Assembly: GCA_019685555.1 (NCBI GenBank)
Contig: JABFQN010000009.1
Span: 1 to 51,008 of the forward strand
DNA: 51,008 nucleotides
Source of the DNA: Candidatus Bathyarchaeota archaeon A05DMB-3
GTDB taxonomy: Archaea > Thermoproteota > Bathyarchaeia > Bathyarchaeales > Bathycorpusculaceae
Direction: 5' to 3'
The notes under the pieces were generated by a model, which saw only the letters and a list, made by a program, of their open reading frames with translations, did no database searches and was not told the origin of the DNA. Positions 1 through 51,008 of this stretch are shown in pieces. Position 1 is the first letter of the stretch; every line of letters begins with the position of its first letter. The translations under genes and the position numbers were made by a program.

Positions 1-719
<719 letters not shown>

Positions 720-993
720 TACGCGAACTCCCAGCTGACCAGCCGAGAACGCTTATTGCTATACGGCCGCAAAGCCAACTGGATTTGGAGGAAGAGATCC
801 ACATAGCCAAGCCCATTTCAGACCTAACAGTGTTAGCGTCAGGTCCACATTTTTGTGCCCGCAAATGGAGGCCAACCATCTTCATCCCTTTTGGGCGTTG
901 TACGCCTTTGCGGTTTGGGTTGGGCCGCCGCCTTAAATGCGGGCAGCCATGTTTTGCCAAGATAGATTTGGTTTTCTCAGCGGATATAAATAT
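720..993 (-). promoter_or_regulatory. 16S rRNA leader and promoter
   Basis: No convincing gene lies in 720-1068. On the minus strand, a TATA box TTTATATCC (complement of 982-990) preceded by a purine-rich BRE-like GGAAATA sits about 270 nt upstream of the mature 16S 5' end, which predicts transcription starting near 957-960. The leader between should contain the 16S processing stem, whose partner is outside the window. The open frames at 709-960 and 785-1027 overlap this leader and resemble nothing. Confidence 0.6.
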
Positions 994-1068
994 TTCCTTC
1001 CGTCCTAATATGTATTGTTATTCTTAAGTCAGCAGTCTTCGATTTCCTAAGGTTTCTCTTAGCCATGG

Positions 1069-1554
1069 TTAGCTGGCAGGTTTAAAATTGTTGATGTGGG
1101 TTTTTGAGTTTAACATTTCTCGCAAGGTGTTTGTTCTATACAGGACTGCTGTGAAATTAGGAGCCTTGCCTCCTTTTTCAATCGCTTCGACTAGCTCTTT
1201 GAGAACGTTTGTCTTCCACAATGTTTGAGGGTCAACTATGGCCGTTAGTGTTCCGAAGGCTTTGTTTACGCCTGTTTTTACTGCTTCGGTTCTGCCAAGT
1301 TTTGTTGTGTGTCTAACAACTTTTCCATGGATGTTGGGCCATTTTCTGCGACATTCTTGTATTGTTGCCCATGCAATTTCATAGGTGCAGTCGCTGCTTC
1401 CGTCGTCGACGACGATGATTTCGCAGAAACCCATGTATTGGGCTGCATTTTTGAAAAGGCTTAATAGGCACTTGGAAATGAATTTTTCACTATTATAGGC
1501 TGGGATAACTATGGAAACTGAAGGATGGAAGACGCTTTTGGGGGATGCTTGCAC
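1069..1554 (-). CDS. Glycosyltransferase family 2-like protein, C-terminally truncated
   Basis: The N-terminal half is a clear GT-A nucleotide-sugar binding fold: VSIVIPAYNS (about residues 13-22) and EIIVVDDGSSDCT (about 44-56), followed by the KLGRTEAVKTGVNKA stretch typical of GT2 enzymes. The DxD-containing region is weak (IVDPQTLW) and the protein stops at 161 residues, while usual members exceed 220. It starts with GTG immediately after a GGAGAG stretch, because an in-frame TGA lies just upstream. It is likely a shortened or decaying glycosyltransferase, and activity is doubtful. It lies alone beside the rRNA promoter. Confidence 0.6.
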   Translation of the reverse strand: MQASPKSVFHPSVSIVIPAYNSEKFISKCLLSLFKNAAQYMGFCEIIVVDDGSSDCTYEIAWATIQECRRKWPNIHGKVVRHTTKLGRTEAVKTGVNKAFGTLTAIVDPQTLWKTNVLKELVEAIEKGGKAPNFTAVLYRTNTLREMLNSKTHINNFKPAS

Positions 1555-1658
1555 CTCTCCACTTCCTCAAACATTAATTTGGGCTTTTCAAGAAATAAAG
1601 CAAGTATTCCCACGGGAAAATATTTCAGAAGAAACTATAATGGAAATGCATATAGCTG

Positions 1659-2567
1659 ATGCGTATTAAGATTTTAGAAGACTTAAATAACATCCACATA
1701 ACTTCTGAATCAATGGAAAGGCGAGGAAACCTCATGGAAGACTTGTCACGTTACTATACGCTTCTCAAAGACCCAACACGGCGGAAAATAATTGAGATTT
1801 TGGGTGTGCAAGAGAAGATTGGGTTTAAGGAGCTTCGCGAAAGCTTAGGCTTAGGCGTCGGCACTGTTTATTACCATCTTGACATGCTTTCCGACTTCCT
1901 TGAGCAAGATAAACAGCGGAAGTATAGACTAAACGCGAAGGGACAAATGCTCTACAGAGTCTTGAAGGAAGGCAGCGTTCCAGCCAGCCTTGGAATAAGC
2001 GAAACCATAAGCCATCGTGCGGCAAAGTGGCTTTTCCTCTCTCCGCTGTTTGCCTTAACAGTCAAACCGTTGAAGTTTTTGCCAATTTCCTTCGCCATTC
2101 TAATTTTAGGCGCCTATGGGGCTTCCATTGCAAGGCTTGAACCAGCCCTCTTCTTCTATTTTGAATATTCCAACCGCAGCCCACCAAGCATAGCAGTGCT
2201 CTTCATATTCAACTGGATAGGCCTATTCCTATTCGCAGAAGCCCTAGCCAACATCCTCTTCAAACGTTTTGGAAACGACCTCCAACTTTTCACGTGCATA
2301 GGGCTGGCTGCCCTTCCGTTAGCGGCTTTTCCTTACATATACGTGACTGTTCCAACATTTTTAGAACTCCTCAACCTATATAGCTGGGAGCTTGTGGAAA
2401 ATTTAAGGCAAGTTATACTGATAATTCTGCAGATTTGGACTCTTCTGCTTGTTTCAGCAGCCGCGTGTTATGGGAAAGGCTTGAGACTTGACAAGGGCAT
2501 AATTTTAGGCTTAACAGCCATGTACTTAAACATAGCAATCCTCTTCATCCTCGGAAGATTCACATAG
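1659..2567 (+). CDS. Winged-helix regulator with multi-pass membrane domain
   Basis: Residues about 26-95 form an ArsR-type winged helix (YYTLLKDPTRRKIIEIL, then GVGTVYYHLDML as recognition helix). The remainder holds about five hydrophobic segments (around 125-155, 170-195, 205-230, 245-265 and 280-300) in the arrangement of a Yip1-like membrane domain. It is therefore probably a membrane-tethered DNA-binding protein. The first ATG is given, but starts at 1713 or 1734 (after AGGCGAGGAAACC) fit the domain edge better. It precedes a secreted protein gene with a 100-nt gap. The ligand and targets cannot be read from sequence. Confidence 0.7.
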   Translation: MRIKILEDLNNIHITSESMERRGNLMEDLSRYYTLLKDPTRRKIIEILGVQEKIGFKELRESLGLGVGTVYYHLDMLSDFLEQDKQRKYRLNAKGQMLYRVLKEGSVPASLGISETISHRAAKWLFLSPLFALTVKPLKFLPISFAILILGAYGASIARLEPALFFYFEYSNRSPPSIAVLFIFNWIGLFLFAEALANILFKRFGNDLQLFTCIGLAALPLAAFPYIYVTVPTFLELLNLYSWELVENLRQVILIILQIWTLLLVSAAACYGKGLRLDKGIILGLTAMYLNIAILFILGRFT

Positions 2568-2666
2568 AGTTCGAGGTTTCTAGAACTTTTAGATGTTGAT
2601 ATTCGGGTTTTATGGAAGCGGTTTTCTTAATAAGCCGTTTTGCCTAGTCTTTTTCGGTGAAAAGGC

Positions 2667-4004
2667 ATGAAAAATATGAGAAAAGCGTTAAAGGCGTTTT
2701 CTTTAGCCTTTCTGTTGATGTCTATAACAGCGCCATTGGCCCTCATCAATAATGTGAGCGCTGCAGATGCGCAGGGATTAAATGTTAGCTATGGGTCTTA
2801 CGGCAGCAAGTGGGTGAAAATACAAACAGACTTGATAACCATTCTGTTCCCTGCTGGTGGAAAGAAGCCAATGTTTCTATGGTGGTATGCCAACGACACC
2901 AGCAACATTTACGTAGTCAAATACAAGGGCTTGATAGAATATATGACATTGGACTATGAATATTATCGTATTGCCTGCGAGGCTAATTCCCTCACCATTC
3001 GCGAAAGACTAATGGCAAAGTATGCCTCTTCTGGGCAACATCAAACGGAGATCAGAAATAGAATAATGTATTGGGGATGGTGGTTAGGATTTCATCCAGC
3101 CCTCCTGCCCTTCAGTGCTTGCACCTGGAACTTGACAGGCCCTGACAGCGTTACTAGGGAAGATGGTGTATCCTATATAGCGTTCAACTTTACTCTTGTG
3201 AAGGCGCCTCCAATATTTGATTTCACCGAAGGTAATGTGGTTATTCGCTGTAGGTTCTACGCCACAGACGCAACAGAAAGCGCTCATGGACTATACAACT
3301 ACACGGTAAAAGCTGGAGAGCTTAAAATGGATTTAGTCATACAGAATTGGGAGTGGAACATTGACAAACTCAACGACCTATTTGAATACCTTGAAAATCT
3401 CGGTTATACTGTCCCGAAGCTGAAGGCTGGTTTAGCGTTATGGGTGGACATGGCCTCTCTGAACATCACTAAGCTTTCAACGGCGGAACAAGATGTCGAA
3501 ACAACACCGCCAACTCTGCCTGAAAGTGTTGCTAACGCCGCATTGGAACCAGTGGAGGTGAACTCCGGCGTGTCAGACATCGTTGCGGGTGGACAAAGAA
3601 TTCAAGTAAGAAATAAGGTATCCAGTGAGACGACAGCACTGAATGTTAGAACTCGCCTGCATGAACGTTTCCGGCTGCGCTTCGCCAAGGAAAGCCAGAC
3701 ATTGGCGGGATTCTTCGATTTCGTGAACACTGCTGTTGTGATAAACTCCACAACTAGCGAAACCTCTGTAGTTAACGTAACAGCAGCCTATATGGCGGCC
3801 GGAAACCACCTACGACTGTTCATTGGTTATCCATACTTTGGAAGCAACATCCTTGAACATGACCCATCTATAGGTGTTGAACAAGCCATCCCCATATTGC
3901 CAAAGCTATTGTGGGTCTTGGTTGGCGCCACGGTTGTTATTGGTGTGGCTGTTGCTGCTGTGAAGTTGCTGAAGAAACCCGTCAACATTTTAGCTGTTAA
4001 ATAA
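2667..4004 (+). CDS. Secreted, C-terminally membrane-anchored protein of unknown function
   Basis: The N-terminus is a signal peptide (KKxx-type basic start, hydrophobic core to about residue 27, probable cleavage after NNVSA). A transmembrane helix near residues 412-432 is followed by a short basic tail, so the roughly 380-residue body should be extracellular. The body is rich in aromatic residues and N-glycosylation sequons (NDTS, NLT, NFT, NYT, NIT, NSTT). No family is recognised. It is a single gene preceded by the HTH-membrane regulator and followed by a T-rich stretch. Confidence 0.6.
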   Translation: MKNMRKALKAFSLAFLLMSITAPLALINNVSAADAQGLNVSYGSYGSKWVKIQTDLITILFPAGGKKPMFLWWYANDTSNIYVVKYKGLIEYMTLDYEYYRIACEANSLTIRERLMAKYASSGQHQTEIRNRIMYWGWWLGFHPALLPFSACTWNLTGPDSVTREDGVSYIAFNFTLVKAPPIFDFTEGNVVIRCRFYATDATESAHGLYNYTVKAGELKMDLVIQNWEWNIDKLNDLFEYLENLGYTVPKLKAGLALWVDMASLNITKLSTAEQDVETTPPTLPESVANAALEPVEVNSGVSDIVAGGQRIQVRNKVSSETTALNVRTRLHERFRLRFAKESQTLAGFFDFVNTAVVINSTTSETSVVNVTAAYMAAGNHLRLFIGYPYFGSNILEHDPSIGVEQAIPILPKLLWVLVGATVVIGVAVAAVKLLKKPVNILAVK

Positions 4005-4030
4005 TCCTCCCTTTTTCTTTTGTTTGGATA
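4005..4030 (+). terminator. Pyrimidine/T-rich terminator
   Basis: Just after the TAA stop, the strand reads CCTCCCTTTTTCTTTTG. This is a T-run of the kind that ends archaeal transcription without a hairpin. It is called on composition alone. Confidence 0.4.
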
Positions 4031-4093
4031 TATTTTTGTTTTGGAAGTAAAAGTTTATATTGTGTATTGCTACGTAATATTTGGGATTTATGC

Positions 4094-4216
4094 ATGCGCG
4101 TCAAGACAGAGAACGATGAAATCCGCTGGCAGGTCGTAAAGGCTATGCTGGACGAATTTCCAACTTTAAGAGAAAAGGTTGAAGCCTATATAGAAAAACA
4201 GAAACCAAAACAATAA
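4094..4216 (+). CDS. Small 40-residue protein, unknown
   Basis: The frame ATGCGCGTCAAG... to TAA encodes a 40-residue charged, helical-looking peptide (MRVKTENDEIRWQVV at its start, ending EKQKPKQ). A good TATA-like AAGTTTATATTG lies at about 4047-4058, at a proper distance for a leaderless or short-leader mRNA. Codon choice looks natural. No family is recognised, but the amphipathic pattern is unlike random translation. Confidence 0.4.
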   Translation: MRVKTENDEIRWQVVKAMLDEFPTLREKVEAYIEKQKPKQ

Positions 4217-4236
4217 ATTGTTTGTTGTAAACGGTT

Positions 4237-4587
4237 TTAAATGGGGTTTCTTTTAAGTAGGTGTGGCGGAGGAACCTTAACGTTGTTTCTGCCGTTTTCG
4301 TTTTCGGTTTTGAGAAGCTCTGTGATTTCGCGGTAGCGTTGAAGAAACTCTAAGCCTTTCTGTGTTGCTTTATAAATCTCTTTATCGTTTTCAACTTTTC
4401 TGTCGATTAGGTTTATCTTTAACATGAAACTCAAATAGTCGTTAAGTTGTGTGAAGCTAAGATTTGCTCTATACATTATCTGGGTTTTTAAAACGCCTTC
4501 TCTGGCTATTTCTAAAATTTCGGAAATTATGTAGAGTTTGTCTCGCCTTTTTGGGCATGGGTTTGAGCCCCAAACATTCATTTCCAC
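4237..4587 (-). CDS. Winged helix-turn-helix protein (HTH_45-like)
   Basis: This 116-residue protein starts its domain at RRDKLYIISEILEIAREG, then KTQIMYRANLSFTQLNDYLSFMLKINLI and a wing ending YKATQKGLEFLQRY. That is the pattern of the small archaeal winged-helix family with one-domain regulators, often found in many copies per genome in Thermoproteota. The C-terminal 25 residues are low-complexity and charged. It is monocistronic, convergent with the preceding small ORF. A role as a local transcription regulator is inferred. Confidence 0.75.
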   Translation of the reverse strand: MEMNVWGSNPCPKRRDKLYIISEILEIAREGVLKTQIMYRANLSFTQLNDYLSFMLKINLIDRKVENDKEIYKATQKGLEFLQRYREITELLKTENENGRNNVKVPPPHLLKRNPI

Positions 4588-4776
4588 AATATTCCTCTCA
4601 ACAAGTTTTCAAGAGGGAGAAGGCGCATGGTCCATTTTAAGCGGTGTTTCCACTGTACAACTATTACTGTTCTCGTAATATTTTCTAGAAGAATCTTCTA
4701 CATCAGCCTTGCATGTTTAGCCGTTAAGAAGAATTTATCTTTTTAAAGGGAGAATAATCCAGAGAGGTGAACGAAA

Positions 4777-5277
4777 ATGCTTGTAGGTTTAATAGCGGAC
4801 ACCCATGATTATCTGCCAATGGTGGAAAAAGCCGTAAAAAGGCTTAATGGGGAAGGCGTTGAACTCGTGCTCCATGCTGGAGACTACGTGGCTCCCTTCG
4901 TCATTCCAAAGTTTAAAGAGTTGAAGGCAAAGCTTGTAGGCGTTTTCGGCAACAACGACGGAGACCGCGAACTCTTAAAAAGGAGATTCAGCGAATGCAA
5001 TGCGCTGGAAATTCGTGGAAACTTCGCAAAAATATGCGTGGGCAAAGTTAAAATCGCACTGTTGCATGGACACGAGGAAGAACTTTTAAAGACTTTAATC
5101 GACAGTGGAAACTTCGATGTGGTGGTTCACGGACATACGCATAAGGCGGAAACATACACGAGCGGGAAAACTTTGGTGGTGAACCCCGGCGAAGCCTGCG
5201 GATACCTAACTGGAAAATCAACAATCGCACTGCTGGACACGGATAAACTTGAAGCGAAAATAATTAGCCTCCTTTAA
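4777..5277 (+). CDS. YfcE/MJ0936-family metallophosphoesterase
   Basis: Calcineurin-like phosphodiesterase of the short archaeal type (166 aa). Metal ligands are visible in order: LIADTHD (D8, H10), LHAGDY, FGNNDG, LHGHE and VVHGHTHKAE. MJ0936 and YfcE hydrolyse artificial phosphodiesters or cyclic nucleotides; the natural substrate is not known. A strong GAGAGGTGA ribosome site precedes the ATG. It ends 3' to 3' with moaA, the stop codons overlapping. A second paralogue lies at 41,011. Confidence 0.9.
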   Translation: MLVGLIADTHDYLPMVEKAVKRLNGEGVELVLHAGDYVAPFVIPKFKELKAKLVGVFGNNDGDRELLKRRFSECNALEIRGNFAKICVGKVKIALLHGHEEELLKTLIDSGNFDVVVHGHTHKAETYTSGKTLVVNPGEACGYLTGKSTIALLDTDKLEAKIISLL

Positions 5278-6200
5278 GCAAGACAGTATGGCTGTCTCCG
5301 CTGATTGGCAAGCTTAAAAAGTTCAGCTAACTCCTCGTCGCTTGCCCCGTTCCGCATAGGCGTTAGAACATCCACCGTGTTATCGTTTCTCATTAGACAC
5401 GGTTTAAGCTTTCCATCGCTTGTGACCCGCATGCGGGTGCAATGCCTACAGAATTCCGTGTTTTCAATGGGGTGGACAACTTCTACCTTCACGTCTGGCA
5501 TGTGGTATATGCGGCGGTTTTGCATGTATTTTCTGGCTTCAACCTTCAAGGCTTTCTGCTTTAACATCGCCTCATATTCGTCTAAGGGTTTATGGTAAGT
5601 GGCATAATACTCGCTGCTTATGTTTATGGGTTCAAGCTCTATAAGCTGCAGGACTGTTCCAGTTTCCCTTGCAAAACCCATCATCTCCGGCACTTGGGAA
5701 TCGTTTACACCTTTTAAAATAAGCATATTAAGCTTGACGGGGTTTAATCCAGCCTCAACAGCTGCTTTAACCCCTCTTAAAACGTTTTCCAGCCTACCGC
5801 CAGTCAGTTTGCAGTATACTTCTCCATCAATTGTTGGAAGGTTTATGTTTACCCTTTTCAAGCCGTTTGCGTATAGCTCTTTAGCCAACGGTTCAAGCAG
5901 TGTTCCATTGGTTGTCATGGAAAGCTCCTCTAAACCCTTTATAGCTGCTATGCCCTTCACTATCTGCACTATGTCCCTGCGCATTAAGGGTTCTCCGCCT
6001 GTAAGCTTAATCCTTGAAATGCCCAAAGCTACGGCGATTCTGGCAACGCGCACAATTTCTTCGGCGGTCATCTCTGTCAAACTTTCCCTAGATTTGTCTT
6101 CGCCTTCCGCGTGGCAGTAGCTGCAATGCAAGTTGCATGGTCTTGTAAGCGCTATCCTAAGGTTTAGTAATGGACGCCCGTAATGGTCCTTCAGCACCAT
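5274..6200 (-). CDS. moaA: GTP 3',8-cyclase MoaA
   Basis: First enzyme of molybdopterin synthesis, making 3',8-cH2GTP from GTP by radical SAM chemistry. The N-terminal [4Fe-4S] motif is C22xxxC26xxC29 (PCNLHCSYC), followed by KLTGGEPL. The C-terminal substrate cluster ligands are C251xxC254 and C268. At 308 residues it has the archaeal length. It is the last gene of moaC-moaB-moaA, starting 2 nt after moaB ends. Its tail ends QPYCLA, so the double-Gly terminus of bacterial MoaA is not conserved. Confidence 0.95.
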   Translation of the reverse strand: MVLKDHYGRPLLNLRIALTRPCNLHCSYCHAEGEDKSRESLTEMTAEEIVRVARIAVALGISRIKLTGGEPLMRRDIVQIVKGIAAIKGLEELSMTTNGTLLEPLAKELYANGLKRVNINLPTIDGEVYCKLTGGRLENVLRGVKAAVEAGLNPVKLNMLILKGVNDSQVPEMMGFARETGTVLQLIELEPINISSEYYATYHKPLDEYEAMLKQKALKVEARKYMQNRRIYHMPDVKVEVVHPIENTEFCRHCTRMRVTSDGKLKPCLMRNDNTVDVLTPMRNGASDEELAELFKLANQRRQPYCLA

Positions 6201-6202
6201 CG

Positions 6203-6733
6203 TTATTCCCGCGCATGCTTAACGATGTGTGCAGCTTCCGGCAATATAAGCTTTTCAAAACAAACCTTAACAGCGTCAGGCGAACCGGGAATACAGAAGA
6301 AAACTTTGCCTTTAGCTACGCCAGCCATGGCGCGAGATAAAACTGCGGCTGAGCCTATTCGCTTATAGCTTAAAAGCCTAAAAATTTCTCCAAAACCAGG
6401 TAAAATTTTCTCCATGAAAGGCGAAACTGTCTCTATAGTTAAGTCTGAAGGCGCTATGCCAGTGCCTCCACAGAAAATAATGACGTCTGCTTGAGCTGAT
6501 TCCAAAGCATGTCTTACGCTTTCTTCGATTAATGCTTTGTCGTCTGGAATAATTTTGCGAAACGCAACCAGATGCCCAGAACCCCTCACCAATCCTTCAA
6601 TAAGGTCGCCAGAATCATCCCTAACTTTTTCGCTCTTCTTCAATTTGTCATAGCGGGATGTGCTGCAAACGTAAATGCCAAAACTAAGCCTTTTAGGAGC
6701 TTCAGCCCTATGTCTTTCTGCGCTTTCGCTCAT
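6203..6733 (-). CDS. moaB: Molybdopterin adenylyltransferase-type protein MoaB
   Basis: MoaB/Mog family, which adenylylates molybdopterin before molybdenum insertion. Diagnostic motifs are CGGTGIAPSDLTIE and, near the C-terminus, FFCIPGSPDAVK, with SYKRIGSAAVLSRAMAG between them. Length (176 aa) is normal. The first dozen residues (MSESAERHRAEAPKR) are charged and overlap the moaC end by 26 nt. The operon moaC-moaB-moaA shows that the cell makes a pterin cofactor for tungsten or molybdenum enzymes, which are not encoded here. Confidence 0.93.
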   Translation of the reverse strand: MSESAERHRAEAPKRLSFGIYVCSTSRYDKLKKSEKVRDDSGDLIEGLVRGSGHLVAFRKIIPDDKALIEESVRHALESAQADVIIFCGGTGIAPSDLTIETVSPFMEKILPGFGEIFRLLSYKRIGSAAVLSRAMAGVAKGKVFFCIPGSPDAVKVCFEKLILPEAAHIVKHARE

Positions 6734-7169
6734 CTTGAAGCCTTTCCTTAACCTTCTTTTCTACACGGATATCTTCAATAACCGTAAAGGGGTATTGACC
6801 TTCAACGTCTTTCTCATACTGCTTAACCATGTCCCAGATTGTAAGAAGGCTCATGACTGTTGCCACTAGTGCTTCCATTTCAACGCCTGTCTGCGCCTCT
6901 GTTTTAATGGTTGATGAAACTTTAACCGTTGAATTGTCTGGGATTTCTATGTCTACTTTCACGTTTGTAAGGGGCAGTGGATGGCAGAATGGGATTAAAA
7001 TGCTTGTCTCCTTTGCAGCCAGTGTTCCAGCAATTTTCGCCGTGTAAATTGGGTCTCCCTTCTCGATTTTCCCATGCTTAATCAGTTTTATGGTTTCTGG
7101 TTTCAGCCTAATTTTCCCAGTTGCAGTTGCTTCACGGAAGACCTTGGGTTTTCCAGTTATGTCAACCAT
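6708..7169 (-). CDS. moaC: Cyclic pyranopterin monophosphate synthase MoaC
   Basis: Second step of molybdopterin synthesis. Characteristic segments are VDITGKPKVFREATATG, IPFCHPLPLT (active-site His region) and KTEAQTGVEMEALVA. Start: the ATG giving MVDITGKP fits the family's usual N-terminus. An upstream TTG (7187) or GTG (7175) is possible, since the AGGAG ribosome site lies just before 7187. It is the first gene of the three-gene moa run, and its 3' end overlaps moaB. Confidence 0.93.
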   Translation of the reverse strand: MVDITGKPKVFREATATGKIRLKPETIKLIKHGKIEKGDPIYTAKIAGTLAAKETSILIPFCHPLPLTNVKVDIEIPDNSTVKVSSTIKTEAQTGVEMEALVATVMSLLTIWDMVKQYEKDVEGQYPFTVIEDIRVEKKVKERLQDERKRRKT

Positions 7170-7240
7170 CGCCACTTTAAGCCACAACTCCTTCCTTTTC
7201 AGTAGGGTGTAGGCTGGTTATTTAACAGTTCTGAAAGATG

Positions 7241-7534
7241 TTAGCGAATGTTTTCTGCGTTTTCCCAAGTTTCTAAAAGCGTTTGTATAGCCTTAGCCTT
7301 CACTGAGTTCTCGTTAAACCTGTATAGACGGATTCTTCCAAACCTTTTGTGTTGAAGGATTCCCTCATTCTCAAGAATCTTTAAATGTTTCATTGTGGTT
7401 TTGTGGTTTGCGCCAAGCCTTCTAGCAATCTCGGTAACGTTTAACTCCCTTATTTTGGATAGAATTTTCAAAATTTTTATGCGCAGCTTGTTTCCAAGCA
7501 CTGTCTCTATTTGCATGTTTACCATAATTAGCAT
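7241..7534 (-). CDS. ArsR-like winged-helix regulator
   Basis: This 97-residue protein is essentially one winged helix: GNKLRIKILKILSKIRELNVTEIARRLG, with recognition helix ANHKTTMKHLKILENEGIL and a wing KRFGRIRLYRFN. There is no metal-binding cysteine pair of classical ArsR sensors, so the signal is unknown. It follows the HIT-like gene by 11 nt on the same strand, forming a two-gene unit, and a link between the two is inferred from that. Confidence 0.8.
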   Translation of the reverse strand: MLIMVNMQIETVLGNKLRIKILKILSKIRELNVTEIARRLGANHKTTMKHLKILENEGILQHKRFGRIRLYRFNENSVKAKAIQTLLETWENAENIR

Positions 7535-7545
7535 ATGTGAATATT

Positions 7546-7941
7546 TTAAGTTTGGTCTGGATACATGTTGTCTACAACTTTAATCCATCTTGTGGCGAGG
7601 ATCTGGTCAAAGTCTTCGCTTTTAGGGTCGAGATCCGATGCGACTAAATGCCAATGGTCGTTAATGGTGGCGAAGGTGCTGTCTAAAATGACGAATTTTG
7701 GAGTGTATTTGAAGACTTCCCTACCTATTTGGGAGATTATGCTTAAGGCGCGTTCATATGCTTTATAGGGTATTGTGTGTTGGTGTCGCTTATAGATTAT
7801 CATGATTCTTTCCCTATGCCCCTTAAGATTTTTCGTCCTCAAAACAATGAAGGAGTCGTCTTGATAGAAGATTTTCTCTTTCTGCAATTCTAAATCGCAG
7901 AGGGGACAGTTCGCCACCATGATGTTTGCCTCCATTAGCAT
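7546..7941 (-). CDS. HIT-superfamily-like protein with N-terminal zinc knuckle
   Basis: A CPLCDLE zinc-type CxxC near residue 12 is followed by a strand-rich body. Near residue 110 is INDHWHLVASD, which resembles the histidine-triad motif of HIT nucleotide hydrolases/transferases with only two histidines kept in order (HWH). Length is 131 residues, or 124 if the second ATG is used. HIT proteins act on nucleoside phosphoramidates and dinucleotides; the substrate here is unknown. It is co-directional with and 11 nt upstream of the HTH gene. Confidence 0.6.
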   Translation of the reverse strand: MLMEANIMVANCPLCDLELQKEKIFYQDDSFIVLRTKNLKGHRERIMIIYKRHQHTIPYKAYERALSIISQIGREVFKYTPKFVILDSTFATINDHWHLVASDLDPKSEDFDQILATRWIKVVDNMYPDQT

Positions 7942-7984
7942 GTAGATAAATGGAAGAAGAGAAATATCTATTTATTGCAACCGT

Positions 7985-9175
7985 TTACCCGCTTTCCTTC
8001 TCTAAAAGCATAGCCAATTCCCTTTCCAGCTCGTGCGCTGGAATCCCTGGAAGACAGATAAGCGTTGTTCTTCCACGTTGACCCGTTGAAGAAACACTCT
8101 TTTCGATTATGCCCAAGGCTGAGAGGACTTGGAGGTATTTCCATAACTGCGTGTGGGTGTGGGGTTCCACGCCAAACTCTTCGCAGACAACTGCATACGC
8201 TTGTTCCACCTCGGTTATGGAAGCGTAAGCTCTATCATTTTCTTTGAAGAATCTCGCCATGCCCAATAGGAAAAGTTTTTCATGTAGGCTTAACGAAGCC
8301 AAATCGCTTTTACGCGTAATTGCATATATGCTTGAAACAGCTTTTCTTACACATTCTGGAGTCACTGCCCCTAAATCTTCAGCGTCTGCGTATTTTCCAG
8401 CCCTCCATAAGAGTTCTATCGCGAAACGGGCGTTTCCCCCTTCTGAATGGGCAAGCTCAGCGATTAGGCTTATTGTGTCTTCTGAAACCGCCAAAGGTTT
8501 GAAGGCTAATTGAACTCTGTCGCTTATTATGTCTACAAGCTGTTCTTTTGAATACTTTTCTAACCGTATTATGTTTGATTGCAATGTGCTTCTAGTGCTT
8601 GGGTCTAGGCTTTCAACAGCCTTTACATTTTTTAATATGCATATGAGCGAAATCCTTTGGGGCTTGTTTAGTCTTGTTTCTTGTAGGCGGGTAAGCTTGT
8701 AAACCGGTTCTGAGCCTTCCTTTTCGATTAGGTTTTCAAACTCGTCAAGGGTTAAAATCACATGGGCGTTCTGTTCATCCAAAATCTGCAAGAAAATGTT
8801 TAGGAGCTCTTCTGCTGAAAAACCTCTTTTAGGAAAGTTTGGATGAAAAACTGAAACCGCATGATGCAGTATAAAGAATAGGCTCCCACGGTATTGACGG
8901 CAATTCACATGAATATAATGAAGGTTTAATCCCTGCTGTTTTGCTTGCTGAACGATGTCGGCTCCGAAGCGTTGGGAAAGCGCCGTTTTCCCTGTGCCAA
9001 CGTCTCCAACTATGAGAACCCTTTGAGCCATTTTTTCTGGAGTTGATAACATAAAACTGAAAAACTCTCTTAAAAGGCGCATTTCAGCTTCTCTGTGGGG
9101 AAGCCTACTGGGAACATAGGTTATGTCAAGCTTCGCTTCATCCTTAAACACACTGCGATACGCTGGCACCATCAA
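7985..9175 (-). CDS. Orc1/Cdc6-family AAA+ ATPase
   Basis: Archaeal initiator-type protein, 396 aa. Walker A is VGDVGTGKTA (G57-T64), Walker B is LTLDEFENL (D144, E145), with the lid domain around 210-280 and a C-terminal winged helix from about 300 (LSLHEKLFLLGMARFF onwards). Such proteins bind origin recognition boxes and load the MCM helicase. The N-terminus PHREAEMRLLREFF is the typical Orc1 entry. I saw no clear origin recognition boxes in the adjacent 85-nt gap (9176-9260), so whether this copy is an initiator or a paralogous regulator is open. Confidence 0.88.
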   Translation of the reverse strand: MMVPAYRSVFKDEAKLDITYVPSRLPHREAEMRLLREFFSFMLSTPEKMAQRVLIVGDVGTGKTALSQRFGADIVQQAKQQGLNLHYIHVNCRQYRGSLFFILHHAVSVFHPNFPKRGFSAEELLNIFLQILDEQNAHVILTLDEFENLIEKEGSEPVYKLTRLQETRLNKPQRISLICILKNVKAVESLDPSTRSTLQSNIIRLEKYSKEQLVDIISDRVQLAFKPLAVSEDTISLIAELAHSEGGNARFAIELLWRAGKYADAEDLGAVTPECVRKAVSSIYAITRKSDLASLSLHEKLFLLGMARFFKENDRAYASITEVEQAYAVVCEEFGVEPHTHTQLWKYLQVLSALGIIEKSVSSTGQRGRTTLICLPGIPAHELERELAMLLEKESG

Positions 9176-9260
9176 TCCTCAAGGAAAATATGTTTAAACC
9201 TCTGTTATGCTTTTCCCTTCAAACAGTCAATGCGAAGAGTGTTTGGGAGGCGCGGATTGA

Positions 9261-9748
9261 CTAATTCCTCTTAAGCCCATCATATTCCTTTCCGCGGATT
9301 TTAATATGCGCGTAGATAAAGCCGTGTTTTGCTCTTTCTTCCTGTTCTTTAACCCATGCTTCTAGTCCTATTTTTTTCAGCCTTTTTCCATCCTCTATGG
9401 TTGTTGGATAGATTTTTGTGTATTTCTTGATTAAGGCGCATGGATATTCTTCACATAGCGGGCATATGGACACTTCCTTTTTCTTTATGCATATTCTTAT
9501 TTTGCAAGTGTCGGGACCGCCGCCAGTTCTACAAGAACACTCATATTTTGTCAAGTCTTCTAGGAACTACAGAAAATTGGGAAAGTTTTCCGCATGGAAG
9601 GCACATATCTATACCAAAAATCCATTCCTTCTTGGTGAAGGGTCTCCTTCAATTGTTGAGCATGTTTAGGGAAGCAAACTCTAACCCCGCATAATCCACA
9701 GTAACAACCGCAATATCCAACAAGCTTTGATAAGTCTTCTTCAGTCAT
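9261..9748 (-). pseudogene. DUF3795 protein, frameshifted
   Basis: Two consecutive frames encode the halves of one cysteine-rich DUF3795 protein. The upstream half (ATG at 9748) has LVGYCGCYCGLC and SMRKTFPIF. The downstream half has YECSCRTGGGPDTCKIR and SICPLCEEYPC. Family members run FPIFW-x-FLE-x-L into this; here the frame breaks at about 9565-9575, where a single missing nucleotide turns the expected tryptophan-lysine codons into TGTAG. Reading in the shifted frame gives FLEDLTKYEC. Whether it is a true pseudogene, a sequencing error or a recoded gene cannot be decided here. No BHB intron is visible. Confidence 0.75.
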
Positions 9749-9862
9749 AGTCAAAAACCCCACGTAATAATATGTGGGTTTGATATGAATAAATTTAAAA
9801 TTAAACATTGAAAAAGATTAAGGATAAAACTTTTAAGCTTAATTTTGTAATTTTGATGGCAA

Positions 9863-10408
9863 ATGATTCCAAAATACCTCTTTCTAACAAAAGGCGTCGG
9901 CAAACACAAGGAGCAACTCCAATCCTTCGAGATAGCCTTAAGAAACGCTGGCATCCACCACTGCAACATAGTAAACGTTTCAAGCATAATACCGCCCGGC
10001 TGCAAACTAATTTCAAGAGAAAAAGGCTTAAAGATGCTTGAACCTGGCGAAATAACCTTTGTTGTGTTAGCCAGAAACCAAACAAATGAGCCGCATAGGC
10101 TTATCGCTGCGTCCATAGGCGTAGCCATTCCCTCTGGAAAAAATAATTACGGTTATCTGTCGGAGCATCATTCTTTCGGGCAGACAGACGAAGCTGCTGG
10201 AGACTACGCAGAGGATTTGGCGGCAACCATGCTGGCTACAACTATGGGAATTCCATTCGACCCTGAAACCGCTTGGGACGAGCGGAAACAACAGTTCAGG
10301 GCAAGCGGATTGATAATTAAAACCGCTAACATAACGCAGTCTGCCACTGGAGACAAAAACGGTTTATGGACAACGGTCATTGCAGCAGCAGTTTTTATTC
10401 CAAAATAA
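9863..10408 (+). CDS. pdaD: Pyruvoyl-dependent arginine decarboxylase
   Basis: Converts arginine to agmatine, feeding polyamine and agmatidine synthesis. The self-cleavage site is VSSIIPPGC: cleavage between S40 and S41 would give the pyruvoyl group on the alpha chain. [13 protein letters not shown] and the C-terminal [13 protein letters not shown] also match the family (181 aa against about 165 in Methanocaldococcus). It leads a same-strand run with the TPI gene 28 nt downstream. The ATG chosen follows a short AT-rich leader. Confidence 0.93.
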
Positions 10409-10436
10409 TATTAGCATTAAAACAAACATTAGTTAG

Positions 10437-11132
<696 letters not shown>

Positions 11133-11144
11133 GAGAATAGCCCA

Positions 11145-12026
11145 TTGAAGGTTGAAGCTGAATGTGCAGCATGCATCATCAGCAGAGGAGCAGCTGAAGT
11201 TAAGGAAGCCACAACAAACCCAGCTTTGCGATTTAGAGCTATGAGGGAGCTTCTACACTTGTTAAGTAAAGAGTTCAAACCGTCAGCTGTCCCTGCAGAT
11301 TTAGGCACAAAAAGAGACCGCCTCATAAAAAGAGTTACTGGAAACAACGATCCATATAAGAGGAACAAGCGAATATGCAATGAAAAAGCCTTGAAACTTT
11401 TGCCCTATGCAAGAAAGCTTGTGGAGGAAGGCTACACACAGCAGGACAGGTTTAAAAGGGCTTGCCTATGCGCCATGGTTGGCAACATTATGGAATTTGA
11501 CATTCCAGGACATAAATTCACGTTTAGCAGTTTGAGGAAGAGCCTAAAAGAAGCTGGAAAAGACCTTGTGATTAACGATATTGGCAAAATCTATGAAGTG
11601 GCTGAAAACTCACATATTATCCTTTATTTGACGGATAATGCTGGAGAAATAGTTTTTGACACGCTGCTTGTGGAGCAGCTTAAAAACATGGGGTTAACCG
11701 TTATAGTGGCTGTTAAAGGCGCCCCCGTCATAAACGATGCAACTTTGGAGGATGTTGAAATCTCTGGTATGGGTAAAATTGCAGACAAGGTGATAACTAC
11801 AGGCACGGATGCTGTGGGTTTGGCTCCAAAAGAGGTTTCAGCCGAATTTCAAAGCGTTTACGATTCTGTCGATATGGTTTTTGCAAAGGGCATGGGATAC
11901 GCTGAAACCTTAACGGAGTATAAGCTTCAAAAACCTCATGCGCTACTCTTCAGAACCAAATGTGACCCTGTGGCAAACTTTTTTGCAGTTCCCAGAGAAA
12001 AGAATGTTGCAAAGTTGATGACGTAA
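11145..12026 (+). CDS. DUF89/ARMT1-like damage-control phosphatase
   Basis: DUF89 family metal-dependent phosphatase; characterised relatives remove phosphate from damaged sugar phosphates such as fructose-1-phosphate. Visible are the N-terminal CxxC (C7, C10 in AECAACI), the metal site LTDNAGE near residue 163, VKGAPVINDAT, and the late FAKGMGYAETL and FRTKCDPVA segments. The start is TTG with AGGAG 8 nt upstream. It sits between TPI and glycogen-debranching enzyme, a context that suits a sugar-phosphate housekeeping role (inference). Confidence 0.85.
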   Translation: MKVEAECAACIISRGAAEVKEATTNPALRFRAMRELLHLLSKEFKPSAVPADLGTKRDRLIKRVTGNNDPYKRNKRICNEKALKLLPYARKLVEEGYTQQDRFKRACLCAMVGNIMEFDIPGHKFTFSSLRKSLKEAGKDLVINDIGKIYEVAENSHIILYLTDNAGEIVFDTLLVEQLKNMGLTVIVAVKGAPVINDATLEDVEISGMGKIADKVITTGTDAVGLAPKEVSAEFQSVYDSVDMVFAKGMGYAETLTEYKLQKPHALLFRTKCDPVANFFAVPREKNVAKLMT

Positions 12027-14120
12027 ATGATGAAGTTTCTGCCATCTATATGTGTGAGCGGAGAAAAACTTTCAAAAGTTGAAGATTTCCTTAGAAAAGA
12101 GTGGATTGTAACCAATGGTTTAGGCGGTTATGCTTCTTCAACAGTTTTGGGCGTAAACACGAGAAAGTATCATGGAGTGCTTGTGGCTGCCTTTCATCCG
12201 CCGAGAAATCGAAAAGTTTGCATAACAAAGCTGGACGAAGAGTTAAGGCTGGGAAACGCTTTTTATCCGCTTTTTGCCAACGAGTTTCAAAACGGCATAT
12301 ACCCAAAAGGATTCCAATTTCTCACAGAGTTTTCGCTGTCTCCCTTTCCAAAATATGTTTACAACGTGCAGAACGTTAAGATTTCCAAAACGGTTTTTAT
12401 GCCCCACAAGAGAAACACTGTTGTCACTGTGTACGAAGTTTTAAATGCTAGTGATTTGGACGCTGAAATGCACCTTTTTCCCATAATCGCCTGTAGACAC
12501 TTCCACTCGGTGATAAGCCGGTGGCAAAATCCTCCAAGGTTTTTTCAGAAAACCCAAGGCAGAAGAGTGAAAATAAACGTTGAAGCTCCACCATCAACGT
12601 TGATTATGGAAGTTACAGAGGGCACTTACCACTCGTCGGAAAAGTGGATTGAAAAAATTTGTTTCCGTGAGGAGCACCTCCGCGGGGAAAGCTACCTTGA
12701 AGACTGGCACCAGCCCGGGTTCTTCCAGTTTAAGGTCAAGGGAAAAACTCGTGAAAAATTTGCGTTAACGGCTGTTGCAGGCGAAAACGAAGCAATTGTG
12801 GAAGGGGAAGCTGATAAAATGCCAACAACAATTTATGATGTTGAGAGTCTGTATGCCGAGGAAATTGAACGCCGCGAAGGATATATTAAAAAGTTTTACG
12901 AAGAGCACAGCGGCATAGATGCAAAAGACTGGCTCAACTGGATTATCCACGCCACAGACATGTTTATCGTAGAAGCTCTTGGAAAAGCTCTGAAATCAGT
13001 TATTGCTGGCTACCACTGGTTTGAAGAGTGGGGTAGGGACGCCTTCATTTCTTTGCCTGGGCTCATGCTTGTGACTGGAAGGTTTGAAGACGCTAGACAA
13101 ACGTTTTTAACATTCAACGAATACTCTGCTGGCGGTTTAATTCCAAACCTCATTTCAGACTGGAATGCGCAATCCGTCTATAACGCTGTGGATGCCACCT
13201 TATGGTATGTGAACGCTGTTTTACATTATTTGAAATATACTGGCGACTTCGAGTTTGTTCTGAAAAACTTATGGGAAAACTTGAGGGCGATGGTTGAAAA
13301 CCTTGTTAAAGGCGTATATGGCAAAATGCGCGTAGACGACGACGGACTTCTTTTACATGGACCACAGCTTACCTGGATGGACACGGTTGTAGACGACCAA
13401 CCAGCAACCCCTAGGGCTGGCAAGGCTGTGGAAGTGCAAGCGTTATGGTATAACGCCCTAAAGACGCTGGAACTTCTAGCAAAAAAGTTTAAAGAAACAA
13501 GCCAAGCTGAAAAATTTGCGCGTTTAGCTGAAAAAGCCAGAGGAAACTTTAATGCGAAATTTTGGAACAATGATAAAAACTGCCTATTCGACGTTTTAGA
13601 CAAAAATGGCTGCGGCGACCCCTCTTTAAGGCCTAACCAGATTATCGCTGTTTCCCTGGATTTCACAATGCTTGATAAGGCAAGAAGCGCCAAAGTGGTT
13701 GATTTTGTACGTCGCGAGCTTTTAACGCCATATGGCTTAAGAACCCTTGCAAAAAGCGATTCAAGATATGTGGGCGTATACTTTGGTGATAGACGAAGCC
13801 GCGACTTGGCTTATCACAATGGAACTGTTTGGCCGTGGCTTCTGGGACCTTTCATAACGGCTTATCTTAAAACTGAAGGTTATGGGGAATACCCGCGGGA
13901 ACACGCCTTTAAAAACTTCCTTCTACCCCTCTTCACGCGGCAAGTCTTCGATGCTGGACTTGGGGTTATAAGTGAAATTTTCGATGGAGATTCGCCTCAC
14001 AATCCGAGGGGATGTATAGCCCAAGCATGGAGCATAGCTGAGCCCTTAAGGGCTTACGTTGAAGACATATTGCTTATAAGGCCAAAACATGAAGGGGAAG
14101 TCTTCCAAGTTTTAAGGTGA
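12027..14120 (+). CDS. Glycogen-debranching enzyme (amylo-alpha-1,6-glucosidase type)
   Basis: 697 residues in the archaeal GDE layout: an N-terminal GDE_N beta-sandwich (WIVTNGLGGYASSTVLG, RKYHGVLVA) and a C-terminal (alpha/alpha)6 catalytic domain from about 290 with HWFEEWGRDAFISLPG and later YHNGTVWPWLLGPF. It hydrolyses alpha-1,6 branch points of glycogen-like glucan. The ATG follows the DUF89 stop directly (TAAATG), so translation is probably coupled. The 3' end overlaps the convergent galT by 9 nt. Confidence 0.92.
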   Translation: MMKFLPSICVSGEKLSKVEDFLRKEWIVTNGLGGYASSTVLGVNTRKYHGVLVAAFHPPRNRKVCITKLDEELRLGNAFYPLFANEFQNGIYPKGFQFLTEFSLSPFPKYVYNVQNVKISKTVFMPHKRNTVVTVYEVLNASDLDAEMHLFPIIACRHFHSVISRWQNPPRFFQKTQGRRVKINVEAPPSTLIMEVTEGTYHSSEKWIEKICFREEHLRGESYLEDWHQPGFFQFKVKGKTREKFALTAVAGENEAIVEGEADKMPTTIYDVESLYAEEIERREGYIKKFYEEHSGIDAKDWLNWIIHATDMFIVEALGKALKSVIAGYHWFEEWGRDAFISLPGLMLVTGRFEDARQTFLTFNEYSAGGLIPNLISDWNAQSVYNAVDATLWYVNAVLHYLKYTGDFEFVLKNLWENLRAMVENLVKGVYGKMRVDDDGLLLHGPQLTWMDTVVDDQPATPRAGKAVEVQALWYNALKTLELLAKKFKETSQAEKFARLAEKARGNFNAKFWNNDKNCLFDVLDKNGCGDPSLRPNQIIAVSLDFTMLDKARSAKVVDFVRRELLTPYGLRTLAKSDSRYVGVYFGDRRSRDLAYHNGTVWPWLLGPFITAYLKTEGYGEYPREHAFKNFLLPLFTRQVFDAGLGVISEIFDGDSPHNPRGCIAQAWSIAEPLRAYVEDILLIRPKHEGEVFQVLR

Positions 14121-15170
14121 AATCTCTTTTCTTAGGCTTTCTGCGGCTGTTTCTGGCGTAACAGTGTTTATGTATACGCCTGTGCTTTTTTCAAATCCAG
14201 CCCAGATGGCAAGTTTTGGGTAAACCTCTAAATGCCAATGATAATGTTGGCTTGCAGTCTTTCCCAAAGCTATGTGAAAACCAAAATTGTAGGGCGGGTC
14301 GTTCAAAAGGGTTTTGAGGGCGCTGAAACAAGTCTTCAACATTTTTGCAAAGCCTTCCTTCTCTCCTTTTGAAAGTTCAAGAGGCGAAATTGCATGTCTT
14401 TTTGGTAAAATCCAAAACTCCATTGGGTTGACGCTTGCCCAAGGCGCAAAAACCACAAAGTCCATGTTTTCCATGATGAAGCGGGGGCTTTCCCGCTCCC
14501 GTTTTATAATATTGCAGAATACGCATTCACCGTGTTCTTGCCAAAATTTTCTGCTCGCCTTCATTTCTTCCTCTACAATTTTCGGGACAAAAGGGGTTGC
14601 GATTATTTGGCTGTGGGCATGGGAAAGGGATGCTCCTGCTTCTAAGCCGTGGTTGCGGAATATTGAAACGTACTTTACATAAGGCTTCGATGAAAGTTCG
14701 AAAAGCCTATCCAAGTAAGCGTTCACAACATGCACAAGTTGCTGGACGCTGGCGTCAGATGGATGTTTATCGTGGTTTGGCGATTCCACCAAAACCTCAT
14801 GGTGTCCAACAGCCAAAGCCAAATCACAGCTTTTCATAAAATTTTTTCTGTCGGACGTATTTTGTGGCGGGTTGAAGGCTGGAAAAAGGTTTGAAAAACA
14901 TCGGATAATCCAGTTCTTATGCCTAAAATCGTCTTCGTCCTTTATCTTTTCAATTTTTCCGCCAGATTCTATATATGCAAGCACTGCAGGCGGAGTCATA
15001 TGCTCGTTTCCTGGACAGAAGGGGCAAACGCCTTTTTTGGCTTGCGTTTTCTCTCTTTTGGCGAAATCTGTTGGTCGGCGTCCCCTTTCGGTGGCAATTA
15101 CCACCCATCTGTCAAGAAGGTAATCCTTACGGAGCTCGTTGTAAGGCATGCCTATAACTCCAGCAGACAT
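14112..15170 (-). CDS. galT: Galactose-1-phosphate uridylyltransferase family protein
   Basis: The HIT-superfamily nucleotidyltransferase signature SHAHSQ occurs at 183-188 (H186 the nucleophile). The N-terminal zinc site is CPFC at 49-52, and a second cysteine pair CVFC lies near 226. It exchanges UMP (or AMP) between sugar-1-phosphates. Galactose specificity against ADP-glucose phosphorylase activity cannot be told from sequence; near the debranching enzyme, either would fit glucan or galactoside use. It lies 77 nt downstream of the GH1 glycosidase on the same strand, so the two probably form a sugar-use operon. Confidence 0.87.
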   Translation of the reverse strand: MSAGVIGMPYNELRKDYLLDRWVVIATERGRRPTDFAKREKTQAKKGVCPFCPGNEHMTPPAVLAYIESGGKIEKIKDEDDFRHKNWIIRCFSNLFPAFNPPQNTSDRKNFMKSCDLALAVGHHEVLVESPNHDKHPSDASVQQLVHVVNAYLDRLFELSSKPYVKYVSIFRNHGLEAGASLSHAHSQIIATPFVPKIVEEEMKASRKFWQEHGECVFCNIIKRERESPRFIMENMDFVVFAPWASVNPMEFWILPKRHAISPLELSKGEKEGFAKMLKTCFSALKTLLNDPPYNFGFHIALGKTASQHYHWHLEVYPKLAIWAGFEKSTGVYINTVTPETAAESLRKEISP

Positions 15171-15247
15171 TAAAATGCGCTTCTATAAGATTTAGCGTTT
15201 TCGAACAGGGTTTGGCTTGCCCCAAAACCAATAGCGACTAGCCCCCT

Positions 15248-16768
15248 CTAGATTTTCCATTCTTCGATTATTTGCTTATAGGTTTTGGCACTTTTTCGCA
15301 TAATCCGCTTTTTGGTTTGGAGGTCTACCGCGAACAAGCCGAACTTCATTTTAAAGCCTTTAGCCCACTCGTAGTTATCGGTTAAAGCCCAATGAAAATA
15401 GCCTCTAACATCAATTTTCTCTTCGTTTAAGGCTTTTTCCAAAACCGCAACGTGGTTTTCTATAAATTTTGGTCTAAGTTTGTCCTCTTCGTCGGCTACT
15501 CCGTTTTCCGTCACATAAAGGGGTCTTCCAAACTTCGCCATAGACTTCAACGCATCCAACAGTCCTTTTGGATAGATTTCCCATCCAAGGTCTGACGTGG
15601 GGTTTCCATCGGCTGAGGTGCTTTTTGGCTGGCATCCAAAACCGTAGTTCGGCATTATTTCTGGAACCGCTGGGGTTCCAGCAAATAGCCTAGCCAAAAG
15701 GTTTCGCTTACCCCTAATCACAAATCGTGTGTAATAGTTTACGCCAAGCCAGTCGAGACGCTGCCCCAAATAATTTTTCGCTTCACTTTTCTCGCGGATT
15801 CCGTTTAAGTTTTCGTCTAGCCAGCCGTCAGCCACTGCCCGTGGAAAAAATTGGTTATGCAGGTTTTCCATAAACTTTGCCGCTTCAACATGAAGCCTTT
15901 CCCCGTTATTTAGGGGTTGCGCTGGAATCACATTATGAATTAAACCCACATAAGCTGGACTTTGACTATCTGAATCAGCCTTAACAGTGTCCAATTTCTT
16001 TATAGCGTCGTAGGCTCTGGCATACGCCACAGCCATGTTTTCAGCCGCCTTTATAACATCCCTAAAACTGCTCACGCCCGGCGGGAAACCCGACTCGGGA
16101 ATCATGTATCCAGCCTCGCATACAGCCATAGGCTCGTTGAAAACCGCCCAACTGTCAACCATTCCGCCTAAACTCCAAGCCAAATAAGCCGCATATTTCG
16201 TAAACTCGATTATGGCGGCTTCATCCAACCATCCTTTTGGGCCTCTCTTAAGCTTTGTAGTCCGCACAGTCAGCGGATTGTGAATCCACAATGGAAGCGT
16301 AAAATGGTTTAGGCAGACGAAAACCTTGAAATCCCGCTTTCTCAAATCCGCTATAATTTCCTTATAATGGTTTAACGCGTCCTTATCTGCTAACTTATCA
16401 AGCATTTCTAAAGCTTTGCTGTCCACGTCTACTTTGGAAATGTTGCCGTCTGAAGCCCTTTCAACTCCAACTTCGACGGCTGACGTGCTTTTCGGAAAGA
16501 CTCTGCTCCATTCCACGCCAATTCTATAAGCGTTTAACCCAAGTTTTTTCGCATTTTTATGGTCTTCTGCATACATGTTCCAGTAGTCTACGCCGTTTTC
16601 TGGCAAGTCGCCACTAACAATGCCCCGCTTAATGTTTTCAGCATCGTGAACCCAAACAAACCAGTCAGAGTTAACGTCCACGCCTTTGCCAGCCGAATCA
16701 CCCATCTCAAACTGGAAACCGCTGGCAGAAACACCCCAAAGAAACTCACCCTTAAAGCTCAACAGCAT
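15248..16768 (-). CDS. Family 1 glycoside hydrolase (beta-glycosidase, LacS-like)
   Basis: A 506-residue (beta/alpha)8 enzyme closest in pattern to crenarchaeal beta-galactosidase/glucosidase (FLWGVSASGFQFEMG start, DVNSDWFVWVHD). The acid/base is E212 in VFNEPMA and the nucleophile E421 in YVTENGVA. It removes terminal beta-linked glucose or galactose, and there is no signal peptide, so it acts on imported oligosaccharides. galT follows on the same strand. A stretch with many Asp/Ser/Lys at about 97-130 is longer than usual and may be a lineage-specific loop. Confidence 0.95.
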   Translation of the reverse strand: MLLSFKGEFLWGVSASGFQFEMGDSAGKGVDVNSDWFVWVHDAENIKRGIVSGDLPENGVDYWNMYAEDHKNAKKLGLNAYRIGVEWSRVFPKSTSAVEVGVERASDGNISKVDVDSKALEMLDKLADKDALNHYKEIIADLRKRDFKVFVCLNHFTLPLWIHNPLTVRTTKLKRGPKGWLDEAAIIEFTKYAAYLAWSLGGMVDSWAVFNEPMAVCEAGYMIPESGFPPGVSSFRDVIKAAENMAVAYARAYDAIKKLDTVKADSDSQSPAYVGLIHNVIPAQPLNNGERLHVEAAKFMENLHNQFFPRAVADGWLDENLNGIREKSEAKNYLGQRLDWLGVNYYTRFVIRGKRNLLARLFAGTPAVPEIMPNYGFGCQPKSTSADGNPTSDLGWEIYPKGLLDALKSMAKFGRPLYVTENGVADEEDKLRPKFIENHVAVLEKALNEEKIDVRGYFHWALTDNYEWAKGFKMKFGLFAVDLQTKKRIMRKSAKTYKQIIEEWKI

Positions 16769-16814
16769 CCACCACAGCAGTTATGAAAGCTGTTCTTCAT
16801 ATAAAAGGCTAAAG

Positions 16815-17131
16815 CGGTGGGTCACTGAGGTTCGACGTCCAGAATCCGCCCACCTCCTCAAACCCTACACTCGCACCCGCACCCCCTTGAGCGCCAAACG
16901 TCCAAGCTTAGGTTGTTCCCTCCCGGGCCTAGCCAGTTTCACCTGGTAAACGCCGGAACAAGCTTCCCTACGGAAGCCGCCCAGCGACCGCCAGCCCCAA
17001 GGGACGGATGGTCAATGCTTCGGAAGAGAGAGGGTTTAGGCGGCCATGGACGCCTCAGCCTCAGCTTTCAGCCCGTCATATAGAGGGTTTACGGTTCAGG
17101 GGACCCCTAGCCCCCCGCCTAAGACCCACCG
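16815..17131 (-). ncRNA. ffs: Signal recognition particle (7S) RNA
   Basis: GC-rich, non-coding, about 315 nt on the minus strand. The 5' end GGTGGGTC pairs with the 3' end GACCCACC (helix 1). The 5' domain has the archaeal Alu-like loops (CCTGAACCGTAAACC, then GACGGGCTGAAAGC). The S domain has the helix 8 signature TTTACCAGG...CTAGGCCC-GGGA-GGGAACAACC, a GNRA-capped stem with the asymmetric loop that binds SRP54. It assembles with SRP19 and SRP54 for membrane targeting. The ends are taken from the closing helix. Confidence 0.92.
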
Positions 17132-17172
17132 CCAAACATTCAAAAGCAAAACAAAACCTATAAAACTTTATG
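17132..17172 (-). promoter_or_regulatory. SRP RNA promoter (copy A)
   Basis: On the minus strand, TAAAGTTTTATAGG is a TATA box centred near 17,160, about 27 nt before the RNA 5' end. The same bases form the last codons (Lys-Val-Leu-stop) of the small gene upstream. A close copy of this promoter occurs at about 18,023-18,052. Confidence 0.75.
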
Positions 17173-17391
17173 CTCTACAATAGCATCTAAACCACCACGT
17201 GGTCCAAAGAATATGGAGTTGAAATCGAACAAGTTGAAAAGTCTACCGAAAATGAAAATCAATGCATCGTGATAGGGCTGGATTTCTTTAGGATGATAAA
17301 CGTCCCATACAGGCTTCTTCTCCCAAAGCTTAACTTCTGTAAGCAATCTATCCAAATCTTTAACATATTTTTTAATCGAATTTTCCTTCAT
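17158..17391 (-). CDS. Small protein of unknown function (77 aa)
   Basis: An acidic/aromatic 77-residue protein with a helical N-terminal half (KKYVKDLDRLLTEVKLWEKK). No family is recognised. Its last codons lie inside the SRP promoter repeat, so the C-terminus EHKVL may be a by-product of the duplication that also gave the MNT gene at 18,042 the ending GKVL. It may be a truncated remnant. It lies inside the toxin-antitoxin island. Confidence 0.45.
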   Translation of the reverse strand: MKENSIKKYVKDLDRLLTEVKLWEKKPVWDVYHPKEIQPYHDALIFIFGRLFNLFDFNSIFFGPRGGLDAIVEHKVL

Positions 17392-17516
17392 TAATAATTC
17401 ACCCTTTCACGTTTTGTGTATAGAAGATTTCTCCTAAAACGTTTAGATTTGGGGTTTAAAATTTTATATATTATTTATTTAGTTTAGCATTGCAGTCTAT
17501 TGGAGGAGGTAAATCT

Positions 17517-17781
17517 TTGGCTAATATTTCAAAGATCAAGTTTACCCAGACATGCACTTGAGAAGTTTGATTCTTTAAAACATTATGGTTTTCAAATCAG
17601 CGAAAGTCAAGTTGCTGATGCTGTTCTTAATCCAGAACGCATTGAAAGAAGAGGCAACCAGTTTTTCGCTGTAAAACTAATTAATTCCAAACATGCTTTA
17701 AGGGTTGTTTACGAGAAAAGAAAAGGCTTTTTAGTTGTCATTACTTTTTATCCTGTTAGGCGGGAGCGTTATGACTTATAA
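17517..17781 (+). pseudogene. DUF4258-like (RelE-fold) toxin, frameshifted near its start
   Basis: The strong ribosome site GGAGGAGGT (17502-17510) is ideally spaced to TTG at 17517. That frame reads ANISKIKFT and then stops, because of one extra C in the run at 17545-17547. In the other frame the protein continues RHALEKFDSLKHYGFQISES to the stop at 17781, where IKFT-RHALEKF is the expected family start. The continuous frame instead begins at TTG 17500 and would translate through the ribosome site. The body (VADAVLNPERIER, ALRVVYEKRKGFLVVITFYPVRR) fits DUF4258 toxins. It is paired with the DUF2283 gene. Confidence 0.65.
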
Positions 17782-17983
17782 GATCAAGTATGATGGAGAC
17801 GCTGATGTATTGACCATTGTCCTTAAAGAGAAAGGCAAGCTTTCTCATGCAGAGGAGATAGGCGACATCATAGTTCACTTCGATAAAAATGGAAAACCTC
17901 TTTTTATGGAGATACTTAAAGCTAGCAAGATAGTACCCTTAATGGTTGAGGGCTTAGCTAAAAAAGAAGTTGTAGTGGCATAA
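17771..17983 (+). CDS. DUF2283 protein, probable antitoxin
   Basis: A 70-residue DUF2283 protein starting MTYKIKYDGDADVLTIVLK and continuing GDIIVHFDKNGKPLFMEILKASK. These small proteins usually accompany DUF4258 toxins. The start overlaps the toxin end by 11 nt, the usual coupling. An earlier in-frame start at 17735 lacks the family's N-terminus. It is followed at once by the second SRP-promoter copy on the other strand. Confidence 0.8.
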   Translation: MTYKIKYDGDADVLTIVLKEKGKLSHAEEIGDIIVHFDKNGKPLFMEILKASKIVPLMVEGLAKKEVVVA

Positions 17984-17991
17984 CCCTACAT

Positions 17992-18052
17992 ATAGCCCCC
18001 GCCTAAGGCCCACCGCCAAAAATTCCGAAGCGTATTCAAAACTATAAAACTT
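17992..18052 (-). repeat. Second copy of the SRP RNA 5' end and promoter (copy B)
   Basis: This segment aligns with 17108-17172 over about 62 nt with only a few mismatches and two or three 1-nt gaps. It contains the first 22 or so nucleotides of the SRP RNA (complement of GCCTAAGGCCCACCGCC), the promoter with TATAAAACTTTA, and the final Lys-Val-Leu-stop codons of the gene upstream. The two copies are in the same orientation and enclose about 0.88 kb with the DUF4258/DUF2283 pair. Confidence 0.85.
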
Positions 18053-18377
18053 TACCCTTCATCACTATGCCGTTTTTTAGTATACTTACTTGGAGGCTTT
18101 TAGGCAAATTTTCCAGTTCAACCATGTCTACAGGCATGCCAAGTTCCAGTTCCATTTTTGCATTTAAATCTAAGAGTTCTTTGAAGCTTAGTTTTGGGGT
18201 TGAACTTATGCAGATGTCTATATCCCTTACATAGTCACGGGTGGTTAGACTTCCGAAAATTATTGCAAGCCTTATCCGCTTATTTCGAGCCACAAACTCC
18301 TCTATTTTCTTGATTATTTTTTCCTTTTCTTTTCGATTGAACTTGTAAATTCGTATCTGGTCATAGGCGGATTGCAT
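18042..18377 (-). CDS. Minimal nucleotidyltransferase (MNT), antitoxin of HEPN-MNT pair
   Basis: The nucleotidyltransferase signature FGSLTTRDYVRDIDI gives G42, S43, D52 and D54, the catalytic core of MNT domains. In HEPN-MNT modules the MNT protein inactivates the HEPN RNase, in studied cases by AMPylating a tyrosine next to the HEPN histidine. It overlaps the HEPN gene by 17 nt. Its terminal codons lie in SRP promoter copy B. Confidence 0.88.
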   Translation of the reverse strand: MQSAYDQIRIYKFNRKEKEKIIKKIEEFVARNKRIRLAIIFGSLTTRDYVRDIDICISSTPKLSFKELLDLNAKMELELGMPVDMVELENLPKSLQVSILKNGIVMKGKVL

Positions 18378-18789
18378 ATCTATCCCTCACACTCTTTAAA
18401 AATTTGTCAACAGCCTCGAAATCACTTTTAATGGCGTTATATACTTGATTGTCGTCTATTATCCAATAACGATGAACCAGTAAGTTTCTTAAACGCATTA
18501 TAGCCGTTAAATCCCTAGCACAATTGCAGACACCCTCCTCCTCTAATATTTTGAAGCACTGTGAGTAGGACTGTGGAGTCCGGTTGAAGTCTTCTGTTGC
18601 TATTTGAAAGCATAAGCTTCCCAGAGCTTCAGCAAGAACTATTATATGGTAGCGGATGGCATATTTTTCATTAAAGCCTAACTCGGCGGAGGGTTTTGAG
18701 GTTAAACGTTTCAGTTCATCTGTTGTTTCAAGAATTTCGATAATTCTCTGCTTTATATGCTCAACGTTTATAGGCATTTCAACCAACAT
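18361..18789 (-). CDS. HEPN-domain RNase toxin (DUF86 type)
   Basis: A 142-residue all-helical HEPN protein. The RNase motif Rx4H is R101-N-L-L-V-H106, followed by R107 and Y108 (LRNLLVHRYW), the tyrosine that the partner MNT modifies in characterised pairs. Upstream helix EKYAIRYHIIVLAEALGSLC is typical. It is the first gene of the HEPN-MNT pair, translation overlapping. It lies between CutA and the SRP-linked island. Confidence 0.88.
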   Translation of the reverse strand: MLVEMPINVEHIKQRIIEILETTDELKRLTSKPSAELGFNEKYAIRYHIIVLAEALGSLCFQIATEDFNRTPQSYSQCFKILEEEGVCNCARDLTAIMRLRNLLVHRYWIIDDNQVYNAIKSDFEAVDKFLKSVRDRYAIRL

Positions 18790-18816
18790 AATTAGTATAG
18801 CAAGGACTAAATAATG

Positions 18817-19170
18817 TTATTTGCCTTCTTCCCGTAACGAATCATTTAAGACTTTATCCAGCCATTTTATGTATGGTTTGAAGCCTTCCACTATTGGCAG
18901 TGTTATGATTTCTGGAATTTGGTAGCTGTGGATGGCTTTTACCTTCTCGGCGAGCTTGTTGAATAGGTCTTTTCTGGTTTTCATTAGGATTATGTGTTCT
19001 TGGGCTTCGTCTATTTTGTTTTGCCACCAGAAAAGCGAATGAACGGGGCTGATGATGTTGGCGCATGCTATGAGCTTCTCGGTTAGCAGTGTCCGTGCGA
19101 TTTTTTCTGCTTCTTCCCTGTTTGAGGTTGTGACTAACACTATTATGAAGGGTTTTTCATTTTGTTTCAT
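18817..19170 (-). CDS. cutA: CutA1 divalent-ion tolerance protein
   Basis: Small trimeric ferredoxin-like protein: VLVTTSNREEAEKIARTLLTEKLIACANI, SLFWWQNKI, MKTRKDLFNKL and HSYQIPEIITLPI all match CutA1. Length (117 aa) is normal, with a slightly longer acidic tail. CutA1 binds copper and is linked to metal tolerance, though the cellular role is unsettled. It is transcribed on minus, divergent from the phosphofructokinase at 19,281. Confidence 0.95.
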   Translation of the reverse strand: MKQNEKPFIIVLVTTSNREEAEKIARTLLTEKLIACANIISPVHSLFWWQNKIDEAQEHIILMKTRKDLFNKLAEKVKAIHSYQIPEIITLPIVEGFKPYIKWLDKVLNDSLREEGK

Positions 19171-19280
19171 TTGTTTAGCCTCTTAAATTTTTGAGGAACT
19201 AGTAGAAGAGGCAATTCATTTATTTTCTGTTGTGGATTTTGTTTTAAGGTTTGTTTAGGTTAGGGTAGGGGGATGTTGTC

Positions 19281-20243
19281 TTGAAAACTGTTGGTGTGGT
19301 GACGAGTGGCGGAGACGCGCCGGGGATGAACGCGGCCATAAGGGCTGTTGTGCGCGTGGCTTACGCGAAAGGCTTTAGGGTTTTGGGTTTTGAAAGGGGT
19401 TGGGAAGGCTTAATCAGCAACTGTTTTAGGCTTTTAAATCCTCGTTCTGTGGGTGGAATAATCCAGACGGGGGGCACAATGCTGTTAACTTCGCGGTGTC
19501 CAGAGTTCAAAACGCTGGAAGGCATTAGAAAAGCTGCTGAAAACCTTGCCGCAAACAAAGTGGACGGTTTGGTGGTTATCGGCGGCGACGGCTCCTTTAG
19601 AGGCGCTTTGGAGCTTAGCCGCGAAACAGACGCCCTAATCGTTGGGGTTCCAGCCACCATAGACAACGACGTTTACGGAACAGAAGAGACAATAGGATTT
19701 GACACAGCTGTGAACACTGCTGTTGCCGAGATAGACAAAATCCGCGATACGGCTATATCCCACGAAAGAATCTTCGTCGTGGAAGTCATGGGCCGAAAAA
19801 GAGGCTTTTTGGCTTTGGCTGTCGGCTTAACCGTCGGCGCTGAAATGATCCTCGTCCCAGAAGTGCCCGTAAGCATGGAGGAAGTTTACAAAACCGTGAA
19901 GGAAAACGCCGCCAAGGGGAAGCGGTCCGGCATTATTGTGGCGGCTGAAGGCGCAGGTGACACCCGCAAAATCGCAAGAGAAATCGAACAAAACACTGGG
20001 GCAGAAGTGCGCCTAAGCATTGTTGGCTACGCCCAGAGAGGCGGAAGCCCAACAGCCAGAAGCCGTCTGCTGGCAAGCCTATTAGCTTGCGAAGCGGTTA
20101 ATTTGTTGGCTCAAGACATTGGAAAACGTGTCGTTGGATTGCAGAAAGGCGAAATAACAAACATAGACCTTGAAACTTCATGTAAAAACGTTAAACCGTT
20201 AAACTTTGAAATGCTTAAGCTGGCGAAAGTTCTAGCAACATAA
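19281..20243 (+). CDS. pfkA: 6-phosphofructokinase, ATP-type residues
   Basis: PfkA family, 320 aa. The phosphoryl-donor loop is GGDGS with G104, and the second discriminating position is Ala in PATIDNDVYGTEETIGFDTA. Gly at 104 and no lysine before TIDND is the ATP-dependent pattern. The catalytic Asp is in TIDND, with substrate motifs VEVMGRKRGFLA and YAQRGGSPTA. The start is TTG after GGGTAGGGGGATG. It converges with a paralogue that has PPi-type residues. Archaea more often use ADP-dependent kinases, so the family points to a bacterial-type origin. Confidence 0.93.
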   Translation: MKTVGVVTSGGDAPGMNAAIRAVVRVAYAKGFRVLGFERGWEGLISNCFRLLNPRSVGGIIQTGGTMLLTSRCPEFKTLEGIRKAAENLAANKVDGLVVIGGDGSFRGALELSRETDALIVGVPATIDNDVYGTEETIGFDTAVNTAVAEIDKIRDTAISHERIFVVEVMGRKRGFLALAVGLTVGAEMILVPEVPVSMEEVYKTVKENAAKGKRSGIIVAAEGAGDTRKIAREIEQNTGAEVRLSIVGYAQRGGSPTARSRLLASLLACEAVNLLAQDIGKRVVGLQKGEITNIDLETSCKNVKPLNFEMLKLAKVLAT

Positions 20244-20261
20244 AGCCTTTTAATGGAAATT

Positions 20262-21290
20262 TCAGCCGAAGAAGACTTTGGCTATGTTGTAAAGCTCCAA
20301 GTCCACCGTTTTCCTTTTGCCTACCACGTCTTTAAGCGGCACTGATACGATTTTGTTTCCTTGAAGAGCCACCATGTAGCCAAACTTTCCTTCGTGAACG
20401 AGGTCTATGGCTGCTATGCCGAATCTTGTGGCAAGTATGCGGTCGTAGGCTGTTGGTGAACCTCCCCGCTGGATATGCCCCAAAACCACTACGCGGGTTT
20501 CTATACCCGTGCATTTTTCAATCTCCTTAGCCAAATAATAGCCTACTCCGCCAAGGCTTATGTGGCCGAACTCGTCGATGCGTTCGCTGTAAACTATTTC
20601 TTTTCCGCCTTTTGGCTTTGCACCTTCCGCCACAACGATTAGGCTGAAGTTTCTGCCGCGCTTCTGTCTGCGTCTGATGTATTCGCAAACTTCTTCAATG
20701 TCAAAGGGTTTTTCTGGAATGAGTATGACGTCTGCACCGCCAGCTAAGCCAGCTTCTAAGGCGATGTGCCCAGTGTAGCGTCCCATAACTTCAAGGATCA
20801 TAACCCTGTTGTGGGCTTCGGCTGTGCTGTGCAACCGGTCAAGGGCTTCTGTGGCTATGGCTACAGCTGTGTTAAAGCCGAAGGTGTAATCGGTGCCCGA
20901 CAAGTCATTGTCTATGGTTTTGGGAACCCCTACACATTTAAGTCTATAATCCGCCATTTTATAGGCGACGCTTAAGGTGTCGTCTCCGCCTATGGCGATA
21001 ACCGCTTCTAAGCCAGCTTTACCGGCATTTTCCATTATCTGTTCTGGTCCTCCTTCGCGTTTGAAGGGGTTGGTTCTTGAAGTGCCGAGGATGGAGCCTC
21101 CGCGGGGCAGAATCCCTGAAACAGCGTTAAGGTTAAGGGGTGTAAAGGCGTTTTCGAGAAGTCCGCGCCATCCGTCTCTTATGCCGATAATTTCGTCGTT
21201 GTAGGATTGGATTCCCCTTCGAACTACAGCCCTTATAACAGCATTAATTCCAGGAGCGTCGCCGCCTCCGCTTAAAACTCCAATTTTCAA
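20262..21290 (-). CDS. pfp: Phosphofructokinase, PPi-type residues
   Basis: Same family, 342 aa, but with GGDDT (D104) and PKTIDND (K124), the two-residue signature of pyrophosphate-dependent enzymes. In characterised members these block ATP and orient PPi. The reaction would then be reversible and serve glycolysis and gluconeogenesis. Other sites are intact (VMGRYTGHIA, HIQRGGSPTA). It is transcribed with class II aldolase 18 nt upstream on the same strand. It converges with pfkA, leaving 18 nt between the stops. Confidence 0.92.
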   Translation of the reverse strand: MKIGVLSGGGDAPGINAVIRAVVRRGIQSYNDEIIGIRDGWRGLLENAFTPLNLNAVSGILPRGGSILGTSRTNPFKREGGPEQIMENAGKAGLEAVIAIGGDDTLSVAYKMADYRLKCVGVPKTIDNDLSGTDYTFGFNTAVAIATEALDRLHSTAEAHNRVMILEVMGRYTGHIALEAGLAGGADVILIPEKPFDIEEVCEYIRRRQKRGRNFSLIVVAEGAKPKGGKEIVYSERIDEFGHISLGGVGYYLAKEIEKCTGIETRVVVLGHIQRGGSPTAYDRILATRFGIAAIDLVHEGKFGYMVALQGNKIVSVPLKDVVGKRKTVDLELYNIAKVFFG

Positions 21291-21308
21291 ATGTGCACCT
21301 CCTTTTCA

Positions 21309-22226
21309 TTATGCTTTTCCAGAACTGCCAAAAAGGCGCATTTTACCCTTAACGACTTCTTTCATGGCTTCTTTTGCTGGACCCAAAATTTTTCTAGGGT
21401 CGAACTCTTTAGGCGAGTTTGCCAAGACTTCGCGGATTGTGGCTGTGAACGCCAACCGCAAGTCTGTGTCAATGTTTATCTTCGTTATCCCTAAAGCAAT
21501 AGCCTTTTTAATGTGTTCTTCAGGTATGCCCTTTGCTCCAGCCAGTTCAGCGCCGTATTTGCTGGCTTTTTCTATTATCCAAGCTGGAACACTTGAGGCG
21601 CCATGCAGCACCAGCGGTACATCAACTTTTTCGCGGATAAGCCTAAGCCTTTCAAAGTCCAGTTGAGGTTCGCCTTTAAACTTGTAGGCGCCGTGGGAAG
21701 TGCCTATGGAAACTGCAAGGGCATCCACGCCAGTCTGTTTAACAAATTCCTCTGCCTCTTCTGGGTCTGTTAAGACCGCCTCTCTTTCCTCAACAGTTTT
21801 TTCCTCTACGCCAGAAAGTCTTCCAAGCTCCCCTTCAACCGAAACCCCTTTTGCATGGGCTAAGTCCACAACCCGCTTGGTTAAGGCAACATTCTCTTCA
21901 AATGGCAAGTGGGAGCCGTCAATCATAACAGAAGTGAAACCGGCTTCTAGGCATTTGGAAACAGTTTCGATGTCTTCGCCGTGGTCTAGGTGAAGCGACA
22001 TCGGTATAGGCGAAGATTCAGCCGCAACTTTAACCATACTTGCCAAATAATTTAGACCCCCATATTTTATGGCGCTTGGGGTGACTGCAACAATTATGGG
22101 GGATTTTTCCTCAACAGCAGCCTCAACCACCGCCAATAAACTCTCCAAATTCTGAATGTTGAAGGCTCCAATGGCGTAGACTTTCTGTTTAGCGGCTAAA
22201 AGCAATTCCCTATTTGTGAAGAGCAT
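21309..22226 (-). CDS. fba: Fructose-bisphosphate aldolase, class II
   Basis: Zinc-dependent class II aldolase, bacterial type, 305 aa. LHLDHGED carries the active-site Asp81 and zinc ligand His82, with SVMIDGSHLPFEEN, the EGELG zinc/phosphate segment, SIGTSHGAYKF and LHGASS (further zinc histidines), and ITKINIDTDLRLA. It cleaves fructose-1,6-bisphosphate to the substrates of TPI. It is upstream of and probably cotranscribed with the PPi-type phosphofructokinase. Most archaea rely on class I or bifunctional FBP aldolase/phosphatase, so this gene is notable. Confidence 0.95.
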   Translation of the reverse strand: MLFTNRELLLAAKQKVYAIGAFNIQNLESLLAVVEAAVEEKSPIIVAVTPSAIKYGGLNYLASMVKVAAESSPIPMSLHLDHGEDIETVSKCLEAGFTSVMIDGSHLPFEENVALTKRVVDLAHAKGVSVEGELGRLSGVEEKTVEEREAVLTDPEEAEEFVKQTGVDALAVSIGTSHGAYKFKGEPQLDFERLRLIREKVDVPLVLHGASSVPAWIIEKASKYGAELAGAKGIPEEHIKKAIALGITKINIDTDLRLAFTATIREVLANSPKEFDPRKILGPAKEAMKEVVKGKMRLFGSSGKA

Positions 22227-22322
22227 ACAATTTCACTGCCAGTGATATCTACTACAAATCCATATAAATGATTTACATAGCCTAAAACAAGATTCAGCCT
22301 ACATAATCAGAGTTAGTCTTTA

Positions 22323-22793
22323 CTATCTAGGTTTCCCCATTAAAACGAAACTTGCAACAGCCGCCAAACAAACCAAAACAATGATTATGGTTAGGAAAAG
22401 CATTTGTGGAACTCCGAAAATGTAATGTTGAACTTCATAGTCCAACGTTACAAGCTTATCTTCCACAGAGTCAACGTTGGAGAAATGCAGCTCACATGAG
22501 CCTTCAAAATCGCAGGCAAATTCATGGCTGAAGCTTCCAACACTGCCGAAATTCTGGACGCTTCCATCTGGGTAGACTACATAAAAGGCTAGTGTGGAAC
22601 CTGTCTGCCCCACAACTGTAAACTTTATCAGAACATGGTCTTCAACAGCCAAGCGTATAGACTTAACAACTTCTTCACCACCGCGCACAGTAAAACTCGT
22701 GCTTGTGGCTTCAACAACCGCAGCAACGATGCTAATAGCCAACAGCAGAATAAGCATTAGATAAACTGGCAATTTAAACTTTTGAGGCATCAA
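22323..22793 (-). CDS. GOLD-domain/p24-like single-pass membrane protein
   Basis: Layout: signal peptide (about 1-28), a beta-rich extracytoplasmic domain (about 30-120), one transmembrane helix (about 128-150), tail KPR. The domain reads VGQTGSTLAFYVVYPDGS, then FSHEFACDFEGSCELHFSN, then DKLVTLDYEV. This closely follows the emp24/p24 GOLD pattern (phase with DPDG, then a G-x-Y/C-x-x-C-F-S-N turn, then K-x-V-x-F-D). The coiled coil of eukaryotic p24 proteins is absent. The assignment rests on pattern recognition and is not certain. A large hairpin lies upstream. Confidence 0.55.
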   Translation of the reverse strand: MMPQKFKLPVYLMLILLLAISIVAAVVEATSTSFTVRGGEEVVKSIRLAVEDHVLIKFTVVGQTGSTLAFYVVYPDGSVQNFGSVGSFSHEFACDFEGSCELHFSNVDSVEDKLVTLDYEVQHYIFGVPQMLFLTIIIVLVCLAAVASFVLMGKPR

Positions 22794-22865
22794 GCAATTT
22801 TAGAATTGTCGCTTCGATAACTCTTGCGCAGCAATAATATGAATTGCGAAAAGGCGAATTTGCCC

Positions 22866-22937
22866 ACGGGTTTGGTGAAAAGTTTTTAGAGGGGAGAAAG
22901 GAGAGAAGGTCTAAAAACCGCAATTCACCAAACCCGT
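22866..22937. repeat. Large two-tier inverted repeat (structured RNA or terminator)
   Basis: The outer arms are 14 bp and perfect: ACGGGTTTGGTGAA (22866-22879) and its complement at 22924-22937. Inside, GTTTTTAGA (22882-22890) pairs perfectly with 22910-22918. The apical loop is 19 nt of nearly pure purine (22891-22909). A T-rich run follows on plus (CTTCCTTTTTTCCCC, 22945 on). It lies between two minus-strand genes, so it may end the upstream mRNA, lead the GOLD-like gene, or be a stand-alone small RNA. Confidence 0.8.
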
Positions 22938-23028
22938 TTTAGGCTTCCTTTTTTCCCCTAAAAGGGAATGAGAAGCATCAATATAAAAGCTTTACTGTAT
23001 AGGCTCTTTAAGATTGTTTCGGAGTATG

Positions 23029-23262
23029 CTATTCGGTTTCCAGTTTGTAGAAAACCTTCATTCCCTTAAGGGTTTCATGAACCTTGTTGGCAAGTTCAAG
23101 CACTTCCATAAGCTCAACCTTTCTACCCCAATCATAAACATGATCATGATAACCCTTTAAAGGCTCAAAACCCATGGAACGAAGCTTCTCAACAACCTCT
23201 AACGGGCTTGCTCCTTCACTGTAAAACCAAATAGTCAAATACGTCTTCACACATACCACTCC
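23029..23262 (-). CDS. Small conserved-looking protein, unknown
   Basis: Begins MGVVCVKTYLTIWFYSEG or, with a better-spaced GGGAG site, at the GTG four codons later (VKTYLTIWFYSEG). Continues SPLEVVEKLRSMGFEPLKGYHDHVYDWG, followed by a helical tail. The alternation of strand, helix and strand suggests a small ferredoxin-like fold. I do not recognise the family. The longer frame reaching 23373 has an unlikely Cys/Leu-rich leader. It is the last chromosomal gene before the integrated element. Confidence 0.6.
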   Translation of the reverse strand, partial: GVVCVKTYLTIWFYSEGASPLEVVEKLRSMGFEPLKGYHDHVYDWGRKVELMEVLELANKVHETLKGMKVFYKLETE

Positions 23263-23412
23263 CATATTGCTCAATAAAAGGATACGAAGTGAAATTAAAC
23301 AATTTCGGTTAAACAACAATTGACATTGACTCTTAACTGCACCAAAAATATGCACCGAGAAGAAGGATAGCAATCCACGGTTTCCATCTTAGGGGCGTAG
23401 GTTTATTATACA

Positions 23413-23436
23413 CGCCGGGGGTGGGATTTGAACCCA
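23413..23436 (-). repeat. Left attachment site (tRNA-Ser 3' fragment)
   Basis: 24 bp identical to 31599-31622, the discriminator base, acceptor 3' strand, T-stem and T-loop of tRNA-Ser. The match breaks at 23437. No other tRNA parts are present on this side, so this is an attachment remnant and not a gene. Confidence 0.9.
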
Positions 23437-23569
23437 TGGAAGCATGGCGTTATCTCCCGCAACTTCCTCTTTTTTCTGAAATGAAAGGCTGTTTTCCATA
23501 AGCCGAGTTCAGGCTTATTAAGCCTGGCATTGTTGAAAACCTTAAAAGCAGCCTTCAGTCATTCAAAAA

Positions 23570-24037
23570 TTGGCTGAAGTTATGAAGGCTGAGAAAGGCT
23601 CTAGCCCACATGGGTATAGTTCACCCTTAAGCTTAAAGGATAGGCTTTTGCGCCTTTTAGCCCAAGGCCCAATGGCAACATCCACGCTTACCAAAATCAT
23701 AACTATGCAGGACCATGGCTTAGAGGAAGAGCGCCAATTAACAGAGGAGCCATGGCGAACAGCCTACAAGAAGACAAGGACCAAAATATTGAATGCATTG
23801 AATAATCTTGAAAAACAGAAGCGTGTTATAGGAGAGGATCTCCTGGCGGGCTACGGAAGCCAAACAGCCATTCAGATTCGCTGGTGGCGCCTTCCATCAA
23901 GGCGAGAGTGGCACATAGGAAAAGTGGACAAAGCCCTAAGCAGACGCCTAGCCCAGAAAATCTGGCCCCAAGTGGAGCCCAGCCTTAGGCGAATGGAACA
24001 TTGGCAAAAAATTCTCCAGGAAACACCTGCAGCCTAA
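23570..24037 (+). CDS. Element protein, probable winged-helix DNA-binding
   Basis: 155 residues, TTG start (an ATG 12 nt on is an alternative). Residues about 20-95 look like a winged helix: LKDRLLRLLAQGPMATSTLTKII, then TRTKILNALNNLEKQKRVIGED as recognition helix and wing. The C-terminal third is basic and Trp-rich (IRWWRLPSRREWHIG). It is the first gene inside the left attachment site, a usual place for a copy-control or excision regulator, but that role is only inferred. Confidence 0.55.
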   Translation: MAEVMKAEKGSSPHGYSSPLSLKDRLLRLLAQGPMATSTLTKIITMQDHGLEEERQLTEEPWRTAYKKTRTKILNALNNLEKQKRVIGEDLLAGYGSQTAIQIRWWRLPSRREWHIGKVDKALSRRLAQKIWPQVEPSLRRMEHWQKILQETPAA

Positions 24038-24536
24038 ACCCTTAAAATCGAATGCTTCGACACCAAAGCACACTAGCCAAGAAGCAGCCTCTAAAAGGAA
24101 AAACCGCTCAAACCGCATTCAGAAAGCCCATAAACCACAATTGAAAACCGCTCAAAGCTCAGCTGACCTCAGCTTCAACCTTAACAGATTTCACCAACAA
24201 TCCATGAAGCACAATACACAAAGACAAACACTAACCCAGGGAGAGAGATACTTTTGGAAATCCTCAACGTTGTGTGGCGCAGTGCTGAAAATTTGCAAGC
24301 CTGTATGAATCGTGTGGATGGTGAGCGTGGAGTCTTTATGAAGGGTGATAGAATTTGAGCTGCAGAGATGGAAACAGTTCTGTGTTTTTAATAGGGGTTT
24401 GTCTTACCCCACTGTTTCACTCACTATTTTGTTGGTTGGGCTGCAGGGGGCTACCCCACTGTTCCCGGGGACATTTTCTGGCTTGAGCGTGTTTTTTATA
24501 TGGCTGTGGGCTTAGCTTTTATTGGTGGTTTAGGCT
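24038..24536. other. Element non-coding region with paired direct repeats
   Basis: About 500 nt with no sizeable gene. It has AAAACCGCTCAAA twice (24100-24112 and 24144-24156, 44 nt apart) and TACCCCACTGTT twice (24405-24416 and 24452-24463, 47 nt apart), the latter beside a C/G-rich patch CCCGGGG. A 34-codon frame (24254-24358, TTG start after GGGAGAGAG) could be a tiny gene. Similar-period repeats near the start of an element would suit a replication origin or operator cluster. Confidence 0.45.
24254..24358 (+). CDS. Possible 34-residue peptide
   Basis: Starts TTG with GGGAGAG about 8 nt upstream and encodes MEILNVVWRSAENLQACM... to TGA. The amphipathic beginning and the ribosome site are the only support. 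It lies between two repeat pairs in a region otherwise without genes. Confidence 0.25.
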   Translation: MEILNVVWRSAENLQACMNRVDGERGVFMKGDRI

Positions 24537-24878
24537 TTGGAAAAGGCTGAGTTGAAGGAGCTTCCTAGTCCTTATGAGTTTTTGGAGCTTAAGGATGGCG
24601 AAAGCGTTAGGCTTGTTGTCGCCAGGTTTGAAGAGGGCCTTGTCACCATTCATCCTCGCCGGAAGGATGCTCCGCCTGTCAGAACGGTGAAGGTTCTACG
24701 CCTTTGGCTTAGGCCCGGGTTTAAGGTTTACGGCCCGCCTTATTGGGATGTTAACGCTCAAACGCTTGTGGCTCAGTTGAAGCCTTTGCTGCCAAGGCTA
24801 ATAGAAGAGGCCCGGGAATTCATAATTACTGCTCATGGAAATCCGCCTAAGAAACGCTACAGCATACGCTTGGCTTAA
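24537..24878 (+). CDS. Element protein, unknown (113 aa)
   Basis: TTG start after GGTGG, and a TATA-like TTTTTTATATGG at about 24489-24500. The sequence alternates strands: ELKDGESVRLVVARFEEGLVTIHP, RTVKVLRLWLRPGFKVYGPPYWDV, ending in a helix and basic KKRYSIRLA. The beta-barrel look with aromatic residues would be compatible with a nucleic-acid-binding OB-type fold, but no family is recognised. It sits between the repeat region and the HNH gene, which faces it. Confidence 0.5.
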   Translation: MEKAELKELPSPYEFLELKDGESVRLVVARFEEGLVTIHPRRKDAPPVRTVKVLRLWLRPGFKVYGPPYWDVNAQTLVAQLKPLLPRLIEEAREFIITAHGNPPKKRYSIRLA

Positions 24879-24913
24879 GCTGAAAGCCCATTTTTGCATT
24901 GCAGAGGCTAGGC

Positions 24914-25360
24914 CTAACCCTTCAAAAATGCAGAGTCTTTTCCCTTAATTTTTCTACGCAGCTCTTCAACACTGAGAATTCTGTTTCTCTGATGGAGCCT
25001 TTTATGACAGCTTGTGCATACCGTGACAAGGTTCTCTAGTTTTTGGTTGCATTTGTCTCCATCCTTATGATGGACAACAAGCTTTGCAAAACTGAGGTAT
25101 TCAATGGAATATTCTCTGAAACTTGGGCATTGTCCACATGATTTAAACCCTTTGTCTCTGCATGGGTTGGGGACTCTCCATTCAGAATCCGGCGAGAAGG
25201 GAATTCCCTTTCTCTCGCATTCAAGGCATACGGTAACCTTAGCATGAACGCTTTCAACTCCATAGAAGCCACACACCTGGCATGTGTAGTTGTCCCTCTT
25301 TAGGACTTCCTCAACTACATCATAGTATCCTTTATAAGGAATCATCTTCAACTCCGCCAT
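24914..25360 (-). CDS. HNH endonuclease
   Basis: HNH core: VVHHKDGDKCNQKLENLVTVC, then CTSCHKRLH, with the catalytic His-His pair, central Asn and final His, and structural zinc cysteines CQVC near residue 28 and CTSC. An insertion between with CLEC and CGQC pairs adds a second zinc knuckle. Length 148 aa. Such nucleases occur in mobile elements as homing or packaging-type enzymes or as host-attack factors. It is on minus, opposite to most element genes, downstream of a hairpin. Confidence 0.88.
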   Translation of the reverse strand: MAELKMIPYKGYYDVVEEVLKRDNYTCQVCGFYGVESVHAKVTVCLECERKGIPFSPDSEWRVPNPCRDKGFKSCGQCPSFREYSIEYLSFAKLVVHHKDGDKCNQKLENLVTVCTSCHKRLHQRNRILSVEELRRKIKGKDSAFLKG

Positions 25361-25381
25361 TTTCCCATCTTCTTAAGGCGA

Positions 25382-25416
25382 AGCCTGTCGCGGTTTCTCG
25401 GGGTCCTCGACAGGCT
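25382..25416. repeat. Hairpin between two minus-strand element genes
   Basis: AGCCTGTCG (25382-25390) and CGACAGGCT (25408-25416) form a perfect 9-bp stem with a 17-nt loop. It lies 22 nt before the HNH start and about 100 nt after the stop of the unknown gene at 25,515, so it could end that mRNA or control HNH translation. Confidence 0.7.
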
Positions 25417-25514
25417 GGTCATGGTTTTGCATTGGGGTGGCCTGATTTAAAGCTGCCTCTGAGGGGGTTCCCCAGTTTGGAAAAATGAAAATTATAAAAT
25501 AAGAAAACTTGGCT

Positions 25515-26012
25515 TCAACCTACGATGACCTGCTTCCAGGTCATCTCAAACTTTTCAACGGGACTACCTGGGTTCTCCGGGTGGACTCTCCATTCCTCAA
25601 GGCTGTTTGGCGCAGTTCGTATCCAAACCGTGTCAGAGTCGGTTACGGGTCTGCAGCCGCTCTGCGTATAGATTGTTGGCTCAACACATGCGTGCTTTGT
25701 CATCCATAGTTTGAGGTGTTCCTGAACCCAGACGAGGCCTTTGCCCAACTCCACTAGGTTAGAGGCGTAAATGGTTACCTTCCCCTGCGGTGACACCTGT
25801 ACCTTCAGCCTTGAAAAACCACCTGGCTCGATAGTGAGTAAGCGGCCGCGGCTTCCTTCATCGCCCGTAATCCGGCAGCCGACGGCTGGTGACCACAACA
25901 ACTTCCCTGTTGCGGATTTGATTTCTCGTAGGCCTCCCTGCTTCAGGTTCACAGCGTTCTCCCAAACGCGTCCAGGAGGCCCTTCCGCTTGGTACGCCAC
26001 TCTTAGCACCAT
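25515..26012 (-). CDS. Element protein, unknown (165 aa)
   Basis: A strand-rich protein: MVLRVAYQAEGPPGRVWENAV at the start, RLLTIEPGGFSRLKVQVSPQGKVTIYAS in the middle, and a Trp-rich C-terminal half (WVQEHLKLWMTKH, TVWIRTAPNSLEEWRVHPE). No family is recognised. It is divergent from the gene at 26,083, with a perfect 14-bp palindrome in the shared 70-nt promoter region, a layout typical of regulated divergent units on elements. It has no membrane segment. Confidence 0.5.
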   Translation of the reverse strand: MVLRVAYQAEGPPGRVWENAVNLKQGGLREIKSATGKLLWSPAVGCRITGDEGSRGRLLTIEPGGFSRLKVQVSPQGKVTIYASNLVELGKGLVWVQEHLKLWMTKHACVEPTIYTQSGCRPVTDSDTVWIRTAPNSLEEWRVHPENPGSPVEKFEMTWKQVIVG

Positions 26013-26026
26013 CTAAGACACCGGAA

Positions 26027-26040
26027 ATATGCTAGCATAT
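26027..26040. promoter_or_regulatory. Palindromic operator candidate
   Basis: ATATGCTAGCATAT is a perfect 14-bp palindrome in the 70-nt gap between divergent genes starting at 26012 and 26083. A half-site repeat, AGCATAT, follows at 26046-26052. The position over both promoters suggests a dimeric repressor site. Confidence 0.6.
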
Positions 26041-26082
26041 CCTTCAGCATATAACTCTTTCTACCGAAAGAGGTGAAATAAA

Positions 26083-26349
26083 ATGGGAATTAAAGACAGA
26101 AGAAGCAACATCAAATGGGGGCGGTACAGCCGCGCTCTGGTGCTTCCAGTGGCTATCGAGAAGGGTGAAGAATCAACTTTGGCTGGGAATCGATTACTGC
26201 TGGTGGACCCGCGCGGCGAAATCAGCGCGGCAGACCTCTTAGAATTCTTGGAGCTCTATGTTGAGCCAAACTTCTGGCCTTGGTATCGGAAGAAGGTAAG
26301 CGAGGCTGGAAACAAACCCGTCGATATGAAACCCAGATTGGGTGATTAG
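26083..26349 (+). CDS. Element protein, unknown (88 aa)
   Basis: ATG with GAGGTGA at a good distance. It starts with a basic region (GIKDRRSNIKWGRYSRALVLP), then VAIEKGEESTLAGNRLLLVDPRGEI and a helical end with FWPWYRKK. The first part recalls AbrB-like swapped-hairpin DNA-binding proteins, but not strongly enough to call. It is the first gene of an apparent five-gene plus-strand run leading to the primase, directly downstream of the palindrome. Confidence 0.5.
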   Translation: MGIKDRRSNIKWGRYSRALVLPVAIEKGEESTLAGNRLLLVDPRGEISAADLLEFLELYVEPNFWPWYRKKVSEAGNKPVDMKPRLGD

Positions 26350-26351
26350 CC

Positions 26352-26678
26352 TTGAGCAGCGAGGAGAAAACAACCAACGTGGTTCAACGGAACGCTCAGC
26401 CCTTCAGGCTTCAGCTTATAAGAGGGCAGAGGGGCAGTTACGGCTGGCGCATAGATGTTCAAGCGGAAACACGCGATGAGCTTCTCTATGAAGTCGACAT
26501 GATTGACGCTTACCTAAGAGGCAAATACTTAAACGAAAGTTCTAGGATGGAAACTCTTCAAAAACCTCAGACCCCTAGCCCTAACGACCCGCATAGTCGC
26601 ATGGAGAAAATCATTGAAGCCGCCGAGAAGGCTGGCGGGAAAGACGCCTTCGGAAGGGAACAGCCATGGGGAAAATAA
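26352..26678 (+). CDS. Element protein, unknown (108 aa)
   Basis: TTG start 3 nt after the previous stop, so translation is probably coupled. Sequence: a polar leader, a short beta part (FRLQLIRGQRGSYGWRIDVQAE), a helix DELLYEVDMIDAYLRGKYLNE, and a disordered Pro/Ser-rich tail. No family is recognised. The layout, with a folded N-part and a flexible charged tail, is shared by many single-strand DNA-binding accessory proteins of elements, which is suggestive only. Confidence 0.5.
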   Translation: MSSEEKTTNVVQRNAQPFRLQLIRGQRGSYGWRIDVQAETRDELLYEVDMIDAYLRGKYLNESSRMETLQKPQTPSPNDPHSRMEKIIEAAEKAGGKDAFGREQPWGK

Positions 26679-27052
26679 CGGAGCTGACTGTTAGTCGCGG
26701 TCAAACCAGAAGGCTAGGCGACGCTGAGGAATGGATTCGGGAAGAGTACAGCCTAAAAGCCGTCATAGACGACGAAGCTGAGGTTGAAGCTGCCCGCGCC
26801 CACATGTTAGGGCTGATTGAAGGCTGGCTTAGCCAGCCGGCTAAGCCCACAGTAGCATTTAAACCCGCAAACATTTTCTCAAAAGAGCTGGCAGACCTGC
26901 TTTCATTCGAGGAGAAAGGCGAGTGGATTGTAATAACGCCTAGGCAGTATTTGGGCTCGGAGAACTTCGCTAAGATAGCAACCATTGTGAGGGACCACGG
27001 CGGCGAGTACATCAGTCAAGGGCGCCAAAGCCACTTCAGGATTCCAAAATAA
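26666..27052 (+). CDS. Element protein, unknown (128 aa)
   Basis: ATG overlapping the previous gene by 13 nt. An N-terminal beta/alpha part (ITELTVSRGQTRRLGDAEEW) is followed by helices (VEAARAHMLGLIEGWL) and a distinct C-terminal module: EKGEWIVITPRQYLGSENFAKIA, then IVRDHGGEYISQGRQSHFRI. This end looks like a small nucleic-acid-binding unit with a Gly-Gly turn and a final HFRI strand. It is two genes upstream of the primase and probably part of its replication operon. Confidence 0.5.
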   Translation: MGKITELTVSRGQTRRLGDAEEWIREEYSLKAVIDDEAEVEAARAHMLGLIEGWLSQPAKPTVAFKPANIFSKELADLLSFEEKGEWIVITPRQYLGSENFAKIATIVRDHGGEYISQGRQSHFRIPK

Positions 27053-27074
27053 GCGTGGAAGGTGGGGGAAAGGG

Positions 27075-27191
27075 GTGCGCTTTAGACCAGGGGCAAGCAT
27101 GTCTACGTCGAAGCTGAGAGGCGTGCGCCTAGTCCCTGCGAGGCCCACCATCCCTAGACACCACAGCAGCCAACTGAGGCGTCCAACATGA
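27075..27191 (+). CDS. Small basic peptide (38 aa) coupled to the primase gene
   Basis: GTG at 27075 follows GGGGGAAAGG. The frame runs 38 codons to a TGA that overlaps the primase ATG as ATGA. The product is Arg/Pro/Ser-rich (RFRPGASMSTSKLRGVRL...). The ribosome site and exact stop/start overlap support translation, as a leader that couples to the primase or as a real basic protein. No homologue is recognised. Confidence 0.4.
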   Translation: MRFRPGASMSTSKLRGVRLVPARPTIPRHHSSQLRRPT

Positions 27192-29722
27192 ACTTTGAAA
27201 GCAACAATTATAAAGTTTCTGATAATGGCTCTGACATCGCAGACGTTTTTCTAAGACTTTTCGTCAACCGCATGGACACATATGCAGTTCAGAAGGCAGA
27301 CGGCTCCTATGTGAGGGTTCCGCAGCCCCTTACCAAAGAGGTTGTACAGCGCCATTTCATCGGCGAAATCACCGTGGGCGCCTACATGATTAATCCACAG
27401 GACCAGACGACTAAGACGCTTTGTTTCGACGTGGACCCAGAACATGTTGGCAAGCCCGAAGAAGTAACTGCTAATATATTGAAAGCTTGTAATGGTCGAT
27501 TTCCTGAAAAAGCTGTTTTACTAGAGGCAAGCCGGTATCCGGACCCAAGCTTCCACATCTGGGTTTTCTTTGAGCCGCCGATACCGGCCAAGGCAGCCCG
27601 CTTCCTGGGCCGAAAGATTCTGGAGCACGCTGGTGTGGCGGTTGAATTATTCCCTAAACAGGACGAGGTTGCCCCCGGTGAATTCGGCAACCTGGTGAAG
27701 CTGCCCCTTGGCCTCCACCGCGCGGCTGGAAAATACTCGTGTTTCCTGAATTCAGCCACGTTTAAGCCTTTGAATCCCAGATGCCTCTTCGACGTTGAAG
27801 GCTGCAGCCTACCTGAAAAGGATATCCAGCGGGCTATGGAGTTAGCCGACCAGCAGCAGGGGATTCAGACTAAACTTGAGCCCACCCGTGAAACCGTCCG
27901 CAAAGGTGTTGAGGACCTCTTCACAGTGCCGTGTGTTAAAGCCTTCAGGGATAATCCAATTCCACCTGGAAAACGGCATTTATCCTATGCAAAAAACATC
28001 GCGGTTCTTTATCGGCAATTGAAAGGCTCCTTTGATGACTTTAGAGACTTTGCTGTGGAGTTAGTGTGTAACCAGGAACTGTTTAAAGTTAGGGATGTAA
28101 TGGGCTGGATGAGCTGGGCAGTTAGCCCTGGCCAAAAACTCAATTGTGAGGAGCTTAGAAGGTTCCTGTTAAACTATGTTCCAGCGTTCACTTGTGAAGG
28201 TTGCCCCATAGTAAAGGGTGAACCTGAACCATTAGAACTTATCCAGGCGGAGATTGAGCAACAGAGAACGATTAACCTTCATCCTCTCATAGATTACTAT
28301 CCGGAAACAGGGTTAACCCTAGGCACCCTTTTAGGGGCTTCTCAAAAAAGTCTCATAATTATAAAGGAAAAGCCGATTCTGACCAGTTTTGGCGCTCTCC
28401 TGATTCGAGAAGAATTTCCGAATAATATTTCGGTGAGATGTCCAAGCTACTGCCTCCTCCAGCCAATCCATAATTCGGAAATCCTTCTCGTATCTCGAGA
28501 ACTTCTTAAAAGGGGTAAAATTGAAAATCCAGCTTCCAGCGAGGTTTTCCAAAAGATACTCTATAAGGAGGGGTATTATTGGTGGCATTCAGACAAGCGG
28601 ACCTACATCCTGTGGGCATGTTGGATAATAGGGACTTACGTCTTTCCCATGTTCAACCACTACCCAGCTCTCCACCCGCAAGGTGAGAGGGAAAGCGGGA
28701 AAACAGTCTTCCTTGACCTCATCTGTCGTTTGGCTTGGAACCCGACAAGTCGGGAGACAGCCCTGAGGGCGGCAAATCTATACCGCACTATCGAAGGCTC
28801 TAGAGGCACATATGTCGTCGACGTAACCAAGCTGGACCCGAGGTCGCCGTTCATGACAGATATAATAGACATTTTTGAAACCGGCACTGAACGGGGTGGA
28901 AGTGTAAGACGATGTGACCCGGAGACCCTGGAGCCTCGTAATTATTCAACTTATGGACCGAAGGTTATAGCTAGCAGAGAGGAGCTGCCGTTCGAGGCTA
29001 AATGTATCCGCATCATCACTGAGAAGGCTAAAGACCCAGTCTACTCGAAGAGATGTATTGAGATTGACTCCGACCCGGAAATGCCCAAAATCGTGGGCGA
29101 CATTATTCGATGTGTAATCAAGGTTTGGCCGGAGATTCTGGAAGCCTACAAAGCCCAGGAACAGACGGATAAACTTAAAGGGCGAAGATTCAACTATTGG
29201 GCGCCGCTCCTAGCCATCTGCCAAGTATTCGCCCCGGAAAATTATGCCGACCTCCTGTCCCTGGCGGAAGAGGATGCTGAACGTGTTGAAGCCGGCGATA
29301 GAATGAGCGAGGTGGAAGACGCTGTTCTCACAATTCTCCAAGCCTACGAGGGCATAACCATATCCCTCCTCTTAAAAGATTTGACGGATAAAGTTCAAAG
29401 CCATATCCCATGGGTTCAAAGCCATCATCCAGTGAGAAGCGCAATCACCAACCTTGGAATTGTGAGGCGGAAGTACCAAACAGCTAAGGGTGTGGCCTAC
29501 AACTTTGACCTTGAATGTGTTAGGAAGAAGGCTCAGACCCGCGGTGTAGTTCCAGAGGAAACACCCAGCGAGGAAGCCGAGGCACCCAGTGAGAGAGAAA
29601 CTAAACTTAACTATGGCGTCTGTGAGGTGTGTGGAAAATCTGGTGCGTCTGGGGTCCTCCGTGGCGGCCGCTGGAGATACGTCCATGATGAATGTAAGAA
29701 GGAGTGGGAGGGCCCATTATAG
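27188..29722 (+). CDS. AEP-type primase fused to ATPase/helicase
   Basis: 844 residues. The N-terminal archaeo-eukaryotic primase domain has catalytic LCFDVDP (D81, D83), SFHIWVFFEPP (H123), and FPKQDEV...GEFGNLVKLPLGLHR (155-178), as in primases of archaeal plasmids and of TOTE-type systems. A CEGCP cysteine pair lies near 335. A P-loop ATPase follows: Walker A GERESGKT (about 498-505) and Walker B-like GTYVVDV (about 539-545). A C-terminal zinc knuckle (CEVCGKSG...HDEC) ends the protein. This is the likely replication initiator of the element. Confidence 0.82.
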   Translation: MNFESNNYKVSDNGSDIADVFLRLFVNRMDTYAVQKADGSYVRVPQPLTKEVVQRHFIGEITVGAYMINPQDQTTKTLCFDVDPEHVGKPEEVTANILKACNGRFPEKAVLLEASRYPDPSFHIWVFFEPPIPAKAARFLGRKILEHAGVAVELFPKQDEVAPGEFGNLVKLPLGLHRAAGKYSCFLNSATFKPLNPRCLFDVEGCSLPEKDIQRAMELADQQQGIQTKLEPTRETVRKGVEDLFTVPCVKAFRDNPIPPGKRHLSYAKNIAVLYRQLKGSFDDFRDFAVELVCNQELFKVRDVMGWMSWAVSPGQKLNCEELRRFLLNYVPAFTCEGCPIVKGEPEPLELIQAEIEQQRTINLHPLIDYYPETGLTLGTLLGASQKSLIIIKEKPILTSFGALLIREEFPNNISVRCPSYCLLQPIHNSEILLVSRELLKRGKIENPASSEVFQKILYKEGYYWWHSDKRTYILWACWIIGTYVFPMFNHYPALHPQGERESGKTVFLDLICRLAWNPTSRETALRAANLYRTIEGSRGTYVVDVTKLDPRSPFMTDIIDIFETGTERGGSVRRCDPETLEPRNYSTYGPKVIASREELPFEAKCIRIITEKAKDPVYSKRCIEIDSDPEMPKIVGDIIRCVIKVWPEILEAYKAQEQTDKLKGRRFNYWAPLLAICQVFAPENYADLLSLAEEDAERVEAGDRMSEVEDAVLTILQAYEGITISLLLKDLTDKVQSHIPWVQSHHPVRSAITNLGIVRRKYQTAKGVAYNFDLECVRKKAQTRGVVPEETPSEEAEAPSERETKLNYGVCEVCGKSGASGVLRGGRWRYVHDECKKEWEGPL

Positions 29723-30129
29723 TGGGAGAGGGTGCTCCTCCACCGGCTAAGCGCATTCATGCAGCTTGGCGCGTCAAAGAAGCCAGCTATGAAGTGCGTG
29801 TGAGAGTGGACCCCATAATCGCGGGCTCCGAACCCGCCTACATCGGCCTCATGGAGCGAATCTGCGCCTTCATCGAGCCATCCTTAATCACGCTCGGCTG
29901 CTTAAGGGCCACCCCTAGAACCTATCGCTTCCTTCCTGAGACCATTAGAACGCAACTAACGGAGAGGACCCCTTGGGGCCGCGGATATCCGCTCACAACT
30001 AGACTTTCATTATATGATGAGCTTTTCACCGTGGCCAGGGATTATAATGTTCCGGTCGCTTTATGCAAGGAATCCGCGGAAGTTTGGCGTAGTCTCAAGC
30101 TCAGGTCAAAGTGTAACTGCATGCCATAG
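29704..30129 (+). CDS. Element protein, unknown (141 aa)
   Basis: Starts with GTG overlapping the primase end by 19 nt; a GTG at 29722 is an equally good start. Sequence: Pro-rich leader, RIHAAWRVKEASYEVRVRVDPII, AYIGLMERICAFIEPSLITLG, and LTTRLSLYDELFTVARDYNVPV. It looks like a compact alpha/beta protein ending in a Lys/Cys tail. No family is recognised. It lies between primase and integrase, and probably belongs to the same transcript. Confidence 0.5.
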   Translation: MGGPIIVGEGAPPPAKRIHAAWRVKEASYEVRVRVDPIIAGSEPAYIGLMERICAFIEPSLITLGCLRATPRTYRFLPETIRTQLTERTPWGRGYPLTTRLSLYDELFTVARDYNVPVALCKESAEVWRSLKLRSKCNCMP

Positions 30130-30145
30130 GGGTGGTGCTGTATCG

Positions 30146-31558
30146 TTGACGAAGGCTGAGGGAAAGGCTGGTCTTCCACAAGCGCCCAAAGGCGCTACTC
30201 GGCAAAGCGAGTCTAAAAATGGGAAGTCGGCTAAGCCAAGCCGCTCGCACCAGCCCCCTATACGCTGCCCGGAATGTGGCTCCTCTCGCGTCTGGAAGGA
30301 TGGCCTCCGCTACACCAGGCTTGGCGACGTGCAGCGGTGGCTATGTCGAAGCTGCGGTCTCAGATTTAGCGAGTCGGTCTTCCAACAGCAAGTAGAGGTT
30401 GACATCGTTGGCAAGGGCTTTAAAGTGTTTCATTCTGGACCGGATATGCCTAAGCGACAAATCGAACGGGGCGATTTTTCCGTCAAGGAACGCCCGAATC
30501 AGCTTTCTCTCGTGGTCCGTGAAGATGTAGCTCCTCATGACGCATCACTAATTACTAAAGCAGGGAAATATATAAATACTGCTATAGGGAAATACGTTAA
30601 TCGCCGAGTAAGCGCCGAGGAAGGAGAGGCGAAAAACTTGGCCGCAGCCATTCAAGGCGAAAAGCAGGCTGCGGGAGCCACATTAGACACAGAGGCCAAA
30701 CTGCTGGAATACGCCTGGTGGATGAAGAAGCAGGGCTACGCTGAATCAACAATTCTGGACAGATGTAGAATCCTTAAAACCTTGACAAGGCGAGGGGCTA
30801 ACCTTCTGGATTCTGAAAGCGTTAAGGCTGTCATAGCACGCCAATCCTGGAGTGAAGGTCGCAAGGAATTTGCAGTTGACGCCTACACAAGCTTCCTTTC
30901 AATGATGGGCTTAACATGGCAGCCTCCAAGATACAGGCGGATTGAAAAGCTTCCATGGGTTCCCACAGAAGCGGAAATCGACCAGCTCATAGCCGGCTGC
31001 AGCCATAAAATCGGAGCCTTCCTGCAGCTCATTAAAGAGACAGGAATGAGGCCCGGGGAAGCCCTACGCTTAAAATGGATAGACATTGACCCCGTCAATA
31101 GGACCGTAAACGTTACACCTGAAAAGGGAAGCAACCCGAGAATCTTCAAGGTTTCAGCCAGCCTCATGGAGAGGCTTAACGCTTTGCCAAGGGCTTCAAC
31201 CAAAGTTTTCGGAGAGGCCAAGTTTAAAACTATTCAGAAAAACTTCCAGGAGCAGCGTAAGCGTGTTGCAGCCAAGCTTAGGAATCCAAGGATTCAAAGG
31301 ATATGCTTCCTAACGTTGAGGCATTGGAAGGGAACAATGGAATACCATAAGACAAAGGACATCCTGCACGTTATGCGCCTATTGGGCCATAAAAACATCA
31401 AGAACACGCTTGTCTATACGCACCTGGTTGACTTTGAGGCTGACGAATACGTTTCAAAGGCTGCCTGGACCCTAGAAGAGGCTCAAAAGCTTATAGAGGC
31501 AGGGTTTGAATACGTCTGCGATGTTGAAGGCGCTAAGCTTTTCCGCAAACGCAAATAG
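30146..31558 (+). CDS. int: Tyrosine recombinase/integrase with N-terminal zinc ribbon
   Basis: Catalytic residues in order: Arg in ETGMRPGEALRLKW (about residue 302), RH in FLTLRHWKGT, His in LLGHKNIKN and Tyr in TLVYTHL. The usual first His of HxxR is replaced by Leu. A SAM-like core-binding domain precedes (about 180-270). An unusual N-terminal zinc ribbon CPEC...CRSC occupies about 40-70. Start: TTG 30146, with GGGGTGGTG upstream and right after the previous stop. The longer frame from 30014 overlaps that gene. It ends 41 nt before the attachment repeat and is intact, not split by integration. Confidence 0.9.
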   Translation: MTKAEGKAGLPQAPKGATRQSESKNGKSAKPSRSHQPPIRCPECGSSRVWKDGLRYTRLGDVQRWLCRSCGLRFSESVFQQQVEVDIVGKGFKVFHSGPDMPKRQIERGDFSVKERPNQLSLVVREDVAPHDASLITKAGKYINTAIGKYVNRRVSAEEGEAKNLAAAIQGEKQAAGATLDTEAKLLEYAWWMKKQGYAESTILDRCRILKTLTRRGANLLDSESVKAVIARQSWSEGRKEFAVDAYTSFLSMMGLTWQPPRYRRIEKLPWVPTEAEIDQLIAGCSHKIGAFLQLIKETGMRPGEALRLKWIDIDPVNRTVNVTPEKGSNPRIFKVSASLMERLNALPRASTKVFGEAKFKTIQKNFQEQRKRVAAKLRNPRIQRICFLTLRHWKGTMEYHKTKDILHVMRLLGHKNIKNTLVYTHLVDFEADEYVSKAAWTLEEAQKLIEAGFEYVCDVEGAKLFRKRK

Positions 31559-31595
31559 GCCCTGGACACCGGGGGTTCATCCCTGGCGATGTTGA

Positions 31596-31705
31596 TGGCG
31601 CCGGGGGTGGGATTTGAACCCACGCGGCCCAAAAGGGCCACAGGCTTTTAGGCGTTTATGTTTAGGTCTCCAGGCCTGCTCCCTACCTGACTAGGAGACC
31701 CCGGC
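31596..31705 (-). tRNA. tRNA-Ser(GGA) with anticodon-loop intron
   Basis: Acceptor GCCGGGG/CCCCGGC, G73, encoded CCA. D-stem TCCT/GGGA, perfect anticodon stem CAGGC/GCCTG, long variable arm (GGCCC-TTTT-GGGCC) as in type II tRNAs, T-arm GTGGG/CCCAC. The anticodon loop region is 28 nt, so about 21 nt must be removed; removal at the canonical 37/38 site (31647-31667) leaves CTGGAGA with anticodon GGA. G73 and the long arm say serine. The BHB around the intron is imperfect, so exact borders are uncertain. The 3' end serves as the attachment site. Confidence 0.88.
31599..31622 (-). repeat. Right attachment site within tRNA-Ser
   Basis: 24 bp identical to 23413-23436. It lies in the 3' exon of the tRNA (G73 to the T-loop), so integration re-forms a complete tRNA and leaves the intron untouched. 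The integrase stop is 41 nt away. Confidence 0.9.
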
Positions 31706-31746
31706 ACCGTTTTGGCAAGCATTAATGCTTATTTATCTGCTTATAA

Positions 31747-32364
31747 TTATCCTTTTTCCGCTGTTAAAATGCGGTAGCCGCTTTTCCTCGCGAGAACAGT
31801 GCAGTTTCCAAAGGTTTCTTCGAAGATTTGTTGCAGTCTTTTTCCGCCAATTTTTGACTTCAAAACCATTTGCAGCCTAGCCTTTTCCACCATGTGTTTT
31901 GGGGCTTCTGTGATTATGGCTTTTACTGTGGCTAGTCCAGCGCTTACCGGCGGGTTTGAAAGGATGCAGTTGAAAAGCATGCCTTCTACGGGTTTGTATA
32001 GATAGCCGCGTCTAACTTCAGCGTTATGTATATGGTTTAGTTTAATGTTGTGTTTTGCAAGCTTTACAGCACGTTCGTTTACATCCACCATGACCACGTG
32101 AAGTTTTGGGTTTAGGGAGGCGGCCACTATTCCGATGGCTCCGTAGCCGCATCCAACATCCAACACATAACCGCTTTCTGGAAGAACCATAGCCTTTACA
32201 AGGAGTTCTGTGCCTAAGTCCACGCGTTTTTTGGAGAAAACTCCGGAGGCTGTTAGAAACTTGAAGGGTTTCCCCCTAAGATTTGCGTGGATTAAGCCGA
32301 ATTTTGGCTTTGACTTTGGATGGGCTGTGAAATAATGTTCTGTCTTTTCAGCGTTGCTGGGCAT
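31747..32364 (-). CDS. RsmC-like SAM-dependent methyltransferase
   Basis: Small methyltransferase fold: VLDVGCGYGAIGIVAASL (SAM loop), MVDVNERAVKLAKHNIKLN, then ILSNPPVSAG, the NPPY-like catalytic motif of guanine-N2 RNA methyltransferases. Length about 205 aa from the ATG at 32364, which overlaps the cbf5 stop as TAATG. An upstream in-frame ATG (32388) is less likely. Cotranscription with the pseudouridine synthase suggests an rRNA or tRNA target (inference). Confidence 0.87.
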   Translation of the reverse strand: MPSNAEKTEHYFTAHPKSKPKFGLIHANLRGKPFKFLTASGVFSKKRVDLGTELLVKAMVLPESGYVLDVGCGYGAIGIVAASLNPKLHVVMVDVNERAVKLAKHNIKLNHIHNAEVRRGYLYKPVEGMLFNCILSNPPVSAGLATVKAIITEAPKHMVEKARLQMVLKSKIGGKRLQQIFEETFGNCTVLARKSGYRILTAEKG

Positions 32365-33389
32365 TAGATTTCGCCGCTTTTCCAGCATTTCGGATATGTG
32401 CCCCTGGGCATTAAAACCCTCTTAACCTTTGCCACTAAGCCGTGTTCCATGCTTAAGATTTCTTCTGTAGATGCTTGGGCTTCTGCTAGGGCTACAGCCT
32501 CGCCTTTCAATGTAAAAATGGCTACTATAGAACCGCTGTTTATTCCAGTTTCAAGGGATAAAACCCCAGGCGCGGTTAGGCTGGCTCCGTGGCAGACAGC
32601 GTCCACAGCAGAGTCCCTAACGTAAATTTTTGGAACCAGCGCCAAAGCTTTCTCCATGGGCCATATAAACTTTTTTAGAATTGTGTCGTCTCCGGTTTTC
32701 TGCCATTCCATAAACCAGTAGGCCACATAATGCAAGGTTACATTGCCTTCTTCTTCGGTGAAGGGGCCGGCTCTTGTTCTGCGAAGCTCTTGCATATGCG
32801 CTCCACAGCCTAAAACTTCGCCCATGTCGTAGCATAGTTTGCGGATGTAAGTGCCTCCTTCACACCCCACTTTGAAAAGCACGTTGCGGCCCTCCATTTC
32901 ACGAAAGTCTATGTAATAGATTTTTCTTGTCCGCAGCTGACGCTTAACAGAGGCCCTTAAAGGCGGCCGTTGATAAATGGTGTCTTCAAACTCTTTTAGC
33001 ACGTCCTTAACACGGTTTTCTGACGTGTCGCCGTGAAGCTTCATTACACATAGGTATTCTTTGCCGCTTAAAAGCAACGCCTGAACTATTTTCCTAGCCT
33101 CTTCTAGGGTTACGGGCAGAACGCCGGTCACTTTGGGATTTCTCTGGCGCTTTTAAGCCTCTAGAGTCCCGCCGTGGCCGACATTTTGTATTTTTAGTAT
33201 ACGTTTAGTCCATGCAGCTACCTCGTGGCTTGTGGGTCCAGCCGGCTTGTCCAAGTTTATGACGCCGAACCTTATGTAGTCTTTTGCTGGGCGTTCTTCT
33301 GGTTTGCAGCCGTAACGGGAGTTGGTTTCGCCTTCGGCTTTCACCAGCAGCTGGCGTTTAATTTCCCATGGAGCAACACTTCTAGGCAT
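32364..33389 (-). CDS. cbf5: H/ACA RNP pseudouridine synthase Cbf5, intron-containing
   Basis: Exon 1 (33389-33161) encodes the N-terminus with FGVINLDKPAGPTSHEV and NVGHGGTL. Exon 2 (33139-32364) starts in the catalytic Asp codon and continues PKVTGVLPV. The catalytic domain ends near 230; a PUA domain follows (IYVRDSAVDAVCHGASL to the C-terminus). Removing the 21-nt intron gives a 334-residue protein of normal length. Without splicing, translation stops after 78 residues. It guides rRNA pseudouridylation with H/ACA RNAs. Operon: rpl14e, cbf5, methyltransferase. Confidence 0.93.
33140..33160 (-). other. BHB intron in cbf5 mRNA (21 nt)
   Basis: On the minus strand the surroundings fold as a canonical bulge-helix-bulge: outer helix GGGA/TCCC, central 4-bp helix CTCT/AGAG, a 3-nt bulge AGA on the 5' side, a 3-nt bulge AAA on the 3' side, and inner helix GGC/GCC with an 8-nt loop. 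Cutting each bulge after its second nucleotide joins CTAG to ATCCC, restoring Leu-Asp-Pro. The intron contains the in-frame TAA. Confidence 0.92.
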
Positions 33390-33445
33390 TTTAATGAGAC
33401 ACCTCTAACTTTTAAAAGAGCTTTAATGAGCCTAATAACAATTTG

Positions 33446-33736
33446 TTAAGCTTGAGCCAAAGCGGGTTTGACTGGTTGAGCTATAGTCTCCAATAGCCCT
33501 TTCGCCTTTAAGGCTTCGACAACTTCCTCGTCTGAGGCTCCCCGTTTGATGTCGATTTTTTCAGCAAGGGGCTCTAGATGGTTTATGTTTGCCCTTCGCC
33601 TCTTAACGCCTGTCACGGTTTTCGGTCCAGTGACAAGCACAAAGCTCTTGTCTATAATGTCCACTATAACGCATTTTTTGCCAGCCTCTCTTCCGCAAAC
33701 TTTAACGCAGATTCTGCCAACTTCAATTGCAGGCAC
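33446..33736 (-). CDS. rpl14e: Ribosomal protein L14e
   Basis: KOW-type RNA-binding protein: [34 protein letters not shown] and a conserved [12 protein letters not shown] stretch. 96 residues, with a short Ala/Pro-rich tail. Large-subunit protein of archaea and eukaryotes. It leads the cbf5 operon (57-nt gap), the common archaeal order, though no cytidylate kinase gene is seen next to it here. Confidence 0.93.
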
Positions 33737-33844
33737 GCCAAACCCTCCTTAACAGCGTATTAGAAACCATAAACACTCAAACATATATTTATAACTTCAG
33801 CTTTTGGTGCGATGTTTAATTTAAGTCTCTAATTTACTCGTTAA

Positions 33845-34009
33845 TTATCTAATTTCTTCTCCACCAATTAATATAAGTGCTAAAAACATCATTAAAATTG
33901 CAAGGATGCATAAAACTACCATAACCAAACTCTCACTTAGAGTTGCCAGGATTAAGGTTAGCCAGAATGTTATAAAGCAAAACCATCCTCTAAGCTCATT
34001 ATCCTTAAT
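33845..34009 (-). CDS. Possible small membrane protein without a standard start codon
   Basis: A 54-codon frame encodes two hydrophobic helices (WFCFITFWLTLILATL and VMVVLCILAILMMFLALILI) and a charged end GGEEIR. The only start near a ribosome site (GGAGG) is ATT at 34009; the first ATG in frame is inside the second helix. It may be a rare-start gene or a decayed one. The rest of 33,737-34,121 is AT-rich, holds the rpl14e promoter, and shows nothing else. Confidence 0.3.
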   Translation of the reverse strand: MKDNELRGWFCFITFWLTLILATLSESLVMVVLCILAILMMFLALILIGGEEIR

Positions 34010-34121
34010 TTTCCATCCTCCATTATTTCCTTCCTATTCACCAGCTTAAAGCTTTTTTCACTAGAGTTGAAAACACTTTAAGAATCATTGGAAACCGTTA
34101 AAAGTTCCTATCGACAACGTA

Positions 34122-34613
34122 ATGACTAGAAGGCTGATGAAAACGGTGAAAAGGAAAACTTGGTCTGAAAAACTGGAAAACGATAAGGGTTTGCCTAAAG
34201 TGCAGAAGATTACTGGAAGGTTAAACAAAAGGTGGGGAGAAGGCACAATGGTTATTCCAGCGCCAAGGGAAGTTGACGAAATAATGCGCAAGGTGCCGGA
34301 AAGCAAGCTTATCACGATAAACGATATTCGTATGGCATTAGCAAAAAAGCACAAGACAAAAGTATGCTGTCCAATTACCACTGGCATGTTCGTTTGGATA
34401 GCCGCCCACGCCTCTGAAGAGCGGAGGCAAAGAGGCAAGAAAGACATAACGCCTTACTGGCGCACATTGAAAACTGGCGGTTTTCTAAATGAAAAGTATC
34501 CGGGAGGTGCAGAGGAGCAGAAGAGGCTTTTGGAAAGGGAAGGACACAAAGTGGTTAGAAAGGGTCAGAAATACGTTGTTTTGGAATATGAAAAATCACT
34601 GGTTCAAGTATAG
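34122..34613 (+). CDS. MGMT-family (alkyltransferase-like) protein
   Basis: Recognised by GEGTMVIPAPREVDEIMRKVP, LITINDIRMALAKKH, then CPITTGMFVWIAAHA and PYWRTLKTGG with LNEKYPGG. This is the MGMT-like DNA-binding family of about 160 aa found in anaerobes. The classical PCHR alkyl-acceptor is not present; CCPIT occupies a comparable place, so acceptor activity is uncertain and a DNA-lesion recognition role is the safer inference. It is followed 5 nt later by the AroM gene. Confidence 0.7.
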   Translation: MTRRLMKTVKRKTWSEKLENDKGLPKVQKITGRLNKRWGEGTMVIPAPREVDEIMRKVPESKLITINDIRMALAKKHKTKVCCPITTGMFVWIAAHASEERRQRGKKDITPYWRTLKTGGFLNEKYPGGAEEQKRLLEREGHKVVRKGQKYVVLEYEKSLVQV

Positions 34614-34618
34614 GTCTT

Positions 34619-35299
34619 GTGGGATTAAATGTGAAAATAGGGTTAATAACCATTGGACAAACGCCCCGAACAGATGTAACTCCCACTCTTAGAGAAATGC
34701 TTGGCAAAGAAGCGGAGTTTATCGAAAAAGGAGCTTTGGACGGTTTAACAAAAAAGGAAATTGAGAAACTGGCTCCCACAAAGAAAGACTATGTGCTGGT
34801 TACAAGATTAAAGGATGGAACACCCGTCAAAGTGGCTAGAAGATACATTGCGCCCAAAATCCAGAAATGCCTAAAAGAGCTTGAAGAAATGGGCGTTAGC
34901 CTAAACCTGCTCTTGTGCACTGGTGAATTTCCCCGTTTAAAAGCAGAGAAGCCTTTGCTAATGCCTGAAGCATTAATCACTAATGTTGTGCGATGTGTGA
35001 AGGGTGGGAAAATCGGTGTGGTGGTTCCTGAAAAAGAGCAAATCTCCTATGTGGAAAGAAAATGGAGAAGTAAAGGAATCTCCACCATTGTGGCTTATGC
35101 GAATCCCTATGGTGAAAGTAAAGCCTTAGAAGATGTGGCTAAATTTCTAGCTAAAAAGAATGTTGACTTGATAGTTCTTGACTGTATTGGTTTTACCCCC
35201 AAAGCCAAAGAGTTGGTTAGACATGTAACTGGAAAGCCTGTCCTCTTGCCGCAGACGCTTATCGGAAATGTTTTAAAGGATTTATTTGGCTCGCCTTAA
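34619..35299 (+). CDS. AroM family protein
   Basis: KIGLITIGQTPRTDVTP at the start is the AroM signature. LNLLLCTGEFP, KIGVVVPEKEQI and LIVLDCIGFTPKAKELV follow the family's Asp/Glu racemase-like fold with two active-site-type cysteines. 226 aa, GTG start. AroM has no settled function in bacteria beyond association with shikimate regulation; here it pairs with the MGMT-like gene and converges with the peptidase. Confidence 0.85.
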   Translation: MGLNVKIGLITIGQTPRTDVTPTLREMLGKEAEFIEKGALDGLTKKEIEKLAPTKKDYVLVTRLKDGTPVKVARRYIAPKIQKCLKELEEMGVSLNLLLCTGEFPRLKAEKPLLMPEALITNVVRCVKGGKIGVVVPEKEQISYVERKWRSKGISTIVAYANPYGESKALEDVAKFLAKKNVDLIVLDCIGFTPKAKELVRHVTGKPVLLPQTLIGNVLKDLFGSP

Positions 35300-35303
35300 C
35301 CGC

Positions 35304-36662
35304 TTAAGTCATGAATTTTTCTACAACAGTGTATAGGACACTTGTTCCGAAGACTAGGTTCTGCGTGGAGATGCGTTCATCTATGCCATGCACCATTTTT
35401 AGGATTTCGCCGTAGGGCAGGTCTGAAAGGGCTGGTTGAAAGCCATAACATGCGGCGCCTTTTTTCCTGAAAAAGCGGGAATCCGTTCCGCCCGTAAGCA
35501 GTATTGGGGCTACTGCGCAGTTTGGCTCGAAGTTTTTTAGGGTTTCCACCATAAGCCCATACAAAGGCGTTTCCATCGGCGACTCTGAAGGTTCATTGGC
35601 TTGGATTATTTCAAAATCAAGCTTCTCTAAATCTGCTTCCTGTAAAAGTTCTTTTATGCGGTTTAAGGCTTCAGTTGTGCTCTGTCCAGGAAGGATTCTG
35701 CAATCAAAGATGGCTTCGCAGTCGGATGGAATTATGTTTTCCTTGATGCCGCCATGAATTATTGTAGGCGCGATGGTCATTCTAAGCATTGCACGAATTT
35801 CTTCAGCCATGGCTTTGTCCCTCTTGGCAAGCATGTCTAAAATCTGGTCGCCGACAGCCGGGTTTTGAAGTAATAGGGCAAGAGCCTGTTTTGCCAACTC
35901 GTTTTCTTCAGCCATAACGTTCAAAAACTGCGTTACCGTAAGCGTTAAAGTCATTTCTGCACGGTAGTTTCCAAGCTTTTCCACAACCTTGTTCATGCGG
36001 AGTATAGCATTGTCAGCGGCGCCTGGCACTGAACCGTGTCCGGGTCTTCCTTTGGCTTTAACCTTAAACCATAAAATGCCTTTTTCAGCGGTTTGAATTG
36101 TGAAAACATTTTTTTCGTCTACGGGAATTGCTTGTCCACCGCCTTCGTTTATAACGTATTCAGCCATAACCTTTTCTGGGCAGTTGCTGACAAGCCAGCC
36201 TGCGCCGTATTCTCCGCCCTTCTCCTCGTCGGCTGTCGCCGCCAATATCACGTCGCCCTTAAGCTTAACGTTGTTGCGTTTCAGAAGCTTCATCACCATA
36301 ACCTCCATGGCTGTCATGGATTTCATGTCCATGGCTCCTCTGCCCCAAACAAAGCCGTCCTTAACCAGTCCAGAGAAGGGGTCGACGCTCCATTCTTTCG
36401 GGTTTGCAGCCACCACATCCAAATGGGAAAGCAAAAGAAGACTGGGCTTTTCACCAGTCCCTTTTAGCCGGGTTATTACGTTTCCCCTTCCAGGAGCAGA
36501 CTCCAAAACTTCACATTTGAAGCCTTCCTTCTCCAAGGTTTCAGCCAAATATTTGGCTGCTTGGGTTTCGTTTCCAGGAGGGTTTGTAGTGTTTATCCTT
36601 ATCAAGTCGCTTAAAAGAGCGGTAACTTCCTCCTCTATTTCTTTTAAAAGTTTCGCGCCCAT
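35304..36662 (-). CDS. M20-family metallopeptidase (ArgE/DapE-like)
   Basis: 452 residues. Zinc/active-site motifs: LLLLSHLDVV (His, Asp), WGRGAMDMKS (bridging Asp), ATADEEKGGEYG (catalytic Glu-Glu), and LTGGTDSRFFR near the C-terminus. A lid/dimerisation domain with GRPGHGSVPG lies between. It hydrolyses an acylated amino acid or dipeptide; M20 subfamilies are hard to separate, so peptidase, deacylase and succinylase roles all remain open. Monocistronic, ending 3' to 3' with the AroM gene (5-nt gap). Confidence 0.9.
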   Translation of the reverse strand: MGAKLLKEIEEEVTALLSDLIRINTTNPPGNETQAAKYLAETLEKEGFKCEVLESAPGRGNVITRLKGTGEKPSLLLLSHLDVVAANPKEWSVDPFSGLVKDGFVWGRGAMDMKSMTAMEVMVMKLLKRNNVKLKGDVILAATADEEKGGEYGAGWLVSNCPEKVMAEYVINEGGGQAIPVDEKNVFTIQTAEKGILWFKVKAKGRPGHGSVPGAADNAILRMNKVVEKLGNYRAEMTLTLTVTQFLNVMAEENELAKQALALLLQNPAVGDQILDMLAKRDKAMAEEIRAMLRMTIAPTIIHGGIKENIIPSDCEAIFDCRILPGQSTTEALNRIKELLQEADLEKLDFEIIQANEPSESPMETPLYGLMVETLKNFEPNCAVAPILLTGGTDSRFFRKKGAACYGFQPALSDLPYGEILKMVHGIDERISTQNLVFGTSVLYTVVEKFMT

Positions 36663-36733
36663 TTTGATTTCTCCCTTTTAGTCTCAAGGTATAAAGCCTA
36701 AACCATTTAAAATTTTGTAAACCAAACCGCAAA

Positions 36734-37132
36734 TCAGCACGTTAAATGAAAAGCGCCGGCAACAAGCCTCCCAGCCTTCAAAAGCTCGTTGAAAGTTTTG
36801 TAGGCTTCCACGGTTGGCTGAACAACCAGCTTTATTCCATGCTCCTTTAAGGCTTTCTCAACCTCTGGCAAAACCTTAACCAGTCCAGAATAGCCTGTGC
36901 CAACCACAAGCACTTCTGGAAGGGGCGTATGGCTGAAAACTTCCTTCAAATCCTCAATGTAGAGCTTGTGTCCTTCCTTTCGCCACCATCCGCTGACAAC
37001 TTTTTCTGGGAAAACTATGAGGTCGCTTGTGTAACGTTTTCCATCGACCACTATGACGCCAAAGTCATAAGAGTCTATCAGAGGCTTTTCACCAAAATTA
37101 ATTGGAACTTTAAAGGATTTAAAGTCTAACAC
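36734..37132 (-). CDS. Mth938/DUF498-domain protein
   Basis: Begins VLDFKSFKVPINFG with GTG at 37132 and contains YDFGVIVVDGKRYTSDLIVFPEKV, LPEVLVVGTGYSGLVKVLPEV and GIKLVVQPTVEAYKTFNEL, the signature of the Mth938-like family (also NDUFAF3 in mitochondria). About 132 aa. The longer frame to 37201 would overlap the divergent glycosylase gene and adds no family sequence. Function in archaea is unknown. Confidence 0.85.
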   Translation of the reverse strand: MLDFKSFKVPINFGEKPLIDSYDFGVIVVDGKRYTSDLIVFPEKVVSGWWRKEGHKLYIEDLKEVFSHTPLPEVLVVGTGYSGLVKVLPEVEKALKEHGIKLVVQPTVEAYKTFNELLKAGRLVAGAFHLTC

Positions 37133-37149
37133 CCAAAGTTCTAGCAGCC

Positions 37150-37698
37150 ATGAAGGTGCTTCCAAGAGGCTTTTACGAAAGAGATCCAGCCGCTGCTGCA
37201 AGGGAACTCCTTGGCAAAGTGCTTATGAGACGCCTAGGCTCTGTTGTCTTGAGCGGTAAAATTGTTGAAACAGAAGCCTACTACGGCGAAAACGACCCAG
37301 CCTCAAAAGCCTACAAGGGAAGAAAAACCTTCAACGAAGTCATGTTTTTAGATGTGGGCAAAGCTTTCATTTACATGGTTCATGGAAACTGGCTCCTAAA
37401 CATAGTAGCCCATCCGAAAGGCGGTGTCGGCGCCGTGTTGATAAGGGCTTTGGAACCCCTTCAAGGAATAGAAATCATGAAAAAACATAGAGCCATGGCA
37501 GAGATACGCGCCTTAACCAGTGGACCCGGAAAACTGTCAAAGGCTTTAGCCATAACAAAGGAATTGAACGGCGTAGACGTAACAGACGTCAAAAACAAGC
37601 TATTTATCGTTGAAGGGGACATGGCAAGCTTGGAAGTCTGCATGTCCCATAGAATAGGGGTCAAAATGGACCTTCCGCAAGAATTAAGGTTTTTTTAA
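37150..37698 (+). CDS. 3-methyladenine DNA glycosylase (AAG/MPG family)
   Basis: Family marks: GFYERDPAAAARELLGKVLMRR, IVETEAYYGENDPASKAYKG (catalytic Glu in ETEAY), FIYMVHGNWLLNIVA and TSGPGKLSKALAI. 182 aa, a little shorter than the bacterial enzymes. Excises alkylated or deaminated purines from DNA. It starts 18 nt from the divergent Mth938-like gene, so the two share a very short promoter region or use leaderless mRNAs. Confidence 0.93.
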   Translation: MKVLPRGFYERDPAAAARELLGKVLMRRLGSVVLSGKIVETEAYYGENDPASKAYKGRKTFNEVMFLDVGKAFIYMVHGNWLLNIVAHPKGGVGAVLIRALEPLQGIEIMKKHRAMAEIRALTSGPGKLSKALAITKELNGVDVTDVKNKLFIVEGDMASLEVCMSHRIGVKMDLPQELRFF

Positions 37699-37806
37699 AA
37701 GAGAACAAGTTCGTTTCCAAACCATGAAAGTTTTCATTTTAAGGGATTTGTTTATCCGCAAGTTTTATGAACGGTTTGCGACAACTGTGATGAGGAGAGA
37801 AACCGA

Positions 37807-38166
37807 ATGGTTTATTGTGTTAAATGCGGCGCTAAAAATCCAGACGACGCCAAAACTTGTTCCCAATGCGGTGCCCCATTATATTCGTTAACTGAAGGAA
37901 AGCGGTCAAGGCATAGAGACGATGAATGTTTTGGAACCCGCGTGGGTGTAGAACCCCGCGAAAGAGTGGAAGAAGAATGCTTCGGTATCCCTAAAGGAGG
38001 AGCCGTTGTCGGATTAGCAATAGGTATAATAATTGTTCTCGCTGGCTTAAGTCTCCTCTTTCAAGAACTTCTAGGCATATCCCTACCATGGTGGCCCTTT
38101 GTCATAATCCTCTTCGGTGTTCTAGTGATAATGGGCGCCGCCTACGGTTTACGCCGCAGGTATTAA
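37807..38166 (+). CDS. Zinc-ribbon membrane protein
   Basis: N-terminal zinc ribbon YCVKCGAKNPDDAKTCSQCG (C4, C7, C18, C21), a charged linker with two ECFG repeats (DDECFGTRVG, EEECFGIPKG), then two transmembrane helices (about 63-84 and 92-113). 119 aa. This zinc-ribbon plus small membrane module is common in archaea with unknown function. GAGGAGAGAA upstream of the ATG is a good ribosome site. Confidence 0.75.
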   Translation: MVYCVKCGAKNPDDAKTCSQCGAPLYSLTEGKRSRHRDDECFGTRVGVEPRERVEEECFGIPKGGAVVGLAIGIIIVLAGLSLLFQELLGISLPWWPFVIILFGVLVIMGAAYGLRRRY

Positions 38167-38169
38167 CTG

Positions 38170-38898
38170 CTACCTCTTTAATTCGCAGGGAACGCTGCAC
38201 GCTCTGCAGATTTGCAGATGGTTCCATTGGGAAGTTAATATACGGGTGAAAAGCCAAAAAATTGTTAAGCAAATCAAGTATAAGTCAAAGAGCACATTTT
38301 CTGCGAAGATGTCAACCCCGGCAAGAATTAGGAAGCATGCGATTACGAAAAAGGCGTTCAAAACCGACCGCGTGAACCCCCTAAACTTAAACTGGAAAAG
38401 CCCCAAAGCCACCCCAACTTGACCAACAAAAACCGCCCATAAGCCGTGTAGCCCTAAAAAATTCCAGTTGATAAAGAAATAGAGCACTGTTCCAGCTAGA
38501 ACAAAAAGCGCTCCGAGAAGCAAACCAGTACACGCCGCACAAAACACTCGCCCCTTCACATGTATTAAGTGGGCGGCGAATTTCCCACAGTCTGGATGAT
38601 GCCCCCTAAAACTGATAGACTTACTGTAAGAACTGGTATTTTTAACATCAGAAGCCAATTCTTCATCTCTTTTACGTCTGTGAAGTGTTTTTGTGCATTT
38701 TTCTGGAAAGAAGACTGCTAAAACTCCAGCGATGCAGATTAGGGTTAAAAGGGAGCCAATGAGCGTTTTTCGCCAAGAAACATCAAAGTGGACTGTTGGC
38801 TTATAGACTACAAGAGGCAAGACTAAAGCTATTCCAATAAGAGAAAGGCTTAAGGCTAAGGCAACAAGGAAAACGTAACCACCAGTGTTTTTGGGCAT
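38170..38898 (-). CDS. DUF2085-like multi-pass membrane protein
   Basis: About six hydrophobic segments in 242 residues. The centre reads GHHPDCGKFAAHLI, then RVFCAACTGLLLGAL. The CxxCTGxxxG motif before a helix is the hallmark of DUF2085 proteins, here with Ala in place of the usual Arg (CARC). The C-terminus has another cysteine pair (ICRACSVPC). The function of the family is unknown. Co-directional with the radical SAM gene 12 nt upstream. Confidence 0.65.
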   Translation of the reverse strand: MPKNTGGYVFLVALALSLSLIGIALVLPLVVYKPTVHFDVSWRKTLIGSLLTLICIAGVLAVFFPEKCTKTLHRRKRDEELASDVKNTSSYSKSISFRGHHPDCGKFAAHLIHVKGRVFCAACTGLLLGALFVLAGTVLYFFINWNFLGLHGLWAVFVGQVGVALGLFQFKFRGFTRSVLNAFFVIACFLILAGVDIFAENVLFDLYLICLTIFWLFTRILTSQWNHLQICRACSVPCELKR

Positions 38899-38909
38899 AA
38901 TTCATTCGC

Positions 38910-40331
38910 CTAGTATAGGGCTTTAATCTGCGCCAATATGCCTTTGCCAATCATATACCAGTAAACTCTCCTCCGCAACTCGCTAGACGAAAATATTCCC
39001 TGAAGCCGCCTCTTCCACGAACCATAAAAGCCTCGGTAACACGCATAAAGTTCCTCTTGCACTTCTCTCCGCGACAAGGTTTCCGTGGGCATTATGGCGT
39101 GAATCATATCGTAATGCGCCCAGTTGAAATCTTCAATCCAGCCGTTTCGCTTGGCTTCCTCGAAAATTTTGGTTCCAGGAAAAGGCGTTAGTATGGTGAA
39201 TATGGCAAAGTCTGGGTCTAATTCATCTACAAACTCTCTTAGGTTTGCGATGGATTTGGCTGTGTCCTTTCTAGCGCCTATAATAAACATGGTGTGGGCT
39301 GCAATGTCATATTTCTTTAATAGTTTAACAGCCCTTTTTGAGTCTTCAGCTGTTATGTTCTTCCCATACGCGTTGAGAATCGCTTGATTAGGATTTTCCA
39401 CGCCTAGAAGAACCCATCTAAGCCCAGACCGCCGCAGTTTAGGCAAATGCTTCTCGTTGCGAACTATGTCATCGCATCTTGCCTGCACAAACCACATTAG
39501 TTCGTCCATATGCCTTTTGAGGATTTCATCGGCGATTTCGCCTACTCTTTCGCCTGAACCTAGATTGTCGTCTGTGAGCCAAATGAATCGGCTTCCAAAA
39601 TTGTTGTAGCAGTATTCCATTTCGTCAGCGATACGTGCTGAAAATTTTCCACGCCACCGTCCATGCCAATGCTTCCACTGAGTGCAGAAAGCACAAGCGT
39701 GGAAACATCCCCTGGAACCTTCAATTAAGGCATATGGAGCCTTGCGTCCAGCCATGGCGGCGAAATGGTATTTATCCACCAAATCTTTAACAAAGTGATA
39801 ACTAGGATAGGGGAGTTGTTCAAGGTTTTCAATAAGCTCTCGATTTGGGTTATGAAAAATTTTTCCTTCACGCCTAAAAGATATGCCCTTCACTCGCGAA
39901 AAGGCTGAGGGCTTCTTTGCATTCTTAACCAGTTCTACAAGGGTTTCTTCGCCTTCACCCCGCACAATGACGTCGATTTCCGGATATTGCTCCAGACTTT
40001 CTTGGGCTGTAACCGTGAAGTGTTGACCTCCAGTAACCGTTAAAACGTTAGGATTAACTTTCTTAGCGGTTTCCAATGTTCTGGCAACAACGTAAGTATT
40101 GCATGTTGCCAAGGCGCTGGATGCCACAATGTCGGGATTGAAAGCCCCAATTTCCTTTTCAAGTCCTTTCCAGTCGACTTTCTGGGCGTTGCAGTCTAAA
40201 ACTTTGATTTCCGCATTTTTAACTTTCGTTTCAAGGTAAGCTGCCAACTGGATTATGCCGTAGGGCGGCGGCAAATACTCCCCCATAACAAACCATATGT
40301 CTTTTGGCGGTTCGACAAAAAGCACTTTCAT
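38910..40331 (-). CDS. B12-binding-domain radical SAM protein
   Basis: The N-terminal half is a cobalamin-binding-like Rossmann domain (MKVLFVEPPKD, YGIIQLAAYLE, PDIVASSALATCNT, VTGGQHFTV). The radical SAM motif is CxxxCxxC in SRGCFHACAFCTQW near residue 210, followed by FIWLTDDNLGSG. The B12 histidine DxHxxG is not evident. 473 aa from the ATG giving MKVLFVEPP. Such proteins modify lipids, tetrapyrroles or RNA; the target is unknown. The DUF2085-like membrane gene follows, which may hint at a membrane-lipid substrate (inference). Confidence 0.85.
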   Translation of the reverse strand: MKVLFVEPPKDIWFVMGEYLPPPYGIIQLAAYLETKVKNAEIKVLDCNAQKVDWKGLEKEIGAFNPDIVASSALATCNTYVVARTLETAKKVNPNVLTVTGGQHFTVTAQESLEQYPEIDVIVRGEGEETLVELVKNAKKPSAFSRVKGISFRREGKIFHNPNRELIENLEQLPYPSYHFVKDLVDKYHFAAMAGRKAPYALIEGSRGCFHACAFCTQWKHWHGRWRGKFSARIADEMEYCYNNFGSRFIWLTDDNLGSGERVGEIADEILKRHMDELMWFVQARCDDIVRNEKHLPKLRRSGLRWVLLGVENPNQAILNAYGKNITAEDSKRAVKLLKKYDIAAHTMFIIGARKDTAKSIANLREFVDELDPDFAIFTILTPFPGTKIFEEAKRNGWIEDFNWAHYDMIHAIMPTETLSRREVQEELYACYRGFYGSWKRRLQGIFSSSELRRRVYWYMIGKGILAQIKALY

Positions 40332-40453
40332 GTAAGCCTTTCTCCACCGCAAATATAGTGTCATTTTCTTTTAAAAGGCTTGGCGGTTATTCTGCTTTGC
40401 ATAACTGTTTTAAATGCTGCCAGCCATAAATCATTGAGCATAGGGGTTATATT

Positions 40454-40921
40454 ATGGGTGAAGAAGAGAAGGGAAGAAAACCTCGGGAAGGCGCAGATTG
40501 GCTAGGTCTTGTTTCCTTTGGGTTTTTCTTTATTCTCGTAGGCACTTTGTGGGTTATTACTCCAAACCTAACTGATGAAGTGATTGAATTTTTTAAGGAT
40601 TTCCAACTTGTACACTTAACAGAACACATAGTTCTCCCAGCCCCAGTGCACAACCACCCAGTTGTTTATACTGCAGCCTTACAGTTTTGCCTTGTTTTCG
40701 GCGTTTTCCAAATAATTATTCTAATTCTCAGATTCTTTTTCGGTAGTTCGTTGAATAAGAAGGCTGAAACGCTTTCAGGAGCGGCTTTCTTGCTAACCGT
40801 AGGCTTCTTTCTACAAATGTTGATTAATGAAACCATAGGTTGGCTTGGTTTAATTGGTGGAATTATAACGTCTGTTGGATTGGCGATAACCCTCAGCAGT
40901 CTTCTCAAACTTTTAGGTTGA
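40454..40921 (+). CDS. Membrane protein, unknown (155 aa)
   Basis: A charged N-terminus (MGEEEKGRKPREG) is followed by a transmembrane helix at 16-36, a loop with a helix EVIEFFKDFQLVHLTEHI, and three further hydrophobic segments (about 70-93, 107-122, 127-150). No family is recognised. GGGGTTATATT precedes the ATG. It stands alone between the radical SAM gene (divergent) and the second YfcE-like gene. Confidence 0.6.
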   Translation: MGEEEKGRKPREGADWLGLVSFGFFFILVGTLWVITPNLTDEVIEFFKDFQLVHLTEHIVLPAPVHNHPVVYTAALQFCLVFGVFQIIILILRFFFGSSLNKKAETLSGAAFLLTVGFFLQMLINETIGWLGLIGGIITSVGLAITLSSLLKLLG

Positions 40922-41010
40922 AAACTGTCCAAAACATCTTTACGCTCACATTAAACTGCTTTAAAATTTTTATCTGCAAAATAGCTTAAATAGTGTTAAG
41001 AGGATTCCAA

Positions 41011-41553
41011 ATGCTCAGTCAGGAAGTTTCTCTGCAGCAAACCCGCGAAAAGGCGTTGACAAAAACTGTTGGACTGATTTCAGACACCCATATACCAGCC
41101 CGGGCAAGGGAAATTCCAACAAAAGTTTTCCAAGTTTTTGAAAAAGTTGATTATATTGTGCATGCAGGCGATTTGGTGGACTTATCCGTCATAGACAAGC
41201 TGGAGCAGCTTGCCCCAGTTCTGGCTGTTTACGGAAACATGGACGGACCGGAAATTCGCGGTAAACTTCCTAAAACGAATTCTGTTAAGCTTTTTGATTG
41301 GAAAATCGGCGTTATGCATGACCCTGGAACACTTTTTGGAATGGGGAAAATGAGGGAAATAGCCAAACAAAACGGTTTCGACGTGCTGGTTTATGGACAC
41401 ACGCATCACCCCAACATAAAATGGGAAAGCAATGTTCTTTTCATAAACCCTGGAAGTCCAACTAACCCTCTTCCGCCGTTTATAGCGAAGCCAACAGTTG
41501 CCCTGTTAAGGGTGACTAAGGAGAAAATCTTCCCAGAAATTGTCCAAGTTTAA
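41011..41553 (+). CDS. YfcE/MJ0936-family metallophosphoesterase (second copy)
   Basis: Metal motifs in order: LISDTHIPARARE, YIVHAGDLVD, VYGNMDG, VMHDPG and VYGHTHHPN, ending with INPGSP. 180 aa from the ATG at 41011 with AGAGG upstream; a GTG 18 nt earlier is also in frame. The first 20 residues are a polar extension not found in the copy at 4,777. The third motif has MD where the other has ND. Substrate unknown. Confidence 0.9.
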   Translation: MLSQEVSLQQTREKALTKTVGLISDTHIPARAREIPTKVFQVFEKVDYIVHAGDLVDLSVIDKLEQLAPVLAVYGNMDGPEIRGKLPKTNSVKLFDWKIGVMHDPGTLFGMGKMREIAKQNGFDVLVYGHTHHPNIKWESNVLFINPGSPTNPLPPFIAKPTVALLRVTKEKIFPEIVQV

Positions 41554-41670
41554 AGGTTTAGAATTTTCACTTTAACTTATCTCTCCCCTAGGCAGAAATG
41601 TCGTTCCACAGCAGGTTTTAAAAGGGTTTGTTAAAGACTTTCCAAATGGTTTGTGCAAGTGGTGAAAATC

Positions 41671-41808
41671 ATGGAGCGATGTAAAAACCCGTGGAATAAA
41701 GAGTGTAAAAACAGCGATATTGAAGTTTACATAGTTTTTAAAGGCGACAAGCTTCCCATTTGCAGACGTTGTTGGAGCAGAATAGCCGAAAAAGACTTGG
41801 AGTGGTGA
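41671..41808 (+). CDS. Small zinc-binding protein (45 aa)
   Basis: A frame too short for most gene finders, ATG after GGTGAAAATC, encoding MERCKNPWNKEC (two cysteines), IVFKGDKLPICRRCW (CxxC) and a helical end AEKDLEW. Four cysteines as C-x7-C and C-x2-C make a zinc-ribbon-type miniprotein. Its TGA lies 2 nt before the next start, so the two genes are probably coupled. Confidence 0.6.
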   Translation: MERCKNPWNKECKNSDIEVYIVFKGDKLPICRRCWSRIAEKDLEW

Positions 41809-41810
41809 AC

Positions 41811-42071
41811 ATGGCTGAAGGTTTCACCTTAAACATGGCTAAATCCTTTCTTGGAAAAAATGTTAACCTCCACCTTAAAGATGGCTCGGTGATAGTTAAT
41901 GTTCAGCTAGCTGAAATTCAAAGAGACCCTTTGAAAAGGCAAGTTTTTGTTAAATGTGTTCCATATGGAAACAGAAACGCACTTAAAATACCTTTGAGAA
42001 ACATCGCGTGGGCGAAGCTTTTAAACTTAAGCGTAATGGAGAAAAAGAGTAGGGCAAGACAGTTAAGTTAA
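41811..42071 (+). CDS. Small beta-rich protein, unknown (86 aa)
   Basis: Starts MAEGFTLNMAKSFLGKNVNLHLKDGSVIVNVQLAEIQ and continues RQVFVKCVPYGNRNALKIPLRNIAWAKLL. The strand pattern with a LKDG turn and a basic tail is reminiscent of Sm-like or small barrel RNA-binding proteins, but no signature is firm. The longer frame from 41760 overlaps the zinc miniprotein in another frame and is rejected. Confidence 0.6.
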   Translation: MAEGFTLNMAKSFLGKNVNLHLKDGSVIVNVQLAEIQRDPLKRQVFVKCVPYGNRNALKIPLRNIAWAKLLNLSVMEKKSRARQLS

Positions 42072-42133
42072 AACGCATATAGTTTACATAAAAGTTTAAA
42101 ATAGTCTTAAATAGGTTCCAGTAAATTTTCTGA

Positions 42134-43144
42134 ATGGTGGATAAGATGCCATGCACAGTTGTAGCTGGAGCTTTTTGGGGAGACGAGGGTAAAGGGAAAA
42201 TAGTCTCCTATCTGGCTTTGAAGGATAAGATAGACCTCTGTGTGAGAACGGGCTCTGTTAACGCGGCGCACACTGTTTGGATTGAAGGAAAACGTTACGC
42301 CATGCACATGGTTCCAGCCGCCTTCACATATGAAAAATGCCGCTTGCTTATAGGTGCAGGCGCAAACATTCATGTGGCAAAATTCCTTGAAGAAGTGGAA
42401 TTAACAAACGTGAAAAACCGCATAGGAGTAGACTACCAAGCGTCTATAATCGAGGAAAAACATTCTGAACAGGACAAGACAAACGCCCATTTGAAAGGCT
42501 TGGGCACAACAGGTTGGGGTGTTGGACCCGCCATAGAAGACCGCGTCCGCAGAACGGCAAAACTTGCAAAAGACGTGGCAGAATTAAAGCCGTACTTGAC
42601 CGACGTGGCGGCGGAAACAAACAACGCCATAGACGCTGGCAAAAAAGTGCTGCTGGAGGGAACACAAGGCTTTATGCTTTCGCTTTTTTATGGAACATAT
42701 CCCTACGTGACTGGAAGAGACACCAGCGCTTCGGCAATATGCTCAGAAGCAGGTGTGGGACCAACAAAAGTTGACGAAGTCTTGCTGGTTTTCAAAGCCT
42801 TTATGACCCGCGTCGGCGCAGGTCCCTTGCCAGGCGAACTTCCAAGGGAGGAGGCTGTTAAGCGGGGATGGTTCGAAATTGCTGCTGGAACAGGACGGGA
42901 AAGGCGTTCAGCCCCCTTCAACTTTGAAATTGCCAAAAGAGCCGTGATGATAAATGGTGCAACGCAGGCTGCCCTAACAAAACTTGACATCGTGTATCCA
43001 AGCTGCAAAGGTGTAAGAAAATATGAGGATCTTCCGTTGGAGGCTAAGGAATTCGTAAAGGATGTTGAGCGGAAAGTGGGCATCCCCGTGGTTTTGATTG
43101 GCACTGGTCAAGAAGCCTTAGACATTGTTGACAGAAGAGCCTAA
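42134..43144 (+). CDS. purA: Adenylosuccinate synthetase (short archaeal form)
   Basis: Converts IMP and aspartate to adenylosuccinate with GTP. P-loop GAFWGDEGKGKIV (about 12-24), VRTGSVNAAHTVW, LEGTQGFMLSLFYGTYPYVTGRDTSASA, and the GTP base motif TKLD. 336 residues, about 90 fewer than the bacterial enzyme, as in several archaea. It probably starts at GTG/ATG near 42134 (MVDKMPCTVV). Preceded by the two small genes on the same strand. Confidence 0.96.
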   Translation: MVDKMPCTVVAGAFWGDEGKGKIVSYLALKDKIDLCVRTGSVNAAHTVWIEGKRYAMHMVPAAFTYEKCRLLIGAGANIHVAKFLEEVELTNVKNRIGVDYQASIIEEKHSEQDKTNAHLKGLGTTGWGVGPAIEDRVRRTAKLAKDVAELKPYLTDVAAETNNAIDAGKKVLLEGTQGFMLSLFYGTYPYVTGRDTSASAICSEAGVGPTKVDEVLLVFKAFMTRVGAGPLPGELPREEAVKRGWFEIAAGTGRERRSAPFNFEIAKRAVMINGATQAALTKLDIVYPSCKGVRKYEDLPLEAKEFVKDVERKVGIPVVLIGTGQEALDIVDRRA

Positions 43145-43229
43145 CTGCTTTTGAAAGTTTTTACCCATAGGCTGTCCTATTTTTGCCATTAAGAATAATA
43201 ACAAGCGTAGCGAAATACGATAGGATAAA

Positions 43230-44435
43230 TTGGAAACGCGAGGACTGTGCTTGCCTACGTCAGCCCCTAAAGGGTTTATGCGATTAAGCTTTCCCTTCGA
43301 AGTCTTAAACAGAGACCTAAAACTGATTTTCGCTTCAAACCTTGTAGGCTCCTTCGGAGACGGCTTATACGCTTATCTTCTTCCATACTATCTGAAAGAA
43401 ACCCTAAGGGCTAGTCCAGTAGAAATTGGAATCCTCTATGCTCTAACAAGCCTAACAGCAGCCTCCACCCTACTAATTGCGGGCATGCTCGCAGACAAAT
43501 ATGACAGGAAAAAGATTATGATAGCTGGCTGGATTGCATGGGTTCCAGCGCCACTAATTTTTGCACTTGCAGAAAACTGGGTTCAAATGTTGCCTGGAAT
43601 GCTTCTGTGGGGTTTCTGGCTTGGCGGACCAACAAGCACAGCCTATATTGTCACAGCCGCGGATAAAAGTAGGCTTACATTGACTTTTACGGTTATATCC
43701 TCTTCGTGGTCTTTGGGTTACATTTTCTCTCCAGCCTTAGGCGGGTATATGGCTGACAAAGTCGGTATGCAAACAGTTTTCCACATAGCCTTTATTTTGT
43801 ACGCCTTGGCTGGCACAATTTTAGCTTTTATACACAGTCAACGTGCAACAGCCCTTAAGAAAGAAATGTCGGGGCCTTCCTCTTCAATTGAACTTTTGAA
43901 AACGCGGAAACTGCTTTTTATATCTGTTTTCTTTGCTTTAGCGATGTTTACTGTAATGATGTTTCGTCCCTTTGTTCCACAGTTCCTCGCAGACATGTAC
44001 CATTATGGAGACTTTGAGATAGGAGTTTTGGGTTCCATAGCCTTTTTCGGCTCGGCAGTTTTAGGCATTCTTATAGGCAGATTTGGAGACAAGGCGGGAA
44101 AGGAATACGCTCTTGCGGCTTCAATGGTTTCCTGCAGTCTTTCATTGGCGATTATGCTGTTGACGGGGAATCTTTACATACTTGCAGCAGCCTTCTTCTT
44201 GGCTGGCGCTTCCTACATAACATGGTCTCTAATGAGCGCAATAATCGGGCCCTTAGCTCCAGAATCCATAAGGGCCAGATGGATATCCATCCCCCAGACA
44301 ATAAGCATGTTCGCATCGATTTTGGCGCCTTACATGGGCGGCTTACTTTACGCTTTTTCGCCGCCCATTCCATTCATAATTGCAATTTTAGCGACTTTTG
44401 TTTTGGCGATGCTTGCCTCTTTAAAAAAGTTTTAA
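43230..44435 (+). CDS. Major facilitator superfamily transporter
   Basis: About 12 transmembrane helices in 401 residues. The MFS motif A-like loop LADKYDRKKIMIAGW occurs after helix 2, with a half-repeat copy IGRFGDKAGKEYALAA after helix 8. The second half has PEYIxAR-like APESIRARWISIPQTI. Drug or sugar efflux is possible; substrate not predictable. TTG at 43230 is given; the ATG at 43278 (MRLSFPF) fits the helix 1 start better. Confidence 0.9.
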   Translation: METRGLCLPTSAPKGFMRLSFPFEVLNRDLKLIFASNLVGSFGDGLYAYLLPYYLKETLRASPVEIGILYALTSLTAASTLLIAGMLADKYDRKKIMIAGWIAWVPAPLIFALAENWVQMLPGMLLWGFWLGGPTSTAYIVTAADKSRLTLTFTVISSSWSLGYIFSPALGGYMADKVGMQTVFHIAFILYALAGTILAFIHSQRATALKKEMSGPSSSIELLKTRKLLFISVFFALAMFTVMMFRPFVPQFLADMYHYGDFEIGVLGSIAFFGSAVLGILIGRFGDKAGKEYALAASMVSCSLSLAIMLLTGNLYILAAAFFLAGASYITWSLMSAIIGPLAPESIRARWISIPQTISMFASILAPYMGGLLYAFSPPIPFIIAILATFVLAMLASLKKF

Positions 44436-44437
44436 GG

Positions 44438-45610
44438 TTATTCCGGCCTTTTTCCAAGGGTTAGGTCCACTTCAAAAGTTTCGTTGCCTCTAACAACTTT
44501 TAAATGTATGGTTTCTCCTGGGCTTTTGTATCTCTCCAGATAGATTATCAAGTCTTCAGCTCGGTTAACAGTTCGATTATCCACCTCAACAATTACATCT
44601 CCTGGCTGTAGGCCTACTTCGTGGGCGGATCCAGTGGCGTTTACATCGTGAATGTATAATCCGCCTATGTAGCTGGAGTTGTATGTTATGCCTATCCATG
44701 GATGTTCATAGCTGCCCTTATCGATAATCGCGTTTACAACCCTCTTCATTATTATTGATGGAATAGCGTATCCAATGCCTATAAACGCCGCAATTTCTTC
44801 GGCTGTTTCTATGGCGAAGGTTACGCCGATCACTTCTCCGAGACTGTTAAGCAAGGGTCCACCAGAGTTTCCAGGATTGATGGCGGCGTCAAACTGGATT
44901 ACGTCGACTATGGCGTAGTTTCCCCATGGGTCTGGCACTCCTAAATCGCCCAATCTTAAAACTCTGCCCACTTGGCTTACTATTCCAGCAGTCATAGAGC
45001 CTTCCAAGCCGAAGGGATTTCCAATGGCGTAGACTGGCTCGCCTACCAAAAGCAGTTCCGATTTCCCCACAATCAAAGGTTTTGCTTTATCTGGAAGCCC
45101 ATTAACTTCTAAAACTGCTAAATCGCTGTATATGTCCTTCCCCTTAACTGTTGCAGAAACCAAGATGGGTTTTCCTTCAATAAAGAAGGTTACGGTGATT
45201 TCGTTTTCGGAATCCACGACATGGTGGTTGGTGACAATATATCCTTTGCCTCCTAATCCAGCATAGTAAACAAATCCGGAGCCAGACTTGCTTCCAGCCG
45301 TTACCAAAACCACAGAGTTTCTAGTCCTATTATATATCTGAACGGCGGTTAAATTAAGCGTCTGAGCGTAATGCAGCTGTTCTATTAATCCTTGAAGCTC
45401 TTCCAGTTGGGATGTGACATTGGCATAATCATTCTTTAAGGCATTAAGGTCTGTTTTTACGTCCAAATATACTAGGGCGAACCCCCCGCCCAAAACCACC
45501 GCAACGAGAACAAGGGCTAGAATAAACTTTTTGTCAATTGTTATAGCATATTGCCACTCCACACTGTATCCCTCAGACCGTTCATATACAATTCTAAAGG
45601 CGCTTAACAA
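44438..45610 (-). CDS. HtrA/DegP-type serine protease with PDZ domain
   Basis: One N-terminal transmembrane helix (about 27-48) anchors the protein, and a short coiled coil (NALKNDYANVTSQLEELQGL) follows. Trypsin-like triad: H130 in TNHHVVD, D163 in YSDLAV, S249 in NPGNSGGP. The C-terminal PDZ domain (about 300-385) has VGLQPGDVIVEVDNRTV. Surface protein quality control is the usual role. A start at a GTG about 17 codons in is possible. Converges with the MFS gene (2-nt gap). Confidence 0.94.
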   Translation of the reverse strand: MLSAFRIVYERSEGYSVEWQYAITIDKKFILALVLVAVVLGGGFALVYLDVKTDLNALKNDYANVTSQLEELQGLIEQLHYAQTLNLTAVQIYNRTRNSVVLVTAGSKSGSGFVYYAGLGGKGYIVTNHHVVDSENEITVTFFIEGKPILVSATVKGKDIYSDLAVLEVNGLPDKAKPLIVGKSELLLVGEPVYAIGNPFGLEGSMTAGIVSQVGRVLRLGDLGVPDPWGNYAIVDVIQFDAAINPGNSGGPLLNSLGEVIGVTFAIETAEEIAAFIGIGYAIPSIIMKRVVNAIIDKGSYEHPWIGITYNSSYIGGLYIHDVNATGSAHEVGLQPGDVIVEVDNRTVNRAEDLIIYLERYKSPGETIHLKVVRGNETFEVDLTLGKRPE

Positions 45611-45634
45611 GTTTGCGTTTCAAATAAAAAGTTA

Positions 45635-46069
45635 TTAAAATTCCTTTTCAAGCTGTAATGATTCCTTTGTTAACCCATGTTTTTTATATAGTTGAACAGC
45701 TGGCTCGTTATCAAAACCCGTTACCACATGGATTTCTAGAACTCCTTTTTCTTCTGCTCTGTCTATGATTTTTTGAAGGAGTTTGCTTCCAACACCTTGT
45801 CGGCGATATTTTGGCGTCATGTATAGGTTTTGTATATAGCTTAGCTTTCCACCGTGGCAAAAATCGCGGATAACCCATAAATCTATAAAGCCAGCCATCT
45901 CGCCGTTTACCTCGGCAACCCACAATTCATAATTCGAATCCTTAAGAGAATCTTTTAAAATGGATACGCGTTCCTCATCTGTTGCAATTCCATGCATAAA
46001 CTCCCTAGCAAGAACTAACACCCTTGAAACATCGCTTTCACCAGCACGCCTAATGCTAACCCCAGACAT
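45635..46069 (-). CDS. GNAT-family N-acetyltransferase
   Basis: Fold marks in order: SIRRAGESDVSRVLVLAREF, ELWVAEVNGEMAGFIDLW, SYIQNLYMTPKYRRQGVGSKLLQKII (acetyl-CoA loop Q/RxxGxG), and VTGFDNEPAVQLYKKHGL. About 144 aa starting MSGVSIRRA; the frame extends 5 codons further. The substrate is not predictable. Divergent from tRNA-Pro region, upstream of HtrA on the same strand. Confidence 0.9.
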   Translation of the reverse strand: MSGVSIRRAGESDVSRVLVLAREFMHGIATDEERVSILKDSLKDSNYELWVAEVNGEMAGFIDLWVIRDFCHGGKLSYIQNLYMTPKYRRQGVGSKLLQKIIDRAEEKGVLEIHVVTGFDNEPAVQLYKKHGLTKESLQLEKEF

Positions 46070-46159
46070 GGCAAATCCACACAAACATCATTAAGTAACA
46101 TAAATTAATGTTTTCGCCATACAAATTGACTTTAAGGTTAAAATTATGCTTATATAATG

Positions 46160-46234
46160 TGGGGCTGCCCGGATTTGAACCGGGGTCCCGAGCGCCCGAG
46201 GCTCAGAGCCTAGACCAAGCTAGCCGACAGCCCC
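46160..46234 (-). tRNA. tRNA-Pro(CGG)
   Basis: Acceptor GGGGCTG/CAGCCCC with A73, CCA not encoded. Anticodon stem TGAGC/GCTCG (one G-U) and loop CTCGGGC give anticodon CGG. T-arm CCCGG-TTCAAAT-CCGGG is perfect, and the D-loop has the GG pair. No intron. The weak G-U pairs in the D-stem are acceptable. Confidence 0.9.
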
Positions 46235-46333
46235 TTGTTTGTTGTCATGTTAGTTTTGTGGTTAGGTTTAATAAAGGTGTTTTCTTAACTTTTAAACCCT
46301 TATTTAGGCTATAGTATTGCTGTTTAAGGGAGG

Positions 46334-48520
46334 GTGAAGGGTTTGTCTATTAAGCCGCGGATTCGGGGAATTCGTGTTTTGAAGGCTGTTTCTTCAGCTG
46401 TTCGGCTTAACATTTTGAATCTTCTTTTTGACCATGGTTCGCTTTCTTACACTGAATTAATGAATTTGTCGAAGATGAGTCCCAGCAGGGATGCTGGACG
46501 TTTCGCCTATCACTTGAAGTTTTTGCTTAAGGCAGATTTAGTTGAAGCGGATGTGGAGTCCAAGAAGTATCGCCTAACAGATTTGGGTAAGATGGTGCTT
46601 GAGGTTGCCGAAGAAATTGAAAAGAAAGGCTTGAGAACGCAAAGAATCCTAGTGCGCACTTCACGTTTTTCCCTCGAAGAATTCGACGCCAACAAGATTG
46701 TGGATTCTCTGGTGAAGGAGGCGGGCATGACGGTTGAGCAAGCCAAGAGGGTTGCCAAAGAGGCGGAAAAACGTCTTCTTAAGGCTAGGACGCGATATTT
46801 AACGGCTCCTCTAATAAGGGAGGTTGTTAACGGAATTCTCATTGAAAAGGGTTTGGAAGAGCACCGCCACAAACTCACGCGTTTAGGGCTTCCAGTGCAC
46901 GATGTTTCCGCCTTCCTATCCAAAGGTAAAGCTTCCCTTGGGGTTTCCTCCATCTACGAAGAGTTTGGGAAAAACGTTCTTGAGGAGTACACGCTTTTGA
47001 AAGTGTTGCCAAGGGATGTTGCAGACGCCCACCTATCAGGCGAATTACACGTTAACAGTTTAGACTCTTGGATTTTGAAGCCAGCCGAGGTGGTGCACGA
47101 TTTACGGTTTTTCTTTAAAAAAAGCCTAAACATAGAGTCCCCAGCGCCTCTGAAAAGCCTAGAATCCGCACTGAACACTGTTTTCAACGTTGTCCTGCAA
47201 GCTGCAAGGGAAACCAGCGAGATGCAAACTCTTGAATATTTCAATGTTTTTTTGGCGCCGTTTTTGAGGAATATGGAAAGGGCTGATGTGAAGGAAGCTT
47301 TAAGACGTTTTATTTTCAATTTAAACCAATACGCTGAGGCTTCGCTGAACATTGAGCTTACAATTCCAAGGTTTTTAGCGGATAAACCCGCCATTGGCGC
47401 CGCTGGTTCTGATGTTTACGGAGATTTCCTTGAGGAAACTCAGCTTTTAGCTTCCCTTATGATTGAAGTTTTAGCTGAAGAAAGCACACCTAAACCCCTC
47501 TTAAACCCAAAAATCGTCATTAAAATACGTCCAGAAACTTTTAAGGAAGATAAAGCAGCGGATATCCTTCTCAAAGCGCACCATTTAGCCTCAGAGAAGG
47601 GCATGCTTTACTTCGCAAACATTTCTGGAGAAGATGGGCGGCTTTCTGTTTTTTCTCCTTCCGGATGCAAGTTTAAGGCAGATTTAAAAGGCGACTGGGA
47701 ACTTGATACGCTACGCACAGGAGCTTTAGGAATTGTGGCTGTTAACTTGCCGAGGATAGCCTACGAATGCGGCAAAGATAAAGCCAAATTTTTTGAGTTT
47801 CTAAGGGAGAAACTTGAAATGGCAACCCGCGCCCTTGAAATCAAGTTTAGGGCACTGAGGCAGCGGGGTAAAAGCTTCCTTCATTTTTTGTTGCAAACTG
47901 TCAACGGCGACCAATATTTTAGGCTTGAAAATTCTACACGTCTCATAAACATGGTTGGTTTGGAAGAAACAGTGGAAGCCTTCACTGGAAAAAGCATTTA
48001 TGAAGATGAAAACGCCTTAAAGTTTGCTGTTGAAACCGTAAAATACACTTCAGAATTCCTATCTAAAAGCGATAAAAGAAGGGATAAACGCTTATTGCCC
48101 TCAGCCTTACCATCTCTTGAAGCTTCTGAAAGGTTGGCGAAACAGGACATTGAACGTTTTGGTGTTGCAAAAGTTCGATTTCAAGGAACACGGGAGAAAC
48201 CCTACTATTCGACTTTCGGCAGAGTCAGCATACAAAATTTAGAGGCTTCATTAAAGGCTTTGGCTATTGGAAAAGAGTTGTATGGGCTTTTTGCTGGCGG
48301 AAATCTCACTGTTATAGAGCTGGGAGAGGTTGAATGTCCGCCTGAAACCCTTTTCTCGCTGACTAGAAGGCTTGTTGAAAATTATGGGGTTGAGTTTTTC
48401 ACTTACAACCGCGATTTAACCTACTGCAGCCACTGCAACAAAACTATGTTTGGAGTTCTCCATAAGTGTCCCAGCTGCGGGTCGGTTGGCACTCTAACGG
48501 TGTTTAAGAGATATCCCTAA
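46334..48520 (+). CDS. HTH/ATP-cone/NrdD-like protein lacking the glycyl-radical tail
   Basis: 728 residues, GTG start after GGGAGG. Domain order: winged helix (about 10-85: VRLNILNLLFDHGSLSYTELM, AYHLKFLLKADLV), ATP-cone (about 103-190: VRTSRFSLEEFDANKIVDSL), then a class III ribonucleotide reductase-like body with VFSPSGCKF (C445 at the thiyl-Cys place) and TGALGIVAVNLPRIAYECG. A zinc ribbon C698/C701/C712/C715 ends the protein with VFKRYP. Active NrdD continues here with the RVTGY-type glycyl loop, which is absent in all frames. Possibly a nucleotide-sensing regulator. Confidence 0.8.
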   Translation: MKGLSIKPRIRGIRVLKAVSSAVRLNILNLLFDHGSLSYTELMNLSKMSPSRDAGRFAYHLKFLLKADLVEADVESKKYRLTDLGKMVLEVAEEIEKKGLRTQRILVRTSRFSLEEFDANKIVDSLVKEAGMTVEQAKRVAKEAEKRLLKARTRYLTAPLIREVVNGILIEKGLEEHRHKLTRLGLPVHDVSAFLSKGKASLGVSSIYEEFGKNVLEEYTLLKVLPRDVADAHLSGELHVNSLDSWILKPAEVVHDLRFFFKKSLNIESPAPLKSLESALNTVFNVVLQAARETSEMQTLEYFNVFLAPFLRNMERADVKEALRRFIFNLNQYAEASLNIELTIPRFLADKPAIGAAGSDVYGDFLEETQLLASLMIEVLAEESTPKPLLNPKIVIKIRPETFKEDKAADILLKAHHLASEKGMLYFANISGEDGRLSVFSPSGCKFKADLKGDWELDTLRTGALGIVAVNLPRIAYECGKDKAKFFEFLREKLEMATRALEIKFRALRQRGKSFLHFLLQTVNGDQYFRLENSTRLINMVGLEETVEAFTGKSIYEDENALKFAVETVKYTSEFLSKSDKRRDKRLLPSALPSLEASERLAKQDIERFGVAKVRFQGTREKPYYSTFGRVSIQNLEASLKALAIGKELYGLFAGGNLTVIELGEVECPPETLFSLTRRLVENYGVEFFTYNRDLTYCSHCNKTMFGVLHKCPSCGSVGTLTVFKRYP

Positions 48521-48530
48521 CGTCAAAAGC

Positions 48531-49484
<954 letters not shown>

Positions 49485-49597
49485 TTAAATAACTTTTCAT
49501 CCCTTTGACGGCTTGAAGGATTGGAAGGTTTTAGCGTAGTGGTAAAAACCTTTTATCTTTAGGGCTAATAATAGCCTTGTGAAAGAGGCGAAATCTA

Positions 49598-50062
49598 ATG
49601 AGTGAAACTATGCTTTATGTTTCAAAGATTAGGGATGGCACTGTTATTGACCATATTACGGGCGGACACGCTTTGGATGTTGTTAAGATTTTGGGGATAA
49701 CTGGTAAAGAGAAACGCATCATCACTATTGCGATTAATGTGCCTAGCGAACGGTTTAAGGTTAAAGACATAGTTAAGATTGAGGGCAGAGAGCTTAACCC
49801 GAAAGAGGTTCATAAAACCGCCTTACTGGCGCCCCACGCCACCATCAACATTATCCGCAATTATAAGGTTGTTGAGAAGCAGAGGGTTAAACTGCCAAAC
49901 GTTATTGAGGGCATAGTTAAATGTGCAAATCCAGCTTGTGTAAGCAACAGCAACGAGCCTGTTGTGGCCAAATTTTACGTGAAAAGCGAGGAGCCATTGC
50001 TTCTGAAATGTCATTATTGCGGTTATGTTATGGAGAAGGGCGACGTGCTTAAACAGTTCTAA
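49598..50062 (+). CDS. pyrI: Aspartate carbamoyltransferase, regulatory chain
   Basis: 154 residues. The N-terminal allosteric domain has ISKIRDGTVIDHITGGHALDVVKILGI and the Ile/Pro-rich NVPSERFKVKDIVKIEGREL. The C-terminal zinc domain has CANPAC...CHYCG, four cysteines that hold the catalytic-regulatory contact. Binds CTP/UTP and ATP to tune PyrB. A TATA-like CTTTTATCTTTAG lies about 40-50 nt before the ATG. Confidence 0.96.
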   Translation: MSETMLYVSKIRDGTVIDHITGGHALDVVKILGITGKEKRIITIAINVPSERFKVKDIVKIEGRELNPKEVHKTALLAPHATINIIRNYKVVEKQRVKLPNVIEGIVKCANPACVSNSNEPVVAKFYVKSEEPLLLKCHYCGYVMEKGDVLKQF

Positions 50063-50123
50063 ATTCGGATATTCGGATTTTTAGATAATGCTTATATCGT
50101 AAGATGTGGTATTTCCAAAATGG

Positions 50124-50145
50124 ATATGTCCAAAAAAGGACATAT
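50124..50145. repeat. Inverted repeat between pyrI and the next gene
   Basis: ATATGTCC (50124-50131), loop AAAAAA, GGACATAT (50138-50145): a perfect 8-bp stem. It is 60 nt after pyrI and about 40 nt before the next start, so it may be a terminator or an operator. The preceding TCCAAAATGGA adds a small second palindrome. Confidence 0.6.
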
Positions 50146-50176
50146 TGAACACGCGTAGAACAAAAATACACATAAG

Positions 50177-50494
50177 GTGAAAAACATGATGGAAATAATA
50201 GCCGCAGTATTATGGGCTTGTTTCGCAGCCTACGCCCTATGGTACTTTACAAAGGCAAAGCACTACGCGCCCCTAACCCCCGACGAAGCAAAAGTCCTAT
50301 GGAAAATCCACAAACAAAACGCCGGATGCTCATCAACAAGATGGCGAAAAATCCTGCACGGCGGAAAAATAGTGGGCTTCGAATGTGAATGCGGTTATAA
50401 GCATATACAAAAACGCCTAATAACCATCAACACGCCAACACCCACAATCCAAACAAAAACCATGGCTATATACGAAAAACTCCACAAACCATAA
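50177..50494 (+). CDS. Small single-pass membrane protein, unknown
   Basis: One N-terminal helix (about 5-24: EIIAAVLWACFAAYALWYF) then a soluble part with TPDEAKVLWKIHKQNAGC and VGFECECGYKHIQKRL. The Cys-Glu-Cys and Gly-Tyr-Lys-His stretch may be a metal site. GTG start; the ATG three codons later is also possible. No family is recognised. Confidence 0.55.
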   Translation: MKNMMEIIAAVLWACFAAYALWYFTKAKHYAPLTPDEAKVLWKIHKQNAGCSSTRWRKILHGGKIVGFECECGYKHIQKRLITINTPTPTIQTKTMAIYEKLHKP

Positions 50495-50576
50495 CAAAGC
50501 CATGCTTTAGGCAAACAGGCAAACAGCAAAACTGGAGGTGCGTGTAAGCGAGGAGCAAGCCCATAGGTGATCAAAT

Positions 50577-50948
50577 TTGGGCGTTTTGCTTACACGAAAT
50601 GCTTTATTCACCTTTGACGAGTTATTAGCAAAAGTGGTGGATGAAGTTTTAAAATCAATTTTTACAGAACGCTGCGCCTTTTCCGTTTGGACCTATCTTG
50701 AAATGACGTTTTCCATTGAACCACTGGATGTCGCACGAAAACCAGAAACTTTTTCAGCTGGTTTTAAGAGTCTGTTTGGACCGGCAGCACAAGATTTAGA
50801 AAAACTGATTCTGACACGCTTATGCCAAATACTGGGAGTAAAGCTGGAATGGAAGGAAGGCTACAAGTTTTCAGACTACATAAGCACGCTGAGAAAGGCA
50901 TACGTCGAAATTGAAACCTTAAGATACAAACCACTCATAGAAGGATAA
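50577..50948 (+). CDS. Small conserved-looking helical protein, unknown
   Basis: 123 residues, TTG start. Mainly helical with FTFDELLAKVVDEVLKSIF, WTYLEMTFSIEPLDVARKPETFSAGFKSLFG, and LEKLILTRLCQILG at the end. No transmembrane segment. It looks like a compact helical bundle, and I do not recognise the family. It lies downstream of the small membrane protein. The last 60 nt of the window show no further gene start. Confidence 0.55.
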   Translation: MGVLLTRNALFTFDELLAKVVDEVLKSIFTERCAFSVWTYLEMTFSIEPLDVARKPETFSAGFKSLFGPAAQDLEKLILTRLCQILGVKLEWKEGYKFSDYISTLRKAYVEIETLRYKPLIEG

Positions 50949-51008
50949 CAACATTTCCTCTGGAAAAGTCAATTTTAGGGCTTCTGGCAAACCAAAATTG
51001 ACTAGCCC

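Follow-up and report, generated by a model that had tools for sequence, protein, structure and literature searches.

The cbf5 gene of Candidatus Bathyarchaeota archaeon A05DMB-3 is interrupted by an in-frame stop codon beside the codon of its catalytic Asp. In this study, we analyzed the 51-kb window that carries the gene (51,008 nucleotides, the whole stretch of DNA considered here), in which cbf5 lies on the minus strand from 33389 to 32364. The minus strand at the junction reads GGC CAC GGC GGG ACT CTA G/AGGCTTAAAAGCGCCAGAGAA/AT CCC AAA GTG. Translated without splicing it gives GHGGTLEA, a stop, and then KRQRNPKVTGV in the same frame, which confirmed the in-frame TAA reported in a first-pass annotation made from the sequence. 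The insert proposed there, 33140-33160, was exact to the base: it is 21 nt long and splits the catalytic Asp codon as G/AT. Removal of these bases joins CTAG to ATCCC, giving GGTLDPKVTGVLPV, and restores GGTLDPKV. The predicted outcome of cutting both bulges, with Thr-Leu-Asp-Pro-Lys restored, was thus reproduced in the sequence.

The joined Cbf5 has 334 amino acids, with the domains DKCLD, TruB_N, TruB_C_2, and PUA in this order, and it aligns over its full length with solved Cbf5 structures with LDP in register. The Asp of the LDP motif is catalytic in the TruB/Cbf5 family (PMC2738675). No second TruB-family match was found in the genome, in which cbf5 is present as a single copy. The features of the locus are listed in Table 1.

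Table 1. Features of the cbf5 locus, in positions of the window.
Feature	Position	Strand	Description
cbf5 exon 1	33161..33389	-	ATG at 33389; 76 codons, then G as first base of the catalytic Asp codon; DKCLD and the beginning of TruB_N
21-nt BHB intron AGGCTTAAAAGCGCCAGAGAA	33140..33160	-	same site in 12/12 nearest relatives and in 194 genomes of the phylum
intronic in-frame TAA	33153..33155	-	unspliced reading ends after 78 residues
bulge-helix-bulge motif	33135..33170	-	GGGA-CTCT-[AGA]-GGC-loop-GCC-AGAG-[AAA]-TCCC; covariation in relatives
cbf5 exon 2	32364..33139	-	from the last two bases (AT) of the Asp codon through the stop codon; TruB_N, TruB_C_2, and PUA of the joined protein

It has been reported that crenarchaeal cbf5 introns are 16-44 nt long and occupy exactly the codon position seen in the window (PMC2738675, Yokobori 2009); the first-pass annotation had noted that cbf5 introns are known in Crenarchaeota. 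Their splicing at the same site is supported by cDNA, and according to the same authors the enzyme needs splicing (PMC2738675). In the published table, Thermoproteales, Cenarchaeum, Nitrosopumilus, and Korarchaeum are entered with 0 nt, and its authors inferred that the intron was gained in the ancestor shared by Desulfurococcales and Sulfolobales and lost at least twice afterward (PMC2738675). A 2020 paper still cites the crenarchaeal case only. The window intron, non-coding and 21 nt long, lies inside the published size range, and its position (CTAG/intron/ATCCC) matches the published one. A frame-preserving intron placed exactly in the catalytic codon had been called remarkable, a view that did not hold: this placement is the rule, the cbf5 intron of Desulfurococcus amylolyticus is also 21 nt long, and several others preserve the frame (PMC2738675). 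The window intron itself belongs to an already known type, and neither its length nor its placement is novel.

With the crenarchaeal introns (Watanabe 2002; Yoshinari 2006; Yokobori 2009, PMC2738675) the window intron shares the gene, the nucleotide, the BHB geometry, the size range, and the predicted machinery. The host, however, is one of the Bathyarchaeota and not of the orders from which the cbf5 intron has been described; the wider set surveyed here spans 13-76 nt instead of 16-44; its distribution points to an origin probably older than the published one; and the stop rule presented below is absent from PMC2738675. In the literature searched, which left out most subscription journals, we found no report of a cbf5 intron outside Crenarchaeota, and the phrase "cbf5 intron" occurred only in PMC2738675. 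The window intron extends a textbook case to Bathyarchaeota; what makes it interesting is how widely it occurs, its probably greater age, and the stop rule. Archaeal tRNA and rRNA introns cut by EndA have the BHB motif, the endonuclease, and the ligase in common with cbf5 (PMC6379350, PMC7714728), whereas with cbf5 the RNA to be cut is an mRNA and splicing yields a codon.

A complete BHB, GGGA-CTCT-[AG^A]-GGC-loop-GCC-AGAG-[AA^A]-TCCC, spans the 36 nt between 33170 and 33135. It has an outer helix GGGA/TCCC, a central helix CTCT/AGAG, an inner helix GGC/GCC, 3-nt bulges AGA and AAA, and predicted cut sites after the second bulge nucleotide. Every pair named in the first-pass annotation was present. 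Strict Watson-Crick motifs of the cbf5 geometry occurred once per strand in the 51-kb window, compared with about 0.5 per strand in shuffles, and the folding-energy z of the cbf5 region was -1.5 to -1.7, which is not significant by itself. Folding energy was therefore dropped as proof of an intron. Since the motif alone was not decisive, comparison with relatives had to decide. The other strict BHB, at 20200-20252 (+), straddles the 3' end of a phosphofructokinase-like gene (19281-20243) and lies next to another gene of that family in convergent orientation (20262-21290); as a further intron it was rejected, being within chance expectation. Elsewhere in the window, a 514-aa ORF at 30014-31558 (+) resembles, by its letters, a tyrosine recombinase with a Cys-rich N-terminal part.

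The nearest relatives in the named collection were 12 separate MAGs with 65-88% identity, 11 titled Candidatus Bathyarchaeota and one an uncultured archaeon. The annotation had proposed comparing the intron's presence, length, and position in such relatives, and all 12 carried an insert at the identical nucleotide, with lengths of 17-31 nt and differing sequences. An assembly error, which it had named as a possible refutation, is ruled out by these differing lengths and sequences in separate MAGs. That the gene is a pseudogene, or a product of sequencing or assembly error, is extremely improbable more generally: the in-frame stop does occur in a MAG, but inserts of different sequence occupy the same site in 194 genomes, and the gene is of an essential type, present as a single copy, with an intact and conserved exon 2.

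We then read the cbf5 junction in 268 genomes of Thermoproteota, detecting introns independently of stop codons. The intron was present in 194 and absent in 74, always at the same nucleotide; bearers spanned at least 53 family-level groups in several classes, and lengths were 13-76 nt (median 22). The automatic junction rule failed at three loci (L242/L313, which are not cbf5, and L244/L310, which were read by eye). In a further family, f62, reading by eye showed a 14-nt intron that follows a variant of the motif, THSGTL. Among the Bathyarchaeia sampled, 78 genomes had the intron and 39 did not. The class of G165 (taken as Ca. Caldiarchaeum subterraneum) contains introns of 13-23 nt as well as intronless genera, and the class of G239, probably Methanomethylicia (mcrA in 27 of 40 genomes), has the intron in some genomes and lacks it in others. 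A small class (f33, f37, f42) has introns of up to 76 nt. In G287, taken as Ignisphaera aggregans, the intron is 39 nt, the published value, which checks the method and anchors its class as the Desulfurococcales-Sulfolobales group. Family f35, assigned through a near-identical Pyrobaculum EndA chain, is intronless and matches the published state. An AmoA search, used for class membership only, gave no match anywhere, controls included. Some introns exceed the published range (L115, 76 nt; L256, 67 nt; L261, 57 nt), and the 13-nt introns of L126, L127, L135, L304, and L308 fall below it, with almost no loop beyond the BHB. An ordinary ORF caller reads an intron-bearing cbf5 as broken, which concerns about 70% of the 268 genomes.

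Covariation was examined in the 182 distinct introns. All four pairs of the central helix were intact in 173 and all three pairs of the inner helix in 148, while all 8 pairs were present in 84, and the outer helix was complete in fewer than half. Since it is incomplete in over half, many relatives have a relaxed BHB. The third base of the Thr codon in exon 1 and its intron partner were T:A in 41 introns, C:G in 136, T:G in 3, and other in 2; the two sides changed together in 8.7 of 10 independent tree pairs and never oppositely (p 0.004). The first-base pair of the Leu codon also covaried in the right direction, with few independent pairs. Codon choice in the exon differed as well: the Gly codon was GGG in 117/182 with the intron vs 12/74 without (p 1e-12), and the third base of Leu was A in 162/182 vs 22/74 (p 1e-20). 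Both biases held their direction after phylogenetic pairing (median p 0.016). A preference for GAT at Asp was strong in raw counts but had a median p of 0.29 after pairing and was not relied on. These results indicate that the BHB structure is under selection and that the paired exon bases are constrained only where the intron is present.

We also looked for the machinery. The host genome encodes an EndA alpha subunit (L234; FAVYKHGPGLEHAPY) with catalytic Tyr, His, and Lys, whose loop Lys lines up with K44 of the Crenarchaea-specific loop in Aeropyrum pernix EndA, and an EndA beta subunit (L235) without the catalytic His. These correspond to the two subunits of a splicing endonuclease of the (alpha-beta)2 type, and a hetero-oligomer is predicted from the genes. 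A gene for RtcB, the established ligase in archaeal tRNA splicing, is present as well. An (alpha-beta)2 EndA with the Crenarchaea-specific loop cuts both canonical and relaxed BHBs (PMC6379350). In the proposed mechanism, exon 1 of the transcript would pair over 4 bp with the intron end and over another 4 bp with the first bases of exon 2, so that two bulges of 3 nt each remain. The endonuclease would cut each bulge between its second and third nucleotides and release the 21-mer, and RtcB would join the exons to form GAT (Asp) in the catalytic motif GGTLDPKV. The earlier proposal that the BHB intron must go for the catalytic Asp to be restored agrees with the covariation, the exon codon constraint, and the genes for a two-subunit EndA and RtcB, and this mechanism is almost certainly right as far as genome comparison can tell.

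Frame-preserving introns followed a rule of their own. Lengths that are multiples of 3 were depleted, with 30 of the 182 distinct introns vs 61 if a third were so. All 30 contained a stop in the frame of exon 1, vs 11 expected from shuffled interiors; in the other two frames, stops were found in 7 and 6 of the same introns. The remaining 152 introns shift the frame, and 65 of them have a stop in the exon 1 frame. The association gave a Fisher p of 2.6e-10 with all introns, a median of 2e-5 with one per genus, and 0.003 with one per family; paired on the tree, 6.3 pairs went in the predicted direction and 0 in the opposite one (median p 0.03). The TAA in the window is one instance of this rule. 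Spliceosomal introns resemble the cbf5 introns here: Jaillon in 2008 reportedly found that eukaryotic introns of 3n length are depleted and that the remaining ones tend to hold an in-frame stop. This eukaryotic pattern is taken as selection against translating unspliced message. The machinery is unrelated, however, and the rule here concerns one intron family rather than a genome-wide set. To our knowledge, no nonsense-mediated decay of the eukaryotic kind is known in archaea.

An unspliced message would be translated only up to the intronic stop and would yield no Cbf5 that carries an insert in the active site. A likely reason for the rule is that full-length Cbf5 in which extra residues replace the catalytic Asp could enter H/ACA particles and block them, which truncation at about 78 residues would likely avoid. 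Alternatively, truncation may regulate Cbf5 output, a form of the original authors' negative-regulator idea. With this rule it becomes possible to test whether cells that use EndA for splicing pay a real price for translating unspliced cbf5.

The position, motif, covariation, codon constraint, stop rule, machinery genes, and distribution were all observed in this analysis. We consider it very probable that these are best explained as a whole by a BHB-type intron in the cbf5 pre-mRNA that is cut by EndA, joined by RtcB, and most likely inherited vertically. Ribosomes that bypass or read through the insert, with the RNA never spliced, might also deal with so short an insert, and elsewhere such genes were initially confused with cases of frameshifting (PMC2738675). 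Such recoding is nevertheless very improbable, because 152 of the 182 distinct inserts shift the frame and the other 30 all contain a stop. Read-through would moreover put Glu and extra residues in place of the catalytic Asp; the covariation of the exon-intron pairs follows a BHB, the genome has EndA and RtcB, and crenarchaeal cDNA shows splicing. An intein is an in-frame protein insert with a splicing domain, and two relatives do carry cbf5 inteins, at a different site; the window insert, 21 nt with a TAA, is too small for an intein or for the ribozyme core of a self-splicing intron, and the chance of either is practically nil on size alone.

To address the age of this BHB intron, we mapped the trait on a FastTree built from 197 Cbf5 proteins; it covers a single gene, its deep branches are weak, and it includes no outgroup phylum. 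Presence and absence of the intron require no fewer than 17 changes on this tree vs at least 42 with shuffled labels. An ancestral intron that was never regained accounts for the pattern with 18-21 losses over four rootings, whereas a history of gains only requires 34-36 of them at one nucleotide; the parsimony root state on this outgroup-free gene tree is intron. The losses are exact to the base. As the tree keeps taxonomic families together (67 changes, minimum 63), transfer between families should be rare and not the main story. Fewer losses than gains and an intron-bearing root favor an early intron with many exact losses over the published gain. These results suggest that the intron was probably present in an early Thermoproteota ancestor, far earlier than the published Desulfurococcales-Sulfolobales gain.

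Independent gains or lateral spread into cbf5 at a preferred site are an unlikely alternative to ancestral presence. The distribution is patchy: 74 genomes lack the intron, and one genus in the window's family (g3) includes both states. The exon sequence, constrained by the protein, comes close to forming the outer helix unaided and could be a favored site. The numbers of gains and losses, the root state, and the family-wise Cbf5 tree given above argue against it. Descent from the early ancestor with many losses remains the most likely history. We consider it likely that vertical descent, with repeated losses exact to the base, kept the intron at one nucleotide, and that retained copies were selected so that the unspliced frame terminates, presumably through H/ACA poisoning or regulatory truncation. 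The survey speaks to a question that is still unsettled: how old the best-documented archaeal mRNA intron is, and how it arose.

One intronless cbf5, L044 (G130), has flanks GGGACTCTAG/ACCCC that are typical of intron-bearing genes, as if after a precise recent loss; these retained bases would be expected if spliced RNA had been copied back into DNA. One Bathyarchaeia MAG, G043, has a second cbf5 (L103) that clusters with Nitrososphaeria-like sequences, by contamination or transfer. The cbf5 inteins were found in L060 (G006, of the window's family) and L061 (G110, of another Bathyarchaeia family), each about 520 aa and located before the Cys of TYIRKLC. Among the papers searched, none stood out as describing an intein within cbf5. 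In L282 (G424) and G424:C55:19758-20198, cbf5 is split over two contigs at residues 183/186, near this intein site, which may reflect an unassembled intein or a plain contig break. The L060 intein matches Pfam Intein_splicing and LAGLIDADG_3, and its host gene also carries a 22-nt BHB intron, so that both kinds of insert occur in one cbf5.
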